Origin: Cyanobacteriota bacterium | GTDB taxonomy: Bacteria > Acidobacteriota > Vicinamibacteria > Vicinamibacterales > UBA2999 | Direction: 5' to 3' | NCBI GenBank assembly: GCA_019752015.1 | Contig: JAIEMQ010000042.1 | Coordinates: forward strand, 1-64,000 | Length of the DNA: 64,000 nt | The notes under the pieces: generated by a model | Database searches by the model: none | What the model was told of the DNA's origin: nothing | The model's input: the letters and a program-made list of their open reading frames with translations, nothing else | Part shown: in pieces, positions 1-64,000 of the stretch | Numbering within the stretch: position 1 is the first letter of the stretch | How the letters are laid out: the number at the start of each line of letters is the position of its first letter | Program-made: the position numbers and the translations under genes

Positions 1-8
1 TCCGACGA

Positions 9-72
9 GTGATCAGCTTGCCCAGAATCGGCGATCACGATGACCGGACTGAGCGATCACGATGGCCGGAAT
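9..72. repeat. Three 20-bp direct repeats, 22-bp period (possible IS21-type end)
   Basis: Copies start at 9, 31 and 53. The last two differ at very few positions (core gcgatcacgatgrccgga); the first is more diverged. Regularly spaced terminal repeats of this sort, with GATCACGAT and CCGGAAT words, resemble the multiple terminal repeats at the ends of IS21-family elements. No transposase is in the window, so the element would extend to the left. Assignment is inference. Confidence 0.4.
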
Positions 73-87
73 GCGCATGCAAGTCGG

Positions 88-381
88 TTACGGCGTGGGA
101 CGGCGTTTCTGGCTGATCTCGGCGACCACGGTTTCGCCGTCGCGCAGCTGGCCGGCCCCGCCTGGTCGATGCCCAACTGGATCTCTCGACGGATTTCATC
201 GAGCACTAACTCCCGTTCGCGCTCGCGGCGTTCCCAGCAGCGTCGCGCTTGCTGGACCGCGTCGCTGGCGGACGCGAAGCGCCCTCAACATAGCGACGGA
301 GGTCGGCAAGTGAGACGCCCAGTTCACGAGCTTCGGCGCGCCATCGTCGAGCCCGATGTTCAGTAAGTTGACGCGTTGTCA
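88..381 (-). pseudogene. Decayed ribbon-helix-helix antitoxin (VapB/ParD-like)
   Basis: No single frame is open, but three minus-strand frames together give an antitoxin. Around 285-375 one frame reads RAEARELGVSLADLRRYVEG, which closely matches the intact antitoxin at 9833-10081 (RAEARELGVSMAGLIRRYVEKG). Around 160-230 a second frame reads ELVLDEIRREIQLGIDQA. Around 88-150 a third reads QLRDGETVVAEISQKRRPTP and then stops. At least two frameshifts separate them, and no start codon is visible because the 5' end runs into the end of the mazF-like gene. It lies next to the possible IS end, so insertion-linked decay is plausible. Confidence 0.6.
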
Positions 382-717
382 GGTCGGCAGGGCCAGAGTA
401 ATGGCTAGCGCTTCGTCGATTCGTGTCATCTCGTCGGCGCTGACGGCGCCCGCTCTGGACTTGAGCCGGCGCTTGTCGATCGATCGGATTTGGTCGCCCA
501 GGGCGCGTCCGGGCTTTCCCTTGATCGCCACCATCGCCTCGCCGGGGTAGAGGGATGCGACGTTGCTGGTAATCGGCACAATCACCACCCGGCGTCCATA
601 GCGGTTGCAGGAGTCGTTCGAGACGATCACCGCGGGTCGCGTTTTGCGAATCTCGGTCCCGATGACCGGCTCGAGGTTGACCCAATAGACGTCGCCACGC
701 CTCGGCGCGCGACTCAT
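379..717 (-). CDS. mazF: MazF/PemK-family endoribonuclease toxin
   Basis: 112 aa, the usual length for MazF toxins, which are sequence-specific mRNA interferases. The N-terminus RRGDVYWVNLEPVIGTE is followed by KTRPAVIVSND and VVIVPITSN, the conserved beta-barrel core; the family's catalytic Arg/Thr are expected in these strands. The start codon overlaps the antitoxin stop by 4 nt (ATGA), so the two are translationally coupled and transcribed from the palindromic operator upstream of the antitoxin. No disruption is seen, so it is probably active and held in check by its partner. Confidence 0.93.
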   Translation of the reverse strand: MSRAPRRGDVYWVNLEPVIGTEIRKTRPAVIVSNDSCNRYGRRVVIVPITSNVASLYPGEAMVAIKGKPGRALGDQIRSIDKRRLKSRAGAVSADEMTRIDEALAITLALPT

Positions 718-941
718 TCAGGCCACCCTTCGGTATCGGTGGACTCCCAGTCGCGTGCTTCCGAACGCCGCCACGACTCGCGCGACGCGGTCTGGTACGC
801 CTCGTCGAGGATCTCGCGTGAAGGGCGCAAGCGGGCTCGAACGGCGTCGTTGATGAACCGGCTGATGCCCTTGGCGGGCAGCTCGCGTTTGAGGCGTTCG
901 TGAACGTCTTCGTCGATCGTGATGTTGAGTCTGACCGGCAT
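714..941 (-). CDS. Ribbon-helix-helix antitoxin paired with MazF
   Basis: 75 aa from the ATG at 941; a TTG at 947 would add two residues but lies inside the operator palindrome. The N-terminal RLNITIDEDVHERLKRELP is a typical RHH DNA-binding strand and helix, and the acidic/tryptophan-rich tail (residues about 45-75) would be the toxin-binding arm. It precedes the toxin and overlaps it by 4 nt, the normal antitoxin-first order. The RHH fold differs from classical AbrB-type MazE, but RHH-MazF pairings are common in actinobacteria and acidobacteria. It probably autorepresses through the palindrome at 947-967. Confidence 0.85.
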   Translation of the reverse strand: MPVRLNITIDEDVHERLKRELPAKGISRFINDAVRARLRPSREILDEAYQTASRESWRRSEARDWESTDTEGWPE

Positions 942-946
942 GCTCA

Positions 947-967
947 ATACTGTATTGAATACAGTAT
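947..967. promoter_or_regulatory. Perfect 21-bp palindrome, likely operator of the mazEF-like pair
   Basis: ATACTGTATT and AATACAGTAT are perfect 10-bp inverted arms around a single central G, ending 6 nt upstream of the antitoxin ATG. The A+T-rich arms stand out in GC-rich surroundings. The position fits autoregulation by the RHH antitoxin; which protein binds is inference. Confidence 0.75.
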
Positions 968-1108
968 CAGGGTCAACCGGGACGAGAGCGTGGGCGGAAC
1001 CTCATCTCAAAGCAAGGCTCGTCGAAGGGAGGGAGCGGGGACGAGGAGCAGTGATCACCCGGATCACAGGTAGTCAACTCTCGTGAACGGCACGCGCACG
1101 CAGTGGCA

Positions 1109-2062
1109 TCAGACGGGCTCTGAAGGAGTAAAGTTTCGGAACTTTCCGGTGGTGACGCGTCTGCTGGCCGTCACCTCAGAGATCCCCCTTCTAGCGACAC
1201 TCGCATCACGCGTTACTGCCCGTGTTCCGTCGAGCTCCGCGACGCTGATGAGACGCATGGCGACGACGGAGCGAACCACTGCACAAGGCAGCGCGCCACT
1301 CCAAAGCGGCCATGTGATCTTCGTATCTGTTGCGCGCTCGCCGGAGAAGGCCGTGGTCTTCAGCTTCGCTCCACGGGGCACGCTTGGGAAAAGCCGGAGC
1401 CCTTCGATCGCTAATCGGTTGGCGCCCCTGACGGTCCGAATCTTATCGGTCGCGGGCTCCTTCCAGCGCAGGGCGTAGCGGCGATCATCTTCGGGATCCC
1501 AGCGCATGCTCGGCCCTTCGTCCTGATAGTTCCACGGTTCAAACAACGCGCGTTCGATCTGCTGGGCTGATGTGGATTCAACCAGCTGCCTCATGAACTT
1601 GAGGAAATGCTGATGGCCGGCCCCACTCATCGTTCTGAACGCTGTGTCCTGAAGCTGCTCGTCACCGATCGCATCGCACGCGAAAGCGGCCGCGAAGTCG
1701 GCCAACCGCGCATCGTGCTTTGCGGTCGCAGCGGCGCGGCCGGCGTACTGACGGTAGTCAGCAGGCGACAGGGTCAAATTGTCAGCGATATCGCCACCTT
1801 GCACCGGCGGAGCGAACGGCTTCGTCGAATCAACGCTGCTCAATCGAGCGAAAAGTGACGTGACCACCGACTCCCGAGTGATCGCGCCTGCTGATGAGAT
1901 TATTGGTCGCCACGAACCCCCGATCTGCCATCGCATGCGCAAGTCTGGAAATGACGGGTCCTCGTCCAAGGTGACCAACGTTCCCATGGCGGCTAAGAAA
2001 CCCAACAGATGAAGTCCGTCGAGTCCGGGCAATTCGAGATCAAAGGCCGGCGGTCTCACCAT
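1109..2062 (-). CDS. csb3: Type I-G CRISPR protein, Csb3/Cas8-like (Cas3-extension type)
   Basis: 317 aa, last gene of the cas operon, overlapping the end of cas3 by 7 nt. It begins LELPGLDGLHLLGFLAAMGTL, the glycine/leucine opening seen in several Cas8-like and type I-G accessory subunits, and has MSGAGHQHFLKFMRQL near residue 148 and a conserved-looking SMRWDPEDDRRYALRW near 190. This resembles the short I-G (I-U) protein encoded beside Cas3. It would serve as large subunit or Cascade-Cas3 adaptor, but I cannot separate Csb3/Cas8u2 from the Cas3-extension family by eye. No frameshift. A separate large Csx17 is absent from the locus. Confidence 0.7.
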   Translation of the reverse strand: MVRPPAFDLELPGLDGLHLLGFLAAMGTLVTLDEDPSFPDLRMRWQIGGSWRPIISSAGAITRESVVTSLFARLSSVDSTKPFAPPVQGGDIADNLTLSPADYRQYAGRAAATAKHDARLADFAAAFACDAIGDEQLQDTAFRTMSGAGHQHFLKFMRQLVESTSAQQIERALFEPWNYQDEGPSMRWDPEDDRRYALRWKEPATDKIRTVRGANRLAIEGLRLFPSVPRGAKLKTTAFSGERATDTKITWPLWSGALPCAVVRSVVAMRLISVAELDGTRAVTRDASVARRGISEVTASRRVTTGKFRNFTPSEPV

Positions 2063-5000
2063 GCCGAGTCCTCTGTCCCTTGATGGTCCGATGCCAGTAG
2101 CTCTTCTTCTTCACTCCGTCGCGCATCCGCCAGGCGCAACACCGCCTCGAGATAGGCAGCGCCCCACCAACCGAACCTTCGGACAACGTTCCAAAATCGC
2201 TCAGCGACGCCACTATCGAGTGCTTCCAACCCCGTGACGACATCGGCGTGTAGCGACCGACCACCCGAGAGCCTGACCCGGACTCGACGCCGCCTATCGT
2301 CGGCCCCAATACGATCATCGATCACTGGCGCAAACGGCCGACACCAACCATGGTGGCTAGCGATCAGGTGAGCCACAAGGTCGGCGTCTACGTCCCGCAA
2401 CAGATCCGCATCGCTTTCGATGAGGCGAATGGACAGCAGTTCATGCCGGCCGCCTTTGGGGTATCCCGCGAGCTCTCGAGTACGGTTGCGCTCGCTGCTC
2501 GATTTGGGCAAGCCTTCAGACTTACCCAACAATTCCTTGCCTGAAGCCAACCACTGATTGCCGCCACGAAGCCACGCCTGAAATCGTGGATCCGCTTTGC
2601 CCAGGTCGTGAAGGTCGGCGCTTCGCGTTAGGCCTTCGACCATCGACTCGTCGAGGCCTGAGCCAACTGCAAAGTCTCTGGTCCATCGTTGCACCCCGTC
2701 GATATGCTCCCACAGCTTTACGTTCACAGTAGCTGACGCGGAATCGTCGCTTTCGGCGAACAGCAGTGCCACATCGTCAAAGGCTCCAGTCAGGAGTGCG
2801 CGAACCGTATCTTTGGCAACGCGACGCCTGGAGAAAATCACGAGTCCTCCGTGTGGGTGTCGCCTCACTTCGCAGCGACTGTTGCGCCGTAGAAGGTGTC
2901 TAGCAGCCGCGTTTCTGAATCGGTCGGTCGCATCCTCCACCGCGCGCTTCAGGAACACTTCAATTTCGTCACGATGCGGGTCTGTCACGCAAGCAACGTG
3001 TTCAAGGAGGCGACCTGCCGCCTCTCGGGCCGGACCCTCTGGCCACCCTTCGACGGCGCTCGTGTTGATCCGAATCACTGCGAGGCATCGCATCGTCAGG
3101 TGCACTGCCTCAGCGCAGTCGATCGCGGCCGATGTGAGAAGCGGCGAAGCAAGATGTCCGACTTCGTCCCAGCCCTTCAAACCTGCCGGAATGACGAGCG
3201 TGTCTCCCGGTTTCAATTCAGCGATACTGTTCTCGGGCTGCCCTGAGGTCACCACGAAGCTGCCGTCGTTTCGTCGCCCGGATCGCCGGAACACGAGTGC
3301 CCACCGATCAACATCGCTCGGCGCTTGATCAGGTTCTTCTTCTTCTTCTGCGTCCGACACGCCTTCGGCGTCAGATTCGAAGCCGGGATCTTGGAGACCT
3401 CGCAGCCACCGTCTAGCCGCGGTCAGTGGGACCGGCATACACTCGCGAGCTGACGGCGGGCAGATCGCGACCGTTTCGATCGCGGATTCAGACGAATCGG
3501 GAATCGCATCGGGCAAGTCAGCCCGCCAACAAATCTGCACTTGAGGCACGACCCGACTTACGCCGTGAAGAAAGACGTCAACGTCGGGGTCCACGGCCGG
3601 CGTGGGGCTCGTCTGCACCCAGCAATCGAGGTACGCAGGGAGAACCACAGGCGCGTTTGGAAGAACCAACTGGAGATCATTGCTCGGCGACGCCGAAAGC
3701 AGAGCCGCCATTGACTCAATCCCGAAATCGACCGAGTTTGGGTCCTTCGCGACGCTGGATAGCCACGTCCATGTCTTTCCAAGCGCCTGGCCATAAATCG
3801 GGTCATCAGCATCCGCCCTCGCTTGCTCCTTCCTCACCACTACCAGGGCTCTTGACGTTATCGGTCGACCGCTGCGGTTGAGGCGACCAAACCGCTGGCG
3901 GAGTGCGTCAAGACTCGCGCACTCCGCGATGAGGTCATCAAAGTCGAGGTCGGCACCAACTTCCAGTGTTTGAGTCGCAATTACGATGGTCGGCTTCTCC
4001 AACGGGATTGCCGCGCCATCAGGAGTGCGACGTTTAGCCGTATGGATCGACTTCAGGTTCGCAACGGCGATATCTCTGTCGACCGGTCGCATTCTGCCTG
4101 TCAATAGGACCACGGAGGGTCTGTCGTCGACTGCAGGTGATGAGAGCCGACTAAGGACTGCCTTGTAGATCAGGCGCGCGGCCAGAACCCGATTAACGAT
4201 CACACCGACTGCCCGGTGACCGGAGGGCGATTGACTGAACTTGATCGCTTGATCCGCAAGACGCCCGGCGAACTCCTCCAGGCCTTTGGGGGTCGTTGTC
4301 CTTGCGCCGATCTCAAGCGTCGCAGGTTTCGCTGCCGTGAGCCGCTGCGACAGTACCGGGTGAGACCGATCGTCTTCCTCGAGGCTGAACGTATTGTCGC
4401 CGACACTGGACGGCGGCGTGGCTGTCATTACCGTATATGCGAACGGCAGCGGGAGCGGTTGGGTCGCCCATTCCGCACTGCGATATCGAGCAATCGCCTG
4501 CAAGGTTTGAAGAAACGGATTCGCGCAATGAGCCTCGTCGAGAATGATCAATGCGTCATTGCCGCAGAGGCCCGCGTGGATGGGCCATTGTCCCGGCGAT
4601 GCTCCGTACCCCCTGAAGAGGAGCCGCGATCCCAACTGATCGACAGTGCTGGCGATGACGGCGGGTTGCAAAGGACTTCGCAGCCAGCAATCATCGCGGA
4701 AGATGCCGCCGCGCAGAGTCGCCACCGCCAAGGGCACCGAGTCAGCCGGCCCATCGCTCACGCCCTGCCCGCCCTGCGCCAGAAACCTAAGGCGTAAGGC
4801 TGCAGACCGAAGAACCGCAGGGGCATCCTCTGTCTGGGCTGCCCACTGAAGGCGGGTCGCGATCCTTTGCGCTCTCTCCGCAGCCTCGTCTACAACCACC
4901 CGTCGGTCGACGACGAAGAACACTCGCCGTGGCGCACGGCGCACCGACGTCTGGTCCGCCTGGACAGCCAACGCAAAGATCGCGATATCGATGGCGCAAG

Positions 5001-5184
5001 TCTTTCCCGTTGCGGTTGGCAATGCCAGCCAAGTGGGCCACTCGCCTCCGCTGGCGATGCGTGCGGAGAGGCGCGATTGCCAGGGAAACGGCGTGATCCG
5101 CGGCGACTCCGCTGCCGGATCGCGGTGCAGGGCGTCGAAGAACTCGGCGAAATGTTCCGGAAGGAGTGAGGGAAGCGAGGTCAT
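2056..5184 (-). CDS. cas3: Type I-G CRISPR helicase-nuclease Cas3 (GSU0051 type)
   Basis: 1042 aa from the ATG at 5184, which overlaps the csb2 stop (ATGA); an upstream in-frame extension is ignored. The SF2 helicase comes first: Walker A PTATGKT (56-62), DEAH (216-219), VMTATPP (motif III) and QRFGRLNRSG (motif VI). The HD nuclease is C-terminal: EHIDGV, LHDLGKADPRFQ, GGRHELLS and ASHHGWC supply the metal-binding His/Asp set. The helicase-HD order is opposite to the usual HD-helicase and is characteristic of the GSU0051 subfamily. Both activities look intact, so target DNA unwinding and degradation should be possible. Confidence 0.93.
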   Translation of the reverse strand: MTSLPSLLPEHFAEFFDALHRDPAAESPRITPFPWQSRLSARIASGGEWPTWLALPTATGKTCAIDIAIFALAVQADQTSVRRAPRRVFFVVDRRVVVDEAAERAQRIATRLQWAAQTEDAPAVLRSAALRLRFLAQGGQGVSDGPADSVPLAVATLRGGIFRDDCWLRSPLQPAVIASTVDQLGSRLLFRGYGASPGQWPIHAGLCGNDALIILDEAHCANPFLQTLQAIARYRSAEWATQPLPLPFAYTVMTATPPSSVGDNTFSLEEDDRSHPVLSQRLTAAKPATLEIGARTTTPKGLEEFAGRLADQAIKFSQSPSGHRAVGVIVNRVLAARLIYKAVLSRLSSPAVDDRPSVVLLTGRMRPVDRDIAVANLKSIHTAKRRTPDGAAIPLEKPTIVIATQTLEVGADLDFDDLIAECASLDALRQRFGRLNRSGRPITSRALVVVRKEQARADADDPIYGQALGKTWTWLSSVAKDPNSVDFGIESMAALLSASPSNDLQLVLPNAPVVLPAYLDCWVQTSPTPAVDPDVDVFLHGVSRVVPQVQICWRADLPDAIPDSSESAIETVAICPPSARECMPVPLTAARRWLRGLQDPGFESDAEGVSDAEEEEEPDQAPSDVDRWALVFRRSGRRNDGSFVVTSGQPENSIAELKPGDTLVIPAGLKGWDEVGHLASPLLTSAAIDCAEAVHLTMRCLAVIRINTSAVEGWPEGPAREAAGRLLEHVACVTDPHRDEIEVFLKRAVEDATDRFRNAAARHLLRRNSRCEVRRHPHGGLVIFSRRRVAKDTVRALLTGAFDDVALLFAESDDSASATVNVKLWEHIDGVQRWTRDFAVGSGLDESMVEGLTRSADLHDLGKADPRFQAWLRGGNQWLASGKELLGKSEGLPKSSSERNRTRELAGYPKGGRHELLSIRLIESDADLLRDVDADLVAHLIASHHGWCRPFAPVIDDRIGADDRRRRVRVRLSGGRSLHADVVTGLEALDSGVAERFWNVVRRFGWWGAAYLEAVLRLADARRSEEEELLASDHQGTEDSAW

Positions 5185-6683
5185 CACTCGGCCGTCAACG
5201 GTCGGCACAAACCATAGCCCTTGAATCTGCCTGCTCCAAGGAGCAGTGGACCGATAACAGGCTCTGCGAACCGCATCCACGCATGCGTGTGCATTCGCTT
5301 AGCAGCGCCGATTTTGAACGGCACTGGAGGGAACTCTCTGGCCGTCGGCACCCCCCGGAACATCGACACCGAGTGCGCGCCGCATTCAATCGGCGCCTTG
5401 AGCCCCACTCGTTCACATGCGAGCCGAATCAATGCCTCGACGTCCCCATCCTTCTTCGGAAATCGATCGAGTACAAGTGGCGTGACGGTCGCCCACGTGG
5501 TCGCGCCGAATTGTGGTTCCTCGGTCCACGATCGCGGTTGCAGCGTGAGGGGCCGCGCTTCGCGCTGATCGATCTCCACCCGCCAGTCAAGCAGCGCACC
5601 ATCATAAAGTGCCAACCCGTCGTCGTTTCTGGAATATGCGTCTTCCTGCGCACGCATCAGAGCGTCCATAAGACTGCTGACATCATCGGGATTGAGATCG
5701 CGGGGGAACGCAACGCCGAGGCCGAGAAGCATTCCTTCCGCGTACTTGTGACCTATATCCGCAAGAGGCACGAAGGCCGCGTGTCCGCCATTCGCGGGCA
5801 TGCCATCGGCGCTGTGACCGCTGAGCCACTGCGCCACCGGCTGCGGACTGAGCGTCATTAACATTCCTCTCAAAGCGTTGGTAACAAGTAACGTGGACTG
5901 AAGACCCAATCGACGCCCACCGATCTGCCTGAACACCAACAAGCTAGGGTCGAAAACTGTCTTGCCGGTGTCCTTGTCCATGGGTCTAGCCGGAGGCCCG
6001 TAGGCCGTCCAACTTCTAGCGGTGGGTCGGCGAGGAAATCTTGCCTCCAGATCCCGCAGTCTGCCTTCGCCGATCGCGCGCAGGCGAATCCCGCTACCAC
6101 CTTCCTGAGGCTTCAACGTCGGTTCCGGTGGCTGATCGGTTGTCCACGCTTGGACGAGTGACGCCGAATGGCCGATCCGCACCATCTTGGCACTCAAGCG
6201 ATCGATCGCGGCGCGCACGTTAGCGGTGGGTTGTGCATCTGGCCAGATGAAAAATACGACGGGATCCATGCCGTCCCACAGGTTCTGTCGCTCCCCAGAT
6301 GGAAGAGGAACTGCGACCGGGAATCCCTTCGGCTGCCTGGAGCGATTCTCCGGTAGGACCCTGACTCCCTTCGTGATGAGATCAGGCGACGGGGTTTTCT
6401 TGGCCGACAAACGTGGCACCTCGTCGTCGTTGACCGGGACGAATGCGATAACCGCCGTTCGCTGACTCCATTGCTGCTCAACGGCAAGGGATGGGTCGGA
6501 CAGAGACTCCAACCAAATCAACGCATCGCGTTCCTCGCTGTCGGCGCCGGTCTCGAAGTGCGCGGCTGCCAGAGCCAAGAACAATCGATCGGGGTGCGGT
6601 GGCCATTCGGCGCGCGCGCGAACCTTGCCGTCGCTCGCGGCCATCGCCCACCCGCAGAGGTAGCGAATCCCGAGGGCAAACAC
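5184..6683 (-). CDS. csb2: Type I-G Cascade subunit Csb2 (Cas5-Cas6-like, GSU0054)
   Basis: 499 aa, GTG start, 2 nt after the csb1 stop; its own stop overlaps the cas3 start. The family hallmark EWPPHPDRLFLAL lies at residues 26-38. Csb2 is regarded as a fusion of Cas5-like and Cas6-like modules that caps the crRNA 5' handle and processes pre-crRNA. The C-terminal part has a HAWMRFAEPVIGPLLLGAGRFKGYGL-type stretch, with the glycine-rich G(R)FKGYGL loop typical of RAMP/Cas6 proteins. Length and both ends look complete. Confidence 0.92.
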   Translation of the reverse strand: MFALGIRYLCGWAMAASDGKVRARAEWPPHPDRLFLALAAAHFETGADSEERDALIWLESLSDPSLAVEQQWSQRTAVIAFVPVNDDEVPRLSAKKTPSPDLITKGVRVLPENRSRQPKGFPVAVPLPSGERQNLWDGMDPVVFFIWPDAQPTANVRAAIDRLSAKMVRIGHSASLVQAWTTDQPPEPTLKPQEGGSGIRLRAIGEGRLRDLEARFPRRPTARSWTAYGPPARPMDKDTGKTVFDPSLLVFRQIGGRRLGLQSTLLVTNALRGMLMTLSPQPVAQWLSGHSADGMPANGGHAAFVPLADIGHKYAEGMLLGLGVAFPRDLNPDDVSSLMDALMRAQEDAYSRNDDGLALYDGALLDWRVEIDQREARPLTLQPRSWTEEPQFGATTWATVTPLVLDRFPKKDGDVEALIRLACERVGLKAPIECGAHSVSMFRGVPTAREFPPVPFKIGAAKRMHTHAWMRFAEPVIGPLLLGAGRFKGYGLCRPLTAE

Positions 6684-6685
6684 CG

Positions 6686-7936
6686 CTACTCCTCTGTATT
6701 CCCGCCGACAGTTGCTGCGAGATTCTGACTCTTAATGACTAACTCCAGAAGATCTGGCGACGGGGTCAGCTTGATCTCGCCATCCCTCCACGGCAAACCT
6801 GCGGCAGTCGCGGCCTTGACTGCGTCACTGAAGACGGCGATGGACTGCTCGCCAGTAAAAGAATAGTGCTTCGACTCGGTCGCTGGAGCCCCGATTAGTT
6901 CCCACGTGGGCTCACTCGACGAAACAAGGAAGCAGCGCGAGCGGAGGTCGGCGCCCTGTTCCCTCTGAAGCGTGGCCGCGCACAAGGCCAGAGATGCAAG
7001 CGCGGTGCGGGCAGCAACGTCGACCTCGGTCGTTGAGGAAATCGCGTTGCCAATAGGAAAGCGAAGGCGTCTTAACGCTGGGAGGGAAAGGACCGTAGTC
7101 TGAAGTGCTCGATCAACAGTGAAGCCTCCATCCTTGATGCTCGGGGTCACATTACCAAGATTGGCCTTCGACGGTTCGCCTGCGGTGCCTTTCTCACTGC
7201 CCCTGTTAAAGGGGATTGGCTTGCCATTCTTGTCTTTGGCCGCCTTCGAGGGATCCAACACCCAAAGTGCCCCCTGATCGGGCTTCAGAGCCAGATACAG
7301 TGTGTCACCGGTCTTTGTAATCTGCGTGGGGTCGATGCGACTACTCGTATTCTTTCCCGGAACCGCGTTGATCCCCACAATCTCCGAGACAAGAGCCCGC
7401 TGAAACTTTGCTCCTAGCCCTCCACGAGGACCGGTCGAGTCCCAAAGGCCAAACACCAACGCAGTGGGACATAGCTCAAACAGCTTTGTGGCGTTCGCAT
7501 TGGACACTTCGTCCAGCGACGCGCCTTCGGGAGACTTGCGGAACGGCTTGCCATCCGACGAAAGGCTGTCTCGGAAGATTGCGTCAGCGATTCGATGCGG
7601 TGCATCGAGACTGGTAACCCGAAAACGCTTTCGCAGACGCGGGTCGTCGAACGAGACGGAAATCCGCGGCAACGAAATCAGTTGCCGCTCAAGCGCATCC
7701 TGCAGGACCAGTTCAGCGCGATTGGCCTGCGACTGAACCGAATCAATCAACACGCAGGGCACTTGCTTGCCATCGAGCACACGCTCTTCGACGGCGTATT
7801 CACCCTTTTCGTAGGTCGCCGGGAAAATTTTGTCACCCACGCCTCCAGCAGGCTGCAATTCGGTTCTGGCCCGAAACGCAGTTCCGCTCGTCTCAACGGC
7901 CGTTCGAATGATCTCGAATGTCAACTCAGTGTTCAT
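6686..7936 (-). CDS. csb1: Type I-G Cascade backbone Csb1 (Cas7-like, GSU0053)
   Basis: 416 aa, first gene of the operon. Diagnostic motifs are LQPAGG (27-32), DKIFPATYEKGEYAVEER and DSVQSQANR (65-73), the Csb1/Cas7u signature. It would polymerise along the crRNA spacer. The ATG is preceded by GAGGAAG at about 9 nt, a good ribosome-binding site. The four genes 7936 to 1109 are overlapped or nearly abutting, so one transcript is expected, starting in the interval with the repeat remnant. No cas1, cas2 or cas4 follows or precedes within the window. Confidence 0.93.
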   Translation of the reverse strand: MNTELTFEIIRTAVETSGTAFRARTELQPAGGVGDKIFPATYEKGEYAVEERVLDGKQVPCVLIDSVQSQANRAELVLQDALERQLISLPRISVSFDDPRLRKRFRVTSLDAPHRIADAIFRDSLSSDGKPFRKSPEGASLDEVSNANATKLFELCPTALVFGLWDSTGPRGGLGAKFQRALVSEIVGINAVPGKNTSSRIDPTQITKTGDTLYLALKPDQGALWVLDPSKAAKDKNGKPIPFNRGSEKGTAGEPSKANLGNVTPSIKDGGFTVDRALQTTVLSLPALRRLRFPIGNAISSTTEVDVAARTALASLALCAATLQREQGADLRSRCFLVSSSEPTWELIGAPATESKHYSFTGEQSIAVFSDAVKAATAAGLPWRDGEIKLTPSPDLLELVIKSQNLAATVGGNTEE

Positions 7937-8007
7937 AATTGGTAACTTCCTCGGTCGAAGGAGGTTAACTGCAAGTGGTGACAGGACGGGTCACGAGGCA
8001 TAGACTG

Positions 8008-8109
8008 CTTCAATGGGGCCGCTGATTTCTCAGCGGAATACATTGGGTGATGCGGAGATCATCACTTATACCAACTCTTCAATGGGTCCATCCGCCATGA
8101 ATCGGATAC
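8008..8109. CRISPR. Minimal CRISPR remnant: one repeat, one spacer, one degenerate repeat
   Basis: Repeat 1 (8008-8041, 34 nt) contains a perfect 7-bp stem, CCGCTGA (8019-8025) and TCAGCGG (8030-8036), around a TTTC loop, the usual hairpin form of type I repeats. Repeat 2 (8077-8109) shares the exact first ten bases (cttcaatggg) and the end (cgga..tac), but its centre has diverged and the stem is lost. The 35-nt segment between (8042-8076) would be the only spacer, and the 69-nt start-to-start distance is normal for such arrays. It lies 70 bp upstream of csb1. Transcription direction is unresolved: on the minus strand the repeat ends ATTGAAG, a common crRNA-handle motif. With only one clean copy this stays provisional. 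Confidence 0.55.
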
Positions 8110-8150
8110 TAGAGCAGTTCCTTTTCTGTTTCAAGTCTCTTTAATCTCTT

Positions 8151-8366
8151 ATGCCTACAAACACTTTCTCTGTTACCCTGAGCCGTGACGAGGATGATTA
8201 TGTCATTGCTGAGTGCCCTGAGATACCGGGGTGTGTTAGTCAGGGCCGGACAAGAGCAGAGGCGATGGACAACATCCGCGATGCGATCCGCGAATGCCTG
8301 GTCGTCAGAAAAAAGAAGGGACTGCCGTTGACCATCGCCGTCGAGCGAGTCGAGGTTACTGTGTAA
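8151..8366 (+). CDS. hicB: HicB-family antitoxin
   Basis: 71 aa. FSVTLSRDEDDYVIAECPEIPGCVSQGRTRAEAMDNIRDAIRECL is the partial RNase-H-like HicB fold; the motif E.PEIPGCVSQG.T..EA..NI.EAI is the family signature. This short form lacks a C-terminal DNA-binding helix domain, so promoter control may need the HicA complex. The stop overlaps the hicA start (TAATG). The hicB-first order is one of the two known arrangements. Confidence 0.92.
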   Translation: MPTNTFSVTLSRDEDDYVIAECPEIPGCVSQGRTRAEAMDNIRDAIRECLVVRKKKGLPLTIAVERVEVTV

Positions 8367-8590
8367 TGCCGCCCGTGCCGCTGCTGCGGCCCAATCAAGT
8401 TGTTCAAGCCTTCGAACGACTGGGCTGGTCGGTAGCGCGCCGACGCGGCAGCCACATCATCCTCACTAAGGCCGGAAGTTCCGCAACCTTGTCCGTCCCG
8501 GACCACTCGGTAGTCGCCAGAGGCACGCTGCGCTCGCTCATCACCCGAGCCGGCCTCTCAATCGAAGCGTTCGTCGCAGAAGTGAAGTGA
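8366..8590 (+). CDS. hicA: HicA-family mRNA interferase toxin
   Basis: 74 aa from the ATG at 8366 that overlaps the hicB stop; a longer upstream extension would cover hicB and is rejected. It is a dsRBD-like HicA fold with the active-site histidine in [10 protein letters not shown] (about residue 29) and the second conserved element [22 protein letters not shown]. HicA cleaves mRNA and is neutralised by HicB. It is intact. It lies just outside the CRISPR remnant and transcribes away from the cas operon. Confidence 0.92.
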
Positions 8591-8610
8591 CCGCGTTCAG
8601 AGTTACGCAG

Positions 8611-8810
8611 TCGCCGGCTTCATCGGCACCGGCTTGAGCGCCTCGGGTGTCCAGTCTTCGCTCGTCGTGGGTGCCGCGCTCGACAATCTCCCCGCCTTCC
8701 ATCACCAGGATCTGGTCGGCGCTGCGGATCGTCGACAGCCGATGCGCGATCACGAAGGTGCGGCCGCTGTCGAGGCTCGCGGTCGCCTCGCCAGGATCAG
8801 CGATCGTGAC
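8611..8810 (-). pseudogene. Decayed copy of the 3' end of the ABC exporter gene
   Basis: On the minus strand this encodes fragments such as [31 protein letters not shown], matching the C-terminus of the intact exporter at 10152-12071 ([20 protein letters not shown]). Three blocks align: 8611-8655 with about 10170-10215, 8664-8765 with about 10299-10404, and about 8766-8805 with 10458-10498. They are joined by internal deletions of roughly 85 and 50 bp. No start, no Walker A and no intact tail remain. It fills most of the hicA-retropepsin interval. Confidence 0.8.
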
Positions 8811-8875
8811 TACTGAAGCCGGGACAATCGGATTCGTCGCGACGCCGGTCGACGGCGCAGACTACAATATCCGCC

Positions 8876-9286
8876 ATGGGCATCACGCAAGTCACCGCCG
8901 CCGTCCGCAATCCGGCGCGGCCGGCGCGGCACTGGGAAGCGCTCTTCCTGGTGGACACCGGCGCGGTGGATTGCCTGGTGCCAGGTAAACACCTCAAGGC
9001 TCTGGGACTCAAGCCCCGCGGCACCAGAACCTATGCGCTCGCGGACGGCTCCGAAATCACGTTCAAGATTACGGTCGCGGAAGTCGAGTTCATGGGCGAG
9101 ACGGTCGGCGCCACGGTGATCTATGGCCCCGACGACGCCGAGCCGATACTCGGCGTCACCGCGCTTGAGTCGGTCGGCATCGAGATCGACCCGCGCTCGC
9201 AGCGTTTGAAACGATTGCCAGCCGTGCGCCTGAAGTCGCGGCGGCCTGAGCTGCGCCACCGCAAGCGATCATCACGGCGACGCTAG
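8876..9286 (+). CDS. Retropepsin-like (clan AA) aspartic protease
   Basis: 136 aa. The catalytic loop LFLVDTGA (residues 23-30) is followed by the flap region LADGSEI and by EPILGVTALESVGIEID, the ILG motif that closes retropepsin folds. Each chain has one DTGA, so a homodimer would be needed for activity. Bacterial members of this family often lie beside small hypothetical or TA genes, and their substrates are mostly unknown. The Arg/Lys-rich tail (about residues 105-136) reads into a 36-bp block shared with the end of the ABC exporter gene, so the last residues were probably gained by sequence duplication. Confidence 0.85.
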   Translation: MGITQVTAAVRNPARPARHWEALFLVDTGAVDCLVPGKHLKALGLKPRGTRTYALADGSEITFKITVAEVEFMGETVGATVIYGPDDAEPILGVTALESVGIEIDPRSQRLKRLPAVRLKSRRPELRHRKRSSRRR

Positions 9287-9308
9287 AGCTGCGTCGACGC
9301 CGGCTTCA
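9273..9308. repeat. 36-bp near-copy of the ABC exporter 3' end
   Basis: 9273-9308 matches 10142-10177 with two mismatches over 36 bp. The latter covers the exporter's last codons, stop codon and downstream bases; the former covers the retropepsin stop codon. Together with the longer decayed copy at 8611-8810, exporter 3' sequences bracket both the retropepsin and the vapBC modules. Confidence 0.8.
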
Positions 9309-9434
9309 CTCCCGTGAGTCTGCCCGGGATTGACGCGAATCATGATCGCCCCAATCACGCACTCTCACGACGTGGATCAATCGAGATCGACTGTGTGGCC
9401 GGAAGTGACGGACGAATCCGATCGACAGACCGGA

Positions 9435-9836
9435 CTAAGTGATGACCGAAAAACCTTCCTGCTCGAAGTGTGCATCGAACGCGAAGACTTCGGTCATCTG
9501 TCGCTGCCGCATGGTGACGAAGGAAACCGCGTCGACCAAACTCACTGTCCGTCTCCGCCGGTCCAGGAGAAAGTCGAGTCCCTCGTCGTGCAGGGCCTGA
9601 TCCACCCACACGACGTCGAGCAGCGGGGCAAAGTCGGCCCGGAATCGCCGTACGGCGTCAATGCCAAGTCGGCGGCCAAACAAGGCATAGGCTTCCACCA
9701 ACACGAATGAAGTGCAGATCAGCGGCACCTGGCGCGTCCGGAGCGTTGCGAAGGCATCTTTTGCACGACCGTGGTTTTCGTCTTTCGCGTTCAACAGCGC
9801 GAGCAGACCGGACGTATCGGCGAAGACAGCGTTCAC
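9435..9836 (-). CDS. vapC: VapC-family PIN-domain ribonuclease toxin
   Basis: 133 aa, normal for VapC. PIN-domain acidic residues are visible: FADTSG (Asp7), FVLVEAYAL (Glu about 48), SLVDAVSF (Asp about 101) and VFAFDAHFEQEGF (Asp about 121), the Mg2+-binding quartet of these RNases. It overlaps its antitoxin by 4 nt and follows it, the standard vapBC order. It is intact. Confidence 0.93.
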   Translation of the reverse strand: MNAVFADTSGLLALLNAKDENHGRAKDAFATLRTRQVPLICTSFVLVEAYALFGRRLGIDAVRRFRADFAPLLDVVWVDQALHDEGLDFLLDRRRRTVSLVDAVSFVTMRQRQMTEVFAFDAHFEQEGFSVIT

Positions 9837-10081
9837 TCGAATGCCTCATCGAGATACCGATCGTGGCCGGCTGCGAGGTCACGCGCGCTCCGGTGATCCT
9901 CGAATTTACCTATCAAGCGTGCTGCGCGTGCATACAACGCGGCGCGATCCACGCCGTCCTCAGCCAGACCTTTCTCCACATAGCGACGGATCAGCCCGGC
10001 CATGGACACACCAAGTTCGCGAGCTTCGGCCCGTAATCGTCGAGCCTGCTGTTCTGAAAGTTGAATTTGCGTCCTTACCAT
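9833..10081 (-). CDS. vapB: Ribbon-helix-helix antitoxin of the VapBC pair
   Basis: 82 aa. The N-terminus MVRTQIQLSEQQARRLRAEA is an RHH/CopG DNA-binding motif and GLIRRYVEKGL follows; the C-terminal acidic segment (KFEDHRSARDLAAGHDRYLDEAFE) is the expected toxin-binding tail. It starts 71 nt from the 3' end of the ABC exporter gene. A damaged relative lies at 88-381, so this antitoxin family has been present at least twice in the island. Confidence 0.88.
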   Translation of the reverse strand: MVRTQIQLSEQQARRLRAEARELGVSMAGLIRRYVEKGLAEDGVDRAALYARAARLIGKFEDHRSARDLAAGHDRYLDEAFE

Positions 10082-10151
10082 TCAGTAGAGTGTAATCACT
10101 GCATGATGTGATGTCAAAAGCCCCTCGAGAGGCCTCGGTCGCACGGCGACG

Positions 10152-12071
<1,920 letters not shown>

Positions 12072-12074
12072 CTT

Positions 12075-12122
12075 GGGTGCCTAGGTGCCTTGGTGCCTGT
12101 GTGCCTGGGTGATTAGGTGCTT
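12075..12122. repeat. Six-copy 8-bp tandem array (GGTGCCT type)
   Basis: Six imperfect 8-bp units (gggtgcct, aggtgcct, tggtgcct, gtgtgcct, gggtgatt, aggtgctt) fill the whole gap between the exporter start and the apaG stop. It is one of several 7-8 bp arrays at gene junctions in the window. Confidence 0.85.
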
Positions 12123-12504
12123 AGTTGAGCGCATTAGGTACAGCCAGCGTAAATGGCGCAATCCGCGCCTCGAATGCCGCTCCCGACGGCGTCACCATCG
12201 TGTATTCGCCGTGCATCGTCCCCACTGACGTCTTGAGGTGGCAGAAGCTGTTGTAGTTGTAGAACGCGCCCGGCTCGAGGACCGGCTGCTCGCCGACCAC
12301 GCCGTCGCCCCGGACTTCCTCTTCTTCGCCGTCCGCATTGGTAATCACCCAATGACGGGACAGCAACTTTGCGGTTTCGCCGCCGACGTTTGAAATACGA
12401 ATGAAGTAGGCAAACCAGTATTCGTTCTCTCGAGGCGAGCTGCGTTCGGGAAGATACTTCGTCGTGACTTGCACCCGAATGCCGTTGGTCGTCGTATCAC
12501 TCAC
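12121..12504 (-). CDS. apaG: ApaG protein
   Basis: 127 aa from a GTG at 12504, the usual ApaG length; an upstream extension through the 8-bp repeats is rejected. Typical features are VQVTTKYLPERSSPRENEYWFAYFIRISNVG, LLSRHWVITNADG, VRGDGVVGEQPVLEPG and SFCHLKTSVGTMHGEYTMV, with the nucleotide-binding-like GxGxxG replaced by GDGVVG. ApaG is an Fn3-like beta-sandwich linked to magnesium/cobalt tolerance; its biochemical role is unsettled. It lies upstream of the exporter on the same strand. Confidence 0.95.
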   Translation of the reverse strand: MSDTTTNGIRVQVTTKYLPERSSPRENEYWFAYFIRISNVGGETAKLLSRHWVITNADGEEEEVRGDGVVGEQPVLEPGAFYNYNSFCHLKTSVGTMHGEYTMVTPSGAAFEARIAPFTLAVPNALN

Positions 12505-12517
12505 ATCACGATTATAT

Positions 12518-12549
12518 GGTCTTGAGGTCTTGAGGTCTTGAGGTCTTGA
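12518..12549. repeat. Four-copy 8-bp tandem array (GGTCTTGA)
   Basis: Four perfect ggtcttga units lie between apaG and the ubiD stop. The same unit in reverse complement (tcaagacc) recurs at 52661-52692 inside the start of copA, about 40 kb away. Confidence 0.9.
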
Positions 12550-12550
12550 A

Positions 12551-14389
12551 TCAATCCAGATGTCCGCGCTCGGAGTCACCCATCGCGACATTGCCCGGAG
12601 GGAAATATTCCTTCCAGCGATTCGATACGGTCGCGGCCGTTTCCGGATCGCATGTCACTTCTTTCGGATACCACGGCTTCATGCGCGCGTCGATCACGAT
12701 CGGCGGCTCGTAGGAGATGTGGTGGCGCACGACGCGCGTGGCAGCGGCATGGATATCCGCCGCCGGCTCGAAGCGCGTGAACGTCGTCCAGAGGAAGTTC
12801 ATGTCGCTGCGCGTCGCTCGTTCGGGCTCGTCGCTGACGACGATCAGCGGCCATCCTGCAAACGCGGGATGCGATGCGATCCGCGACGGCGCGTCCCGAT
12901 CGTCGTTAAACGATCGCGTGCCGACGACAATACAGCCGGCGCAATACACGCGCACGTCGGTAACATCCGATGGCGGCGGCACCGGCGGCGAAAACGTGCG
13001 CGGCAGATCGCGCACCGGATCTCCGAGCCCGAGCCACACGCCCTTCGATCCCTCATTGACGACCGGACCGGTGTAATCGAGCGTGTCCATCGACAGATTC
13101 GAGAACACGTAGAGATCGGTCTGCGGACTGGTGCGCGCCAGCACGTGCTCCAGCGTGCCACGAAAGTCCTTGAGATCCACCAGCCGATCGGTCAGGAGCA
13201 CGAATTTCGTGAGCGAGAGCTGGCCCTCGCCGAGGATACGAAACGCGCTCGCCATCGCTTCACGCTTGTATCGCTGCTTGACCACCGCGCCCGCCAGCGA
13301 GTGATACCCGGTCTCGCCGTACGACCACAACCGTTCGACCGCGGGCATGACCATCGGGAAGAGCGGCGACAACAATTCCTGCAGCAGATCGCCGATGTAG
13401 AAATCCTCCTGCCGCGGCTTGCCGACGACGGTGGCCGGATAGATCGCGTCCTTGCGATGCGCCATCTGCGTCACGTTGAAGATCGGGTAGTCGTGCTGCA
13501 GCGAGTAATAGCCGTAGTGATCGCCGAACGGTCCTTCAGTCCGCCGCACTCGCGGCGGCACGTGTCCCATCAGCGCGAATTCCGCGTTGGCCACCAGCGA
13601 ATGCGGATGCCCGTTCGGCCCCGGCACCGCCTGGATTCGCTCGCCGGTAATCAACGACGCGAGGATGACCTCGGGCATGTTCTCAGGCAGCGGCGCGATC
13701 GCCGACAGAATCAGCGCCGGCGGACCGCCAAGAAATACTGTCAGCGGTAACGGCTCGTTGCGGGCCTCGGAAATGGCGTAATGAAACCCGCCGCCCTTGC
13801 CGATTTGCCAGTGCATGCCTGTTGTCTTTGCGTCGTAGACCTGCATCCGATACATGCCGAGGTTGCTTGCCGCGCCGAAGCCATGCGAAGGCGGGTGACC
13901 GCTCTTCTCCGGGTGCTTCGTGTAGACGAGCGGAAAGGTCACGAACGGTCCGCCGTCCTCGGGCCAGCACGTGATCACCGGCAGCCGATCGAGACGCACA
14001 TCGCTGGTGACGACGTCACGAACCGGACCGGTGGCCACTCGCCGGTTGCCGACCCGCAACAATTCGAAGCCGACATCACGCGCGTCCCAGAGCTTCGCCG
14101 GCGTGAGCGGCATGATCGTCTCGGCCAGGTGCACCGCGCGCTTGATGAACGCGAGGGGGCGCGTGCCGAACGCGAGCTGCGCGCGCCTGGCAGTGCCGAA
14201 CAAGTTCGTGACGAGCGGAAAGTCAGCGCCCTTGACGTTCGTGAACAGCAACGCCGGGCCGCCGGCGGCGATGACGCGGCGATGGATTTCGGCGGCTTCG
14301 AGTTTCGGGTCGACGGGCGCGCTGATCTCGACGAGATCACGATCGCGGCGCAGTTGATCGAGGAACGATCGCAAATCCGAGAAGATCAA
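12551..14389 (-). CDS. ubiD: UbiD-family decarboxylase
   Basis: 612 aa. UbiD enzymes use prenylated FMN to (de)carboxylate aromatic and unsaturated acids. Family features include the N-terminal FLDQLRRDRDLVEISAPVDP, GGPALLFTNVKG, HWQIGKGGGFHY (cofactor/Mn2+ region), ITGERIQAVPGPNG, FALMGHVPPRVRRTEGPFGDHYGYYS (with the catalytic E..E-type acidic loop) and KFVLLTDRLVDLKD. It starts at a TTG overlapping the upstream stop (TTGA). It is longer than E. coli UbiD (497 aa), so it may act in aromatic catabolism rather than ubiquinone synthesis. No ubiX homologue is nearby. Confidence 0.92.
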   Translation of the reverse strand: MIFSDLRSFLDQLRRDRDLVEISAPVDPKLEAAEIHRRVIAAGGPALLFTNVKGADFPLVTNLFGTARRAQLAFGTRPLAFIKRAVHLAETIMPLTPAKLWDARDVGFELLRVGNRRVATGPVRDVVTSDVRLDRLPVITCWPEDGGPFVTFPLVYTKHPEKSGHPPSHGFGAASNLGMYRMQVYDAKTTGMHWQIGKGGGFHYAISEARNEPLPLTVFLGGPPALILSAIAPLPENMPEVILASLITGERIQAVPGPNGHPHSLVANAEFALMGHVPPRVRRTEGPFGDHYGYYSLQHDYPIFNVTQMAHRKDAIYPATVVGKPRQEDFYIGDLLQELLSPLFPMVMPAVERLWSYGETGYHSLAGAVVKQRYKREAMASAFRILGEGQLSLTKFVLLTDRLVDLKDFRGTLEHVLARTSPQTDLYVFSNLSMDTLDYTGPVVNEGSKGVWLGLGDPVRDLPRTFSPPVPPPSDVTDVRVYCAGCIVVGTRSFNDDRDAPSRIASHPAFAGWPLIVVSDEPERATRSDMNFLWTTFTRFEPAADIHAAATRVVRHHISYEPPIVIDARMKPWYPKEVTCDPETAATVSNRWKEYFPPGNVAMGDSERGHLD

Positions 14390-14619
14390 CGAGCCGCTCC
14401 AGTCTCATGCACGATCGTCCCGCCCACCATCGTCATCACGCTGCGAATTGCCTCCATCTGCTCGACCGGCACGGTGAACACGTCGGCTCGGCCGACGGCT
14501 GCATCGAGTTGGTGGTGAACAGCTTGCCAGTGATCAGGATCGTATCCGGCGCGTTGACTGCCCGAGCAGGCAACCAGCGCCGCCAGCGCCACCACAGGAT
14601 CCATCCGCATCATCGACAC
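14386..14619 (-). pseudogene. Short amidohydrolase-like remnant (N- and C-terminal pieces)
   Basis: 77 codons, GTG start, overlapping ubiD by 4 nt. The beginning, VVALAALVACSGSQ, looks like a lipoprotein signal with a cysteine lipobox. The end, RADVFTVPVEQMEAIRSVMTMVGGTIVHET, resembles the closing beta-strands of amidohydrolases, where a metabolite-like (V)xTxVGGxxVxE tail is common. The catalytic barrel between them is missing, so this is best read as a gene that lost its middle. It could alternatively be a small lipoprotein expressed with ubiD. Confidence 0.5.
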
Positions 14620-14629
14620 GCTAGTTTAG

Positions 14630-14779
14630 TTTGTAACGAAGACTGACATGGACATACCCGATTTCGATTCAGTTTCTGCGTAGTGTGGATGTCGAAGCAG
14701 AAACTGCCGCTCGGAACCATTCATGGTGAGCAGGAATTGAAGCAAAAAGGCCATGTGCGATGTCAGTCTTCGTTACAAA
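14630..14779. mobile_element. 150-bp MITE-like element with perfect 20-bp inverted ends
   Basis: TTTGTAACGAAGACTGACAT (14630-14649) and its exact reverse complement (14760-14779) bracket 110 bp. Inside, CAGTTTCTGC (14670-14679) and GCAGAAACTG (14697-14706) form a second perfect 10-bp inverted repeat. There is no coding potential, and the interior is A+T-richer than its flanks. The right arm directly abuts the stop codon of the MBOAT gene. The nested palindrome could be a non-autonomous mobile element or a structured RNA; no clear target-site duplication was found. Confidence 0.65.
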
Positions 14780-16306
14780 TCAGAACGCGAAGTAAATGAA
14801 GTTGAGGGCGGTCTGGCTGCGCATCACGAGGATCGCGGCGAACATCACGCCGCACAGCGTGGCCTGGCCGGCGACGCGGCCCCACCCGGCCGCCGATTCG
14901 GGCGTCTCCATAGCGCGGGCGAGATCGGGCCCGCGGGTCTCCGCCCAGAGATCGTGGACCCACAGCGGAATCGAATAGATGAACACGAGCAGGAACAGAT
15001 ACATGCCGATCGATCGGCCGGCCTCCGTTGAGTGCGGCGACAACGTGAAGTCGTAAACGAGTTGACGCAGCTCGGTCTCGCGGAAGATCAGCCAGCCAAT
15101 GCACGTCAACGCGAACATGCCGAGCACTTGGAACGGACGCAGCCATTTCGGGGCCTGGGACTTGGGACCTGGGGCTTGCCAAGACGCCCACGCGGCAGTC
15201 ATCGCGCGCGCGCCGATCAACAACAACCCGTGGTACGCGCCCCACAGCACGTAGTTCCAGCTCGCGCCGTGCCAGAGGCCTGACGCGAGGAACGTGATCA
15301 TGATGTTCGCCGCGACGCGCCCGGGGCCTCGCCGCGAACCACCGAGCGGAATGAACACGTAATCACGGAACCACGTCGACAGGGAGATGTTCCAGCGATG
15401 CCAGAAGTCGGCAGGACCGGTCGCAAGATACGGGCGCGCGAAGTTCTTGATCAGATCGAACCCGTACCACGTCGCCACCCCGCGGGCGATGTCGGTATAC
15501 GCCGAGAAGTCCGCGTAGATCTGAATCGCAAACGCAAATACGCCGGCCCAGAGGACGACAAACTCAGGCTGCTGCAGCGCGAACACCTTGTTGGCGATCA
15601 CGCCGACGTTGTCCGCGATCACCAGCTTCTTGAAGAAGCCCCAGACGATCAGCACCGTGGCATCGCGAGCCGCGGCGGGATCGAATCGGCGCTCGCGCTC
15701 GATCTGCGGCAGCAGGTTCGTGGCGCGCATGATCGGCCCGGCTACCAGGTGCGGGAAGAACGACACGAACGCCGCGATGTCGATGAAGCTGCGGCGCGCC
15801 GGCGCGTGCCCGCGATACACGTCGATCGTGTAGCTCATCGACTGGAAGGTGTAGAACGAAATGCCGGCCGGCAGCGCCAGGCGCAACGCCACGTGCGGAA
15901 TGTTCCAGCCGATCGACGCGCCCGCGGCGGCAACGTTATCGACGAAGAAGTCGAAGTACTTGTAGAAGCCCAGCAGGCCCAGGTTTGCAACGATGCTGAG
16001 CCAGAGCCACGCCTTTCGGTGCGGTCCGCCTAAAGGCGGACCCTCACGGGTACCCTTGAAGGCAACTTCCTTGAAAGAGTTCTCCTGTGAGGGTCCGGCT
16101 TCAGCCGGACCGCCGATCTTCCTCGCGGCCCAGTAGTCGACGAACGTCGTCACAAACAAAAGGATCGGCCACCAGGGATGGACCCAGCCGTAGAACACGT
16201 AGCTCGCGACGAGCAGAAACACGTTTTGCGCGCACAGCGGCAGCGCCCAGTACACCGCCAGCGTGATCAGGAAGAACGCCAGGAACTCGAGGCTGTGAAA
16301 GATCAC
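14780..16306 (-). CDS. MBOAT-family O-acyltransferase (AlgI-like)
   Basis: 508 aa, GTG start overlapping the SGNH gene stop. Many membrane helices; the MBOAT core is visible as SFYTFQSMSYTIDVYRGHAPA, FPHLVAGPIMRATNLLPQIE, YADFSAYTDIARG, NFARPYLATGPADFWHRWNISLSTWFRDYVFIPLGG and the catalytic histidine region FLASGLWHGASWNYVLWG. AlgI/DltB-type proteins move acyl groups across the membrane for cell-surface polysaccharide acetylation, working with a periplasmic SGNH protein, which precedes it here. Residues about 66-95 (RKIGGPAEAGPSQENSF and onward) are encoded by an inserted palindromic repeat at 16023-16111 in a cytoplasmic or periplasmic loop; the frame stays open. Confidence 0.93.
   Translation of the reverse strand: MIFHSLEFLAFFLITLAVYWALPLCAQNVFLLVASYVFYGWVHPWWPILLFVTTFVDYWAARKIGGPAEAGPSQENSFKEVAFKGTREGPPLGGPHRKAWLWLSIVANLGLLGFYKYFDFFVDNVAAAGASIGWNIPHVALRLALPAGISFYTFQSMSYTIDVYRGHAPARRSFIDIAAFVSFFPHLVAGPIMRATNLLPQIERERRFDPAAARDATVLIVWGFFKKLVIADNVGVIANKVFALQQPEFVVLWAGVFAFAIQIYADFSAYTDIARGVATWYGFDLIKNFARPYLATGPADFWHRWNISLSTWFRDYVFIPLGGSRRGPGRVAANIMITFLASGLWHGASWNYVLWGAYHGLLLIGARAMTAAWASWQAPGPKSQAPKWLRPFQVLGMFALTCIGWLIFRETELRQLVYDFTLSPHSTEAGRSIGMYLFLLVFIYSIPLWVHDLWAETRGPDLARAMETPESAAGWGRVAGQATLCGVMFAAILVMRSQTALNFIYFAF
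16023..16111. repeat. Palindromic repeat inserted in frame in the MBOAT gene
   Basis: Left arm 16023-16047 starts GGTCCGCCTAAAGGCGGACC and ends in CCTCAC. Right arm 16087-16111 is its near reverse complement (GTGAGGGTCCGG..CCGGACC). Each arm is itself a small palindrome. The same architecture, with perfect 25-bp arms, recurs at 33886-33971. It is translated in the MBOAT protein as a Gly/Pro-rich loop. Confidence 0.85.
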
Positions 16307-17334
16307 TGGAAGAAACGCGCGTGCCGCCGGGCGAACAGCTCCGTATAGCGGACGCGTCCGGCCGCGGTCAGGTGATCGCCGTCGGCGTATAACGAGAGCG
16401 GCTCCTCGGGATCGCCCCAGTCGTCGTGGTAATAGGCGCCGTTCGCGGTCACGTACGCCTTGAGATCCTCCGAATACTTCTCGAGCGCATCCGATTGTGG
16501 CGGTGGGCCATCGGGCGTGGGCCGGCGCTGGACGCGGATGAACGCGAGCCGGATCTGGTGCGCGGCCGCGATACGCAGGATCTCAGGCAGTAGTGACCGC
16601 TCGACGTTCGCCGCGAAATCAAGCGAGTCATCGGTTGACGCGGCGAGATCCGTGCCTTCGAAGTTGCGGAGCTGATCGAGCGCGAACAGCCGGTTGTTGA
16701 TCGCGTCGACAAAATCATCGGCGCGCGCGGGCTCGACCATTTCCGCCGGCCAGCGATTCAGCCGCGGCTCGAGCCACAACCGCGTGCGATCGAACTGATA
16801 CAGCCGGCGCGCGGTGCGATGCACGTCCGAAAAGGCGCCGAGCTTCTCCGCGGCGAGGATGCGATCGAGCTCCGGCTCACGTTCTCGCGCGACGCGATCG
16901 AGCGATCCCGGCGCCACCTGCACCTGCGTCGTCAGCTGGTCGTCGCGGAAGAACAGGATCGCGCCGCGAAGATTCTTCAGCTCGTTTTCAGCGACCAGAT
17001 TCTTGAGGACGAGATACCAGTACGCGACCGGGCTGCCCTGTTGATACAAGCCGACCACCCCGGTGTTCGTCTGTCGCGACAGCTGACGCGGATCGATGCG
17101 GATCCCCGCCATCGAGTCCCCGATGACGACGAACTGGGGCTGGGCCTCGCGAACAGCAGTGGCGGCTTCTTGATCGAACGGCTCCCGCGGGCGCGGGGTC
17201 TCCACCGTCGGAAGATAACTTTCGCGGACGGCGGCGCCGGGCAGCGCGCCGTTGACGGCGCGCAGCCCCAACGGAATGATCAACGTGCCGGCCAGGACCG
17301 CGCCGAGAGACAGGACCTGACCGCGCACTAACAA
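16303..17334 (-). CDS. SGNH-hydrolase-like periplasmic protein (AlgJ/AlgX-like)
   Basis: 343 aa from TTG 17334 (a GTG at 17328 is equally possible). An N-terminal hydrophobic segment (LSLGAVLAGTLIIPLGLRAV) anchors or exports it. The catalytic serine block IGDSM lies at residues 71-75 and the Asp-x-x-His block DGDHLTAAG near the end (about 322-330), as in SGNH esterases and acyltransferases. It overlaps the MBOAT start by 4 nt, so the pair forms a polysaccharide O-acetylation unit: MBOAT delivers the acyl group and the SGNH protein transfers it. No biosynthesis glycosyltransferases are adjacent. Confidence 0.82.
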   Translation of the reverse strand: MLVRGQVLSLGAVLAGTLIIPLGLRAVNGALPGAAVRESYLPTVETPRPREPFDQEAATAVREAQPQFVVIGDSMAGIRIDPRQLSRQTNTGVVGLYQQGSPVAYWYLVLKNLVAENELKNLRGAILFFRDDQLTTQVQVAPGSLDRVAREREPELDRILAAEKLGAFSDVHRTARRLYQFDRTRLWLEPRLNRWPAEMVEPARADDFVDAINNRLFALDQLRNFEGTDLAASTDDSLDFAANVERSLLPEILRIAAAHQIRLAFIRVQRRPTPDGPPPQSDALEKYSEDLKAYVTANGAYYHDDWGDPEEPLSLYADGDHLTAAGRVRYTELFARRHARFFQ

Positions 17335-17337
17335 CCT

Positions 17338-17832
17338 CTACCCGCCCATCTTCTCGTCGAAGCTGCCGCCGTACATCGCCGGCACCTTGTTGCCGGTCGG
17401 ACGGATGTAGGTCGTCAACTGGCCGCGATGATGAATCATGTGGTTGTTGCAGAACATCAGGTAGGTGACCGACGGCAGCTTCATGCCCCAGCTCTCGACG
17501 ATCTGGTTGAGGTGATTGCCGTCGAGCGTCAGCACTTTTTCGAGCGCCTTCGGCATTTCCTTCTTGTACCACTCGGCCAGCTGGGGAATGTTCTTGGCAT
17601 CGGTCTTCGCCGGGAAATTCGCAAAGCTGTTGCTGGCGACCGCCTGCAGGAAGCCGACATCGCAAACGGCGATGTGATGCGCGAGATCCCACGCGGTTCT
17701 CGAGTCACCGGCGGGCTTATAGTCCTTCTTGGCGTCGTTGATGGCGTTGATCGCCTTGTAGGTGTGCATCCACTCGCTCTGGAGGGTCTGTCCGATCACA
17801 CCGGCGAGAAATTTTGCCTGATCTGCGTTCAT
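17338..17832 (-). CDS. DinB/YfiT-fold metal-dependent enzyme
   Basis: 164 aa four-helix-bundle DinB family. The metal-binding histidines are AWDLAHHIAV (about residue 50) and NNHMIHHRGQLTTYIRPTG (about 133-137). Members include thiol-dependent S-transferases; some use bacillithiol, and bacillithiol synthesis genes lie 6 kb away (24028-25868), so such a role is plausible but unproven. The gene is intact, sits 12 nt before ettA's 3' end, and is unrelated to DNA polymerase IV despite the name. Confidence 0.88.
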   Translation of the reverse strand: MNADQAKFLAGVIGQTLQSEWMHTYKAINAINDAKKDYKPAGDSRTAWDLAHHIAVCDVGFLQAVASNSFANFPAKTDAKNIPQLAEWYKKEMPKALEKVLTLDGNHLNQIVESWGMKLPSVTYLMFCNNHMIHHRGQLTTYIRPTGNKVPAMYGGSFDEKMGG

Positions 17833-17844
17833 GGTCTCTCCTAT

Positions 17845-19521
<1,677 letters not shown>

Positions 19522-19538
19522 GAACGAACGATCATAGA

Positions 19539-19602
19539 CCGGGAACCGGGAGCCGGGAACCGCAAAAACGCCGGCTCCCGGCTCCCGGCCTGCGGCTCCC
19601 GA
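19539..19602. repeat. GC-rich heptamer repeats forming an inverted structure
   Basis: gggaacc/gggagcc heptamers (19541-19560) are followed, after a short A-tract, by their reverse complements ggctccc/ggctccc (19573-19587). The stem can fold in the transcript between the M16 peptidase stop and the ettA start, on the minus strand. It may act as a terminator or attenuator. The same heptamers recur at 52371-52384 and inside queG near 61992-62022. Confidence 0.6.
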
Positions 19603-19607
19603 CAGCG

Positions 19608-22460
19608 TTACTCAGGTTTCAGAGTAACGAGCGTATAGCGATCCATCGGGAAGTACTTCTGGAACATCGTCTTGATGATCTCCGGCGTCAGGCGCTCGGT
19701 GCGCTCGCCGCGCCGCGCGATGCCGGCGGGATCCCACCCGTAGGAATGCACGGTCTGCATCGAGCCCAGCCAGTAGGCATTCTGCTTGGCGTTGGTTTCG
19801 AGATCGCGCCGCTCGAGCTCCTTCACCTTCTCCACATCCTCCGCCGACGGGCCTTCCGCCTTGAGACGCTCGATCTCCTTCAGGCTCGCGGAGACGAGCT
19901 TGTCGACGTTGTCCGGCGAGCTGCCGAACTGGATCACCATGTAGCCGTAGCCCTTGACCGGCGGCGTGTTGTTGAAGCCGACGTTGACGCCGTAGGTGCC
20001 GCCGAGTTCTTCGCGCAGGATCTCGCGCAGCCGGATGTTGAGAACGGACGCGGCCGCGCGCGCGCGATGCATCTCGAATTCGTCGAAGCCGGGATCAGCA
20101 AAAAAAGACAGCACAGTCTGGCTTCTCGGCTCGCGGCCCTTCTTCACTTCTTCCTTCACGTCCGCGGCGGGGAACCTCACGCCCATGTCGCGGGCGGCGG
20201 AGGTCTTCTTGCCGGTCGACGGCAGCGACGCCACCCATTTCTCGAGCAGCGGCGTGATGCTGGCTTCCGTGAACGCGCCGACGAAGAAATAGGTGAAGTC
20301 CGCAGCGTTGCCGAATCGCGCGTTGTAGAACGAGCGCATCGCCGCGAGATCCAGTTTCGGCACATCAGCGACCGTGAGCGGCTGCGCGCTGTAATGATTC
20401 GACGTGTTGACCTGCTCGACCTTCTCGCCAAACACGGCGCCCGGATTCTGATCGCGATTCTGCAGCGACGGCTCCAGCCGGCGCTTGAGCAGCTCGAGCA
20501 CCTCGGGGGTCATGTTCGGCGCGGTGTGCGCCAGGTAATTCAGCTGCAGCGCGGTCTCGAGATCTTTCGGCGTGCTCGTGCCGCTGATGCCCTGTTGGTA
20601 GTCGCCGATTTGCGGTGAGGCCTGCGCGATCTTGCCGGCGAGCATCTTGCTGAGATCGACCGGGTTGAGACCGCCCATGCCGCCGACGCCGACCATCGCG
20701 GTCGCGAGGCTGGCGCTCTTGTAGCTCTGCTCCGGCGCCAGCGAGGTGCCGCCGGGCGCGTACGCCGAAAACACGATTTGATCGTTCTTGAAGTCAGTCG
20801 GCTTCAACCACACTTCGACGCCGTTCGACAGCGTCAGCACGGTCGCGCCAATCGCCGGCACTTCGCGTCGTGCTGTCACCTTTCCCGCGGCCGGCGGCTT
20901 CTCGACGAGCTCGCGTCCGGCCGTCGCTTCCGCCCACCGCTCCACCGGCGCGGTGCTGGCGCGGTTGATCGCCGCCCGCATCGTTTCCGTCGTGGGCGGC
21001 GGCACATCCTTCTTCTCTGGCGCCACGCCGAGGACGACGCGGTTTTCTTCCGTGATCAATTCCTTGGCGAGCGCCGAGATTTCGTCGCTGGTGATCGTCG
21101 GCAGGTAGGTCGCGGCGATCTTGTATTCGAACTCCATGCCCGGGATCGGTTCCTTCGTGAGGAAATGCCGGACATATTCGTTCGCGTAGTTCGCGCTCTC
21201 CGACGTCTCGCGCTCCTTGTAAGCACGCTCGTAACCGGCGAGCAGCGCCGCTTTCGCGCGGGTCAATTCGTCGTTGCTGAATCCGAACTGCTGCACGCGC
21301 TTCGCTTCCAGCATCAACGCGCCAAGACCTTCGGTGATCTTTCCTTCCGGTACGGCCGCTTCGAGCTCGAACAATTCGAGCGAGCGGCCCAGACCGCTGG
21401 TGCCGGCCTGCGCGCCGATGAACGGGGCGTTCGGGCGCCGCGAAATGTCGCGCAGGCGCAGGTTGAACATCTGCGACAGCAGGTTCTCGGCGAGCGTCTT
21501 CCGATAGCCGCGCACCGTTTCGTCCTCGACGGCCTTACGCTTGAACGCAACCGACACCGACCAGCCCTGCGCCTCGGGGTCGGTCGACATGTTGACCAGC
21601 GTTTCCTTGTGCGCGGGAACGTTGGTGTCGACGTTGGCGACCGTGCCCTTCGGAGCCGGAAGCGGCGCGAAGTGCTTGACGATCAGTTTCTCCGCTTCGG
21701 CGACCGGAATATCGCCGACCACGACGACGGCCATGCGATCGGTGCGATACCACTTCTGGTAAAACGCGAGCAGGCGCTCGCGGGGCGCCTTCTGCAGGAC
21801 TTCCGGCAAGCCGATCGGCAACCGTTCGGCGTACCGCGATCCCTGGAAGATCACCGGCAACTGTTTCTCGGTGAGCCGCGATCCGGCGCCAAGCCGGCCG
21901 CGCCACTCTTCCATGACAACGCCGCGTTCCTTTTCGACTTCGGCGGGCAGCAGCGATATGCCGGCGGCGAAATCGCGCAGCACGAGCATGCCCTTGTCGA
22001 CATAGCCGGCGCGGTCGGTCGGGATCTCGAGCATGTAGATGGTTTCATCGAACGAGGTCGAGGCGTTGACGTGCGGGCCAAAGCGCGCGCCGATCGATTC
22101 GAGGAACGACACCAGCTCACCCGGCTTGAAGTTCTCGGAGCCGTTGAACGCCATGTGCTCGAGGAAGTGCGCGAGGCCGCGCTGATCGGGCTCCTCCTGG
22201 ATCGCCGCCGCGTCGACGGCCAGCCGCATGGCGACGCGCCCCGCGGGCCGCTTGTTCTCGCGGATGAAATAGCGGAGGCCGTTCGGCAACCGCCCGGTCT
22301 TGACCGCCGGATCGACCGGCAGCGTGCGATCGAGCGCGAGCTCCGGCGCAATCGCCGCTTGCGGCGCGGCGGCCTGCCCGCCGGCTTCGCTCAGGGCGAG
22401 CGCCGGAGCGACGAGCGCGAGGGCCGACACGGCGAGGGCGAACAGGTAGCGGCGAATCAT
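19608..22460 (-). CDS. M16-family zinc metallopeptidase (pitrilysin-like), secreted
   Basis: 950 aa from the ATG at 22460, preceded by AAGGAGAT at 6 nt; a TTG 18 nt further upstream is less likely. Signal peptide at about residues 1-27 ([18 protein letters not shown]). The inverted zinc motif HFLEH is at 98-102 with a downstream glutamate in [11 protein letters not shown]. The second half repeats the M16 fold without the zinc site, giving the two-domain chamber that degrades peptides. This secreted tandem form is common in Acidobacteria and Bacteroidetes. It diverges from dut. Confidence 0.94.
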
Positions 22461-22494
22461 GCGATCTCCTTGACTCAAAGCATACTATTCGTCC

Positions 22495-22926
22495 ATGCGT
22501 CTCAAGATTAAACGTCTGCAATCCGCCGTTGGTTTACCCGAGACCGCGACGGCGGGAGCTGCCGGATTCGACCTCGCCGCCGCGGCCGATGTCGAAATTC
22601 CCGCGCGCAGCATCCGCCTGGTAGGGACGGGATTGGTGATCGGCGTGCCCAGCGGGCACTTCCTCGGGATATTCGCCCGCAGCAGCACGCCGCTGAAGCG
22701 CGGGTTGATGGTCGCCAACGGCGTCGGCATCATCGATTCGGACTATTGCGGGCCCGAGGACGAAATCAAGATCCAGGTCCTCAACATCACCGACTCGCCC
22801 GTCAGAGTTGCACGCGGAGATCGCCTGGCACAAGGCATCGTGCTGCCGTCGCCTCGCATCGAATGGGAAGAAGTCGACGAGATGCGCGTGCCGACGCGCG
22901 GAGGTTTTGGCTCAACAGGGGCGTGA
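22495..22926 (+). CDS. dut: Deoxyuridine 5'-triphosphate nucleotidohydrolase
   Basis: 143 aa trimeric dUTPase. All five motifs are present: AGFDLAA (I), FARSSTPLKRG (II), NGVGIIDSDYCGPEDE (III), GDRLAQGIV (IV) and RGGFGSTG (V, the mobile P-loop-like tail). It hydrolyses dUTP to dUMP and keeps uracil out of DNA. It starts 34 nt from the divergent M16 peptidase, so promoters overlap there, and is followed after a short direct repeat (ccacagatta twice, about 22930-22950) by dinB; both concern DNA fidelity. Confidence 0.96.
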   Translation: MRLKIKRLQSAVGLPETATAGAAGFDLAAAADVEIPARSIRLVGTGLVIGVPSGHFLGIFARSSTPLKRGLMVANGVGIIDSDYCGPEDEIKIQVLNITDSPVRVARGDRLAQGIVLPSPRIEWEEVDEMRVPTRGGFGSTGA

Positions 22927-22950
22927 GCCACAGATTAGGTCCACAGATTA

Positions 22951-24027
22951 GTGCGCAAGATCCTGCACATCGACATGGATGCGTTTTACGCATCTGTGGA
23001 ACAGCGAGATAACCCGTCGTTGCGCGGGAAACCGGTGGCGGTCGGCGGCGATCCCGCGGCTCGCGGTGTCGTCGCGGCGGCGAGCTACGAGGCGCGCAAG
23101 TTCGGTGTGCGATCGGCGATCCCGATGTCACGAGCGGTGCGCCTCTGCCCGTCGCTCGTGATCGTGCGGCCGGACTTCCAGAAATATCGTGGCGTCTCGC
23201 AGCAGGTGTTTGCGATCTTCAAGGAAGTCACGCCGCTCGTCGAGGGGCTATCGCTCGATGAGGCGTACCTCGACGTGACCGAGAACAGTTTCAACGAGCC
23301 GCTCGGGGTCAACGTCGCGCGCCGCATCAAGGATCGGATCAAGGAAGTCACGGGGTTGACCGCGAGCGCCGGCGTCGCACCCAACAAGTTCCTGGCGAAG
23401 ATCGCCTCAGGCTGGCGAAAGCCCGACGGCCTGACCGTGGTCGCGCCGGAGCGCATCGAATCGTTTCTGCAGGAGCTGCCGGTCGATGCATTGTGGGGCG
23501 TTGGTCCGGTAACCGCGGCGCGGCTGCGTGAGCGCGGCATCGACAAGCTCGTCGACGTCCGCGCGAGAACCGTCGACGAACTGACGGAGATCGTCGGCAT
23601 GCACGCCGACTGGCTGATCGAGCTCGCGCACGGACGCGACGATCGCGCGGTCGAGCCGAACCGGCCGGCCAAGTCCGCCGGATCCGAAGAGACCTACGCC
23701 ACCGACATCGAATCGCTGGAAGAGGTGAAGCGCGAGATCGATCAGCTCGCGCGAGGCGTCGCCGAGTGGCTCGAACAGAAATCGATCAAGGCGCGGACGG
23801 TCACGATCAAGGTCCGCTACTCGGACTTCACCACGATTACTCGAAGCCAGAGCTCGCCCGAGTATTCGAACGACGCCGGCAACATCGCGATGCGGGCGAT
23901 CAAGCTGCTGGACAAGACGGAGGCCGGCCAGCGCCCGATACGCCTGCTCGGCGTCAGCGCCCACAATTTCGATCGCGATCGCGAAGGTGAAGAGGACAAC
24001 GACAACGGCGGCCGGCTGCCGTTTTGA
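22951..24027 (+). CDS. dinB: DNA polymerase IV (Y-family translesion polymerase)
   Basis: 358 aa, GTG start. Catalytic acidic residues lie in HIDMDAFYASVEQRD (start) and SLDEAYLDVT (about 104-113); the steric-gate Phe/Tyr region is DAFYASVE. The helix-hairpin-helix thumb (DALWGVGPVTAARLRERGI) and little-finger domain (KARTVTIKVRYSDFTTITRS) are complete. It has no C-terminal beta-clamp motif that I can recognise; the tail is acidic (EGEEDNDNGG). It is convergent with bshA, stop to stop. Confidence 0.95.
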   Translation: MRKILHIDMDAFYASVEQRDNPSLRGKPVAVGGDPAARGVVAAASYEARKFGVRSAIPMSRAVRLCPSLVIVRPDFQKYRGVSQQVFAIFKEVTPLVEGLSLDEAYLDVTENSFNEPLGVNVARRIKDRIKEVTGLTASAGVAPNKFLAKIASGWRKPDGLTVVAPERIESFLQELPVDALWGVGPVTAARLRERGIDKLVDVRARTVDELTEIVGMHADWLIELAHGRDDRAVEPNRPAKSAGSEETYATDIESLEEVKREIDQLARGVAEWLEQKSIKARTVTIKVRYSDFTTITRSQSSPEYSNDAGNIAMRAIKLLDKTEAGQRPIRLLGVSAHNFDRDREGEEDNDNGGRLPF

Positions 24028-25170
24028 TCAATGTGCTGACAGCGTCCGCTCGTACAGCTCTTCGTACTGCGGCACGACACGATCGGCGCTGAAGCGCTCG
24101 GCCGCCAGACGCACGCCGTCGGCGGCCATGCGCGCGTGCAATTCCGGATTCGAGAGAATCTGAATCGCGCTCTCGGCCATTTCGGACGTATGGCCGGGTG
24201 GATGCAGATAGCCGGTCACGCCGTCGGTGACCACCTCGGGCAGGCCGCCAACGTTCGATGCCACGACCGGCACTCCACACGCCGCGGCCTCGAGCGCCGA
24301 GAGCCCGAAGCTTTCCTGTAACGACGGCAACACGAACAGATCCGAGACCGACAGCAGTCCGACGACGTCCTGCGCTTCCCCGACCAGTTCGACGTGCGGG
24401 TGCAGCCCAAGCTCTCCGATTAACTGTTCGGCGCGGCCGAGCTCCGGCCCCTCGCCGACGATCAACAGCCGCGCGGCAACGCGCTCGCGAATGCGCGCAA
24501 ACAAGCGCACGACCGCATCGACCTGCTTGACCGGACGCAGGTTGGAGATGTGAATCACTACGCGTTCGCCGGACGGCGCGAAACGGGCGCGCAACGAGGG
24601 ATCGGTCCGGCGGCGATAGTCGTCGAGATCGACGAAATTCGGAATCACGGTGATGTCGCGCTCGACCGGCATGGCCCGCTTCGTATCCGCGCGCAGGCTG
24701 GCCGAGACCGCGGTGACGGCGTCAGATTGATCGATACAGAACGCCACCGTCTCTCGATACGAAGGATCTGAACCGAGGATCGTGACGTCCGTTCCATGCA
24801 GTGTCGTGATCGTTCGCGGCACCGTCCTCGCGTCCGCCGAGCCACCCGCCAGGATCTGGCGCGCCAGATACGCGGCGGCGGCGTGCGGAATCGCGTAATG
24901 CGCGTGAATGATGTCGAGCCGGTAGGCGCGCGCCACCTGCACGAGGCGGTTGGCCAGCGCCAGCAGATACTGCGGCTCCCGAAACAGCGGATAGCCCGGC
25001 GTTTCGACGCGATGGAACCGGACGCCGCCGTCCGATTCGCGCAGGCGAAACGGCGGATCGGTGCTGATGACGTGCGTGCGATGCCCGCGAGCGGCGAGGC
25101 ATCGCGCCAGCTCGGCCGCCACCACCCCGCTGCCGCCTACCGACGCATAACACGCGATGCCGACGTTCAT
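24028..25170 (-). CDS. bshA: N-acetyl-alpha-D-glucosaminyl L-malate synthase (bacillithiol step 1)
   Basis: 380 aa from the ATG at 25170, overlapping the bshB1 stop. GT4 glycosyltransferase: N-terminal GIACYASVGGSGVVAAELARCLAARGH, HAHYAIPHAAAAYLARQ, TLHGTDVTILGSDPSY and the C-terminal SLQESFGLSALEAAACGVPVVASNVGGLPEV with the EX7E motif. HGTD and GSGVVA are characteristic of BshA. It joins GlcNAc to L-malate. Coupling to bshB1 gives the first two steps of bacillithiol synthesis; bshC is not in the window. Confidence 0.93.
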   Translation of the reverse strand: MNVGIACYASVGGSGVVAAELARCLAARGHRTHVISTDPPFRLRESDGGVRFHRVETPGYPLFREPQYLLALANRLVQVARAYRLDIIHAHYAIPHAAAAYLARQILAGGSADARTVPRTITTLHGTDVTILGSDPSYRETVAFCIDQSDAVTAVSASLRADTKRAMPVERDITVIPNFVDLDDYRRRTDPSLRARFAPSGERVVIHISNLRPVKQVDAVVRLFARIRERVAARLLIVGEGPELGRAEQLIGELGLHPHVELVGEAQDVVGLLSVSDLFVLPSLQESFGLSALEAAACGVPVVASNVGGLPEVVTDGVTGYLHPPGHTSEMAESAIQILSNPELHARMAADGVRLAAERFSADRVVPQYEELYERTLSAH

Positions 25171-25868
25171 TGCAGCAGGTGTTCGCGCATCATCAACTCG
25201 CGGACCACCACGCCCTCCGCGAACTCCACGCCGGCGAGCGCTCCAAACTGCGCATCGCGGCTTTCGATCAGCTGTTGAAAGCGCGGGGTGTTCAGGCGCG
25301 TCGCGGCCGCACCGGTCTCGGGCGGCGCAAACTGCGAACGGTGACACGCGAGGGCCGCGCGCTTGGTCGCGTAATGCGCGGAGACGTCCACGACAAACGA
25401 CGGCCGCGTTGAATCGTTGATGAAGTAATACAGCAGCCAGTCGGCGCGCCACTTCCGGCCCTCGGCGCCGTAACGGCCCAGGCCGCTGAGAAACGCAGCG
25501 CGCGTCAGCAGCCGGCTCGCGGCCTCGTGGTCGGGATGACGATCGCGGCGATACGGCACGGCAATGGTCCTGGGTTTGGCCGTCCGAATCACGTCGACGA
25601 TCGCGCGCAGGTGCGAAGGATCGCCGCCGATATCGCCATCCGGTAAGCCAAGATTCCGGCGCCATCGCGCGCCCAGCACCTCGCGCGCCGCTTCGGCTTC
25701 CTTCACACGCTCGTCGGGCGTGCCGTTGGTGCCAAGCTCACCACGGGTGAGATCGCACAGGCCGACGCGATGTCCGAGCGCGGCGTGCTTGGCAATCGCG
25801 CCACCGAGTCCGATTTCAAGATCGTCCGGATGCGGGCCACAGACGAGGAGATCAACGGCGTCGGTCAT
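25167..25868 (-). CDS. bshB1: Bacillithiol biosynthesis deacetylase BshB1 (PIG-L family)
   Basis: 233 aa. The zinc motif HPDDLEIG (13-20) with the later HPDHEAA (about 111) is the LmbE/PIG-L metal site, and TRGELGTNGTPDERVKEAE is typical of BshB1. It removes the acetyl group from GlcNAc-malate. The gene overlaps bshA by 4 nt and precedes it, a common bsh pairing. It diverges from the GMC oxidoreductase over about 90 bp. Confidence 0.93.
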   Translation of the reverse strand: MTDAVDLLVCGPHPDDLEIGLGGAIAKHAALGHRVGLCDLTRGELGTNGTPDERVKEAEAAREVLGARWRRNLGLPDGDIGGDPSHLRAIVDVIRTAKPRTIAVPYRRDRHPDHEAASRLLTRAAFLSGLGRYGAEGRKWRADWLLYYFINDSTRPSFVVDVSAHYATKRAALACHRSQFAPPETGAAATRLNTPRFQQLIESRDAQFGALAGVEFAEGVVVRELMMREHLLQ

Positions 25869-25957
25869 TGTCTCATCCTATTCCCAGGGCCGCAGAATAC
25901 ACGGATGGCCCTCTGTGGCGCTCTTGGGTCAACTCAATCTGTGACATCATCGGCGCC

Positions 25958-27568
25958 GTGCATCACGCCTCATACGATTACATCGTCGTCGGCGCTGGAT
26001 CGGCAGGGTGCGTCGTCGCCAGCCGTCTGTCGCAGAATCCCGGGCTTCGGGTCCTGCTGCTCGAAGCGGGCGGGTCCTGCGATCACCCGGCCGTGCACGA
26101 TCCCACGCAGTGGCCCACGTTGTTCTCCGGACCGCTCGACTGGGGTTACGTCACGGTCCCACAGCGGCACGCCGCCGGCCGTGTCGTGCCCTGTCCACGC
26201 GGCAAGATGGTCGGGGGCTGCCACAGCCACAACGCCAACGCCTGGGTACACGGACATCCCACTGACTATGACAACTGGGCGTATCAGGGCAACGCGGGCT
26301 GGGACTTCGAGAGCGTGCTGCCGTGGTTGCGGAAGAGCGAGCACTTCTCCGGAGGCGCGAGCCGCTATCGAGGCGCCGGGGGACCGGTGCACGTCGAACT
26401 GCCGCGCAATCCGAATCCGATCGCCGCGGCGTTCATCGAGGCGGCGCGCGAAACCGGAATCCCGGTCATCGAGGACAACAACGCCGGTCAGATGGAAGGC
26501 GCCAGCTACTTCAACCTGACGATCAAGAACGGCAAACGGAACAGCGTCGTGCAAGCCTACCTCGATCCCGCACGCGGGCGGCCGAACCTCACCTGCCTGA
26601 CCGAGGCCGAGACCACTCGCCTGTTGCTCGGGAACGGGCGGTGCCGCGGCGTCGAGTTCACGCGCGCGGGGGCGATCGAAACGGTCACCGCGGAACGCGA
26701 AGTGATCGTGTGCGCCGGCGTCATCGGCTCCCCGCGGCTGCTCCTGCTGTCGGGACTCGGACCGGCGGCCGACCTGACCCGCTTCGGCATCCCTGTGGTG
26801 ATCGATCTCCCCGGCGTCGGAGCGAATCTGCAGGATCACGTCCTGCTGGCGGGGCTCAATTACGAAGTGCGCGGCGACCTGCCGCCTCTCAGCAACAACG
26901 GAGCGGAAAGCACCTTGTGGTGGCGATCCGATTCGCGGCTGTTCGGTCCCGACCTGCAGCCGGTGATCATCGAATTCCCGCTCGCGACCGCGGAGTTGGC
27001 GAGCCAGGTGCCGCCGAATTGTTACGCGATTGCGCCAAGCCTGGTCCGCCCGGCGAGTCGTGGACGCGTCACGCTCACGAGCGCCGATCCGGCGGCGCCT
27101 CCTGCCATCGACATGAACTATCTGGCCTGTGACGCCGATGTCCGGGCGCTGCTCATTTGTCTGGAGCTGTGCCGGGAGATCGGCGCGGCGTCCGCCTTCG
27201 CGCCGCTTCGCAAGCGTGAGGTCCTTCCAAACACTCGAGACAAGGCGAAGCTGATCGAGTTCATCCGCTTGAGCGCCTTCACCTTCTTTCATCCGACGAG
27301 CACGTGCAAGATGGGCCTCGACGCCATGGCCGTCGTGGATCCACGGTTGCGGGTCCACGGTGTGGAAGGCTTACGCGTCGCCGATGCCTCGATCATGCCC
27401 ACCGTCACCACCGGCAATACCAACGCGCCGTCGGTGATGATTGCCGAGAAGCTGGTCCAGATGCTGATCGACGACTTGTCGCCGGCCATCACGCAGAGAT
27501 GCGAAAACCTCAGGTTTGACAAGACGGCCGCCGAACAACCACTCTTTGGCCCGGGCAGAGGCGAGTGA
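25958..27568 (+). CDS. GMC-family FAD oxidoreductase (choline/alcohol dehydrogenase-like)
   Basis: 536 aa from a GTG at 25958, just ahead of the FAD-binding beta-alpha-beta YDYIVVGAGSAGCVVASRLS. GMC signature 1 appears as GGCHSHNANAWVHGHPTDYDNW and signature 2 as GVIGSPRLLLLSGLGPA. The catalytic His region is FFHPTSTCKMG and the second catalytic residue Asn lies in TTGNTNAPSVMIAEK. It oxidises a primary or polyol alcohol; the substrate is unknown. The downstream repetitive gene begins 3 nt after its stop. Confidence 0.92.
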   Translation: MHHASYDYIVVGAGSAGCVVASRLSQNPGLRVLLLEAGGSCDHPAVHDPTQWPTLFSGPLDWGYVTVPQRHAAGRVVPCPRGKMVGGCHSHNANAWVHGHPTDYDNWAYQGNAGWDFESVLPWLRKSEHFSGGASRYRGAGGPVHVELPRNPNPIAAAFIEAARETGIPVIEDNNAGQMEGASYFNLTIKNGKRNSVVQAYLDPARGRPNLTCLTEAETTRLLLGNGRCRGVEFTRAGAIETVTAEREVIVCAGVIGSPRLLLLSGLGPAADLTRFGIPVVIDLPGVGANLQDHVLLAGLNYEVRGDLPPLSNNGAESTLWWRSDSRLFGPDLQPVIIEFPLATAELASQVPPNCYAIAPSLVRPASRGRVTLTSADPAAPPAIDMNYLACDADVRALLICLELCREIGAASAFAPLRKREVLPNTRDKAKLIEFIRLSAFTFFHPTSTCKMGLDAMAVVDPRLRVHGVEGLRVADASIMPTVTTGNTNAPSVMIAEKLVQMLIDDLSPAITQRCENLRFDKTAAEQPLFGPGRGE

Positions 27569-27571
27569 GCG

Positions 27572-29485
27572 ATGACAAAAAAGACGAACAGGACGAAAGT
27601 ACGGAAGCGGGCAGCCGCGCGCGGAACGGCGGGAACGGACTCCAACTGGTCGTCGAACCCGGTCACCACTTTGTGGAACGCGGCTGCAAACTGGAGTCCC
27701 GCCGCCGTGCCCACCGGCACGGCGACGTTTGGCGCCTCATCCACGACGGGCATTACGTTCGTCCAGGGCAGCAAGGCGTCGGTGGGCGGCATCGAGTTCG
27801 CGGCCGGCGCGGCCGCCTATACGCTGACGTTCACCGATACGTCGCCTGCGGTCCCGACCCTGTCGATCACCGGCGCCGGCGTGTCGAACGCCTCGTCGAA
27901 CGCGCAACTGCTTCAGGTCGCGGCGGCATCGGCCAGCCGCGACAATCCGCAGCTGGCGTTCAGGAATTCAGCCAGCGCGGGCGGAGGCAATGTGCAGTAC
28001 CAGGCCGGACCTGCGGACGCGTCAGCCGCGGGCGGCGGTGTGATTCGTTTCTACGACACGTCCTCCGCGGGCTCGGCGTCGTTTACGGTGACGACGGGCA
28101 GCGGCACGCCTCCATCGCGGAACAGCACCGTCGGGGGCGAAGTCACCTTCAGCGAGACGGCGTCCGCCGGCACCGCGAGCTTCACCGTGTACGGGTCCAC
28201 CAGCCTGACCGACGGCGATACATTCGGCAACGTGGTGTTTCACGACAGTGCCACCGCCGCGCAGGCCACGTTCACGAACAAAGGCGGCACGGTCGCGAAG
28301 GGCGACGGCGGCAACACGCAGTTTTACGACACCGCGAGCGCCGGGAAGGGCGTCTTCCAGAATTTTGGCGCGACCGCCGCCAGTGCGAATGGAGGCGACG
28401 TCGCGTTCGACGGTACCGCGAGCGCGGCACACGGACAGTTTCACAACTATGCGTCGACGGCCTCCGGCGGGTATGGCGGCGTCACGAGCTTCAACAACAA
28501 TTGCCCTTTCACCGCCAGCAGCACGCAGGGCTCGTCGGCGGGAAACGGGATTTTCCACAACTACGGCGCGGCCGCCGCCGGTCAGTACGGCGGGCACGTG
28601 TATTTCACGGCCAAGTACGGATCGCCCACCGCCGCGAACGGCACGTTCATCAACCATGGCGCCGCGGTCCCCGGGACGAGCGCCAACGCCGGCCGCACGG
28701 TCTTCTCGATCAGCGTGCCACAACCGCAGTTGGCGTATACGCCAAACGCCGGCAGCGCCACCCTGGTGAACATGGCCGGCACCGCCGCGGGCGCGCCGGG
28801 CGGCGCCACGCAGTTCACGGTGCTCCCGTATCCCACCTCGCTGTGCAGCGACGCGAAAGGGGTTACGAAGCGCAAGGCCGCCGCTGTGAACAGCGTCGGA
28901 CCGAGTGCTGCCAGCGCGACGATCGTCAGCCTGGGCGCGAACACGCCCAACGCCAATGGCGGGCTGACATCTTTCGGCGGCCTGAACGGTGTGGTGACAA
29001 GCGCGGGGAACGCGATGCTCATCGCCATGGGCGGCACCAACGGCGGGAAGGGCGGAACGATCGTGTTCTATGCCGATTCCTCCGGAGGGTCGGCGACCGT
29101 CGGGCTGTCAGGCAACGGGACGCTGGACGTCAGTCAAGCGGGGCAGACGCTCACCATTGGCGCGATGAACCTCTCCGGCGGAGTGATTGTCTGCGTTCTC
29201 GGTACCATCACCACGGATGTGATCGTCACGGAGAAGCTGAATATCTGGGCCCCGGTGGCGTTCAATTTCACCGCAGGGGCAAACTTCAAAACGGGCACGG
29301 CCTACACGGTCCTCACTGCCCCGAATCTTTCCAGTCTCTCCACTTCACAGTTTTCGGGCAACTCGATTGGTCAGGCGGCGCCGGCATTCAGCATCGCCGG
29401 CAACAGCCTCCAGGTGACTTTCAACAGCAATACGCCTGAGGGCAAGGAGCAGCGGCCGCCCCGCAGCCGGACCCGGCCACGATAA
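27572..29485 (+). CDS. Repetitive Ala/Gly/Ser-rich beta-structured protein, unknown function
   Basis: 637 aa. After a basic N-terminus (KKTNRTKVRKRAAARG) the chain is built of irregular repeats of about 25-30 residues with a pattern like FYDTASAGKGVFQNFGATAASANGGDVAF and FHNYGAAAAGQYGGHVYF; aromatic residues alternate with small ones, as in beta-helix passenger domains of adhesins. An opening NWSSNPVTTLWNAAANWSPAAVPTGTATFG resembles autotransporter-associated repeat starts. No signal peptide, barrel or anchor is visible, so export is unexplained. Another plus-strand frame is also open through GC bias, but this frame has the repeat pattern. The start is 3 nt after the GMC stop, suggesting coupled translation. 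Confidence 0.7.
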   Translation: MTKKTNRTKVRKRAAARGTAGTDSNWSSNPVTTLWNAAANWSPAAVPTGTATFGASSTTGITFVQGSKASVGGIEFAAGAAAYTLTFTDTSPAVPTLSITGAGVSNASSNAQLLQVAAASASRDNPQLAFRNSASAGGGNVQYQAGPADASAAGGGVIRFYDTSSAGSASFTVTTGSGTPPSRNSTVGGEVTFSETASAGTASFTVYGSTSLTDGDTFGNVVFHDSATAAQATFTNKGGTVAKGDGGNTQFYDTASAGKGVFQNFGATAASANGGDVAFDGTASAAHGQFHNYASTASGGYGGVTSFNNNCPFTASSTQGSSAGNGIFHNYGAAAAGQYGGHVYFTAKYGSPTAANGTFINHGAAVPGTSANAGRTVFSISVPQPQLAYTPNAGSATLVNMAGTAAGAPGGATQFTVLPYPTSLCSDAKGVTKRKAAAVNSVGPSAASATIVSLGANTPNANGGLTSFGGLNGVVTSAGNAMLIAMGGTNGGKGGTIVFYADSSGGSATVGLSGNGTLDVSQAGQTLTIGAMNLSGGVIVCVLGTITTDVIVTEKLNIWAPVAFNFTAGANFKTGTAYTVLTAPNLSSLSTSQFSGNSIGQAAPAFSIAGNSLQVTFNSNTPEGKEQRPPRSRTRPR

Positions 29486-29498
29486 CCGTCTCGTTCTG

Positions 29499-30633
29499 TC
29501 AGTTCTTGGCGATCGTCACCTTGCGCAGCTCGACGCGCTGCCGCGGCTCTTCGCCGTTCAGCGCGACGGCTTCGATCTTCTCGACGACGTCCAGGCCGCT
29601 TTCGACTTTTCCGAACGCCGAGTACTTGCCGTCGAGCGCCTGCGCGCGCGGTGACGATGAAGAATGACGTGCTCGCCGAATCCGGATCGGCCAGCCGCGC
29701 CATCGATAACGTGCCCTTGTCGTGAATCTGATCGTTGAACTCCGCCTTCATCTGCCGCACGTATTTCTGCTGCACTTCGCTCAGCGGACCGCGCGTCGGC
29801 AAATGCCCTGACTGGATCACGAATCCTTTTACCACGCGATGGAAACTCATGCCGTCATACAGGCCGGCCTGCGCGAGCCGCAGGAAATTGCGAACGTGGT
29901 TCGGCGCCTTGTCCGGCGTGAACGACAGCGTGATCTCACCCATCGACGTGTCGAGTACCGCGCGATAGCGAGCCAGGTCCTCGATCGATTCCGTCGAGAA
30001 CGGCTCGGGCGTCTCCGCGGGCTTATCGCGAATCGCCACTTTGTTCACGACAATGCGATCGATCGCGAGACCTTTGTCGTCCACAGCGGCTTCCGAAATC
30101 TTCTGCACCGCGAGCATGCCTTCGACAACGCGCGCGAAGATCGTGTAACGGCCTTCGATGCCCGGCTGATCGGTCACGGCAATGAAGAACTGCGTGCCGG
30201 CGCTGTCCGCTTTGCCGGGAATCTGCGTCGCCGACACCGCTCCCCGCGTCTGCTTCTCATCATTAATCTCGGGCTTCAACAGGTTGAGGCCGCCGGTGCC
30301 GTATTTGCCGCGCGCGTTCGGATCCTTCGTTGCCGGATCGCCGCCTTGGACGATCGCGAATTTGATCATCCGGAAGAAGGTCGTGCCGTCGTAGCCGCCC
30401 GCTTCAGCGGTCTTGATGAAGAGCGCGACGTGATTCGGCGCCTTGTCGGCCAGCAGGTCCATGACAATCGGTCCTGCTGAAGTGTCCAACATCGCCTGCT
30501 GCTGCTTGCCCTGAGCGAGAAGACAAGGCGAAGCCGAGTCTGGCGAGTCGAAGGGTGCAAAGGCGGGCACCGCGACCAACAGGATTATTACTGCTGCAAT
30601 TCGTCCCACCATTACGTCCCTCGTTCTGTTCAA
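29499..30633 (-). pseudogene. Double-domain cyclophilin-type peptidyl-prolyl isomerase, frameshifted
   Basis: Signal peptide (MVGRIAAVIILLVAVPAFA) then two cyclophilin domains: DTSAGPIVMDLLADKAPNHV with TQFFIAVTDQP, and DTSMGEITLSFTPDKAPNHV with FHRVVKGFVIQSG. Within the second domain, at the CG-dinucleotide run 29642-29650, the frame breaks after TSFFIVTARA. A two-base gain there would restore the expected ending QALDGKYSAFGKVESGLDVV through VTIAKN and a stop at 29499. As given, the open frame runs on with unrelated sequence to 29371, antisense to the repetitive gene. A real slippage mutation or a sequencing error are both possible. The N-terminal segment APFDSPDSASPCLLAQGK comes from a repeat element (30505-30556). 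Confidence 0.75.
30505..30556. repeat. Interspersed repeat (CTTGCCCTGAGCGAG...CGAGTCGAAGGG) in the PPIase gene
   Basis: Shares cttgccctgagcgag (30505-30519) and cgagtcgaaggg (30544-30555) with 63714-63760 inside acnA. In both cases it is translated in frame. Here it encodes the residues directly after the signal peptide. Confidence 0.75.
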
Positions 30634-30865
30634 GTGTCCCGCAAGCGGTCAGGCGCGCGAGCGCGACACATCTTATCCCGCGACTCACCACAGCAAACGT
30701 CAAACACCCGCGAACGGCGCTGGGCCGCGCAGCGCACCGGCGCACAGGTCCGGCGTGAGCTCGTGGCGGTGCCGACGACGGTGATCGCCAGGGCGAGCGC
30801 GAGTCAGTCGTGACCTAAGAGTCCGTTCCTGTTATGCTGAGTCCGCCGAGCTGCTGGCCGGCGGC

Positions 30866-32233
30866 ATGTACGAGGAATACTACGGATTCGTTCAGCCTCC
30901 CTTCAGCCTTACCCCTGATCCACGCTTCCTGTACCGCAGTGAGTCGCACGACGTCGCGCTGCAGCAGGTGTGGCAGGCGATCCGGCGCAAGGAAGGCTTC
31001 ATTGTCCTGACCGGCGACATCGGCACGGGCAAGACCACGCTGTGCCGCACGCTGCTCGAGCAGTTCGATCAGACCACGTTCACCGCGCTCGTCCTCAATC
31101 CGTTCCTGTCGGTCGAAGAGCTGCTGCGCGAAGTGCTCCTCAGCTTCGGCGTGGTCTCGAAGGACGCGCTGAAGGTGGGCCGCCTCGCGACCGCGAGCAA
31201 GCACGAACTGGTGCGCACGCTGCACGATTTCCTGCTGTCACTGGTGCCGCTGCACGGCAGCGCGGTGCTGATCATCGACGAGGCGCAGCACCTGTCGCCG
31301 GAAGTGCTCGAGGAAATCCGCGTGCTCTCGAACCTCGAGACCAACGATCAGAAGCTGCTGCAGGTCGTGATCGTCGGACAGCTCAACCTGATCGACATCC
31401 TGCACAAGCCCGACCTGCGCCAGCTCGATCAGCGAATCTCCATCCGCTGCTACCTCAAGGCGCTGACGCGCGAGGAAGTCGAAGCCTACGTCACCCATCG
31501 ATTGTGGGTCGCGCGCGGATCGACGTCGGTGACGTTCACGCCGAAGGCGTTCGACCTGGTCCACTCGATCTCGGGCGGCGTGCCGCGCATGATCAACCTG
31601 CTGTGCGATCGCGCGCTGATGGTGGGCTTCGAGAAGCAGACGAGCCGCATCGCGGAAGAGCACGTCGTGAAGGCGGCAGGAAATGTCGGGCACGAAATTC
31701 CGAAAGGCAAGATCAAGGGCGAGAAGGCCAGCGACCCGGTCACCACGGGGACGCCGGTGTCACGGCGGCAGATGATCATCGGCGGAGGCATTGCCGCGGC
31801 GGCGATCGTTGCCGCATTCGTTTTCATGATCGGCAATCCGCTCGAAGCCTTCAGTGCGGGAACGCCACCGCCCGCTCCCAAAGCGCCCGGACGACAGTTG
31901 CCCGTGGTCGCCACGGCGCTGCCCGCGCCCGCGGACATGCCCGCGCCGGTCATCGTCCCTCCGCAGATCCCGGGATCGTTCTCGGTCTTGATCGGCACCT
32001 ACGACAACGCGCGCGAAGCGCAGAAGATCGAAGCGGCGCTCGCGGCCCAGAAGATCACGCCCTACACGATCGACATCGTGATGGCGCCGGACGAAGTGCA
32101 GCGGCGGATATTGGTCGGAAGGTTTCTGACGCGCGAGGAAGCGGAAGCGGCGCGCGACAAGCTGGGTCCGCACTTCTCCACCGCGCGCGTCATCCCGGGC
32201 GCCCAGGAACGTTTGCGCGTCTTGATTCCCTGA
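30866..32233 (+). CDS. ExeA/GspA-like AAA+ ATPase with membrane segment and SPOR domain
   Basis: 455 aa. Cytoplasmic ATPase of the ExeA family: MYEEYYGFVQPPFSLTPDPRFLY start, Walker A GDIGTGKTT (about 49-57), Walker B VLIIDEAQHLS (about 131) and sensor region SGGVPRMINLLCDRAL. A single transmembrane helix follows (MIIGGGIAAAAIVAAFVFMIG, about 305-325), then a Pro-rich linker and a C-terminal SPOR domain (FSVLIGTYDNAREAQKIEAAL through ILVGRFLTREEAEAA) that binds denuded peptidoglycan glycan strands. It probably helps pass or position an envelope machine (type II secretion or pilus) through peptidoglycan. It stands alone, with no secretion genes nearby. Confidence 0.88.
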   Translation: MYEEYYGFVQPPFSLTPDPRFLYRSESHDVALQQVWQAIRRKEGFIVLTGDIGTGKTTLCRTLLEQFDQTTFTALVLNPFLSVEELLREVLLSFGVVSKDALKVGRLATASKHELVRTLHDFLLSLVPLHGSAVLIIDEAQHLSPEVLEEIRVLSNLETNDQKLLQVVIVGQLNLIDILHKPDLRQLDQRISIRCYLKALTREEVEAYVTHRLWVARGSTSVTFTPKAFDLVHSISGGVPRMINLLCDRALMVGFEKQTSRIAEEHVVKAAGNVGHEIPKGKIKGEKASDPVTTGTPVSRRQMIIGGGIAAAAIVAAFVFMIGNPLEAFSAGTPPPAPKAPGRQLPVVATALPAPADMPAPVIVPPQIPGSFSVLIGTYDNAREAQKIEAALAAQKITPYTIDIVMAPDEVQRRILVGRFLTREEAEAARDKLGPHFSTARVIPGAQERLRVLIP

Positions 32234-32240
32234 TCCCCCA

Positions 32241-33311
32241 TCACCGATCCCGATCCTTATAAAACTTCTTCATCGAATTCGCGATCGGCTTCCATCGCTT
32301 CTTCGCGTCGATCTGCGCCCGCACGTCCTTGCGTGCTTCGAGGCTTTTCAGTTCGTCCTGCAGCTTCAGAAAACCTTCGAGACGGCTCGCATCGAGGGTG
32401 CCTTCCTCGACGGCTTGCTTGACCGCGCACCGCGGCTCGTCGCGATGACGGCAGTCGGTGAAGTGGCAGGCCGCCGCCAGCTCGATAATGTCTTCGAAGC
32501 TGTCGCGCGCCCCCTCGCCTTGCGTCCACAACTGCAGCTCACGCATGCCGGGCGTATCGATCAGCAGTCCGCGGCGATCGGGCAGCAGGATCAGGTTACG
32601 GTGGCGCGTGGTGTGCCGCCCGCGCGAATCATGGGCGCGAACGTCGCGGGTCTTGAATTTCTCCTCGCCGAGCAGGGCATTGACGATCGTCGACTTACCC
32701 ACTCCTGACGACCCGAGCAGGGCGCCGGTTGTGCCGGGGCCAAGGTAGCCGGTAATGATCTCGGTGCCGGTGTTGTCTTTGGCGCTGATTGGGTGCACCG
32801 GAATCCCAACCGTGAGGGCCTGTATTTCGTCCATGTCCTCAGCCAGATGCTCTGCGACATCCGACTTGTTCAGGACGACCACCGGGCGCGCCCCGCTCTC
32901 GTAGGCGAGGAGCAGGTAGCGCTCGAGGCGGCGCGGGTTGTAATCGCCGTCGAGGCCCATCACCAGGAAAACCGTGTCGATATTGGCGGCGACAATCTGC
33001 TCCTCGGTCAGCTCGCCGGCGACCTTTCGCGAGAACTTGCTGCGGCGCGGCAGGATCGCTTCGATCGTGCCGGTGGCTTCGCCGGGCGTCGGCTTGACGG
33101 CGACCCAGTCCCCGACGGCCGAGAGGCTCTCCGCCTCGTGACGAAGCTTGCCGGAATGCTGCACCTGCAGCTCGCCGGTCTCGGCGAAGGCGCGATAGAG
33201 GTAGTTGAATTCAATGGCGACGCGCGCCGGGATCAGCCCGCCGGCGGCATGCGGCACGAACGCCGCCGCCCAGGCCGCATCCCATCCAAGGTCTTTCAGA
33301 TCAAACGTCAC
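32241..33311 (-). CDS. rsgA: Ribosome small subunit-dependent GTPase RsgA
   Basis: 356 aa, GTG start. OB-fold N-terminus (SGKLRHEAESLSAVGDWVAVKP), circularly permuted GTPase with VLNKSD (G4) before GSSGVGKST (G1) and DTPGMRE (G3), and a C-terminal zinc knuckle CHFTDCRHRDEPRC. The G4-G5-G1-G2-G3 order is diagnostic. It checks 30S maturation. The C-terminus RWKPIANSMKKFYKDRDR is basic, as expected for rRNA contact. Convergent with the AAA+/SPOR gene. Confidence 0.95.
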   Translation of the reverse strand: MTFDLKDLGWDAAWAAAFVPHAAGGLIPARVAIEFNYLYRAFAETGELQVQHSGKLRHEAESLSAVGDWVAVKPTPGEATGTIEAILPRRSKFSRKVAGELTEEQIVAANIDTVFLVMGLDGDYNPRRLERYLLLAYESGARPVVVLNKSDVAEHLAEDMDEIQALTVGIPVHPISAKDNTGTEIITGYLGPGTTGALLGSSGVGKSTIVNALLGEEKFKTRDVRAHDSRGRHTTRHRNLILLPDRRGLLIDTPGMRELQLWTQGEGARDSFEDIIELAAACHFTDCRHRDEPRCAVKQAVEEGTLDASRLEGFLKLQDELKSLEARKDVRAQIDAKKRWKPIANSMKKFYKDRDR

Positions 33312-33330
33312 CCGCGATTAGGATACCCCT

Positions 33331-33882
33331 ATGCTGCACGACCTCAAGCACGCGTATCGGATGCTGATGCAATCGAAGGGCTGGACGATTGTCGTGCTGC
33401 TGTCACTCGCGATGCTGCAGGTGGATCCCGATGTGCCGATGACCGGCATCACGACACAGAGCGATCAGGTCGAAGGCCGCTTCGCCCAGGAGCGCCTGTT
33501 CGCGCTCGCCTATTCGCTGTTCGGCGCGCTGGCGCTCCTGCTCGCGTGCATCGGCCTGTTCGGCCTGATGTCGTACAGCGTGTCGCGGCGAACCAACGAG
33601 ATCGGCATCCGCGTGGCGCTCGGCGCACAGCGCGCCGGAGTGGTCGGCATGGTGCTGCGCGAATCAATGCTGATGGTCGTGATCGGCGTGGTTCTCGGGC
33701 TCGCCGGCGCGATCGCCGGCGGCAGGTTCGTCGAGAGCGTGCTGTTCGGCCTGTCGACGACGGATACCGTGACGATCGCGGGAGCGATTGGCGCCACCGC
33801 GCTCGTATCGCTTCTCGCGGGCTATCTGCCGGCACGGCGAGCCGCGCGCGTCGATCCCATGGTCGCGCTGAGATATGAATAA
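33331..33882 (+). pseudogene. Internally deleted MacB/FtsX-type permease
   Basis: 183 codons with an open frame. Residues 1-28 ([27 protein letters not shown]) are the start of an acidobacterial two-domain permease; from residue 29 ([22 protein letters not shown]) to the end ([16 protein letters not shown]) it is the last fifth of the same family. Compared with the full-length gene at 33975-36416, about 600 residues including the periplasmic domain and first FtsX bundle are gone, and the junction keeps frame. The remaining four-helix FtsX piece could be made, but is unlikely to work as a transporter. Confidence 0.8.
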
Positions 33883-33885
33883 CGA

Positions 33886-33971
33886 GGTCCGCCTAAAGGC
33901 GGACCCTCACGGAAATCTTCAGAAACGCACACACAGATAAATTCCTGTGAGGGTCCGCCTTTAGGCGGACC
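33886..33971. repeat. 86-bp palindromic element with perfect 25-bp inverted ends
   Basis: 33886-33910 and 33947-33971 are exact reverse complements; each arm itself contains GGTCCGCC/GGCGGACC. It fills the space between the convergent deleted permease (stop 33882) and full permease (stop 33975). The same family is in the MBOAT gene (16023-16111) and a related one in copA (54213-54278). It could act as a bidirectional terminator here. Confidence 0.9.
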
Positions 33972-33974
33972 GAA

Positions 33975-36416
33975 TCACTCGTAGCGAAGCGCGACGAGGG
34001 GATCGACCTTTCCTGCTCGACGTCCGGGGATCCAGCTCGCCAGGAACGCGATCAGTCCGAGCACGATCGGCACGGCGATGAACGTGACCGGATCCAGCGG
34101 TGAGATGCCCGGCAGCAGCGTTCGCACGGCGCCGATCGATCCGAAGGCGCCGAGTGAGAGTGCCAGGCCGATCACCACGCCAATCGTCGTCAGCTTCATG
34201 CCCTGGCCGACGATCATGTTGAGCAACGAGCCGGGCGAGGCGCCGAGCGCGAGGCGGATGCCGAGCTCCTGCGTTCGCTGGCTGACCGCGTAAGCCATCA
34301 CGCCATACAACCCGATCGCGGCAAGCACCAGCGCGAGCACGCCCATGGCGCCCAGCAGATCCGCGGCCATCCGCTGCGCGAACACCGCGACCTGCATGTG
34401 CTCGTTGAGCGTGCGCGCGTCATACACGGGCAGGCTGGCGTCGATGCCGCGAATCGCATTGCGAATCTCCGCGACCATCGGCGCCGGATCGCCTGACGCC
34501 TTCGCGAACAAACGCAGCGTGCTGACCTCGCTGCGCGACATCGGGAAGAACAACTGCGGCAGCGGCCGCTCGTTGATGCTGCCGTATTTCGCGTCGGCGA
34601 CAATGCCGATCACTTCGGCGAGGTTCTGGCCAAGCCGGATCCGGCCGCCAAGCGCGTTGCCCTCCGGCCAATAGCGCCGGGCCATCGCTTCGTTGATCAC
34701 GAGCGTCCGCGGCGACTGCAGCGTGTCGGTGTCGTTGTATTCGCGGCCCTGCCGGATCGGAATGCTCATCGTCTCGAAATACTTCGGACCGACCGTGCTG
34801 TAGCTGATGACGATCTCTTCGTTCTCGCGCGGCACATAGCCTTCCACGCCAATGCCGGTGGAATTGTTGCCGCCGAAGCCGAGCGGCAAACGCGATCCGA
34901 ACGCGGCCGACTGGATGCCGGGAATCGCCGACACTGCCTCGATCGCGCGTCTCTGGAAATCGCGATGACGCTCGCCGGTGTAGCCGCTCGGGAACATGTC
35001 CATCGACGCGGTGACGACGTGCGATGCGTCGAAGCCGGGCGACAACTCCTGCGCCGCGATGAAGCTGCGGAGGAACAACGTTGCGGCAACCAGCAGGACG
35101 AGGCAGACCGCGACCTGCGCGACGACCAGGGCGTTACGGAGCCGTCCGGTCGAGCGGCCGCCGCTGCCGCTGCGGCCTTCTTCCTTCAACGCATTGATCG
35201 TCTGGCTGCTCGACGACTGCAGCGCCGGCGCCAGGCCGAAGATCAGGCCGGTGACCATCGAGACGATTAGCGCGAAGACCAGCGTGGTGCCGTCCATGCG
35301 CAAGCCGAGATCGATCGGCATGTCCACCGGCGGCACGAACGCCATGATCACGTCCATCGTCCAGTAGGCCATCACCACGCCGGCGATGCCTGCCAGCGCG
35401 GCCAGCATGAACGACTCGGTCAGCAGCTGGCGGATCAGGCGCGTGCGGCTCGCGCCGAGCGAGAAGCGCACCGCGACTTCACGCCGCCGCGACACGGCTT
35501 TCGACAACAGCAGGTTGGCTACGTTCGCGCAGGCGATCACCAGCACGAGCGCCACCAGCACGGTCAGCACGCCGAGAATCGGCGCCAGCACGGTCGTGGC
35601 GCCGAACGGCGCTTCCCACGGCTGGACAATGCGCAGGCGGCGGCCGTCGTTGACCTCGCGATACTCCTGTTCGAGCTGCGCCATGATCGACGAGGCCTCG
35701 GCCTGCGCCTGCTCCTGCGACACGCCCGGCTTCAGGCGCACGATCGACTGGAACCAGCCGTTGCCGCGCTGGTTCATGCGATCGCCGCCCATCATTTCCT
35801 TCTGCATGGCCATCGGCACCCACGCCGCGGTGGCGACGCCGAAGAACGATCCGATGAAGCCTTCCGGCGCCACGCCGATGATCGTGATCGGCGTGTTGTT
35901 GATCGTGACCTGCTTGCCGATCACGTTGGGATCGCCGGCAAAGCGGCGCTGCCAGTTCGAGTAGCTCAGCACCGCCAGCGGATGACCACCCGGCGTGACA
36001 TCGTCCTTGGCCGTGAAGAACCGGCCTGCGGCGGGCCGGATGCCCATCACCTCGAAGTAATTGCCGCTGACCAGCGCGCCCCACGCCCGCTCGGCGGTGT
36101 CGTCCACGGCAATGCTGAAGGTCTGATCGTCCTGCGCGATGACGTCGAGCATCGTGGTGCGATCGCGGAAGTCGACGAAGTTGGGATACGACCACGAGCG
36201 GCTCTGGCCTTCGCGGTTTTCCATCGACGCGATGCGAATCGTGGACGGATCGGCGGCCAGCGGGATCGGCCGGAACAGCACCGCCTGCACCCACGTAAAG
36301 ATCGTGGTGTTGGCGCCGATGCCGAGTCCAATCGACAGGACGGCGGCGAGCGTCAGACCGGGATTTTTCAGGAGCGAGCGGAAGGAATAGCGAATGTCGG
36401 CAATGAGGGTGGACAT
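33975..36416 (-). CDS. MacB/FtsX-type ABC permease, Acidobacteria two-domain form
   Basis: 813 aa from ATG 36416 (a TTG precedes it). Starts DIRYSFRSLLKNPGLTLAAVLSIGLGIGANTTIF, the typical opening of this permease family. A MacB-like periplasmic domain follows (about 50-240), then an FtsX bundle near 270-400 (ANVANLLLSKAVSRRREVAVRFSLGASRTRLIRQLLTES), a second periplasmic domain, and a C-terminal FtsX bundle ending AGKVDPLVALRYE. No cognate ATPase is adjacent, as is usual for these orphan permeases. Function (export or envelope signalling) is unknown. Confidence 0.9.
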   Translation of the reverse strand: MSTLIADIRYSFRSLLKNPGLTLAAVLSIGLGIGANTTIFTWVQAVLFRPIPLAADPSTIRIASMENREGQSRSWSYPNFVDFRDRTTMLDVIAQDDQTFSIAVDDTAERAWGALVSGNYFEVMGIRPAAGRFFTAKDDVTPGGHPLAVLSYSNWQRRFAGDPNVIGKQVTINNTPITIIGVAPEGFIGSFFGVATAAWVPMAMQKEMMGGDRMNQRGNGWFQSIVRLKPGVSQEQAQAEASSIMAQLEQEYREVNDGRRLRIVQPWEAPFGATTVLAPILGVLTVLVALVLVIACANVANLLLSKAVSRRREVAVRFSLGASRTRLIRQLLTESFMLAALAGIAGVVMAYWTMDVIMAFVPPVDMPIDLGLRMDGTTLVFALIVSMVTGLIFGLAPALQSSSSQTINALKEEGRSGSGGRSTGRLRNALVVAQVAVCLVLLVAATLFLRSFIAAQELSPGFDASHVVTASMDMFPSGYTGERHRDFQRRAIEAVSAIPGIQSAAFGSRLPLGFGGNNSTGIGVEGYVPRENEEIVISYSTVGPKYFETMSIPIRQGREYNDTDTLQSPRTLVINEAMARRYWPEGNALGGRIRLGQNLAEVIGIVADAKYGSINERPLPQLFFPMSRSEVSTLRLFAKASGDPAPMVAEIRNAIRGIDASLPVYDARTLNEHMQVAVFAQRMAADLLGAMGVLALVLAAIGLYGVMAYAVSQRTQELGIRLALGASPGSLLNMIVGQGMKLTTIGVVIGLALSLGAFGSIGAVRTLLPGISPLDPVTFIAVPIVLGLIAFLASWIPGRRAGKVDPLVALRYE

Positions 36417-36433
36417 CAAGCCGTTAGACGGCG

Positions 36434-37078
36434 TCAGCTCAACAAGAGTTCATCCACGAATGTGCCCGCCCGCGCGATGAATTCAGGCGCGAACACGTGC
36501 CCGCCCTCGAACACATGCTCGACGACGGCGACCCCGGACGCCTCGAGCACCGCGCGATCCTTTGACGCCTTCTCTTCCGTGTACCACTTGTCCCCGGTGC
36601 CGCGCCCGATCAGGACCTTCGGCAACGACGCGGCCAGCGGCGCGACGTCAGGAGGAACATCGGCGGCCAGCGCGATCACGCCGTCGCACGGCCGTTGCGC
36701 GAGCGCCGCGGCTCGGTACGCCATTGCGACGCCCTGCGAGAAGCCGACGTAGATCAACGGACGCGTGATCCCGTATTCATCAGCAACCGCCGACAGTACC
36801 TTCGCGACGTAAGCCACGTTGTCGCTGATCGCGTGCTCGCGATCTTCTTTCGTCATCCAGCTGGCGATGACGTCGTTGGCTTTGGTGTAGAAGCGATGCA
36901 GGCCCTGGATGCTGACAATGCCGATCGATCGTCCGGCAGCGATCTGACTGAGCACGTCGAAGTTGATCGCGGCACTCTCCTGGTAGCCGTGAAAGCCGAC
37001 CAGCGTGGCACGGCTGTGCTCGGGAATCTCGACGAGATAGCGGCCGTGTGTGGTAGTCGTGATGGTCCTGGTATCCAA
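36434..37078 (-). CDS. Phospholipase/carboxylesterase-type alpha/beta hydrolase
   Basis: 214 aa from a TTG at 37078, chosen because further extension would run into the divergent gene's start at 37113. The nucleophile elbow GFSQGVAMA, the oxyanion region VGFHGYQ, the later Asp in GTGDKWYTEEK and His in FEGGHVFAPEF give a complete Ser-Asp-His triad. Substrate unknown. The start assignment is uncertain. Confidence 0.78.
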   Translation of the reverse strand: MDTRTITTTTHGRYLVEIPEHSRATLVGFHGYQESAAINFDVLSQIAAGRSIGIVSIQGLHRFYTKANDVIASWMTKEDREHAISDNVAYVAKVLSAVADEYGITRPLIYVGFSQGVAMAYRAAALAQRPCDGVIALAADVPPDVAPLAASLPKVLIGRGTGDKWYTEEKASKDRAVLEASGVAVVEHVFEGGHVFAPEFIARAGTFVDELLLS

Positions 37079-37112
37079 GCTCGGCCTTGTGCGAGTGTTA
37101 TAAACGTAAGTT

Positions 37113-37847
37113 GTGAGTCCCGTCGCCTTCAAGCTTCCTGGAGATCCCGATACCACCGTCGCCGCGGCCTTGTATGTCCCCGAGGGCGATCGCAACCTCG
37201 ACGCGCTGCTGGTGTTCGCGCATGGCGCCGGTGCGGGCCATTTTCATCCGTTCATGACCAGTTACGCCAGCGCCCTCACCGCGCGCGGCATCACCGTGGT
37301 CACGTTCAACTTCCCCTACATGGAGAAGAAGCGCCGGACGCCCGATCGCGCGCCCGTCCTCGAAGACGCGTTCCGGCGCGCCGTCACCGGCGCCGTCGAG
37401 CATCGGCACGTCAAAGCGTCGAAGCTGTTCATCGGCGGCAAGTCGATGGGCGGCCGGATCGCGACTCAGGTTGCCGCTCAAATCGCGCCCCGCGACGGGG
37501 CGCAAGGAGACGCTGCAAAGTGGCCGTCGGCCCCGCACCCCGCCGGCGTCATCGCGTTCGGCTATCCCCTGTCGCCGCCGCGCGGCAAGCGCACCGGCGA
37601 TCGAGTCGCGCCTCTCAAGACGTTGACGATCCCGACGTTAATCGTCCAGGGCACGCGCGATCCGTTTGGCGGCCCGGACGAAGTGAAGGAAGCGATCTCG
37701 GAAGGCGGCGCCACGCCGCCGATCGAGATCCTGCCCGTCGAAGGCGGCGACCACTCGTTCGCGGTGCTCAAGTCCAGCGGCCGCGATCAGAATCTCGTCC
37801 ACGCCGAAATCCAGGACGCGGTCGCGGAATGGATAAAGAACAAATAA
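37113..37847 (+). CDS. Alpha/beta hydrolase of the KANL3/Tex30-like family
   Basis: 244 aa, GTG start. [15 protein letters not shown] (oxyanion), [11 protein letters not shown] (nucleophile Ser), QGTRDPFGG (Asp) and GGDHSF (His) match the dienelactone-hydrolase-like family found widely in bacteria. Probably a cytosolic esterase with unknown substrate. Divergent from the other hydrolase by about 34 bp, so the two may share regulation. Confidence 0.87.
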
Positions 37848-37869
37848 CGAAGACCAAAGAATGAAATTT

Positions 37870-37904
37870 CGTTTTTCGTTTTTCGTTTTTCGTTTTTCGT
37901 TCTT
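37870..37904. repeat. Five-copy 7-bp tandem array (CGTTTTT)
   Basis: Four exact cgttttt units and one cgttctt lie between two convergent genes and reach the terC stop codon. On the plus strand the T-tracts could aid termination of the upstream hydrolase gene. Confidence 0.9.
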
Positions 37905-38649
37905 ACTCTTCCACAGAGTGATAGCCGTCATGAAGCTTGACGGCTTTGCCCTTCTTCGACGCGCGCAGGTTGATCACCTCGACGAACACGGAGAAGCCCA
38001 TCGCGAAGTAGATGTAGCCCTTCGGGATGTGCGCGCCGAAGCCATCCGCGATCAGCGACACGCCGATCAACAACAGGAAGCTGAGGGCCAGCACTTTCAC
38101 CGTCGGGTGCGCGTCGACGAAACGGCTGACCGACCCCGACGCGAACAGCATGATCGCGACGGCGATCACGACCGCGGCGATCATCACCGCCACGTCGTCC
38201 GCCATGCCGACCGCCGTAATCACCGAGTCCAGCGAAAACACGATGTCGAGCAGCATGATCTGCCCGATCACCGCGCCGAGCGACGGCGCGACGCGCGACG
38301 CGACCTGGCCGTCCTCGCCTTCGAGCCGATCGTGAATCTCGCGGGTCGCTTTGAAGAGCAGGAACACGCCGCCGGCGGCGAGGATCAGGTCGCGGCCGGA
38401 AAACTCGCGGCCGAGCACCGTGAACAGCGGCTCGGTGAGCCGCATGATCCACGTGATCGACAGCAGCAGCAGGATGCGCATCACCATCGCGCCCATCAGG
38501 CCGATCCGGCGCGCCTTCTCCTGCTGGTTCGCCGGCAGCTTGCCGGCGAGAATCGAGATGAAGATCACGTTGTCGATGCCGAGCACGATCTCGAGCACGG
38601 TCAACGTGATGAGCGCGACCAGTCCGTCAGCAGTCGTGAATGCGTCCAT
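37903..38649 (-). CDS. terC: TerC-family integral membrane protein
   Basis: 248 aa with about seven to eight membrane helices. TerC signatures: LTVLEIVLGIDNVIFISIL and LLDIVFSLDSVITAVGMAD, where the conserved acidic residues of the D-N and D-S motifs are proposed to bind metal. Members are linked to Mn2+ export and tellurite tolerance. It precedes the ferredoxin-like gene's 3' end by 3 nt. Confidence 0.93.
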   Translation of the reverse strand: MDAFTTADGLVALITLTVLEIVLGIDNVIFISILAGKLPANQQEKARRIGLMGAMVMRILLLLSITWIMRLTEPLFTVLGREFSGRDLILAAGGVFLLFKATREIHDRLEGEDGQVASRVAPSLGAVIGQIMLLDIVFSLDSVITAVGMADDVAVMIAAVVIAVAIMLFASGSVSRFVDAHPTVKVLALSFLLLIGVSLIADGFGAHIPKGYIYFAMGFSVFVEVINLRASKKGKAVKLHDGYHSVEE

Positions 38650-38651
38650 AG

Positions 38652-38984
38652 TCAGGATTTAACCGGTGGATCACCGGTGGCCATGAGCAGCCGCGTCACC
38701 GGCCGGCCGCCGATGATGTGCTCGTCGATGATCTCGTTGACGTCGGCTTCCGTGACGCGCCCGTACCAGACATTTTCCGGATAGACGACGACGCTCGGGC
38801 CCTTCTCGCATTGGTCGAGACAGCCCGACTTGTTGGCGCGGACGCGCTTGACGCCGCGCTCGGCGAGCGCGCGCTTGAACGCCTTCTGCAGCGCTTCGGA
38901 TCCTGCCGGATCGCAGCTGCCGCGCGGGTGGCCCGGCTCGCGGCGGTTGCAGCAGATGAAGAGGTGTTTATCGAATGGAGGCAC
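38652..38984 (-). CDS. Thioredoxin-like [2Fe-2S] ferredoxin
   Basis: 110 aa from a GTG at 38984; no ATG is available and the start is uncertain. The iron-sulfur cysteines are LFICCNRREPGHPRGSC (first pair region) and SGCLDQCEKGPSVVVYPENVWYGRV (second pair), the shape of the thioredoxin-fold ferredoxin family (COG3411). It probably carries electrons, partner unknown. Ends 3 nt from terC. Confidence 0.85.
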   Translation of the reverse strand: MPPFDKHLFICCNRREPGHPRGSCDPAGSEALQKAFKRALAERGVKRVRANKSGCLDQCEKGPSVVVYPENVWYGRVTEADVNEIIDEHIIGGRPVTRLLMATGDPPVKS

Positions 38985-39022
38985 GGGAATCTTTTGATCG
39001 GTTGAGCTCGTCAGCTGTTGAT

Positions 39023-39526
39023 CTATTCCAGTGCGAGCTCGGGCCGGCCCTTCAAGCCGCCCCACGTCTCCGGATCCTGCCAGAGCAGCGCCCAGAAGTA
39101 GCGGGCGACGTCCTGCTTCGGATACTTCGCCGACAATTCTGTGACGGCCTTGTTCAGCGTCGCATCCTCGGGCTTGGTCGGCTCTTCTTCCTTGATCAGC
39201 CCGTCCTCGTGCGCGATGCCGAGCAGATCGAGAAACGCGCCCATCATCGGGCGCTGGTGTTCGAGGTGATACGCGATCATCAGGCGCGCCGCGAGCAGGT
39301 CGGAGACCTGCGCCAGCCCGGCCAGGTGCTTCGCCTTCTTGTCGAGCGGCAGCGAGATCACGCTCTTCGGACGGAATTTGATCTGCCGGGAAATCAGGGC
39401 AACGGCTTCGGCCTGTTCAAGGGCGGCCTGCTCATCCGCCCAGAACGCTTTGGCGGCTGAGGTGCGCAGCTCCGAGGGCATCTGGCGCCACACCCGCGCC
39501 GGGCGTACTTCTTCGGGAGACGACAT
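39023..39526 (-). CDS. Conserved hypothetical protein, helical
   Basis: 167 aa from ATG 39526. A strong helical heptad pattern with FWADEQAALEQAEAVALISRQIKFRPKSVISLPLDKKAKHLAGL in the first half and DVARYFWALLWQDPETW near the end. No enzyme motif recognised; similar proteins are annotated as hypothetical in Acidobacteria. Longer open frame upstream belongs to the strand opposite gdhA and is disregarded. Confidence 0.75.
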   Translation of the reverse strand: MSSPEEVRPARVWRQMPSELRTSAAKAFWADEQAALEQAEAVALISRQIKFRPKSVISLPLDKKAKHLAGLAQVSDLLAARLMIAYHLEHQRPMMGAFLDLLGIAHEDGLIKEEEPTKPEDATLNKAVTELSAKYPKQDVARYFWALLWQDPETWGGLKGRPELALE

Positions 39527-39542
39527 AGACGAATCAGTGTAT

Positions 39543-39587
39543 CCCAAGCCCCAAGCCCCAAGTCCCAAGCCCCAAGCCCCAAGCCCC
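39543..39587. repeat. Six-copy 7-bp tandem array (CCCAAGC)
   Basis: Six cccaagc/cccaagt units sit in the 75-bp divergent promoter region between the hypothetical gene (start 39526) and gdhA (start 39602), so unit number could alter promoter spacing. Confidence 0.9.
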
Positions 39588-39601
39588 GGTAAAATGCCGT
39601 C

Positions 39602-41013
<1,412 letters not shown>

Positions 41014-41017
<4 letters not shown>

Positions 41018-43023
41018 TTCCGGCGCTGCTCGTCGCCGCCACACTTACGGCGGTCGCGCCGCAGGAGGTGAGGTCCGCCGACGTCGCCTCGATCGTTCAG
41101 TCGCGCTGTGTCAGCTGCCACCAGCCTGGCGGCGACGCGCCGTTCAGCCTTGCCACGATCGACGATCTCAGAGCGCGCGCGAAGACCATTGTCGCGGTGA
41201 CGAAGAGCCGCTACATGCCGCCGTGGAAGCCGGTCGAAGGTGACTTCGTGGGGTCTCGGCGGCTTACCGATCGCGAGATAGAAACGATCGAGCGATGGGT
41301 GAACACCGGGATGTTGGGAGAGTCCGCCTTCGCCCCTTCGGGGCTTCGGCGAGACAGGCTCGGCTCACCGTCGATGCCCGATCCTGACCTCGAGATCAAC
41401 CTACCTGCTTACACTCTGCGCGCCGACGGTCCCGACGTGTTCCGCAATTTCGTCGTCCGCGTGCCTGACGGCGCCACGCGTTGGGTCCGCGCCATGCAGT
41501 TCCGCCCCGGCAATCGCGCGGTTCATCACGCCAACATCCGCGTGGACGCTACCCCGGCATCGCGACGGCTCGATGATGAAGATCCCGCGCCGGGTTACGA
41601 AGGCATCATCGCGCGCTCGGCTGATTTTCCCGACGGTCAGTTTCTTGGCTGGACGCCGGGACAACTGGCGCCGGCGCCGTCCGACGAAAGCGCCTGGCGC
41701 CTGCGCGGCGGAACCGATCTCGTCGTCCAGCTGCATCTTCGGCCGAGCGGAGCTATCGAGCACATCGCGCCGGTGATTGATCTCTATTTCGGCGACCGCG
41801 CTCCCTCGCGAACGCCGGTGATGATCCGGCTGGGCAAGCAGGATCTCGACATCCCCGCCGGGACAACGGGCTACATCAGCGATTCGTTCGTGCTGCCGGT
41901 GGCCGCGGGCGTGCTCGCGATCCAGCCGCACGCGCATCATCGCGCGCGTTCGGTCGAAGCGACCGCGACCCTGCCCGATGGCTCGCGGCGATCGCTGATC
42001 CGCATCGACGACTGGGACATGAACTGGCAGGACCGCTACGTGTATGCAGCACCGGTCCGGTTGCCGGCCGGCACGCGGCTGTCGATGACCTACACCTTCG
42101 ACAACTCGATCGCCAACCCTCGCAACCCGGATCGGCCGCCGGTGCGCGCGCGATGGGGCTGGCGGTCCAGCGACGAAATGGCGGACGTGTGGCTGCAGGT
42201 CACGGCTAATTCCGACGATGATCGCGAGCAGCTCGCACGCGAGATTTCCCGGCGCATGCTGTACGAGGATGCGAACGGCATCGCCGTGCTGCTCGAGCGG
42301 GAGCCCGATCACGTCAACCTGCGCAACGATGCGGCGCGGATCGAGATGGCGCTGGGCCGACCGGACAAGGCACTGCCGCACTTCGAGCACGTCAGGAAGC
42401 TGCAGCCGGCCTCGGCCGCCGCCTGGTTCAACGAAGGAACGGCGCTTGAAGGAATGGGACGCGCGCGATGGTCCGACGCGGCGGCCCGGTACGCCGAAGC
42501 GCTGCGCCTCGATCCGAATTACTCCCCCGCTCTGAATAATTCGGGCATCGCGTCTTTGAAAGCCGGCCGCATCGATGACGCACGGCTCGCGTTCGAGCGT
42601 GCCGTCAAGGCCGACGCGACCAACGCCGATGCGCGCGCAAATCTTGGCCTGACACTGATCGCCGCCGCCCGATCCGACGAGGGTCTCGCGCACATCCGCG
42701 AGGCGATCGATCGCAAGCCGGAACTTCTTGGCGGTCTGACCTCGCACGTCCTGTTGCTGGCGGCCCACCACGATCCGTCCGCCCGCCGCCCGGCCGAGGC
42801 GCTCGCTCTCGCACAGCGCGTCGCTGCAGTCAGCGCCGATCGCGCTGGCGCGCTCGATGCGCTCGCGGTCAGCCAGGCGGCAACGGGCGATTTCACGGCC
42901 GCCGTACAAACCGCGGGCGCGGCCCTCGCCGCCGCGCCCGCCGGTAATTCAGAACTTCGCGATGCGATTCGAGAGCGAATCGCACTCTATCGAAACCAGC
43001 AACCCTTCGTGCTCAAACAATAA
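41014..43023 (+). CDS. Monoheme cytochrome c-like protein with monooxygenase-like and TPR domains
   Basis: 669 aa, GTG start overlapping the gdhA stop. Signal-like N-terminus ([13 protein letters not shown]), then one heme site CVSCH (32-36) with a second axial candidate Met in YMPPWKPV. A middle region with many conserved His ([32 protein letters not shown]) resembles copper type II ascorbate-dependent monooxygenases. About 420-669 are TPR repeats ([30 protein letters not shown] and relatives). Such three-part proteins are frequent in Acidobacteria; function unknown. Residues near 103-118 ([16 protein letters not shown]) derive from a GC-rich palindrome inserted at about 41323-41352. Confidence 0.82.
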
Positions 43024-43025
43024 GT

Positions 43026-43055
43026 CTGAGCTTTCTGCGCCTTCTGTGGCCCTGG
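43026..43055. repeat. 30-bp repeat also found inverted at 50212-50241
   Basis: Exact 30-bp match in opposite orientation to the last unit of the tandem array at 50139-50241. Both copies lie between convergent genes, right after a cytochrome c gene stop. Confidence 0.9.
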
Positions 43056-43056
43056 G

Positions 43057-46005
43057 CTAGAAGGTTAGCTGCGCGCCGAATTTCACATACCGCGCCTGCA
43101 GCACGTTCAGCGGCCGGAGCCACGCCGATCCAAACGTCGTGATCAGCGCCGCCGGCGGCTCGCCCGCATTCGACGTGGCGCCCACCGCGGCGTTCGAGTT
43201 GGTCAGGTTGAAGACGTCGGCCATGACCTGCAGACGTTTGCCTTCTTTGATCCTGAACGCTTTCGAGACACGCAGATCGATCTGCGTGCGCCGCGGTGTG
43301 AACATCGTGCCCGGCTTGATCAGCGGCACGACGCGCGACGTGTTGGCGCCGCCCGACAACGCGCGCCCAAGCTGGCTGCCGGCCACTTCCGCCTGGGTGA
43401 TGTTCCACTGCGCGAGGATCTGCTGCCCCGGCAGGTTCTGCAGCACGCCGGCCACCTGGATCTGCTGCCATGGCAGTGTGTACGAGCCGTTGAGCTTGGC
43501 TTGTGTCAACAGGCCTGACGTGTAATCACAGTACGCGAACGTCGCGCCGGTCAAGCCGAAGGTCTGCGCCGGGTTGTCGACGTAGGCCTGGCATTGATTG
43601 AAGCGTGTCCGCCCGCTGGCGACGCCGCCGTTCAGGAACACGCCGCGCCCCATCCGCGCGCTGAAGGCGACATCGACGCCGTCGAACACCTCCTTCTGCT
43701 TGACGCCAAGCTTGTCGTTCCGCACCACGAGATTGTTGGTGGCGACGCCGAACTTCGCCGGGACGATGTCGTAGAGGCCGCAGATCTGCTGGCCGCCGCC
43801 GTCGGGCAAACGCGGATCGCGCGGCGCGGTGACGCAATACGGCTCGAAATCCGTCGGCGCCACATCCAGGTTGTCCGTGGTCGTGAAGTTGCCCTGGGCG
43901 CGGCGGTAATACGTGAGGTCGACCGACAGCCGCGACATCAACTCCTGCGTCACGCCGGCGGAGACTTCCCAGTTGTTCCGGCGCTTGCCGAACCCGTTGA
44001 TCGTATCGGGGTCGAATCGCGTCGCGACGTTCAATTGTCCGAACGCATTGTTCGACAGCGCGCCGAGCTCGGTGACCTGCGGAATGCCGTCGTTGTTGGC
44101 GTCGGTCCACGGCCGCGTCGCAGCGTTGACGGAGGTATTGAACGGATTCAGCTGCCGCGCGACGGCGACGGTATTGGGGACGATGTAGCGGCTCAACGTC
44201 ACCTTCGCGGCGGTCTTGCCATTACCGAACACATCGTAGGCCATGCCGAGGCGAGGGGCGATGTCCTTGTAGTTCGGGACGTTGGTCATCGCCGGGAAAC
44301 TGCGCGGCCCGATCCACGTGCCGCCGGCGGCGCTCTGCGCTTCGACCTTGTTGTTCAAGTAGTCCCAGCGCACGCCAAGGTTCGCCGTCAGCCGTTTGAT
44401 CGTCCAGGTGTCCTGCGCGAAGATGCCGAGATCCGCGACCAGCCGCTCACGCGCCGTATACGGCGTCGTGCGCACCGTCACCTGGAACGGCTGGCCGAGA
44501 CGAACCGTCAATGCGGTGTCGTAGCTCGTATAGACGTCGGTGATCGCCGGCCCTTCCTGCAGCGTGAAGCCGAGTTTGAACGCGTGCGACCCTGTCACGT
44601 ACGACAGCGCCGACCGGTACGAACGCAGCGACGTGTAGTTGCGCGAGAACAATCCCGCATAGGCGCGGAAGTTGATGCCGGTGGTCTGCTCCGTCACCGG
44701 GTAGCCCTTCGAGGTCGTCGAATCCGCGACCGGCTCGCGCGTCCAGATTTCCGTCATGTTGCCCGCCGCCGCTTCGAACAACATGCGCGAGGTGACGGTC
44801 GAGCGGAAGGTCAGCGTCTCGAAGTGATTGACCGGCAGGTTCTGCAGGTTCGACGCATCCGGCTGAATGGTGCTGACGAGCGTCCAATGCTCGGTGCGGC
44901 GCGGCGCGTAGTTGTAATACCCCGACAGCTTGTTCTTCGGGCTCATCTGCCAGGTCAGCCGCAAGTCGAGGCTGCCGTTCTTCTGCGTTTCGGTGCCGGG
45001 CCGGCTGCGATCGGGATCGAACACGAAGTCGTTGGGGTTGCCCTCGTAGAACGTGTTGGTGCGGATCTGCTCGTAGCCCCAGAAGCGATGGGCGGTCCAG
45101 AACCACAGCTTGTCTTTCTTGAGCGGTCCGCCAAACGCGAAACTGGTGTCGTTGATGCGGTTGATGCTGTCGGCGGTCGTGACGCCCTGCGCGCGCAGCG
45201 TGTCGTCGACGTTGTTGGTCTGCAGCGCGGAGTTGGCATAATTGGCGAACAGCTGCCCGCTGAACCGGTTGCCCCCTTCCCGCGGAATCACGTTGACGCG
45301 CACGCCGCCGCCGCCCGTCTCCGCCGAGATCGCGCCGAACTCGTAGCTCAGCTCCTGCGTCGAGGCATCGTTGGTCGAGATGCCGGTGCAGGCGTAGTTG
45401 CACGCCATGTTGGCGATCATCAAGCCGTCGAGCTGGACGATGCGGTCGTTGAAGGACCCGCCGTGCGCCTTCAGCTGGTTCTGGTGCTCGCCCGCCGATC
45501 CGCCGACGTCATTCTGGTTGCTGAATACACCGACCGTGAGCACGCCGAGCGTCGACCAGTTCTTCGAGGTCGGCATCGCGTCGATCACTTCGGACGACAC
45601 GACCTGGCGCTTGATCACGTTCGAGGTGTCGACCAGCGGACTTTCGCCCGTGACGGTGATCGTTTCCTCGAGCGCGCCGACCTTCAAGTCGGCGTTGACT
45701 TGCGCGGTGAAGGCCGCCGGCAGTTGAATCTCGGCGCGGCGGACGGAGGAAAACCCGGTCAGCGTAAACGTCACCGTGTACACGCCCGGCCGCAGATCGA
45801 CAATGTTGTAGCGGCCCTGCGAATCGGTGACGACCGCGCGCGATCGTTCGATCAGCGCCGGGCTCGATGCTTCCACGGTCACTCCCGGCAGCACGCCGCC
45901 GCTCGCGTCTTTCACCAGGCCGGCAATACCGCTCGACTGCGCGAACACCGGCGCCGCTCCGGCCAACAGCACGGCCGCGCCGGCAAGACAAACGAGGTTT
46001 CTCAT
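43057..46005 (-). CDS. TonB-dependent receptor with carboxypeptidase-regulatory-like domain
   Basis: 982 aa, ATG preceded by AGGAGG. Signal peptide 1-22, then a CarboxypepD_reg-like beta-sandwich (GIAGLVKDASGGVLPGVTVEASSPALIERSRAVVTDSQGRYNI), plug domain (ETITVTGESPLVDTSNVIKRQVVSSEVIDAMPTS) and a beta-barrel ending in the outer-membrane signal RYVKFGAQLTF with a terminal Phe. This Oar-like architecture imports large ligands, probably glycans or peptides; specificity is unknown. No TonB box is obvious by eye. Its broken neighbour (46099-47185) is a second member. Confidence 0.93.
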   Translation of the reverse strand: MRNLVCLAGAAVLLAGAAPVFAQSSGIAGLVKDASGGVLPGVTVEASSPALIERSRAVVTDSQGRYNIVDLRPGVYTVTFTLTGFSSVRRAEIQLPAAFTAQVNADLKVGALEETITVTGESPLVDTSNVIKRQVVSSEVIDAMPTSKNWSTLGVLTVGVFSNQNDVGGSAGEHQNQLKAHGGSFNDRIVQLDGLMIANMACNYACTGISTNDASTQELSYEFGAISAETGGGGVRVNVIPREGGNRFSGQLFANYANSALQTNNVDDTLRAQGVTTADSINRINDTSFAFGGPLKKDKLWFWTAHRFWGYEQIRTNTFYEGNPNDFVFDPDRSRPGTETQKNGSLDLRLTWQMSPKNKLSGYYNYAPRRTEHWTLVSTIQPDASNLQNLPVNHFETLTFRSTVTSRMLFEAAAGNMTEIWTREPVADSTTSKGYPVTEQTTGINFRAYAGLFSRNYTSLRSYRSALSYVTGSHAFKLGFTLQEGPAITDVYTSYDTALTVRLGQPFQVTVRTTPYTARERLVADLGIFAQDTWTIKRLTANLGVRWDYLNNKVEAQSAAGGTWIGPRSFPAMTNVPNYKDIAPRLGMAYDVFGNGKTAAKVTLSRYIVPNTVAVARQLNPFNTSVNAATRPWTDANNDGIPQVTELGALSNNAFGQLNVATRFDPDTINGFGKRRNNWEVSAGVTQELMSRLSVDLTYYRRAQGNFTTTDNLDVAPTDFEPYCVTAPRDPRLPDGGGQQICGLYDIVPAKFGVATNNLVVRNDKLGVKQKEVFDGVDVAFSARMGRGVFLNGGVASGRTRFNQCQAYVDNPAQTFGLTGATFAYCDYTSGLLTQAKLNGSYTLPWQQIQVAGVLQNLPGQQILAQWNITQAEVAGSQLGRALSGGANTSRVVPLIKPGTMFTPRRTQIDLRVSKAFRIKEGKRLQVMADVFNLTNSNAAVGATSNAGEPPAALITTFGSAWLRPLNVLQARYVKFGAQLTF

Positions 46006-46098
46006 GGGGCCTCCTGAACGTCGTGACTATACCGCCAAACCGAAACGCCGGAAGCCCTGGTGTGAGCTGCCGGCTTTGTCACTGCACGCTGTTTACGG

Positions 46099-47185
46099 CT
46101 AGAACACGTAGCGGATGTTCAACTGCGCGGTCCTGGTCGGGTTGACGATCGATCGCAGGATCAGGAACGTCGCCGCATCGCGGCGATCGGCGGTCGGCGT
46201 GTTGAAGTTGGCGCGGTTCGTCACGTTGAAGACGTCGATCCACGCCTGCAGCGACCGGTTGCCCGGCAGCTTGAACGAATAGCGGGCGCGGAGGCTGGTC
46301 AGGAACTGGTTCGGGCCGCGCGCGCCGCGGAACCCGCCGTCGTTCACGACCGTGATGGCGTCGGCGTTGTTCGCGGCACCGCTGTAGGTCCCGGCCGGCA
46401 GCGGCTCCTCGAACTGGCCATTGCGATTGGCGTCGGTGCTGCTGTCGGTGAGCGTGAACGGCGTGCGCGGTTCTGATCGACGCGCTCGAGGTTGACGAAG
46501 AAGTGCAGCTTGTCCTTGATGATCGGACCGCCGACGTTGCCGCCCCACTGCAGCTGCTTGGTGTCCGCCTTCGGCAGGTTCTGCCTGGCGGCGAAGTAGT
46601 TCTGCGCCGTCATGTCCTGATTGGCGTTGAAATAGAACAGCACGCCGCGAATGGCGTTGGTGCCCGACTTCGACACGGCGTTGACGACGCCGCCCGACGA
46701 GGCGCCGAACTCGGCGTCGAACTGGCTGGTCAGCAAATCGACGGGATATCGTTCAACTCCTGCGAGGTGACGACACCGCCAATCTGCTTCGACGAGGTGT
46801 CGACCAGCGGCGTCTCCGCCGTCACCGTGACCTGTTCTTCGATGCCGCCCAGTTGCAGCGGGACGTCGATGGAAAACGCCTTGCCGACCTCGACGCGGAT
46901 GCCGCCGCGCGAATACTTCTTGAAGCCGGTGAGCGACGCGGTGACTTCGTACAGGCCCGGCGTCAGCCCGATCATCGAGAACGTGCCATCGCTGCTGCTG
47001 ACCGTTTCGCGATACTGACCGGATCCTTCATTCGTCGCCACGACGGCGACGCCGGGTAACACGGCGCCCTGCGAATCGACGACCTTGCCGCGCAGATCGC
47101 CGGTGCCGAGTTGCGCGGACAGCGGAGCCGGAACGAGCAGGGCGAGACCGAGGGCCAGACCTCCAACCACCTTCAAGACATTCAT
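46099..47185 (-). pseudogene. Second TonB-dependent receptor, most of the barrel deleted
   Basis: Three pieces in different frames. 47185-46730 gives signal peptide, regulatory-like domain and plug start, ending ELNDIPSIC and a stop. 46736-46400 resumes as LLTSQFDAEFGASSGGVVNAVSKSGTN through FFVNLERVDQNRAR. Then RTPFTLTDSSTDANRN to the end YRFNIRYVF-type strand (LNIRYVF, terminal Phe) at 46099. Plug middle and most of the barrel are lost at two junctions (near 46735 and 46475). A full member would be about 1000 aa; about 350 codons remain. Confidence 0.85.
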
Positions 47186-47337
47186 TGCAAAGCCTCCATG
47201 GACGACGAGGGACGACTGCCGGCCGAAGCCGGACTCCAGACGATGAGGCGAAGGTAGGGCGCGACCCGCAAGAGCCAGGTGCGCCTAAGGACAGGAGCAG
47301 CGCAGTCTACTAGCTGGCTCGGCTCCGCCGAGCGGTT

Positions 47338-47361
47338 GCATGAATTCCGCCGAATTCATGC
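47338..47361. terminator. 10-bp perfect hairpin downstream of typA
   Basis: GCATGAATTC and GAATTCATGC pair around CGCC, 50 nt after the typA stop on the minus strand; a second small hairpin (ctcggc/gccgag, about 47319-47333) follows. There is no U-run, so it may be a factor-dependent terminator or an operator for the next gene, the receptor pseudogene. Confidence 0.5.
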
Positions 47362-47410
47362 GGGTATTAAATACGCCGCTTGTGCGCCGATGTCAATCCG
47401 TCACTGAGGG

Positions 47411-49252
<1,842 letters not shown>

Positions 49253-49280
49253 CTCTCCAGTATAGCGCTATCATTGCTGC

Positions 49281-49505
49281 ATGCCGCTTTTTGAATACGC
49301 ATGCCGGGCGTGCGATCACCATTTCGAGCTGCTGGTGCGTGAATCGACGAAGCTCGAGTGCCCGAAATGCGCGAGCGATCAGCTCGACAAGCAGTTGTCG
49401 GTGTTCGCGGTGAGCGCGCCGTCGTCAGGATCGTCGCGGATGGCCGGTCCGGCGCCGTGCGGCGCCTGCGGCGATCCGCGCGGGCCCGGCAGCTGCAGCA
49501 ATTAA
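49281..49505 (+). CDS. FmdB-family zinc-ribbon protein
   Basis: 74 aa. MPLFEYACRACDHHFELLVRESTKLECPKCASDQLDKQL is the FmdB/CxxC zinc ribbon (C8, C11, C27, C30). The tail is Ser/Gly-rich with extra cysteines (GPAPCGACGDPRGPGSCSN). Role unknown; a putative regulatory or chaperone-like small protein. It is 4 nt ahead of the cytochrome gene and divergent from typA. Confidence 0.92.
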   Translation: MPLFEYACRACDHHFELLVRESTKLECPKCASDQLDKQLSVFAVSAPSSGSSRMAGPAPCGACGDPRGPGSCSN

Positions 49506-49509
49506 CCCG

Positions 49510-50136
49510 ATGCGACGGTTGCTCCGCGTCGTCGCCTGGCTCGCGTTCCTCGCGATCGTCGTGATCGGCGGCGTGCTGCTGGTGGTGCAGGGACGCGGCG
49601 TCAGCGCGCAGCCGCAGCCGTCCGCAATCGAAGCGCGCCTCGCGCTGTTCATGCGCGGCTGGCTGACGCCATCAACATTCAAGGGGCTCAAGAATCCGGT
49701 CTCGGATACGGAGGAGAACTTCATCGCCGCGCGCGAACATTTCGCGGATCACTGCGCGAGCTGCCACGCCAACGACGGCAGCGGCAACACCGGGATGGGC
49801 CGCGCGTTATACCCGAAGGCGCCGGACATGCGTTCGGAGCGGACGCAGAACCTGAGTGACGGCGAGATCTTCTACTTCATCGAGAACGGCATTCGCCTGA
49901 CCGGCATGCCGGCCTGGAGCACACACACGCCTGAAGGCGAGCATGCGAGCTGGCAACTGGTGCACTTCATTCGACGGCTGTCGAAGCTGACGCCGGAAGA
50001 TCTGGCGATCATGGAGACGTTCAATCCGACATCGCGCGCGCAGATCGAAGAAGAGCGGAAGATCGAAGAATTCCTGAACGGCGGCGAGCCGCCGCCACCG
50101 GCCGCTGATCCTCATGCCGGCCACAGAAAGCAATAA
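49510..50136 (+). CDS. Membrane-anchored monoheme cytochrome c
   Basis: 208 aa. N-terminal helix (LLRVVAWLAFLAIVVIGGVLLVV) as anchor or signal, heme motif CASCH (82-86) and likely axial Met in RLTGMPAW. A C-terminal His/Pro-rich tail (GGEPPPPAADPHAGHRKQ) is unusual and might bind metal. It is probably periplasmic electron transfer; its partner is unknown. It follows fmdB with 4 nt spacing. Confidence 0.92.
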   Translation: MRRLLRVVAWLAFLAIVVIGGVLLVVQGRGVSAQPQPSAIEARLALFMRGWLTPSTFKGLKNPVSDTEENFIAAREHFADHCASCHANDGSGNTGMGRALYPKAPDMRSERTQNLSDGEIFYFIENGIRLTGMPAWSTHTPEGEHASWQLVHFIRRLSKLTPEDLAIMETFNPTSRAQIEEERKIEEFLNGGEPPPPAADPHAGHRKQ

Positions 50137-50138
50137 CA

Positions 50139-50241
50139 CCAGGGCCACAGAAGGCCATGACAGCCAGGGCCACAGAAGGCATGACAGCCAGGGCCACAGA
50201 AGGCATGACAGCCAGGGCCACAGAAGGCGCAGAAAGCTCAG
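50139..50241. repeat. 24-25 bp tandem array, about 3.5 copies
   Basis: Units begin at 50139 (25 bp), 50164, 50188 and 50212 (ccagggccacagaaggcatgacag type). The last unit diverges into the 30-bp sequence shared with 43026-43055. The array fills the convergent gap between the cytochrome gene and the TetR gene. There are no spacers between units, so it is not a CRISPR. Confidence 0.92.
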
Positions 50242-50243
50242 AT

Positions 50244-50858
50244 CTATTTCTTTGGTTTTTTCGGTGCGAAATCCCGCAGCACTCGATCGGCGGCAGTCTT
50301 GAACCGCTCGGCGCCGCCATAGGTGCGCGCGAGCAGCATCGAGCCTTCGAGAGCGGAAGTGATCGCGCCCGCGCCCTCTTGCGGCGAACCTTCGAAGGCG
50401 AGCGAGCCGTCCTTGCGACCCGCGGCGAGCAGCCGCGATAGCCACTTCTCGTTCAAATCGAAGAAGCTGCGAATCGCCTTCTGCATCCCGTCCGGCAGCG
50501 TGGTGTATTCAGCGGCGAACATCCCGCACAGGCAGATGCGGCCGGCCTTCAGCACTCCCGCATAGATGTCGACGTAGCGCTGGAGTTGCGCGGGCGCTGC
50601 TGCGCCGCTGGCTTCGATGGCCTGCAGCGCGTCGCCGAAGGTCTTCGAATAGCGATCGATCAACGCGCGGCCGAGATCCGCCTTGGTCGGGAAGTGATAG
50701 TGCAAGCCGGCCGTGGTGATGCCGAGCTCGGCAGCGACGTCGGCATAGCTGAAGCCGTTGAAGCCGCGCGTCTGGGCGAGACGCTCGGCGACGTCGAGGA
50801 TCTGATCCGACGTCCCGTGCGAATCAGGCGTGGCGCGTTTGCTGCTGTGCCGGGGCAT
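50244..50858 (-). CDS. TetR-family transcriptional regulator
   Basis: 204 aa. HTH at residues about 20-65 (SDQILDVAERLAQTRGFNGFSYADVAAELGITTAGLHYHFPTKADLGRALIDRYS); the remainder is the ligand-binding domain with CLCGMFAAEYTTLPDG, a pattern of the TetR_C_33-like class. It diverges from the cupin-SnoaL genes, with a palindrome between (50868-50887), so it likely represses itself and them. Confidence 0.93.
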   Translation of the reverse strand: MPRHSSKRATPDSHGTSDQILDVAERLAQTRGFNGFSYADVAAELGITTAGLHYHFPTKADLGRALIDRYSKTFGDALQAIEASGAAAPAQLQRYVDIYAGVLKAGRICLCGMFAAEYTTLPDGMQKAIRSFFDLNEKWLSRLLAAGRKDGSLAFEGSPQEGAGAITSALEGSMLLARTYGGAERFKTAADRVLRDFAPKKPKK

Positions 50859-50867
50859 TTGACAAGT

Positions 50868-50887
50868 TACTTACTAGTAGGTAAGTA
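50868..50887. promoter_or_regulatory. Likely TetR-family operator
   Basis: TACTTAC and GTAAGTA are perfect 7-bp arms around TAGTAG, 10 nt upstream of the regulator's ATG and 40 nt from the divergent cupin gene. Confidence 0.7.
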
Positions 50888-50926
50888 TACCACCGGCCGG
50901 CCGAAACGGCCCAGTGGAGGTGACCC

Positions 50927-51286
50927 ATGCAGCGCACCGGGCATAAGACATTCGGCAAACCCGAAGAGACGCGGCAGTTTCCCAATGGCCGCGCCGACAT
51001 CATCAAGGTGGGCGGCGGCGAAATCGGCCGGCTGGTGTTCGAGCCGGGCTGGCGCTGGTCCACCGACGTCAAGCCGATCGCGAAGACCCATAGCTGCGAA
51101 GCGCCGCACCTGCAGTATCACGTCAGCGGCCGCCTCGCCATTCGCATGGACGACGGCACCGAGTTCATCGCCGGTCCGGGCGACGTCACGTCGCTCCCGA
51201 GCGGACACGATGCGTGGGTGGTCGGCGACGAGCCCGTCGTGGTCGTGGACTGGTATGGCTCGAGCAACTACGCGCGCAGGGCCTGA
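50927..51286 (+). CDS. Cupin-domain protein
   Basis: 119 aa, RBS ggaggtg at 5 nt. A single cupin barrel with metal-site residues in HSCEAPHLQYHVSGRLAIRMDDG and PGDVTSLPSGHDAWVVG. Could be a small dioxygenase or binding protein. It is divergent from the TetR gene and followed 4 nt later by a SnoaL-like gene, suggesting a small inducible operon. Confidence 0.88.
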   Translation: MQRTGHKTFGKPEETRQFPNGRADIIKVGGGEIGRLVFEPGWRWSTDVKPIAKTHSCEAPHLQYHVSGRLAIRMDDGTEFIAGPGDVTSLPSGHDAWVVGDEPVVVVDWYGSSNYARRA

Positions 51287-51290
51287 CGCC

Positions 51291-51707
51291 ATGCGGCGCA
51301 GTGTACTCCTGCTCTGCTTCGGATGGATCATGCACGCACCATTGCCGGCCGCTGAATCGACGCTCGACGTCGTGACCCGCTTCAACGACGCCATCAACCG
51401 GCACGATGCCGCGGCCGTCGCGGCGCTCCTGACCGACGACACGGTGTTTGAAAACACCGGGCCGGTGCCGGACGGCACGCGCATCGAAGGCAAAGCCGCC
51501 GTCGCCGCGTTCTGGGAACAATGGTTCGTCTCGAACGCCGATGCCCGCTTCGACGCCGAAGAGGTCATCGTCGCCGGCGACCGCTGCACGGTGCGGTGGA
51601 TTTATCGCAAGATGCGGGACGGCAAGCCGTGGCACCTGCGCGGCATTGACGTCTTCACGATTCGCGACGGCAAGGTCGCCGCGAAACTCGCGTACGTCAA
51701 GGGCTGA
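51291..51707 (+). CDS. SnoaL-like (NTF2-fold) protein with signal peptide
   Basis: 138 aa. RRSVLLLCFGWIMHAPLPAAES is a signal peptide; the NTF2 cone follows (VTRFNDAINRHDAAAVAALLTDDTVFENTG, EGKAAVAAFWEQWF, IDVFTIRDGKVAAKLAY). Such folds act as isomerases, hydrolases or binding proteins. It is probably periplasmic and probably regulated with the cupin gene by the TetR protein. Confidence 0.86.
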   Translation: MRRSVLLLCFGWIMHAPLPAAESTLDVVTRFNDAINRHDAAAVAALLTDDTVFENTGPVPDGTRIEGKAAVAAFWEQWFVSNADARFDAEEVIVAGDRCTVRWIYRKMRDGKPWHLRGIDVFTIRDGKVAAKLAYVKG

Positions 51708-51713
51708 CGCGGG

Positions 51714-52355
51714 TCAGCTCTTGACCGGGCCGCCGAACGCGCTCTGGTAGTCGGCCATCGCGGCCATCACGACCTTGAGCGCGTGATCCCTTTCGTAGAT
51801 GCGATCGACCTTGGTCGGCGTCTCCACGCCGGGCATCATCTTGTAGGTCGAGAAGTAATGCTGCAGGCGTTCGACCAGCACCGGCGGCACGTCGCTCAGG
51901 CCGCGCGCCTCGCCCCAGACGTAGTCGCCCTCGAGCACCGCGATGATTTTGTCGTCGGCTTCGCCGCGATCGATCATCTGCAGCCCGCCGATGACGCGGC
52001 AGCGCACGATGATCTCGTTGCGGGTGATGGCGCGCTCGCTCAACACGCAAATGTCGAGCGGGTCGCCGTCACCGCGCTTCGATCCAGGCGCGAGTTTGCA
52101 GACGCGTTCGGCGCAATAAGTGCGCGGGATGAAACCATACAGGGCGGGATGCTGCGCCGACGTGCGCTGCGGCCGGTCGACGCGCAGGTAGCCCGACACC
52201 TTGTCGACTTCGTACTTCATCAGATCGAACGGCGTGATCTCGATGTACGCGTTCAGCACGCCGGGCGGCTCGGGGCCGACGTCGAGGCCATGCCACGGAT
52301 GAGGGCGGAACTGGAATACGGAATTGCGGCGCTCAACCAGGCGCTTCTTGGCCAT
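51714..52355 (-). CDS. ppa: Inorganic pyrophosphatase (family I)
   Basis: 213 aa. Core motif [13 protein letters not shown] carries the metal-binding aspartates, YGFIPRTYC the substrate residues, and the later [26 protein letters not shown] the rest of the family I fold. Ends 7 nt from the SnoaL-like gene, convergent. Confidence 0.95.
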
Positions 52356-52418
52356 CAGCTCTAGCTTACCGGGAGCCGGGAAACTGGAAACTGGAAACCG
52401 GAAAGTTCCCGTGGCATC

Positions 52419-52435
52419 ATAGGGGGTGGGGGTAT
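52419..52435. promoter_or_regulatory. Candidate CsoR operator / G-rich RBS before copZ
   Basis: ATAGGGGGTGGGGGTAT is mirror-symmetric and G-tracted like CsoR/RcnR operators, and ends 3 nt before copZ's ATG, so it also overlaps the ribosome-binding site. A csoR-type gene closes the operon. Confidence 0.45.
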
Positions 52436-52438
52436 CAG

Positions 52439-52648
52439 ATGTCAGATAAAACCATCACCATTTCCGGCATGTCCTGCGGCGGCTGCGTCAACAGCCTGAC
52501 CCGCGTCCTCACGGCCGTGCCCGGTATCGAGCCGCTCAAGGTTGAGGTCGGCAAGGCGCAGCTGCGCATCGACGATACACGCGTGTCGGCGCAGACGGTG
52601 AAGGACGCCGTTGAGCGCGCCGGCTTCAAGGTGACGGCGGAGGCGTAA
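52439..52648 (+). CDS. copZ: Copper chaperone (HMA domain)
   Basis: 69 aa with the metal motif GMSCGGCVN (Cys13, Cys16). It should hand Cu(I) to the ATPase encoded next. The spacing is 1 nt to the copA start, and its expression is probably under CsoR. Confidence 0.93.
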
Positions 52649-52649
52649 C

Positions 52650-55046
52650 GTGCCGACCGCTCAAGACCTCAAGACCTCAGGACCGCAAGACCTCAAAATT
52701 ACGCTGCCGGTAGAAGGCATGACGTGCGCCGCATGCCAGGCGAACGTGCAGCGGGCCCTGACGGCGGCGCCGGGAGTGGCGAAAGCCGCGGTCAACCTCA
52801 TGACGCACGAGGCGACGGTTCACTACGATCCGGCGGCGACCTCACCGTCACAGCTCGTGGCGGCCATCAACGACACCGGCTACGTTTCTCGCCTGCCCGC
52901 GGTCGATGCGCAGGCCGGCGCGGAAGACGACGCGCGAGAGCGAAAGCAAGCGCGCGAATACGCCTCCCTGCTGACCAAGTCGATGGTCAGCCTGATCCTC
53001 GGCGCGTTCGCCATGATCGCGTCCATGCCATTGATGGGAGGCGGCGTCCACGGCGAGCATTCCGGCGATCCGCTGATCGCGTGGACCATGCGCGTGCTCG
53101 ATCCGCCACTCCGGCGAATGCTCCCGGGCCTCTACGCGATCGATCCGTCAACGCTGCTGTTCGTGCTGCTCGTCGCGACGACCTTCGTCATGGCATGGGC
53201 CGGCCGGCACTTCTACGTTCGCGCGTGGAAAGGACTGCTCCACCGCAACGCGGACATGAACACGTTGATTGCAATCGGCACAGGCGCGGCGTTTCTCTAT
53301 TCGGTGGCCGCCACCTACGCGCCCGAGGTATTCGCGTCCAATGGTGAACGGGTCGACGTCTATTACGAAGCGGTCATCATCATCATCGCGCTCGTGCTGC
53401 TCGGCAACGCGATGGAAGCACGCGCGAAACGAAACACGACGCGGGCGCTGCGCCTACTCGCCAAATTGCAGCCCGCGACGGCACGCGTGCGCCGCGGAAA
53501 CGAGGACGTCGACGTTGCGATCGCCGACGTGCAGAGCGGTGACCTGATCATCGTGCGCCCCGGTGAACGCATCCCTGTCGACGGTCTTGTGAAGTCGGGA
53601 CGCGGAGCGGTCGACGAGTCAATGCTGACCGGCGAGTCCATTCCGGTCGAGAAGCAGCCGGGCGATCGCGTCATCGGCGCCACGATCAACAACTCCGGAT
53701 CGCTCGAGATCGAGGCCACCAGCCTCGGCTCGTCGAGCGTGCTGGCGCGCATCGTGACGTTGATGAAGGAAGCGCAAGGATCGCAGGCGCCGATTCAGCG
53801 CCTCGCCGACCGGATCTCCGCGGTGTTCGTGCCGGCGGTCGTGTCGATCGCGATCGCAACCTTCGCAGCGTGGATGCTGATCCCCGACGAGCCGTCGTTC
53901 GCACCGGCGCTGACGGCCGCCGTCGCCGTCCTGATCATCGCATGCCCGTGCGCAATGGGTCTCGCCGTACCCACGGCGGTGATGGTGGCGAGCGGACGGG
54001 GCGCCGGTGCGGGCGTGTTGATCAAAGGCGGCGAACCGCTCGAGCGGCTGGCCGGCGTCGATACGGTGGTGTTCGACAAGACGGGCACGCTTACCGAAGG
54101 CCGTCCCGCCGTAGTGGATTCATTCGTCGTCGGCCAGGACACTGTGACGCTAATTGCTGCTGTCGAATCGAAGTCAGAACACCCACTCGCGAAGGCTGTA
54201 GTTGCATTTGCAAATCCGCCTGAAGGCGGACACCACCTGAAGGGCGGCGGACAGGTGGTGTCCGGCTTTAGCCGGATTGAGGTCGACGATTTCATGGCGA
54301 TCGCCGGTCGCGGTGTCTTCGCCACCGTTGATGGCCATCACGTCATCGTCGGAACGCAATCGTTGCTCGATGAATCGAACGTCGATACCAGTGCCATGTC
54401 TGCGACGCTGGCCGGTTGGGCGCCGAAGGCCTACACCGTTGTGCTCGCCGCCATCGACGGCAAGGCTGTCGCCGCTTTTGCGATTGCGGATACGTTGCGG
54501 CCGAATGCGAAGACGGTTGTGGAATCGCTGAAACGCCGCGGCCTGCGTGTGGTGATGCTGAGCGGCGATCGTCGAGTGACGGCGGAGGCGATCGCGACGC
54601 AAGCGGCCGTTGATGAAGTAATCGCCGAAGTCCTGCCCGAGGGCAAGGTGGAGGCGATCAAGTCGCTGCAGCGCGGCGGCCATGTTGTCGCGATGGTCGG
54701 CGACGGCTTGAATGACGCGCCGGCGCTGGCGCAAGCCGACATCGGCGTCGCGATGGCGTCGGGCACCGACATCGCGGGCGAGGCCGCATCGGTCACGCTG
54801 ATGCGCAGCGACCTGGCCGGCGTCGAACAGGCGCTCGTGCTCGCCCGCAAGACGATGCGCACCATGAAGCAGAACCTGTTCTGGGCGTTCGTCTACAACG
54901 TGGTGGGCATTCCAATCGCCGCCGGCGTGCTCTACCCCGCCTTCGGCATCCTGCTGAGCCCGATTCTCGCCAGCGCCGCCATGGCGTTCAGCTCGGTGAG
55001 CGTGGTGACCAACAGTCTTCGACTGAGAGGAGTCAGCCTGTCGTGA
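52650..55046 (+). CDS. copA: Cu(I)-exporting P1B-type ATPase
   Basis: 798 aa, GTG start. HMA motif GMTCAAC (23-29); P-type motifs TGES, CPC ([15 protein letters not shown], metal channel), DKTGTLTEG (phosphorylated Asp), HPLAKA and [10 protein letters not shown]. It exports Cu(I). Two oddities: residues 5-14 ([12 protein letters not shown]) come from an 8-bp tandem array (52661-52692), and in the nucleotide-binding domain about 22 residues ([13 protein letters not shown] and onward) come from a palindromic insertion (54213-54278). The frame remains open throughout. It ends overlapping csoR. Confidence 0.95.
52661..52692. repeat. 8-bp tandem array (TCAAGACC) inside copA
   Basis: Four units (tcaagacc, tcaagacc, tcaggacc, gcaagacc) are translated near the CopA N-terminus. 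Reverse complement of the array at 12518-12549. Confidence 0.88.
54213..54278. repeat. 66-bp palindromic element in frame in copA
   Basis: Arms 54213-54239 and 54252-54278 are near-perfect reverse complements around a short AAGGGCGGCGGA centre. 66 bp equals 22 codons, so the reading frame is kept. It is related to the 33886-33971 family (CCGCCT..AGGCGG arms). Confidence 0.88.
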
Positions 55047-55366
55047 AAGCGCCCGCCTCCGCTACAGCTACGGCGGGTAAATACGCCGTCGCCGTTGAAC
55101 CAGACATCAAGGACGCGAATCTGAAGCGGCTGCGCCGCATCGAGGGGCAGATTCGCGGCCTGCAGAAGATGGTGGAAGAGGATCGCTACTGCCCGGAGAT
55201 CATCACGCAGATTGCGTCGGTGCAGGAGGCGCTGCGCGGCGTCGGGCGGCAGCTGCTGCGCAATCACCTCAAACACTGCGCCACGACCGCGATCAAGAAA
55301 GGTCCGGCCGATGCCGACCGGACCTATGACGAACTGTTGGAGTTGATTACTTCAATAAGTCGATAG
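55043..55366 (+). CDS. csoR: CsoR/RcnR-family metal-sensing repressor
   Basis: 107 aa, GTG start overlapping the copA stop. The fold [38 protein letters not shown] is typical; the Cu(I) ligands are Cys in RYCPEI and His/Cys in NHLKHCAT, giving the C-H-C set of copper-sensing CsoR. It would derepress copZ-copA-csoR when copper binds. An Ala-rich 20-residue N-terminal extension is extra. Its 3' end overlaps the convergent M49-like gene by 20 bp. Confidence 0.93.
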
Positions 55367-57053
55367 CCGTGACGAAGCGCGGCTCGATGTCCACGGGCAC
55401 CGCGGTCAGCTTGTCGAGCACTGCTTTCGCCTGCGGCCGCAACACGCCGAGCGTGTCGATCATCTGTTTCGCCCTGGCGTAGCTGCCTTCCGCCTGCAGC
55501 GTCATGATCTCGCGCGTCAGCGCAGTCACGCCGCCGCGAATCTTCGCGGCGTCGACACTGAACGTGCCGTCGCCATTCACCTTGAACGCGCCCTGGTCGA
55601 CCAGGTAATTCAACTGGATGGCCTGGCCGCGGCCATGGGCTTCGTTGACGCCAAAGCGCAGCGAGCGGAACGCCGACGCCAGGAACGTCGTGTACATCGT
55701 CTTCTCGAACGACTTGTCCAACTGCCCCTTGTCGACGAGGAACTGCAGCGCGAACAAGCCGGAGATATCGGCCTTCGCCTCTTCAATCGTGCTGTAGGTA
55801 TCCTTCAGCTCCTGCCGCACCGTCGTCGTGCGGCCGCCGACGGTGATGTCGTGCGGCCCGAGGCCGTGCATCATTTCGTGCATCAGGATGTGCGTGAAGA
55901 ACGCGTCGAACGCGACGTTGCCCTGGTCGCCCGAGGCCAATGCCACTTTCGAGATCGGCATCAGCACCTTGTCGAACTTCGCCTGCTGATTGTTCTTCAG
56001 CATCACGCGCTTGCTGCCCTTGTCGCGGATGACGCGCTCGTCGTTGGGCAGGTTGAACGCTGCGGTCTGGACGCCGCGATTGCCGTCCCCGGCGGAGAAC
56101 ACGGTGTTGACGACGGCGATCGGCGCGAGCGCGCCGAGCTTCGGGTTGCGATACTTCGGGTCGATCGGCAGGTTGTTCTCGATCTCCTGCAGCGCGCCGG
56201 AAAATTTCTGCAGCTTGTCGGACTCGGCCTTGTCCTTGACGGTGATGAAGGCCTCGAACGCGGCCTTGTAGTTGAACCACTCGTCCTCGTAGACCTCGTA
56301 GGGGCCAATCGTCGGCTCGATCGTCGCATCGAGCTCCATCCACTTCACGTCGCTGTCGTAATAGTCGTTCGAGACGAATGCCGCCGCCCGCGACTCGAGG
56401 AACGCCTTCAGCGTCGGCTGGGCGGTGGCCGCCGCGGCGGCGCGCAGGTGCTGCGCCGCGATCGACAGCGCTCCCTGGTATTCCGTGCTGTACGGGACGG
56501 TGATGAATCTGCCGTCGGGTCCGCGGCGAATGGTGTGGAAGAAGCCGGTCGCTTTCGTCTTCTCAGCGGCGCCGAGCGAGTTGATCCACTTCTCCACTTC
56601 CGCCCTGGTTGCGCCTTCCGGATAGTAATTGCCCGACGCGGGTTTCTCCGGCGCGCCAGGAATGAATGCCGCGTTGTGATCGAGCCGGCTCCACGGACCC
56701 TTGTTGATCAGGAATTCGTGCAGCCGCGCCTTGCCGAGCGGCGACTCGTCCTTGATCAGGCGGTAGAGCATCGACTCGTTGCCGGCCCACACCTGCTCGA
56801 GAAAGAGCGCGTCCATCACTTGCGCGGCGCGCACCATGTGCGCGAGCGCGTCATGCTCGTTGGCGGGCAGCGCCGTGATGTCGGCGGTCAGATCGGTCGG
56901 CGCGAACCGCGCCGATTTCGACTGCAGATCGGAGACGCCCTTATCGACCGCCGGCGCGGGCGGCGGCGGCGGCGTCGAAGGCGCCTGCGCGCGGCACGCC
57001 GCGAGAGTTGCGATTAACGACGCCGAAGCGACCGCCATACCCACTCGACCCAT
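55347..57053 (-). CDS. DPP III-like (M49-type) zinc metallopeptidase lipoprotein
   Basis: 568 aa from ATG 57053, giving signal MAVASASLIATLAAC with a lipobox cysteine. The zinc site is HEMMHGLGPH (392-401) with the following EEAKAD (424-429) supplying the third ligand. M49 enzymes classically have HEXXGH and EECRAD; here there is HEXXH with a shortened spacing, so it belongs to a divergent branch. NYYPEGATRAEVEKW and a long helical N-terminal half resemble bacterial DPP III. It probably cleaves peptides at the cell surface. Confidence 0.8.
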   Translation of the reverse strand: MGRVGMAVASASLIATLAACRAQAPSTPPPPPAPAVDKGVSDLQSKSARFAPTDLTADITALPANEHDALAHMVRAAQVMDALFLEQVWAGNESMLYRLIKDESPLGKARLHEFLINKGPWSRLDHNAAFIPGAPEKPASGNYYPEGATRAEVEKWINSLGAAEKTKATGFFHTIRRGPDGRFITVPYSTEYQGALSIAAQHLRAAAAATAQPTLKAFLESRAAAFVSNDYYDSDVKWMELDATIEPTIGPYEVYEDEWFNYKAAFEAFITVKDKAESDKLQKFSGALQEIENNLPIDPKYRNPKLGALAPIAVVNTVFSAGDGNRGVQTAAFNLPNDERVIRDKGSKRVMLKNNQQAKFDKVLMPISKVALASGDQGNVAFDAFFTHILMHEMMHGLGPHDITVGGRTTTVRQELKDTYSTIEEAKADISGLFALQFLVDKGQLDKSFEKTMYTTFLASAFRSLRFGVNEAHGRGQAIQLNYLVDQGAFKVNGDGTFSVDAAKIRGGVTALTREIMTLQAEGSYARAKQMIDTLGVLRPQAKAVLDKLTAVPVDIEPRFVTAIDLLK

Positions 57054-57069
57054 GAACGAATCCTTGTCA

Positions 57070-57621
57070 TCAGTGAACGCCGGACGAACCATGCAGCATC
57101 GACGGCTCGGCACCGAGACGGCGAATCGCGGTCTCCCACATCGTCTCCGCCGATGTTTCGAAAATCAGGTCGGTCTGCACCGGCGCCAGCAGCCACGAGC
57201 CCTGCGCGAGCTCGACATCCAGCTGGCCCGCGCCCCAGCCCGAATAGCCGACGACCATGCGCACGGCCGGATCCGGCGGCGACTCGAGCGTGCGCCGCAC
57301 CGTGGTCGGCGACGCCGACAGATAGACGCCTTTCAGGATTTCCAGCGCCTCGGGATCCAGATCCTCGCTGGCGGTGAGAATCCACGCGCGCGTTGGCTCG
57401 ACCGGGCCACCGGTGAAGAGATGCAACGCCGGATGAATGTCGAGCGGATCGTCGGCCGTCACGATCGACACCGCCGGCTCATCCATGCGGCGATTCAACA
57501 CCAGGCCAAACGCGCCATGCGCGGTGTACTCGGCCAGCAGGACCACGGTCTTGGAAAAATTCGGATCGATCATCTGCGGCATGGAGACCAGCAGGACCGG
57601 GGCGAGGGACTCGTTCGCCAT
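57070..57621 (-). CDS. YqgE/AlgH family protein (UPF0301)
   Basis: 183 aa. FSKTVVLLAEYTAHGAFGLVLNRRM, LFTGGPVEPTRAWILT, YLSASPTTVRRTL and GYSGWGAGQLDVELAQGSWLLAP are family hallmarks. Function unsettled (AlgH was linked to alginate control in Pseudomonas). It is 16 nt from the peptidase gene start, so both may be cotranscribed. Confidence 0.93.
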   Translation of the reverse strand: MANESLAPVLLVSMPQMIDPNFSKTVVLLAEYTAHGAFGLVLNRRMDEPAVSIVTADDPLDIHPALHLFTGGPVEPTRAWILTASEDLDPEALEILKGVYLSASPTTVRRTLESPPDPAVRMVVGYSGWGAGQLDVELAQGSWLLAPVQTDLIFETSAETMWETAIRRLGAEPSMLHGSSGVH

Positions 57622-57655
57622 GAACTGATACTAACAGAGCTATCGCGCGTCCCGA

Positions 57656-58075
57656 TCAGCCGGCGGCGACCTGCGCGGCGATCTTCGTCCTGATGTCGCC
57701 GGGGATCGGCGCCGAGCGGCGGGCCCTGGTGTCGAAGCAGACTTCGACGGCCTTCTGCGTGGCACAGTGCGTCATGCTGTCGCTGGAGTAGAGGCGCAGC
57801 TCGTAGCTGTAGCTCTTGTCGCCGACACGAGTAAACGCTCCGCTCACCAGGATCAGCTCGCCGGCTTTCAGCTCCCGATGGAAGTCGATCGTCATCGTCG
57901 CGACGACGCCGCCGAGACCACGCGACTGCAACTCCGCAAGCGAGATGCCGGCCTTCGCGAGCATGTGCCAGCCGGCATCGTCGAAGAACGCGGCATAGTG
58001 CCGCACGTTCATGTGCCCGTAAACATCGCAGTGCGCCGGCATCACGATGCCGCGGCTCAGCTCGTGCCAGATCAT
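57656..58075 (-). CDS. Hotdog-fold acyl-CoA thioesterase
   Basis: 139 aa 4HBT type: PAHCDVYGHMNVRHYAAFFDDA contains the catalytic Asp-x-x-x-H-M-N pattern; then IDFHRELKAGELILVSGAFTRVGDKSYSYELRLY. It cleaves acyl-CoA, substrate unknown. The rraA-like gene ends 4 nt before its start. Confidence 0.9.
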   Translation of the reverse strand: MIWHELSRGIVMPAHCDVYGHMNVRHYAAFFDDAGWHMLAKAGISLAELQSRGLGGVVATMTIDFHRELKAGELILVSGAFTRVGDKSYSYELRLYSSDSMTHCATQKAVEVCFDTRARRSAPIPGDIRTKIAAQVAAG

Positions 58076-58079
58076 GCGC

Positions 58080-58787
58080 TCAGCCCTTTTTCTTGAACGC
58101 GTCGTATCGCGCCTGCGTCTCGGCGTTCGCGGGATACAGCCCGGGCAACGGCACGCCCCGCTCGATCTCCGTCATGATCCAGCCTTCGAGGCGCTCCTGC
58201 TCGACGGCGAGCGGCACGATGTCGTCGACCATCGCGGCGGGAAGCACCACCGCCCCGTCCTGATCGGCGACGATCACGTCGTTCGGAAACACCGCCACGC
58301 CGCCGCAACCGATCGGCTGTTGCCAGTCGACGAACGTCAGCCCCGCAACCGATGGCGGCGCGGCAACACCAGCCGCCCAAATCGGCAATCCCGTTGAGAG
58401 CACACCCGCCACGTCGCGCACGGCGCCATCGCTCACGAGCGCCGTCACGCCGCGCTTCGCCATGCGCGCGCAGAGGATGTCGCCCCAGAAGCCCGCGTCC
58501 TTGCAGCCGTTGGCGTCGATCACGGCAATGCATCCCGCCGGCATGTCTTCGATCGCCGCGCGCGTGGATTTCGGCGAGCTCCACGATGCCGGCGTCGCGA
58601 GGTCCTCGCGCGCCGGAATGAAACGCACGGTAAACGCGCGCCCGGCCACGCGTGGGGTGCCCGGCGCCAGCGGGAACGCGCCGCGGATCCACACGTTGCG
58701 CAGGCCCTTCTTGAGCAGGATCGTCGTCAATGTTGCGGTGCTCACGGCGGCAAGCGACTGCAAGGCTGAACCCTGAGGTCCGGTCAT
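58080..58787 (-). CDS. RraA-like / HMG aldolase-type protein
   Basis: 235 aa. GLPIWAAGVAAPPSVAGLTFVDWQQPIGCGGVAVFPNDVIVADQDGAVVLPAAMVDDI is the RraA fold, and SDGAVRDVAGVLSTGLP is its DGxxRD motif, where Arg and Asp bind pyruvate/metal in 4-hydroxy-4-methyl-2-oxoglutarate aldolases. The presence of these residues favours an aldolase or decarboxylase over the RNase E inhibitor role. Confidence 0.9.
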   Translation of the reverse strand: MTGPQGSALQSLAAVSTATLTTILLKKGLRNVWIRGAFPLAPGTPRVAGRAFTVRFIPAREDLATPASWSSPKSTRAAIEDMPAGCIAVIDANGCKDAGFWGDILCARMAKRGVTALVSDGAVRDVAGVLSTGLPIWAAGVAAPPSVAGLTFVDWQQPIGCGGVAVFPNDVIVADQDGAVVLPAAMVDDIVPLAVEQERLEGWIMTEIERGVPLPGLYPANAETQARYDAFKKKG

Positions 58788-58831
58788 GGCGACAGTTTAG
58801 TGTGGGAAGGGCCGGAACAATCGGACCAGAG

Positions 58832-59083
58832 TTACAGCATCGACCAGCTGGCGGCGAACATCGCGAGGAACGCCAGCGGCGCGACCGCGGCGTTCTTGCC
58901 GCCGTTCAGGCGAATGCTGATCGCCGTCAACAGGAGCGCCGCCGTCGCGAGCATCACGGCGCCGGCGAGATCCTCGGCGCGCGTGTTGCCGGAATCGGCG
59001 ACGAAGCGGTAGAACAGCGAGCCGAGTACCGACGGCCCCAGCCAGATCCCCGCCTTCAAGAGGTCTTCAACTTGGTCGAGCAT
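58832..59083 (-). CDS. Small hypothetical membrane protein
   Basis: 83 aa with three hydrophobic stretches (WLGPSVLGSLFYRFV, LAGAVMLATAALLLTAISI, APLAFLAMFAASWSML). No recognisable family; the ATG has no obvious strong RBS. It stands between two intergenic gaps. Confidence 0.65.
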   Translation of the reverse strand: MLDQVEDLLKAGIWLGPSVLGSLFYRFVADSGNTRAEDLAGAVMLATAALLLTAISIRLNGGKNAAVAPLAFLAMFAASWSML

Positions 59084-59114
59084 GATTCAATTGTGGGAGC
59101 CCGGCCATTTTAAC

Positions 59115-59606
59115 TCATCCGCGGCGATGGGTAACCACATTGAAGCGCTCGTCCGGCGTTGGTGCGCTGAAGTGAGAAGCAACCAGGTCGAAGTCCGCCT
59201 CGGTGGTCCATTTCGTCCCCGCAGGCAGGTGCGCGCTCCGCGCCTTGAGCTGTGCCTTACAGAGGTCCTCGGGGATGTCGAGGAAGTGCAGCTCGTGATC
59301 CACGCCGGCCTCGTCGATGATCGAGCGGAACCACGCGCGCTGGTTCACGGTATTGCCCGGGAAATCGAGGACCACCGACACACCGCGCTTGAGTAACTCC
59401 ACGACGTACGGCTTGAGCGTCCGGTTGATGCGGCCTGAATACTCGATGTACGACGCGACGTTGACGATGAGGTTCGGATAGAGCGCGTCGAGCCATTGGT
59501 CCTGGACGAACAGCATGGCGTTCTCGGTCGCGGCGAGCTGCCGCGCGAGGGTCGACTTGCCCGCCGCCATCTTGCCCGTGAAGAAGAACAGCTTGCCGGC
59601 GCTCAC
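59115..59606 (-). CDS. P-loop kinase-like ATPase (AAA/zeta-toxin-like)
   Basis: 163 aa from a GTG at 59606 overlapping the upstream gene stop. FFFTGKMAAGKSTLARQL is Walker A near the N-terminus; VVLDFPGNTVNQRAWF is a probable catalytic strand and HELHFLDIPEDLCKAQLKAR a lid with arginines. This matches small kinases related to chloramphenicol phosphotransferase or zeta toxins. Substrate unknown. Confidence 0.82.
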   Translation of the reverse strand: MSAGKLFFFTGKMAAGKSTLARQLAATENAMLFVQDQWLDALYPNLIVNVASYIEYSGRINRTLKPYVVELLKRGVSVVLDFPGNTVNQRAWFRSIIDEAGVDHELHFLDIPEDLCKAQLKARSAHLPAGTKWTTEADFDLVASHFSAPTPDERFNVVTHRRG

Positions 59607-60421
59607 TGGAATCGCTTGTTCAGATCCGCAAACGGCACTGCCGCCGCAAGGCCCTTGAACGTGCCGTGTTGCGCGATCTCGGTCGCGGCGCGAAGAAATC
59701 CCGTCCACGCCGCGCGCGCCAATGCGCCGCCGACGCTGATCCGGCGCACGCCGAGCGCGGCAAGATCCGCGACGGTTGCGAAGTCGGCGCCGACGAGGAC
59801 GTTGACCGGCTTCGGCGCGATCGCCTGTACCACCGCGGAAATATCCTGATGGCTGCGAATGCCGGGTGCATACAGACAATCCGCGCCCGCCTCCGCGTAC
59901 GCGGTGATTCGCCGGATTGTTTCCTTGAGATCGGGCCGGCCGACAATGAATCCCTCGCTGCGCCCCGTCAGGACAGTCTGCAATCCGCTCTGATCGATCG
60001 CGGCGCGCGCGGCCCGCACTCGCTCAACCGACAGATCGAAATCGAAGAGCGGCTGTGACGAATCGCCAGTCGAGTCCTCGATCGAGATGCCGGCAATGCC
60101 GGTCGTAATCGCGCGCGCGACGTTGGCGGCAACCCCCGCCGGCTCGATCGCAAACCCGCCCTCGAAATCGCCGTTGACCGGAACATCAACGCTTGCGGCG
60201 ATCACCCGGAAGTGCTCAATCGCATCGTCGAGCGAGACCGCATTGTCGGACTTGCCCTGCGACCACGCGAATCCGGAGCTGGTCGTGGCCAGCGCCGGGA
60301 AGCCGAGCTGCGCGAGCACACGCGCGCTGCCGATGTCCCATGGGTTCGGGATCACAAAGCAGCCGGACTCGTGAAGCCGGCGAAACGAGTCGTATCGATC
60401 AAGTGCTGATGTCATAGCCAT
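59603..60421 (-). CDS. Isocitrate lyase/PEP mutase-family enzyme
   Basis: 272 aa. IPNPWDIGSARVLAQLGFPALATTSSGFAW, NGDFEGGFA (Asp for Mg2+), GIAGISIEDSTGD and ADCLYAPGIRS show the PEP mutase/2-methylisocitrate lyase barrel. The catalytic KKCGH lid of isocitrate lyases is replaced by LTGRSEGFIVG, so it is not a glyoxylate-cycle lyase and may act on a C-P or C-C bond of an unknown substrate. Confidence 0.88.
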   Translation of the reverse strand: MAMTSALDRYDSFRRLHESGCFVIPNPWDIGSARVLAQLGFPALATTSSGFAWSQGKSDNAVSLDDAIEHFRVIAASVDVPVNGDFEGGFAIEPAGVAANVARAITTGIAGISIEDSTGDSSQPLFDFDLSVERVRAARAAIDQSGLQTVLTGRSEGFIVGRPDLKETIRRITAYAEAGADCLYAPGIRSHQDISAVVQAIAPKPVNVLVGADFATVADLAALGVRRISVGGALARAAWTGFLRAATEIAQHGTFKGLAAAVPFADLNKRFQ

Positions 60422-60424
60422 TGC

Positions 60425-61204
60425 TCATCGCGGCCAGGTCGTCCTCAGAACATCCTGAAAGAACGCGTCCAGCCGCCCAGGATCGGCCTGCGCGACCGGC
60501 ACACTATGACCGGCATCCTCGAGACGCGCGAGCTCGGCGTCGATGAATGCGCCGATCACGGGGATGCCCGGTCCGCTATCGAGCTCCGCGCCGGACCGTT
60601 TCGCGGCCAGCAACTCGTCGATCGCGACTCGCAATTCGCCAGAGGGAACGATGGCATCCAACAGTGTCTGAAACTCGATCGGCACCAGCCCGCGTTGTTG
60701 CTCGATCCATCGCATCGCCAGCAGGGGCCGCAGCACGTAAAAGTACTTCTTGCGGCGAACGACGTCCCCGCTCAGATACTCACGACGGTTGTTCTTTGCC
60801 ATGTTGTGATAGTGAAAGAACGTCGCCCGCGGCGAATAGAACTTGGCCGCGAGCTGGCGCAGACCGTGCGCGACGTCGCCGCGCTGCCGATAGACGATCG
60901 GGCTCTGCAGCCACTCGAGCAGCGGCGGGTTTGACTTGCGAAGCAATCCGAGCGCCTTGCGCAGATCCCAGCCACTGACATCGAGGTCTCCGGTGATCGG
61001 CTTCTCGATCACGTCCGGTTTGTTCAGATCGACGGACAGGTACCAGTCCGTCGGCCGCACATAGATAAATCGCACGTCGTAATCGCTGTCGGTGGATTCG
61101 AATCCCCACGCGCGGCTGCCCGATTCGATGGCGAGACAGATCACACAGCGCTCGTCACGCTCGATCTCTGCGAGCGCCTGTTCGATCTGTTCGGCGATTG
61201 TCAT
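60425..61204 (-). CDS. Predicted nucleotidyltransferase (COG3541)
   Basis: 259 aa from ATG 61204 overlapping queG. The N-terminus has AIESGSRAWGFESTDSDYDVRFIYVRP, the GS..xG..S.DSDxD polymerase-beta-like motif with two acidic metal ligands. KPDVIEKPITGDLDVSGWDLRKALGLLRKSNPPLLEWLQSPIVY is diagnostic of this uncharacterised family. Substrate unknown. Confidence 0.9.
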   Translation of the reverse strand: MTIAEQIEQALAEIERDERCVICLAIESGSRAWGFESTDSDYDVRFIYVRPTDWYLSVDLNKPDVIEKPITGDLDVSGWDLRKALGLLRKSNPPLLEWLQSPIVYRQRGDVAHGLRQLAAKFYSPRATFFHYHNMAKNNRREYLSGDVVRRKKYFYVLRPLLAMRWIEQQRGLVPIEFQTLLDAIVPSGELRVAIDELLAAKRSGAELDSGPGIPVIGAFIDAELARLEDAGHSVPVAQADPGRLDAFFQDVLRTTWPR

Positions 61205-62256
61205 GCCAGCCGGTCCTTGGCCCACGCTATCGCGTCCTGCACCGCCGGCGTCAGCGCGCTGCGCGCGGAATTCCTCACGCCGTGACCGGGTCGATTGAGT
61301 ACTTCGGCGAGGCTGCGATCGCCGCTGTTGCCGATGACGACGGCGAGGTTCCGTCGAAAGCGCGACAGCGGCACGAACGTCATCGCGCTGCCCTTGATGC
61401 GCTCGTGCAGCTCATCGTCCGTGTGCGCCCACAGCTCCGCGGCGGAGAGCCCGTCGCGGATCGGTCCCTGCCACGCCGGATCGGTGGTGAGCGAAGACGC
61501 CAGATTCCACGGGCAGACGTCCTGGCAGATGTCGCAGCCCCACGCATGTTGCCCAATCAGCGGGCGCTGGTGCTCCGGGATCTCCCGCTCGGTTTCAATC
61601 GTCAGGTAGGAGATGCACTTCGTCGCATCCACCTCGCGGGCATCGACGATCGCGGCGGTCGGACACGCGTCGATGCAGAGCGTGCAGGAACCGCATTGAT
61701 CGACGGCCGGGCCATCAGGCTCGAGCGCCAGGCTGGTGGCGACGCCGGCGAGAACCATCCACGACCCCTGCTCGTTGTTGATCACGCACGAGTTCTTGCC
61801 GATCCAGCCGAGGCCGGCATGCTGCGCGTAAACGCGCTCCTGCACCTGGTGCTTGTCGACGAAATGCGCGGCGTCGAACCGATCGGCGGTCTGCGATCGC
61901 ATCCACTCGAGCAGCGCGAGCAGCCGATCCTCGATGACCTTGTGATAATCCTGGCCGCGCGCGTAGCGTGCGACCTTGATCGTGTCTCTTCCGGCTCCCG
62001 GCGGCCGGCTCCCGGTTCCCGGTTGAGTGTTGTAGATCGTGCCGGTGACGATCACCGACCGGGCTGACGGCAGGAAATGGCGGATATCGGCGCGAACGTG
62101 CGCCGACTTTTCCATGTAGTCCATCTCGCCCGCGTAACCGCGCGCGAGCCAGGTTTGCAGGAATCCGAGTTCGGGAAACGCCTGCGCCGGCGCAATACCG
62201 CACAGATCGAAGCCGAGCCCGGCGGCGTGTTGCTTGATCGCTGCCGGGCCCAGCAT
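61201..62256 (-). CDS. queG: Epoxyqueuosine reductase
   Basis: 351 aa. Two 4Fe-4S motifs, CGSCTLCIDACPT (about 190) and CDICQDVCPWN (about 240), and a cobalamin-binding N-terminal half. It makes queuosine from epoxyqueuosine at tRNA position 34. Residues about 75-90 (TQPGTGSRPPGAGRDT) encode GC-rich ggctccc-type heptamer repeats (61992-62022), an unusual loop for this enzyme. Overlaps the next gene by 4 nt. Confidence 0.94.
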   Translation of the reverse strand: MLGPAAIKQHAAGLGFDLCGIAPAQAFPELGFLQTWLARGYAGEMDYMEKSAHVRADIRHFLPSARSVIVTGTIYNTQPGTGSRPPGAGRDTIKVARYARGQDYHKVIEDRLLALLEWMRSQTADRFDAAHFVDKHQVQERVYAQHAGLGWIGKNSCVINNEQGSWMVLAGVATSLALEPDGPAVDQCGSCTLCIDACPTAAIVDAREVDATKCISYLTIETEREIPEHQRPLIGQHAWGCDICQDVCPWNLASSLTTDPAWQGPIRDGLSAAELWAHTDDELHERIKGSAMTFVPLSRFRRNLAVVIGNSGDRSLAEVLNRPGHGVRNSARSALTPAVQDAIAWAKDRLA

Positions 62257-62259
62257 GCG

Positions 62260-64000
62260 TTACTTACTCTTCTTCACCAGCTGGCGAAGCACGTACGGCA
62301 GGATGCCGCCGTTCGAGAACGCCACCAGTTCTTCCGGCGTATCGATGCGCGTCACCACCGAGAACGTCTTCGTCGATCCATCCTCGGCCCGCGCCGTCAC
62401 CGTCACCTCGCCGCGCGGCGTCAGCGCGGCGCCGGCGCCCGCGAACGAGAACACTTCGCGGCCGGTGATGCCAAACGTCGCGGCGTGTTCACCGGTCTTG
62501 AACTGCAGCGGCAGCACGCCCATGTTCACGAGGTTGCTGCGATGAATGCGCTCGTAGCTCTCGGCAATCACCGCCTTCACGCCGAGCAGCATGGTGCCCT
62601 TCGCCGCCCAGTCGCGTGAGGATCCCGATCCGTATTCCTTGCCGGCAATGATGACGAGCGGTACGCCGGCCGCCTGGTACTTCATGGCCGCGTCGTAGAT
62701 CGGCATCACCTCGCCGCCAGGCAGATAAGCGGTGACGCCGCCTTCCACGCCCGGCAGCATCAGGTTCTTGATGCGCGTGTTCGCAAAGGTGCCGCGCATC
62801 ATCACCTCGTGATTGCCGCGCCGCGCGCCGTAGGAATTGAAATCCTTCGGTTCGACACCGTGCTCGATCAGGTACTTGCCGGCGGGACTGTTCGCCTTGA
62901 TGTTGCCCGCGGGAGAGATGTGATCGGTGGTGATGCTGTCGCCAAGGACCGCCAGCGCGCGGACACCATGCAGATCCGGCGGCGGTGCCGGCGTCATCGA
63001 CAGCCCTTCGAGGAACGGCGGCTTGCGCACGTAGGTGGACGAGCCTTCCCACTGGAACCGATCGCCGGTGGGCACCGGCAGCTTCTGCCAGCGCTCGTCG
63101 CCCTGGAACACGCTCGAGTACTGGTGGCGGAACGCTTCAGAGGTGACGCTGTGCAGCATCGCCTGCTGAATTTCAAGCTCGGTCGGCCAGATGTCCTTCA
63201 GGTAAACGGGCTTGCCATCCGTGCCGTGGCCGAGCGGCTCCTTCGTGATGTCGACGTTCATCGATCCGGCGAGCGCGTAAGCCACGACCAGCGGCGGCGA
63301 CGCCAGATAGTTCGCGCGCACATCCTGCTGGATGCGGCCCTCGAAGTTGCGGTTGCCGCTTAACACCGATGCGACGACCAGACCACGCTCGTTGATCTCA
63401 GCGGAGATCTCGTCGGGCAGCGGGCCGCTGTTGCCGATGCAGGTCGTGCAGCCGTAGCCGACGAGATTGAAGCCGATGCGATCGAGAGACGTATCGAGAC
63501 CCGACTTCTTCAAGTAGTCGGTGACGACTTTCGACCCGGGAGCGAGGCTGGTCTTGACCCAGGGCTTCCTCGTCAGGCCCTTCTCCACCGCCTTCTTCGC
63601 GACCAGACCTGCGCCGATCATCACGCTCGGATTCGAGGTGTTCGTGCAGCTCGTGATCGCCGCGATCACGACGGAGCCATGTTCGAGCTGTACCGGCGTG
63701 GCAACCGCAGTTCCTTGCCCTGAGCGAGCTCCGGAGTTTTCTCCGGAGCGAGTCGAAGGGACGCCCTTCTTCAATTCTTCGAGCGCGCTCGCGAACGACG
63801 GCTTCGCCTTCGACAACGGCACGCGATCCTGCGGACGCCGCGGACCGGCGAGGCTCGGCTCCACCGTCCCGAGATCCAGCTCCATCGTCTCGGTGTACAC
63901 GGCGTCGGGCGAATCGGAATCCCTGAACAGGCCTTGTGCCTTCGCGTACGCTTCAACCAGCGCAATCTGTTTCGCATCGCGGCCGGTGAGACGGAGATAT
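62260..64000 (-). CDS. acnA: Aconitate hydratase, partial (5' end beyond window)
   Basis: About 580 residues of the C-terminal two-thirds. The first readable segment is [28 protein letters not shown]; later [17 protein letters not shown] and [15 protein letters not shown] carry the 4Fe-4S cysteines, and [25 protein letters not shown] and [17 protein letters not shown] complete the active site. It belongs to the IRP/AcnA type. A repeat-derived insert ([15 protein letters not shown], 63714-63760) sits in the linker ahead of the first cysteine. Four bases from queG's start. Confidence 0.95.
63714..63760. repeat. Interspersed repeat in frame in acnA
   Basis: Same ends as 30505-30556 (cttgccctgagcgag, cgagtcgaaggg), with a central CTCCGGAG-TTTT-CTCCGGAG motif. 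It adds about 15 residues to aconitase without breaking the frame. Confidence 0.85.

Follow-up and report, generated by a model that had tools for sequence, protein, structure and literature searches.

The 64-kb stretch of DNA analyzed here (64,000 nucleotides; hereafter the window) carries the four interference genes of a type I-G CRISPR–Cas system, csb1, csb2, cas3, and cas8g, all on the minus strand between 1109 and 7936 and without a frameshift (table 1). All four exceeded the curated NCBIfam cut-offs and all four had PADLOC matches, two profile libraries that bear out the initial annotation of the interference genes as intact. The same annotation had cas1, cas2, and cas4 as absent and the array as cut down to one spacer. 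The absence is true of the window's contig only: the search that it proposed of the rest of the genome (5.9 Mb in 82 contigs), for matching arrays and for cas1, cas2, and cas4, found both on contig C12. A DNA search of the assembly, after which the repeats were registered, placed there an array in which a 36-nt repeat recurs in 32 perfect copies, separated by 31 spacers of 34–41 nt. Adjoining this array is the single Cas1 match of the whole assembly, a Cas4g/Cas1g fusion, with cas2 upstream.

The genome contains a complete type I-G set (Csb1, Csb2, Cas3, Cas8g, a Cas4–Cas1 fusion, Cas2, and an array), and the I-G locus together with contig C12 looks like a complete immune system, which fits the earlier suggestion that the locus borrows crRNAs or adaptation from another array. 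Of 14 loci from relatives in the same order, 3 (L049, L050, and L057) have csb1-csb2-cas3-cas8g-cas2-cas4/1 as one unbroken run; csb1 had no match in eight same-genus genomes. The tandem-repeat ends with which the contigs of the interference genes (C24) and of the adaptation genes and array (C12) start are related (77% over 71 nt). Further copies of the C24 end are present on C39 and C82 (100% over 75–77 nt), and the C12 end has relatives at 77% only. A gene on contig C77 reads like IstB of IS21. An IS insertion and an assembly break between C12 and C24 are possible.

Table 1. Genes and sequence features of the type I-G locus and its upstream region
Feature	Position	Strand	Basis
cas8g (type I-G large subunit)	1109..2062	-	PADLOC Cas8g E 2e-88; NCBIfam NF049934 above cut-off
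cas3 (helicase and HD nuclease)	2056..5280	-	NCBIfam TIGR02621 E 2.6e-211, above cut-off; GTG start
csb2 (Cas5–Cas6 fusion; I-G crRNA-processing subunit)	5184..6683	-	NCBIfam TIGR02165 E 1.7e-75, above cut-off
csb1 (Cas7 backbone)	6686..7936	-	NCBIfam TIGR02570 E 1.9e-19, above cut-off
Second repeat, with intact 7-bp hairpin and ATTGAAGC end	8007..8042	-	33/36 identical to C12 array repeat; fold
33-nt guide (spacer-like segment)	8043..8075	-	Register of flanking repeats
First-repeat remnant, 12 nt including 8-nt 5' handle, hairpin half gone	8076..8087	-	10/12 identical to repeat end
Predicted promoter TTGAAA-17-TAGTAT, into guide gene and csb1	8106..8134	-	Consensus scan, 9/12
Guide-matched site (guide bases 1–17)	8142..8158	-	13/15 readable positions; PAM TTT at 8159–8161
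hicB-like antitoxin gene	8151..8366	+	Pfam UPF0150 and HicB_lk_antitox, E about 2–3e-5, both below curated cut-off
hicA toxin gene	8366..8590	+	Pfam HicA_toxin E 4e-14, above cut-off

A Repeat–Guide Element Upstream of csb1

A near-complete repeat lies 71 nt upstream of csb1 and in csb1 sense (minus strand). Its three mismatches to the array repeat all fall within the first four bases, and 32 consecutive bases are identical. The Rfam family CRISPR-DR16 matches 8007–8041 with an E value of 0.0002, below the model's gathering score, and because of this match and the 32 copies elsewhere in the genome the lone repeat is beyond chance. Read on the minus strand, the element consists of the 3' (handle) end of a first repeat, a 33-nt guide, and a second repeat with a hairpin, which is the anatomy of a crRNA. 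Judged by sequence, the putative handle in the first repeat and the hairpin in the second are the parts that a mature crRNA needs. The predicted fold keeps the hairpin (whole-RNA z-score −1.38). An ordinary array would have at least two near-identical repeats with spacers, and here there are one near-complete and one half repeat. Instead, 8007–8087 holds a spacer-like segment between repeat-like sequences beside a cas operon, as is characteristic of CreR, a cas-regulating RNA listed for types I-B, I-E, and V-A in the part of a review available to us (PMC13131331). The repeat, segment, and degenerate repeat of the initial annotation are all present; the segment measures 33 nt (8043–8075), not the 35 nt given there.

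According to the sections consulted of the published type I-G study, such systems use a TTN PAM, an 8-nt handle made by Csb2 cleavage, and five readable bases per Cas7 (PMC9638904). A Bifidobacterium I-G system is given the PAM TAT in the excerpt consulted (PMC12915315), and TTN is therefore not universal in type I-G. Guide bases 1–17 of the window match the minus strand at 8158–8142, 83 nt away, with mismatches at positions 3, 6, 12, and 16, of which 6 and 12 are bases unread by type I Cascade. This is the best TTN match of the guide over 17 nt in the 64-kb window (13/15, runner-up 10/15); over 24 nt another TTN site, at 9913, ties with it. None of 1,000 shuffled guides equalled the local match with PAM and unread bases considered, as compared to 1/1000 without the PAM and 8/1000 without PAM or unread bases, and the figures rise to 7/1000 over 24 nt and 102/1000 over 33 nt. 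The partial complementarity upstream of the cognate cas operon and the permissive PAM that typify CreR are thus found here, at 13/15 with TTT.

A genome-wide scan for non-self sites with no more than two mismatches gave three, versus six for the reversed pattern; of the three, only the csb1-side site has a TTN PAM, the others having GCC and the near-permissive CTG. A candidate second target in the first 20 kb of C12 was rejected (best 12/15, PAM GGC, away from cas2). A search of viral_contigs in which every sixth base of the guide could vary gave no exact match.

The predicted promoter at 8134–8106 adjoins the guide-matched site. Counting consensus matches only, 7850–8700 contains two promoter-like sites versus 0.3 expected. 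A 33-nt Cascade footprint at the site would extend to 8126, covering the −35 box. The start codon of the divergent hicB also falls within the site.

Recurrence Beside csb1 in Other Genomes

We surveyed 94 csb1 upstream regions (91 distinct), comprising 80 from genome_contigs, 13 from same-order relatives, and the window; those from genome_contigs are the best 80 of 400 relatives. The duplicates (L051/L095, L053/L124, and L072/L073) include no match. A guide was defined by each CATTGAAG-like handle (at most one mismatch) and scored against its own region. When a TTN PAM was required and the 15 readable positions were scored, 11 of the 89 handle-anchored guides reached at least 13/15, versus 0 of 627 controls from 20 permuted handles. 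These scoring rules were fixed after the window and L052 had been seen, and the count without those two is 9 among 86 handles. Under a blind score that ignores PAM and unread positions, at least 14/17 was reached by 11/89 guides versus 10/1276 controls from 40 permuted handles (Fisher 1e-8), and three of those ten control matches (at least 14) sit in the true L127 pair. Of the three rows at 13/17 in the blind score, L097 and the window, both with TTN as PAM, were kept; the third, a second L106 row with AGT, was left out. The union of both scores is 13 loci including the window, whose match is among the weakest of the set at 13/17; by the handle rule, 81 of the 94 csb1 regions lack the element.

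Three of the union loci belong to the window's order (the window, L052, and L056). The other records are titled Thiococcus pfennigii, Truepera sp., Candidatus Binatia, Alphaproteobacteria, Caldilineaceae, Nitrospira sp., Victivallales, Verrucomicrobiota, and two Bacillota MAGs. As judged from these sequences, the putative element recurs beside csb1 in several phyla, including distantly related bacteria. In each of the 12 matching loci besides the window, the guide's highest-scoring site anywhere in the fetched sequence lies upstream of csb1.

A second set of 40 regions comprised mostly distant csb1 relatives and overlapped in part (L040 repeats L058 of the first set, L169 overlaps L152, and L033 and L043 are copies); L166 and L168 were excluded from it, csb1 not having been located. 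One of 46 handles reached at least 13/15 with TTN, versus 0 of 660 controls. The match is L171, on a plasmid of Methylomagnum ishizawai, with PAM TTG and mismatches at positions 6, 8, 12, and 15. Under the blind score the sole match in this set was a plain direct repeat (L151, 17/17), which was dropped, versus 12/660 controls; a second L151 candidate (12/15, PAM TTC) was not counted. The distant set therefore indicates either that the element occurs mainly near closer csb1 relatives or that the handle rule misses others.

Several patterns lie outside the selection rules. Positions 6 and 12 account for 12 of 22 mismatches in the blind set, versus 2.6 expected. All 11 cases of that set carry T as the middle PAM base, and 9 of the 11 have TT. 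A search that set out from hairpins and left 36 start positions free gave ten matches of at least 13 outside one array, and all ten start directly after the handle; two L122 rows (score 14) were dropped as array repeats matching each other, and L127 was missed by this search. Pooling the 13 union loci with L171 (14 pairs) places 18/28 mismatches at positions 6 and 12, 16/210 elsewhere in 1–17, and 162/224 at positions 18–33. Pairing stops at base 17, though no rule selected for a stop.

Proposed Function and Comparison With Known Systems

We consider it highly probable that the “one-spacer array” at 8007–8087 serves this I-G system as a guide gene of the CreR type, repressing the csb1 side. 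The features pointing to this are the anatomy, the cognate array, the partial match with its PAM, the unread-base pattern, and the recurrence across phyla. Transcription, processing, binding, repression, and a response to crRNA load or anti-CRISPRs would then proceed as follows. Transcription of the guide gene on the minus strand, in the direction of csb1, and cleavage of the transcript by Csb2 would give a crRNA-like RNA with an 8-nt handle, a 33-nt guide, and a 3' hairpin, which would load into the I-G Cascade encoded next door. Three pairing blocks (bases 1–5, 7–11, and 13–17) and the TTN PAM would hold Cascade at the csb1 promoter region, the pairing being presumably not long enough to form the full R-loop and so bring on Cas3 cutting, yet enough to block transcription. 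Cas expression would be set by the amount of Cascade that the ordinary crRNAs of the 31-spacer C12 array leave unoccupied, and titration or inhibition of Cascade by ordinary crRNAs or anti-CRISPRs would release the operon and raise cas expression. In the CreR scheme, as set out in the passages compared, Cascade drawn off by ordinary crRNAs or anti-CRISPRs frees the operon (PMC12737573). Recruitment to gene regulation, raised in the initial annotation for the locus, is the best reading for this small element and does not extend to the whole locus.

The position of the site raises the alternative that the divergent hicBA pair is the main or an additional target of repression by the guide, loss or inhibition of Cascade releasing the pair in the manner of a CrePA- or CreTA-like guard. 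The coverage of the hicB start codon speaks for it, as do the CRISPR-repressed protein toxins described in the part of PMC12737573 available to us. Against this, guides match upstream of csb1 in 12 other survey loci too, the HicB matches are below the Pfam cut-offs, and in a CRISPR-repressed toxin system repression is needed for the toxin only, whereas in this genome it would fall on antitoxin and toxin alike, so that we regard a guard as rather unlikely. The window's HicB and HicA found no match in the 94 other loci (tblastn, E 0.01; a divergent pair could be missed), and cas control would therefore be the common function; an additional effect of the guide on hicBA in this genome is possible. 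That one Cascade site, spanning the cas −35 box and the hicB start codon, lets a single I-G guide silence both the cas operon and HicBA is in our judgment unlikely. If it were so, anti-CRISPR attack or loss of Cascade would at once raise cas expression and release HicBA. Such a guard, CreR and CrePA-like in one, is absent from the passages compared of the CRISPR-regulation literature.

Repeat remnants are common at array ends, and the window's match taken alone is modest under longer scoring, as would be expected of the decayed remnant of an ordinary array whose local match arose by chance or local duplication. We find this very unlikely in view of the survey against its controls, the start of matches at the handle, the unread-base pattern, the PAM, the end of pairing at base 17, and the second repeat, which retains 32 consecutive array-identical bases. 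A working single-spacer array directed against some invader would explain why the 33-nt segment is close in length to the 34–41 nt of the C12 spacers, and frozen immunity against a single target had been suggested initially. Neither sits well with the guide's match to its own genome beside csb1, the only notable one, or with its lack of a match in viral_contigs, a negative of little weight, since the C12 array likewise had no match in “phages” (megablast of the array). The first repeat moreover has no hairpin and a full array is available on C12, and active single-spacer immunity appears to us extremely improbable.

If the CreR-type reading is correct, guide-directed control of cas genes would include type I-G systems of several phyla, where it would act at csb1. 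The pairing rule derived from genomes (three blocks within 17 nt, no reading of positions 6 and 12, and no pairing past 17) is precise and testable, and states how I-G Cascade may bind without destruction. One-spacer “arrays” beside cas genes should be considered as regulators before being called remnants. Thiococcus pfennigii and the Methylomagnum ishizawai plasmid, as named candidate carriers, make experiments possible.

The primary study of CreR is reportedly that of Liu et al. in 2023 in Cell Host Microbe, and its supplement could already predict I-G cases. Titles and abstracts in the literature searched, a scope outside which most subscription papers fall, do not join CreR or CreA with type I-G, and in the parts of the CreTA papers compared type I-G appears as a reference title only (PMC8501985, PMC9458426).

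The following comparisons refer to the portions of the cited studies available to us. The genome shares Csb1, Csb2, Cas3, Cas8g, the Cas4–Cas1 fusion, Cas2, and a 36-nt repeat with the published type I-G system (PMC9638904), and differs in that the interference genes and the adaptation genes with the array are on two contigs of the assembly. As in CrePA, a toxin gene adjoins the matched site; the typical CrePA toxin has a KilA-N domain with no protein antitoxin mentioned in those portions, in contrast to the putative HicBA pair found here (PMC12737573). The CreA genes of CreTA, known from type I-B haloarchaea and others, resemble the element in having two degenerate repeats, the 8-nt handle in the first and the 3' part in the second. 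Experiments on type I-B CreA showed the handle and hairpin split across two repeats, a TTC PAM (TTT here), positions 6 and 12 irrelevant to pairing, as they appear to be here, and bases 1–5 and 7–11 sufficient (PMC8501985, PMC9458426). Unlike CreA, which targets the promoter of an RNA toxin, the present guide also matches in a third block (13–17), at a site upstream of csb1; the neighbouring toxin found here is a protein, HicA. CreR is alike in its crRNA-like guide gene beside cas genes, its partial complementarity upstream of the effector operon, and its lack of a full-length target, and unlike in being known from types I-B, I-E, and V-A, whereas here the type is I-G, the match is 17 nt in three blocks, and the site covers the hicB start. 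By its anatomy and matching site, the element appears to be CreR-like, a type I-G variant.

Mismatch pattern and variant guide elements

Among the 14 guides that match the region upstream of their own csb1 gene, 10 of the 16 mismatches falling outside the unread positions 6 and 12 are at positions 3, 9, and 15, the centre of each five-base block. This pattern might be a trace of the manner in which the I-G Cascade reads each block.

Other csb1 loci show further features (table). At L056, a same-order relative, one spacer among the degenerate repeats agrees with sequence upstream of csb1 in 15 of its first 17 bases, only 6 and 12 being mismatched, and the repeat cluster is possibly a halfway form between an array and a single guide. 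The hairpin is present in both flanking repeats of the L104 element (upstream of 7001), in which it differs from most other candidates. Based on its annotation as two genes, the csb1 copy of the Methylomagnum ishizawai plasmid (L171) may be broken, with the guide element still in place.

Surroundings of the I-G genes

Related tandem-repeat ends of insertion-sequence type open both the window and L009, on contig C12 with the adaptation genes of the same genome, and probably caused the assembly break at both contig starts. The promoter-like site beside the guide gene would drive antisense transcription across this gene toward hicBA. Clustered toxin-antitoxin-like genes surround both halves of the I-G system.

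Features of the window and of other csb1 or I-G loci
Feature	Locus	Coordinates	Remarks
Tandem-repeat end	Window	1-77
Tandem-repeat end	L009	30-202
MazF/PemK-like	Window	379-717	Toxin-antitoxin-like
Promoter-like site	Window	7978-8006	+ strand
HicBA-like	Window	8151-8590	Toxin-antitoxin-like
PIN-domain protein	Window	9435-9836	Toxin-antitoxin-like
Phd-family antitoxin and small neighbour	L009 (C12)	245-924	Before cas2
Four degenerate repeats	L056	7942-8182	Opposite strand, upstream of csb1
csb1, annotated as two overlapping genes	L171	6001-7225	Methylomagnum plasmid
HicB-family antitoxin (annotated)	L174	477-731	Thermus thermophilus plasmid; ~5 kb upstream of type I-G Cas7 gene
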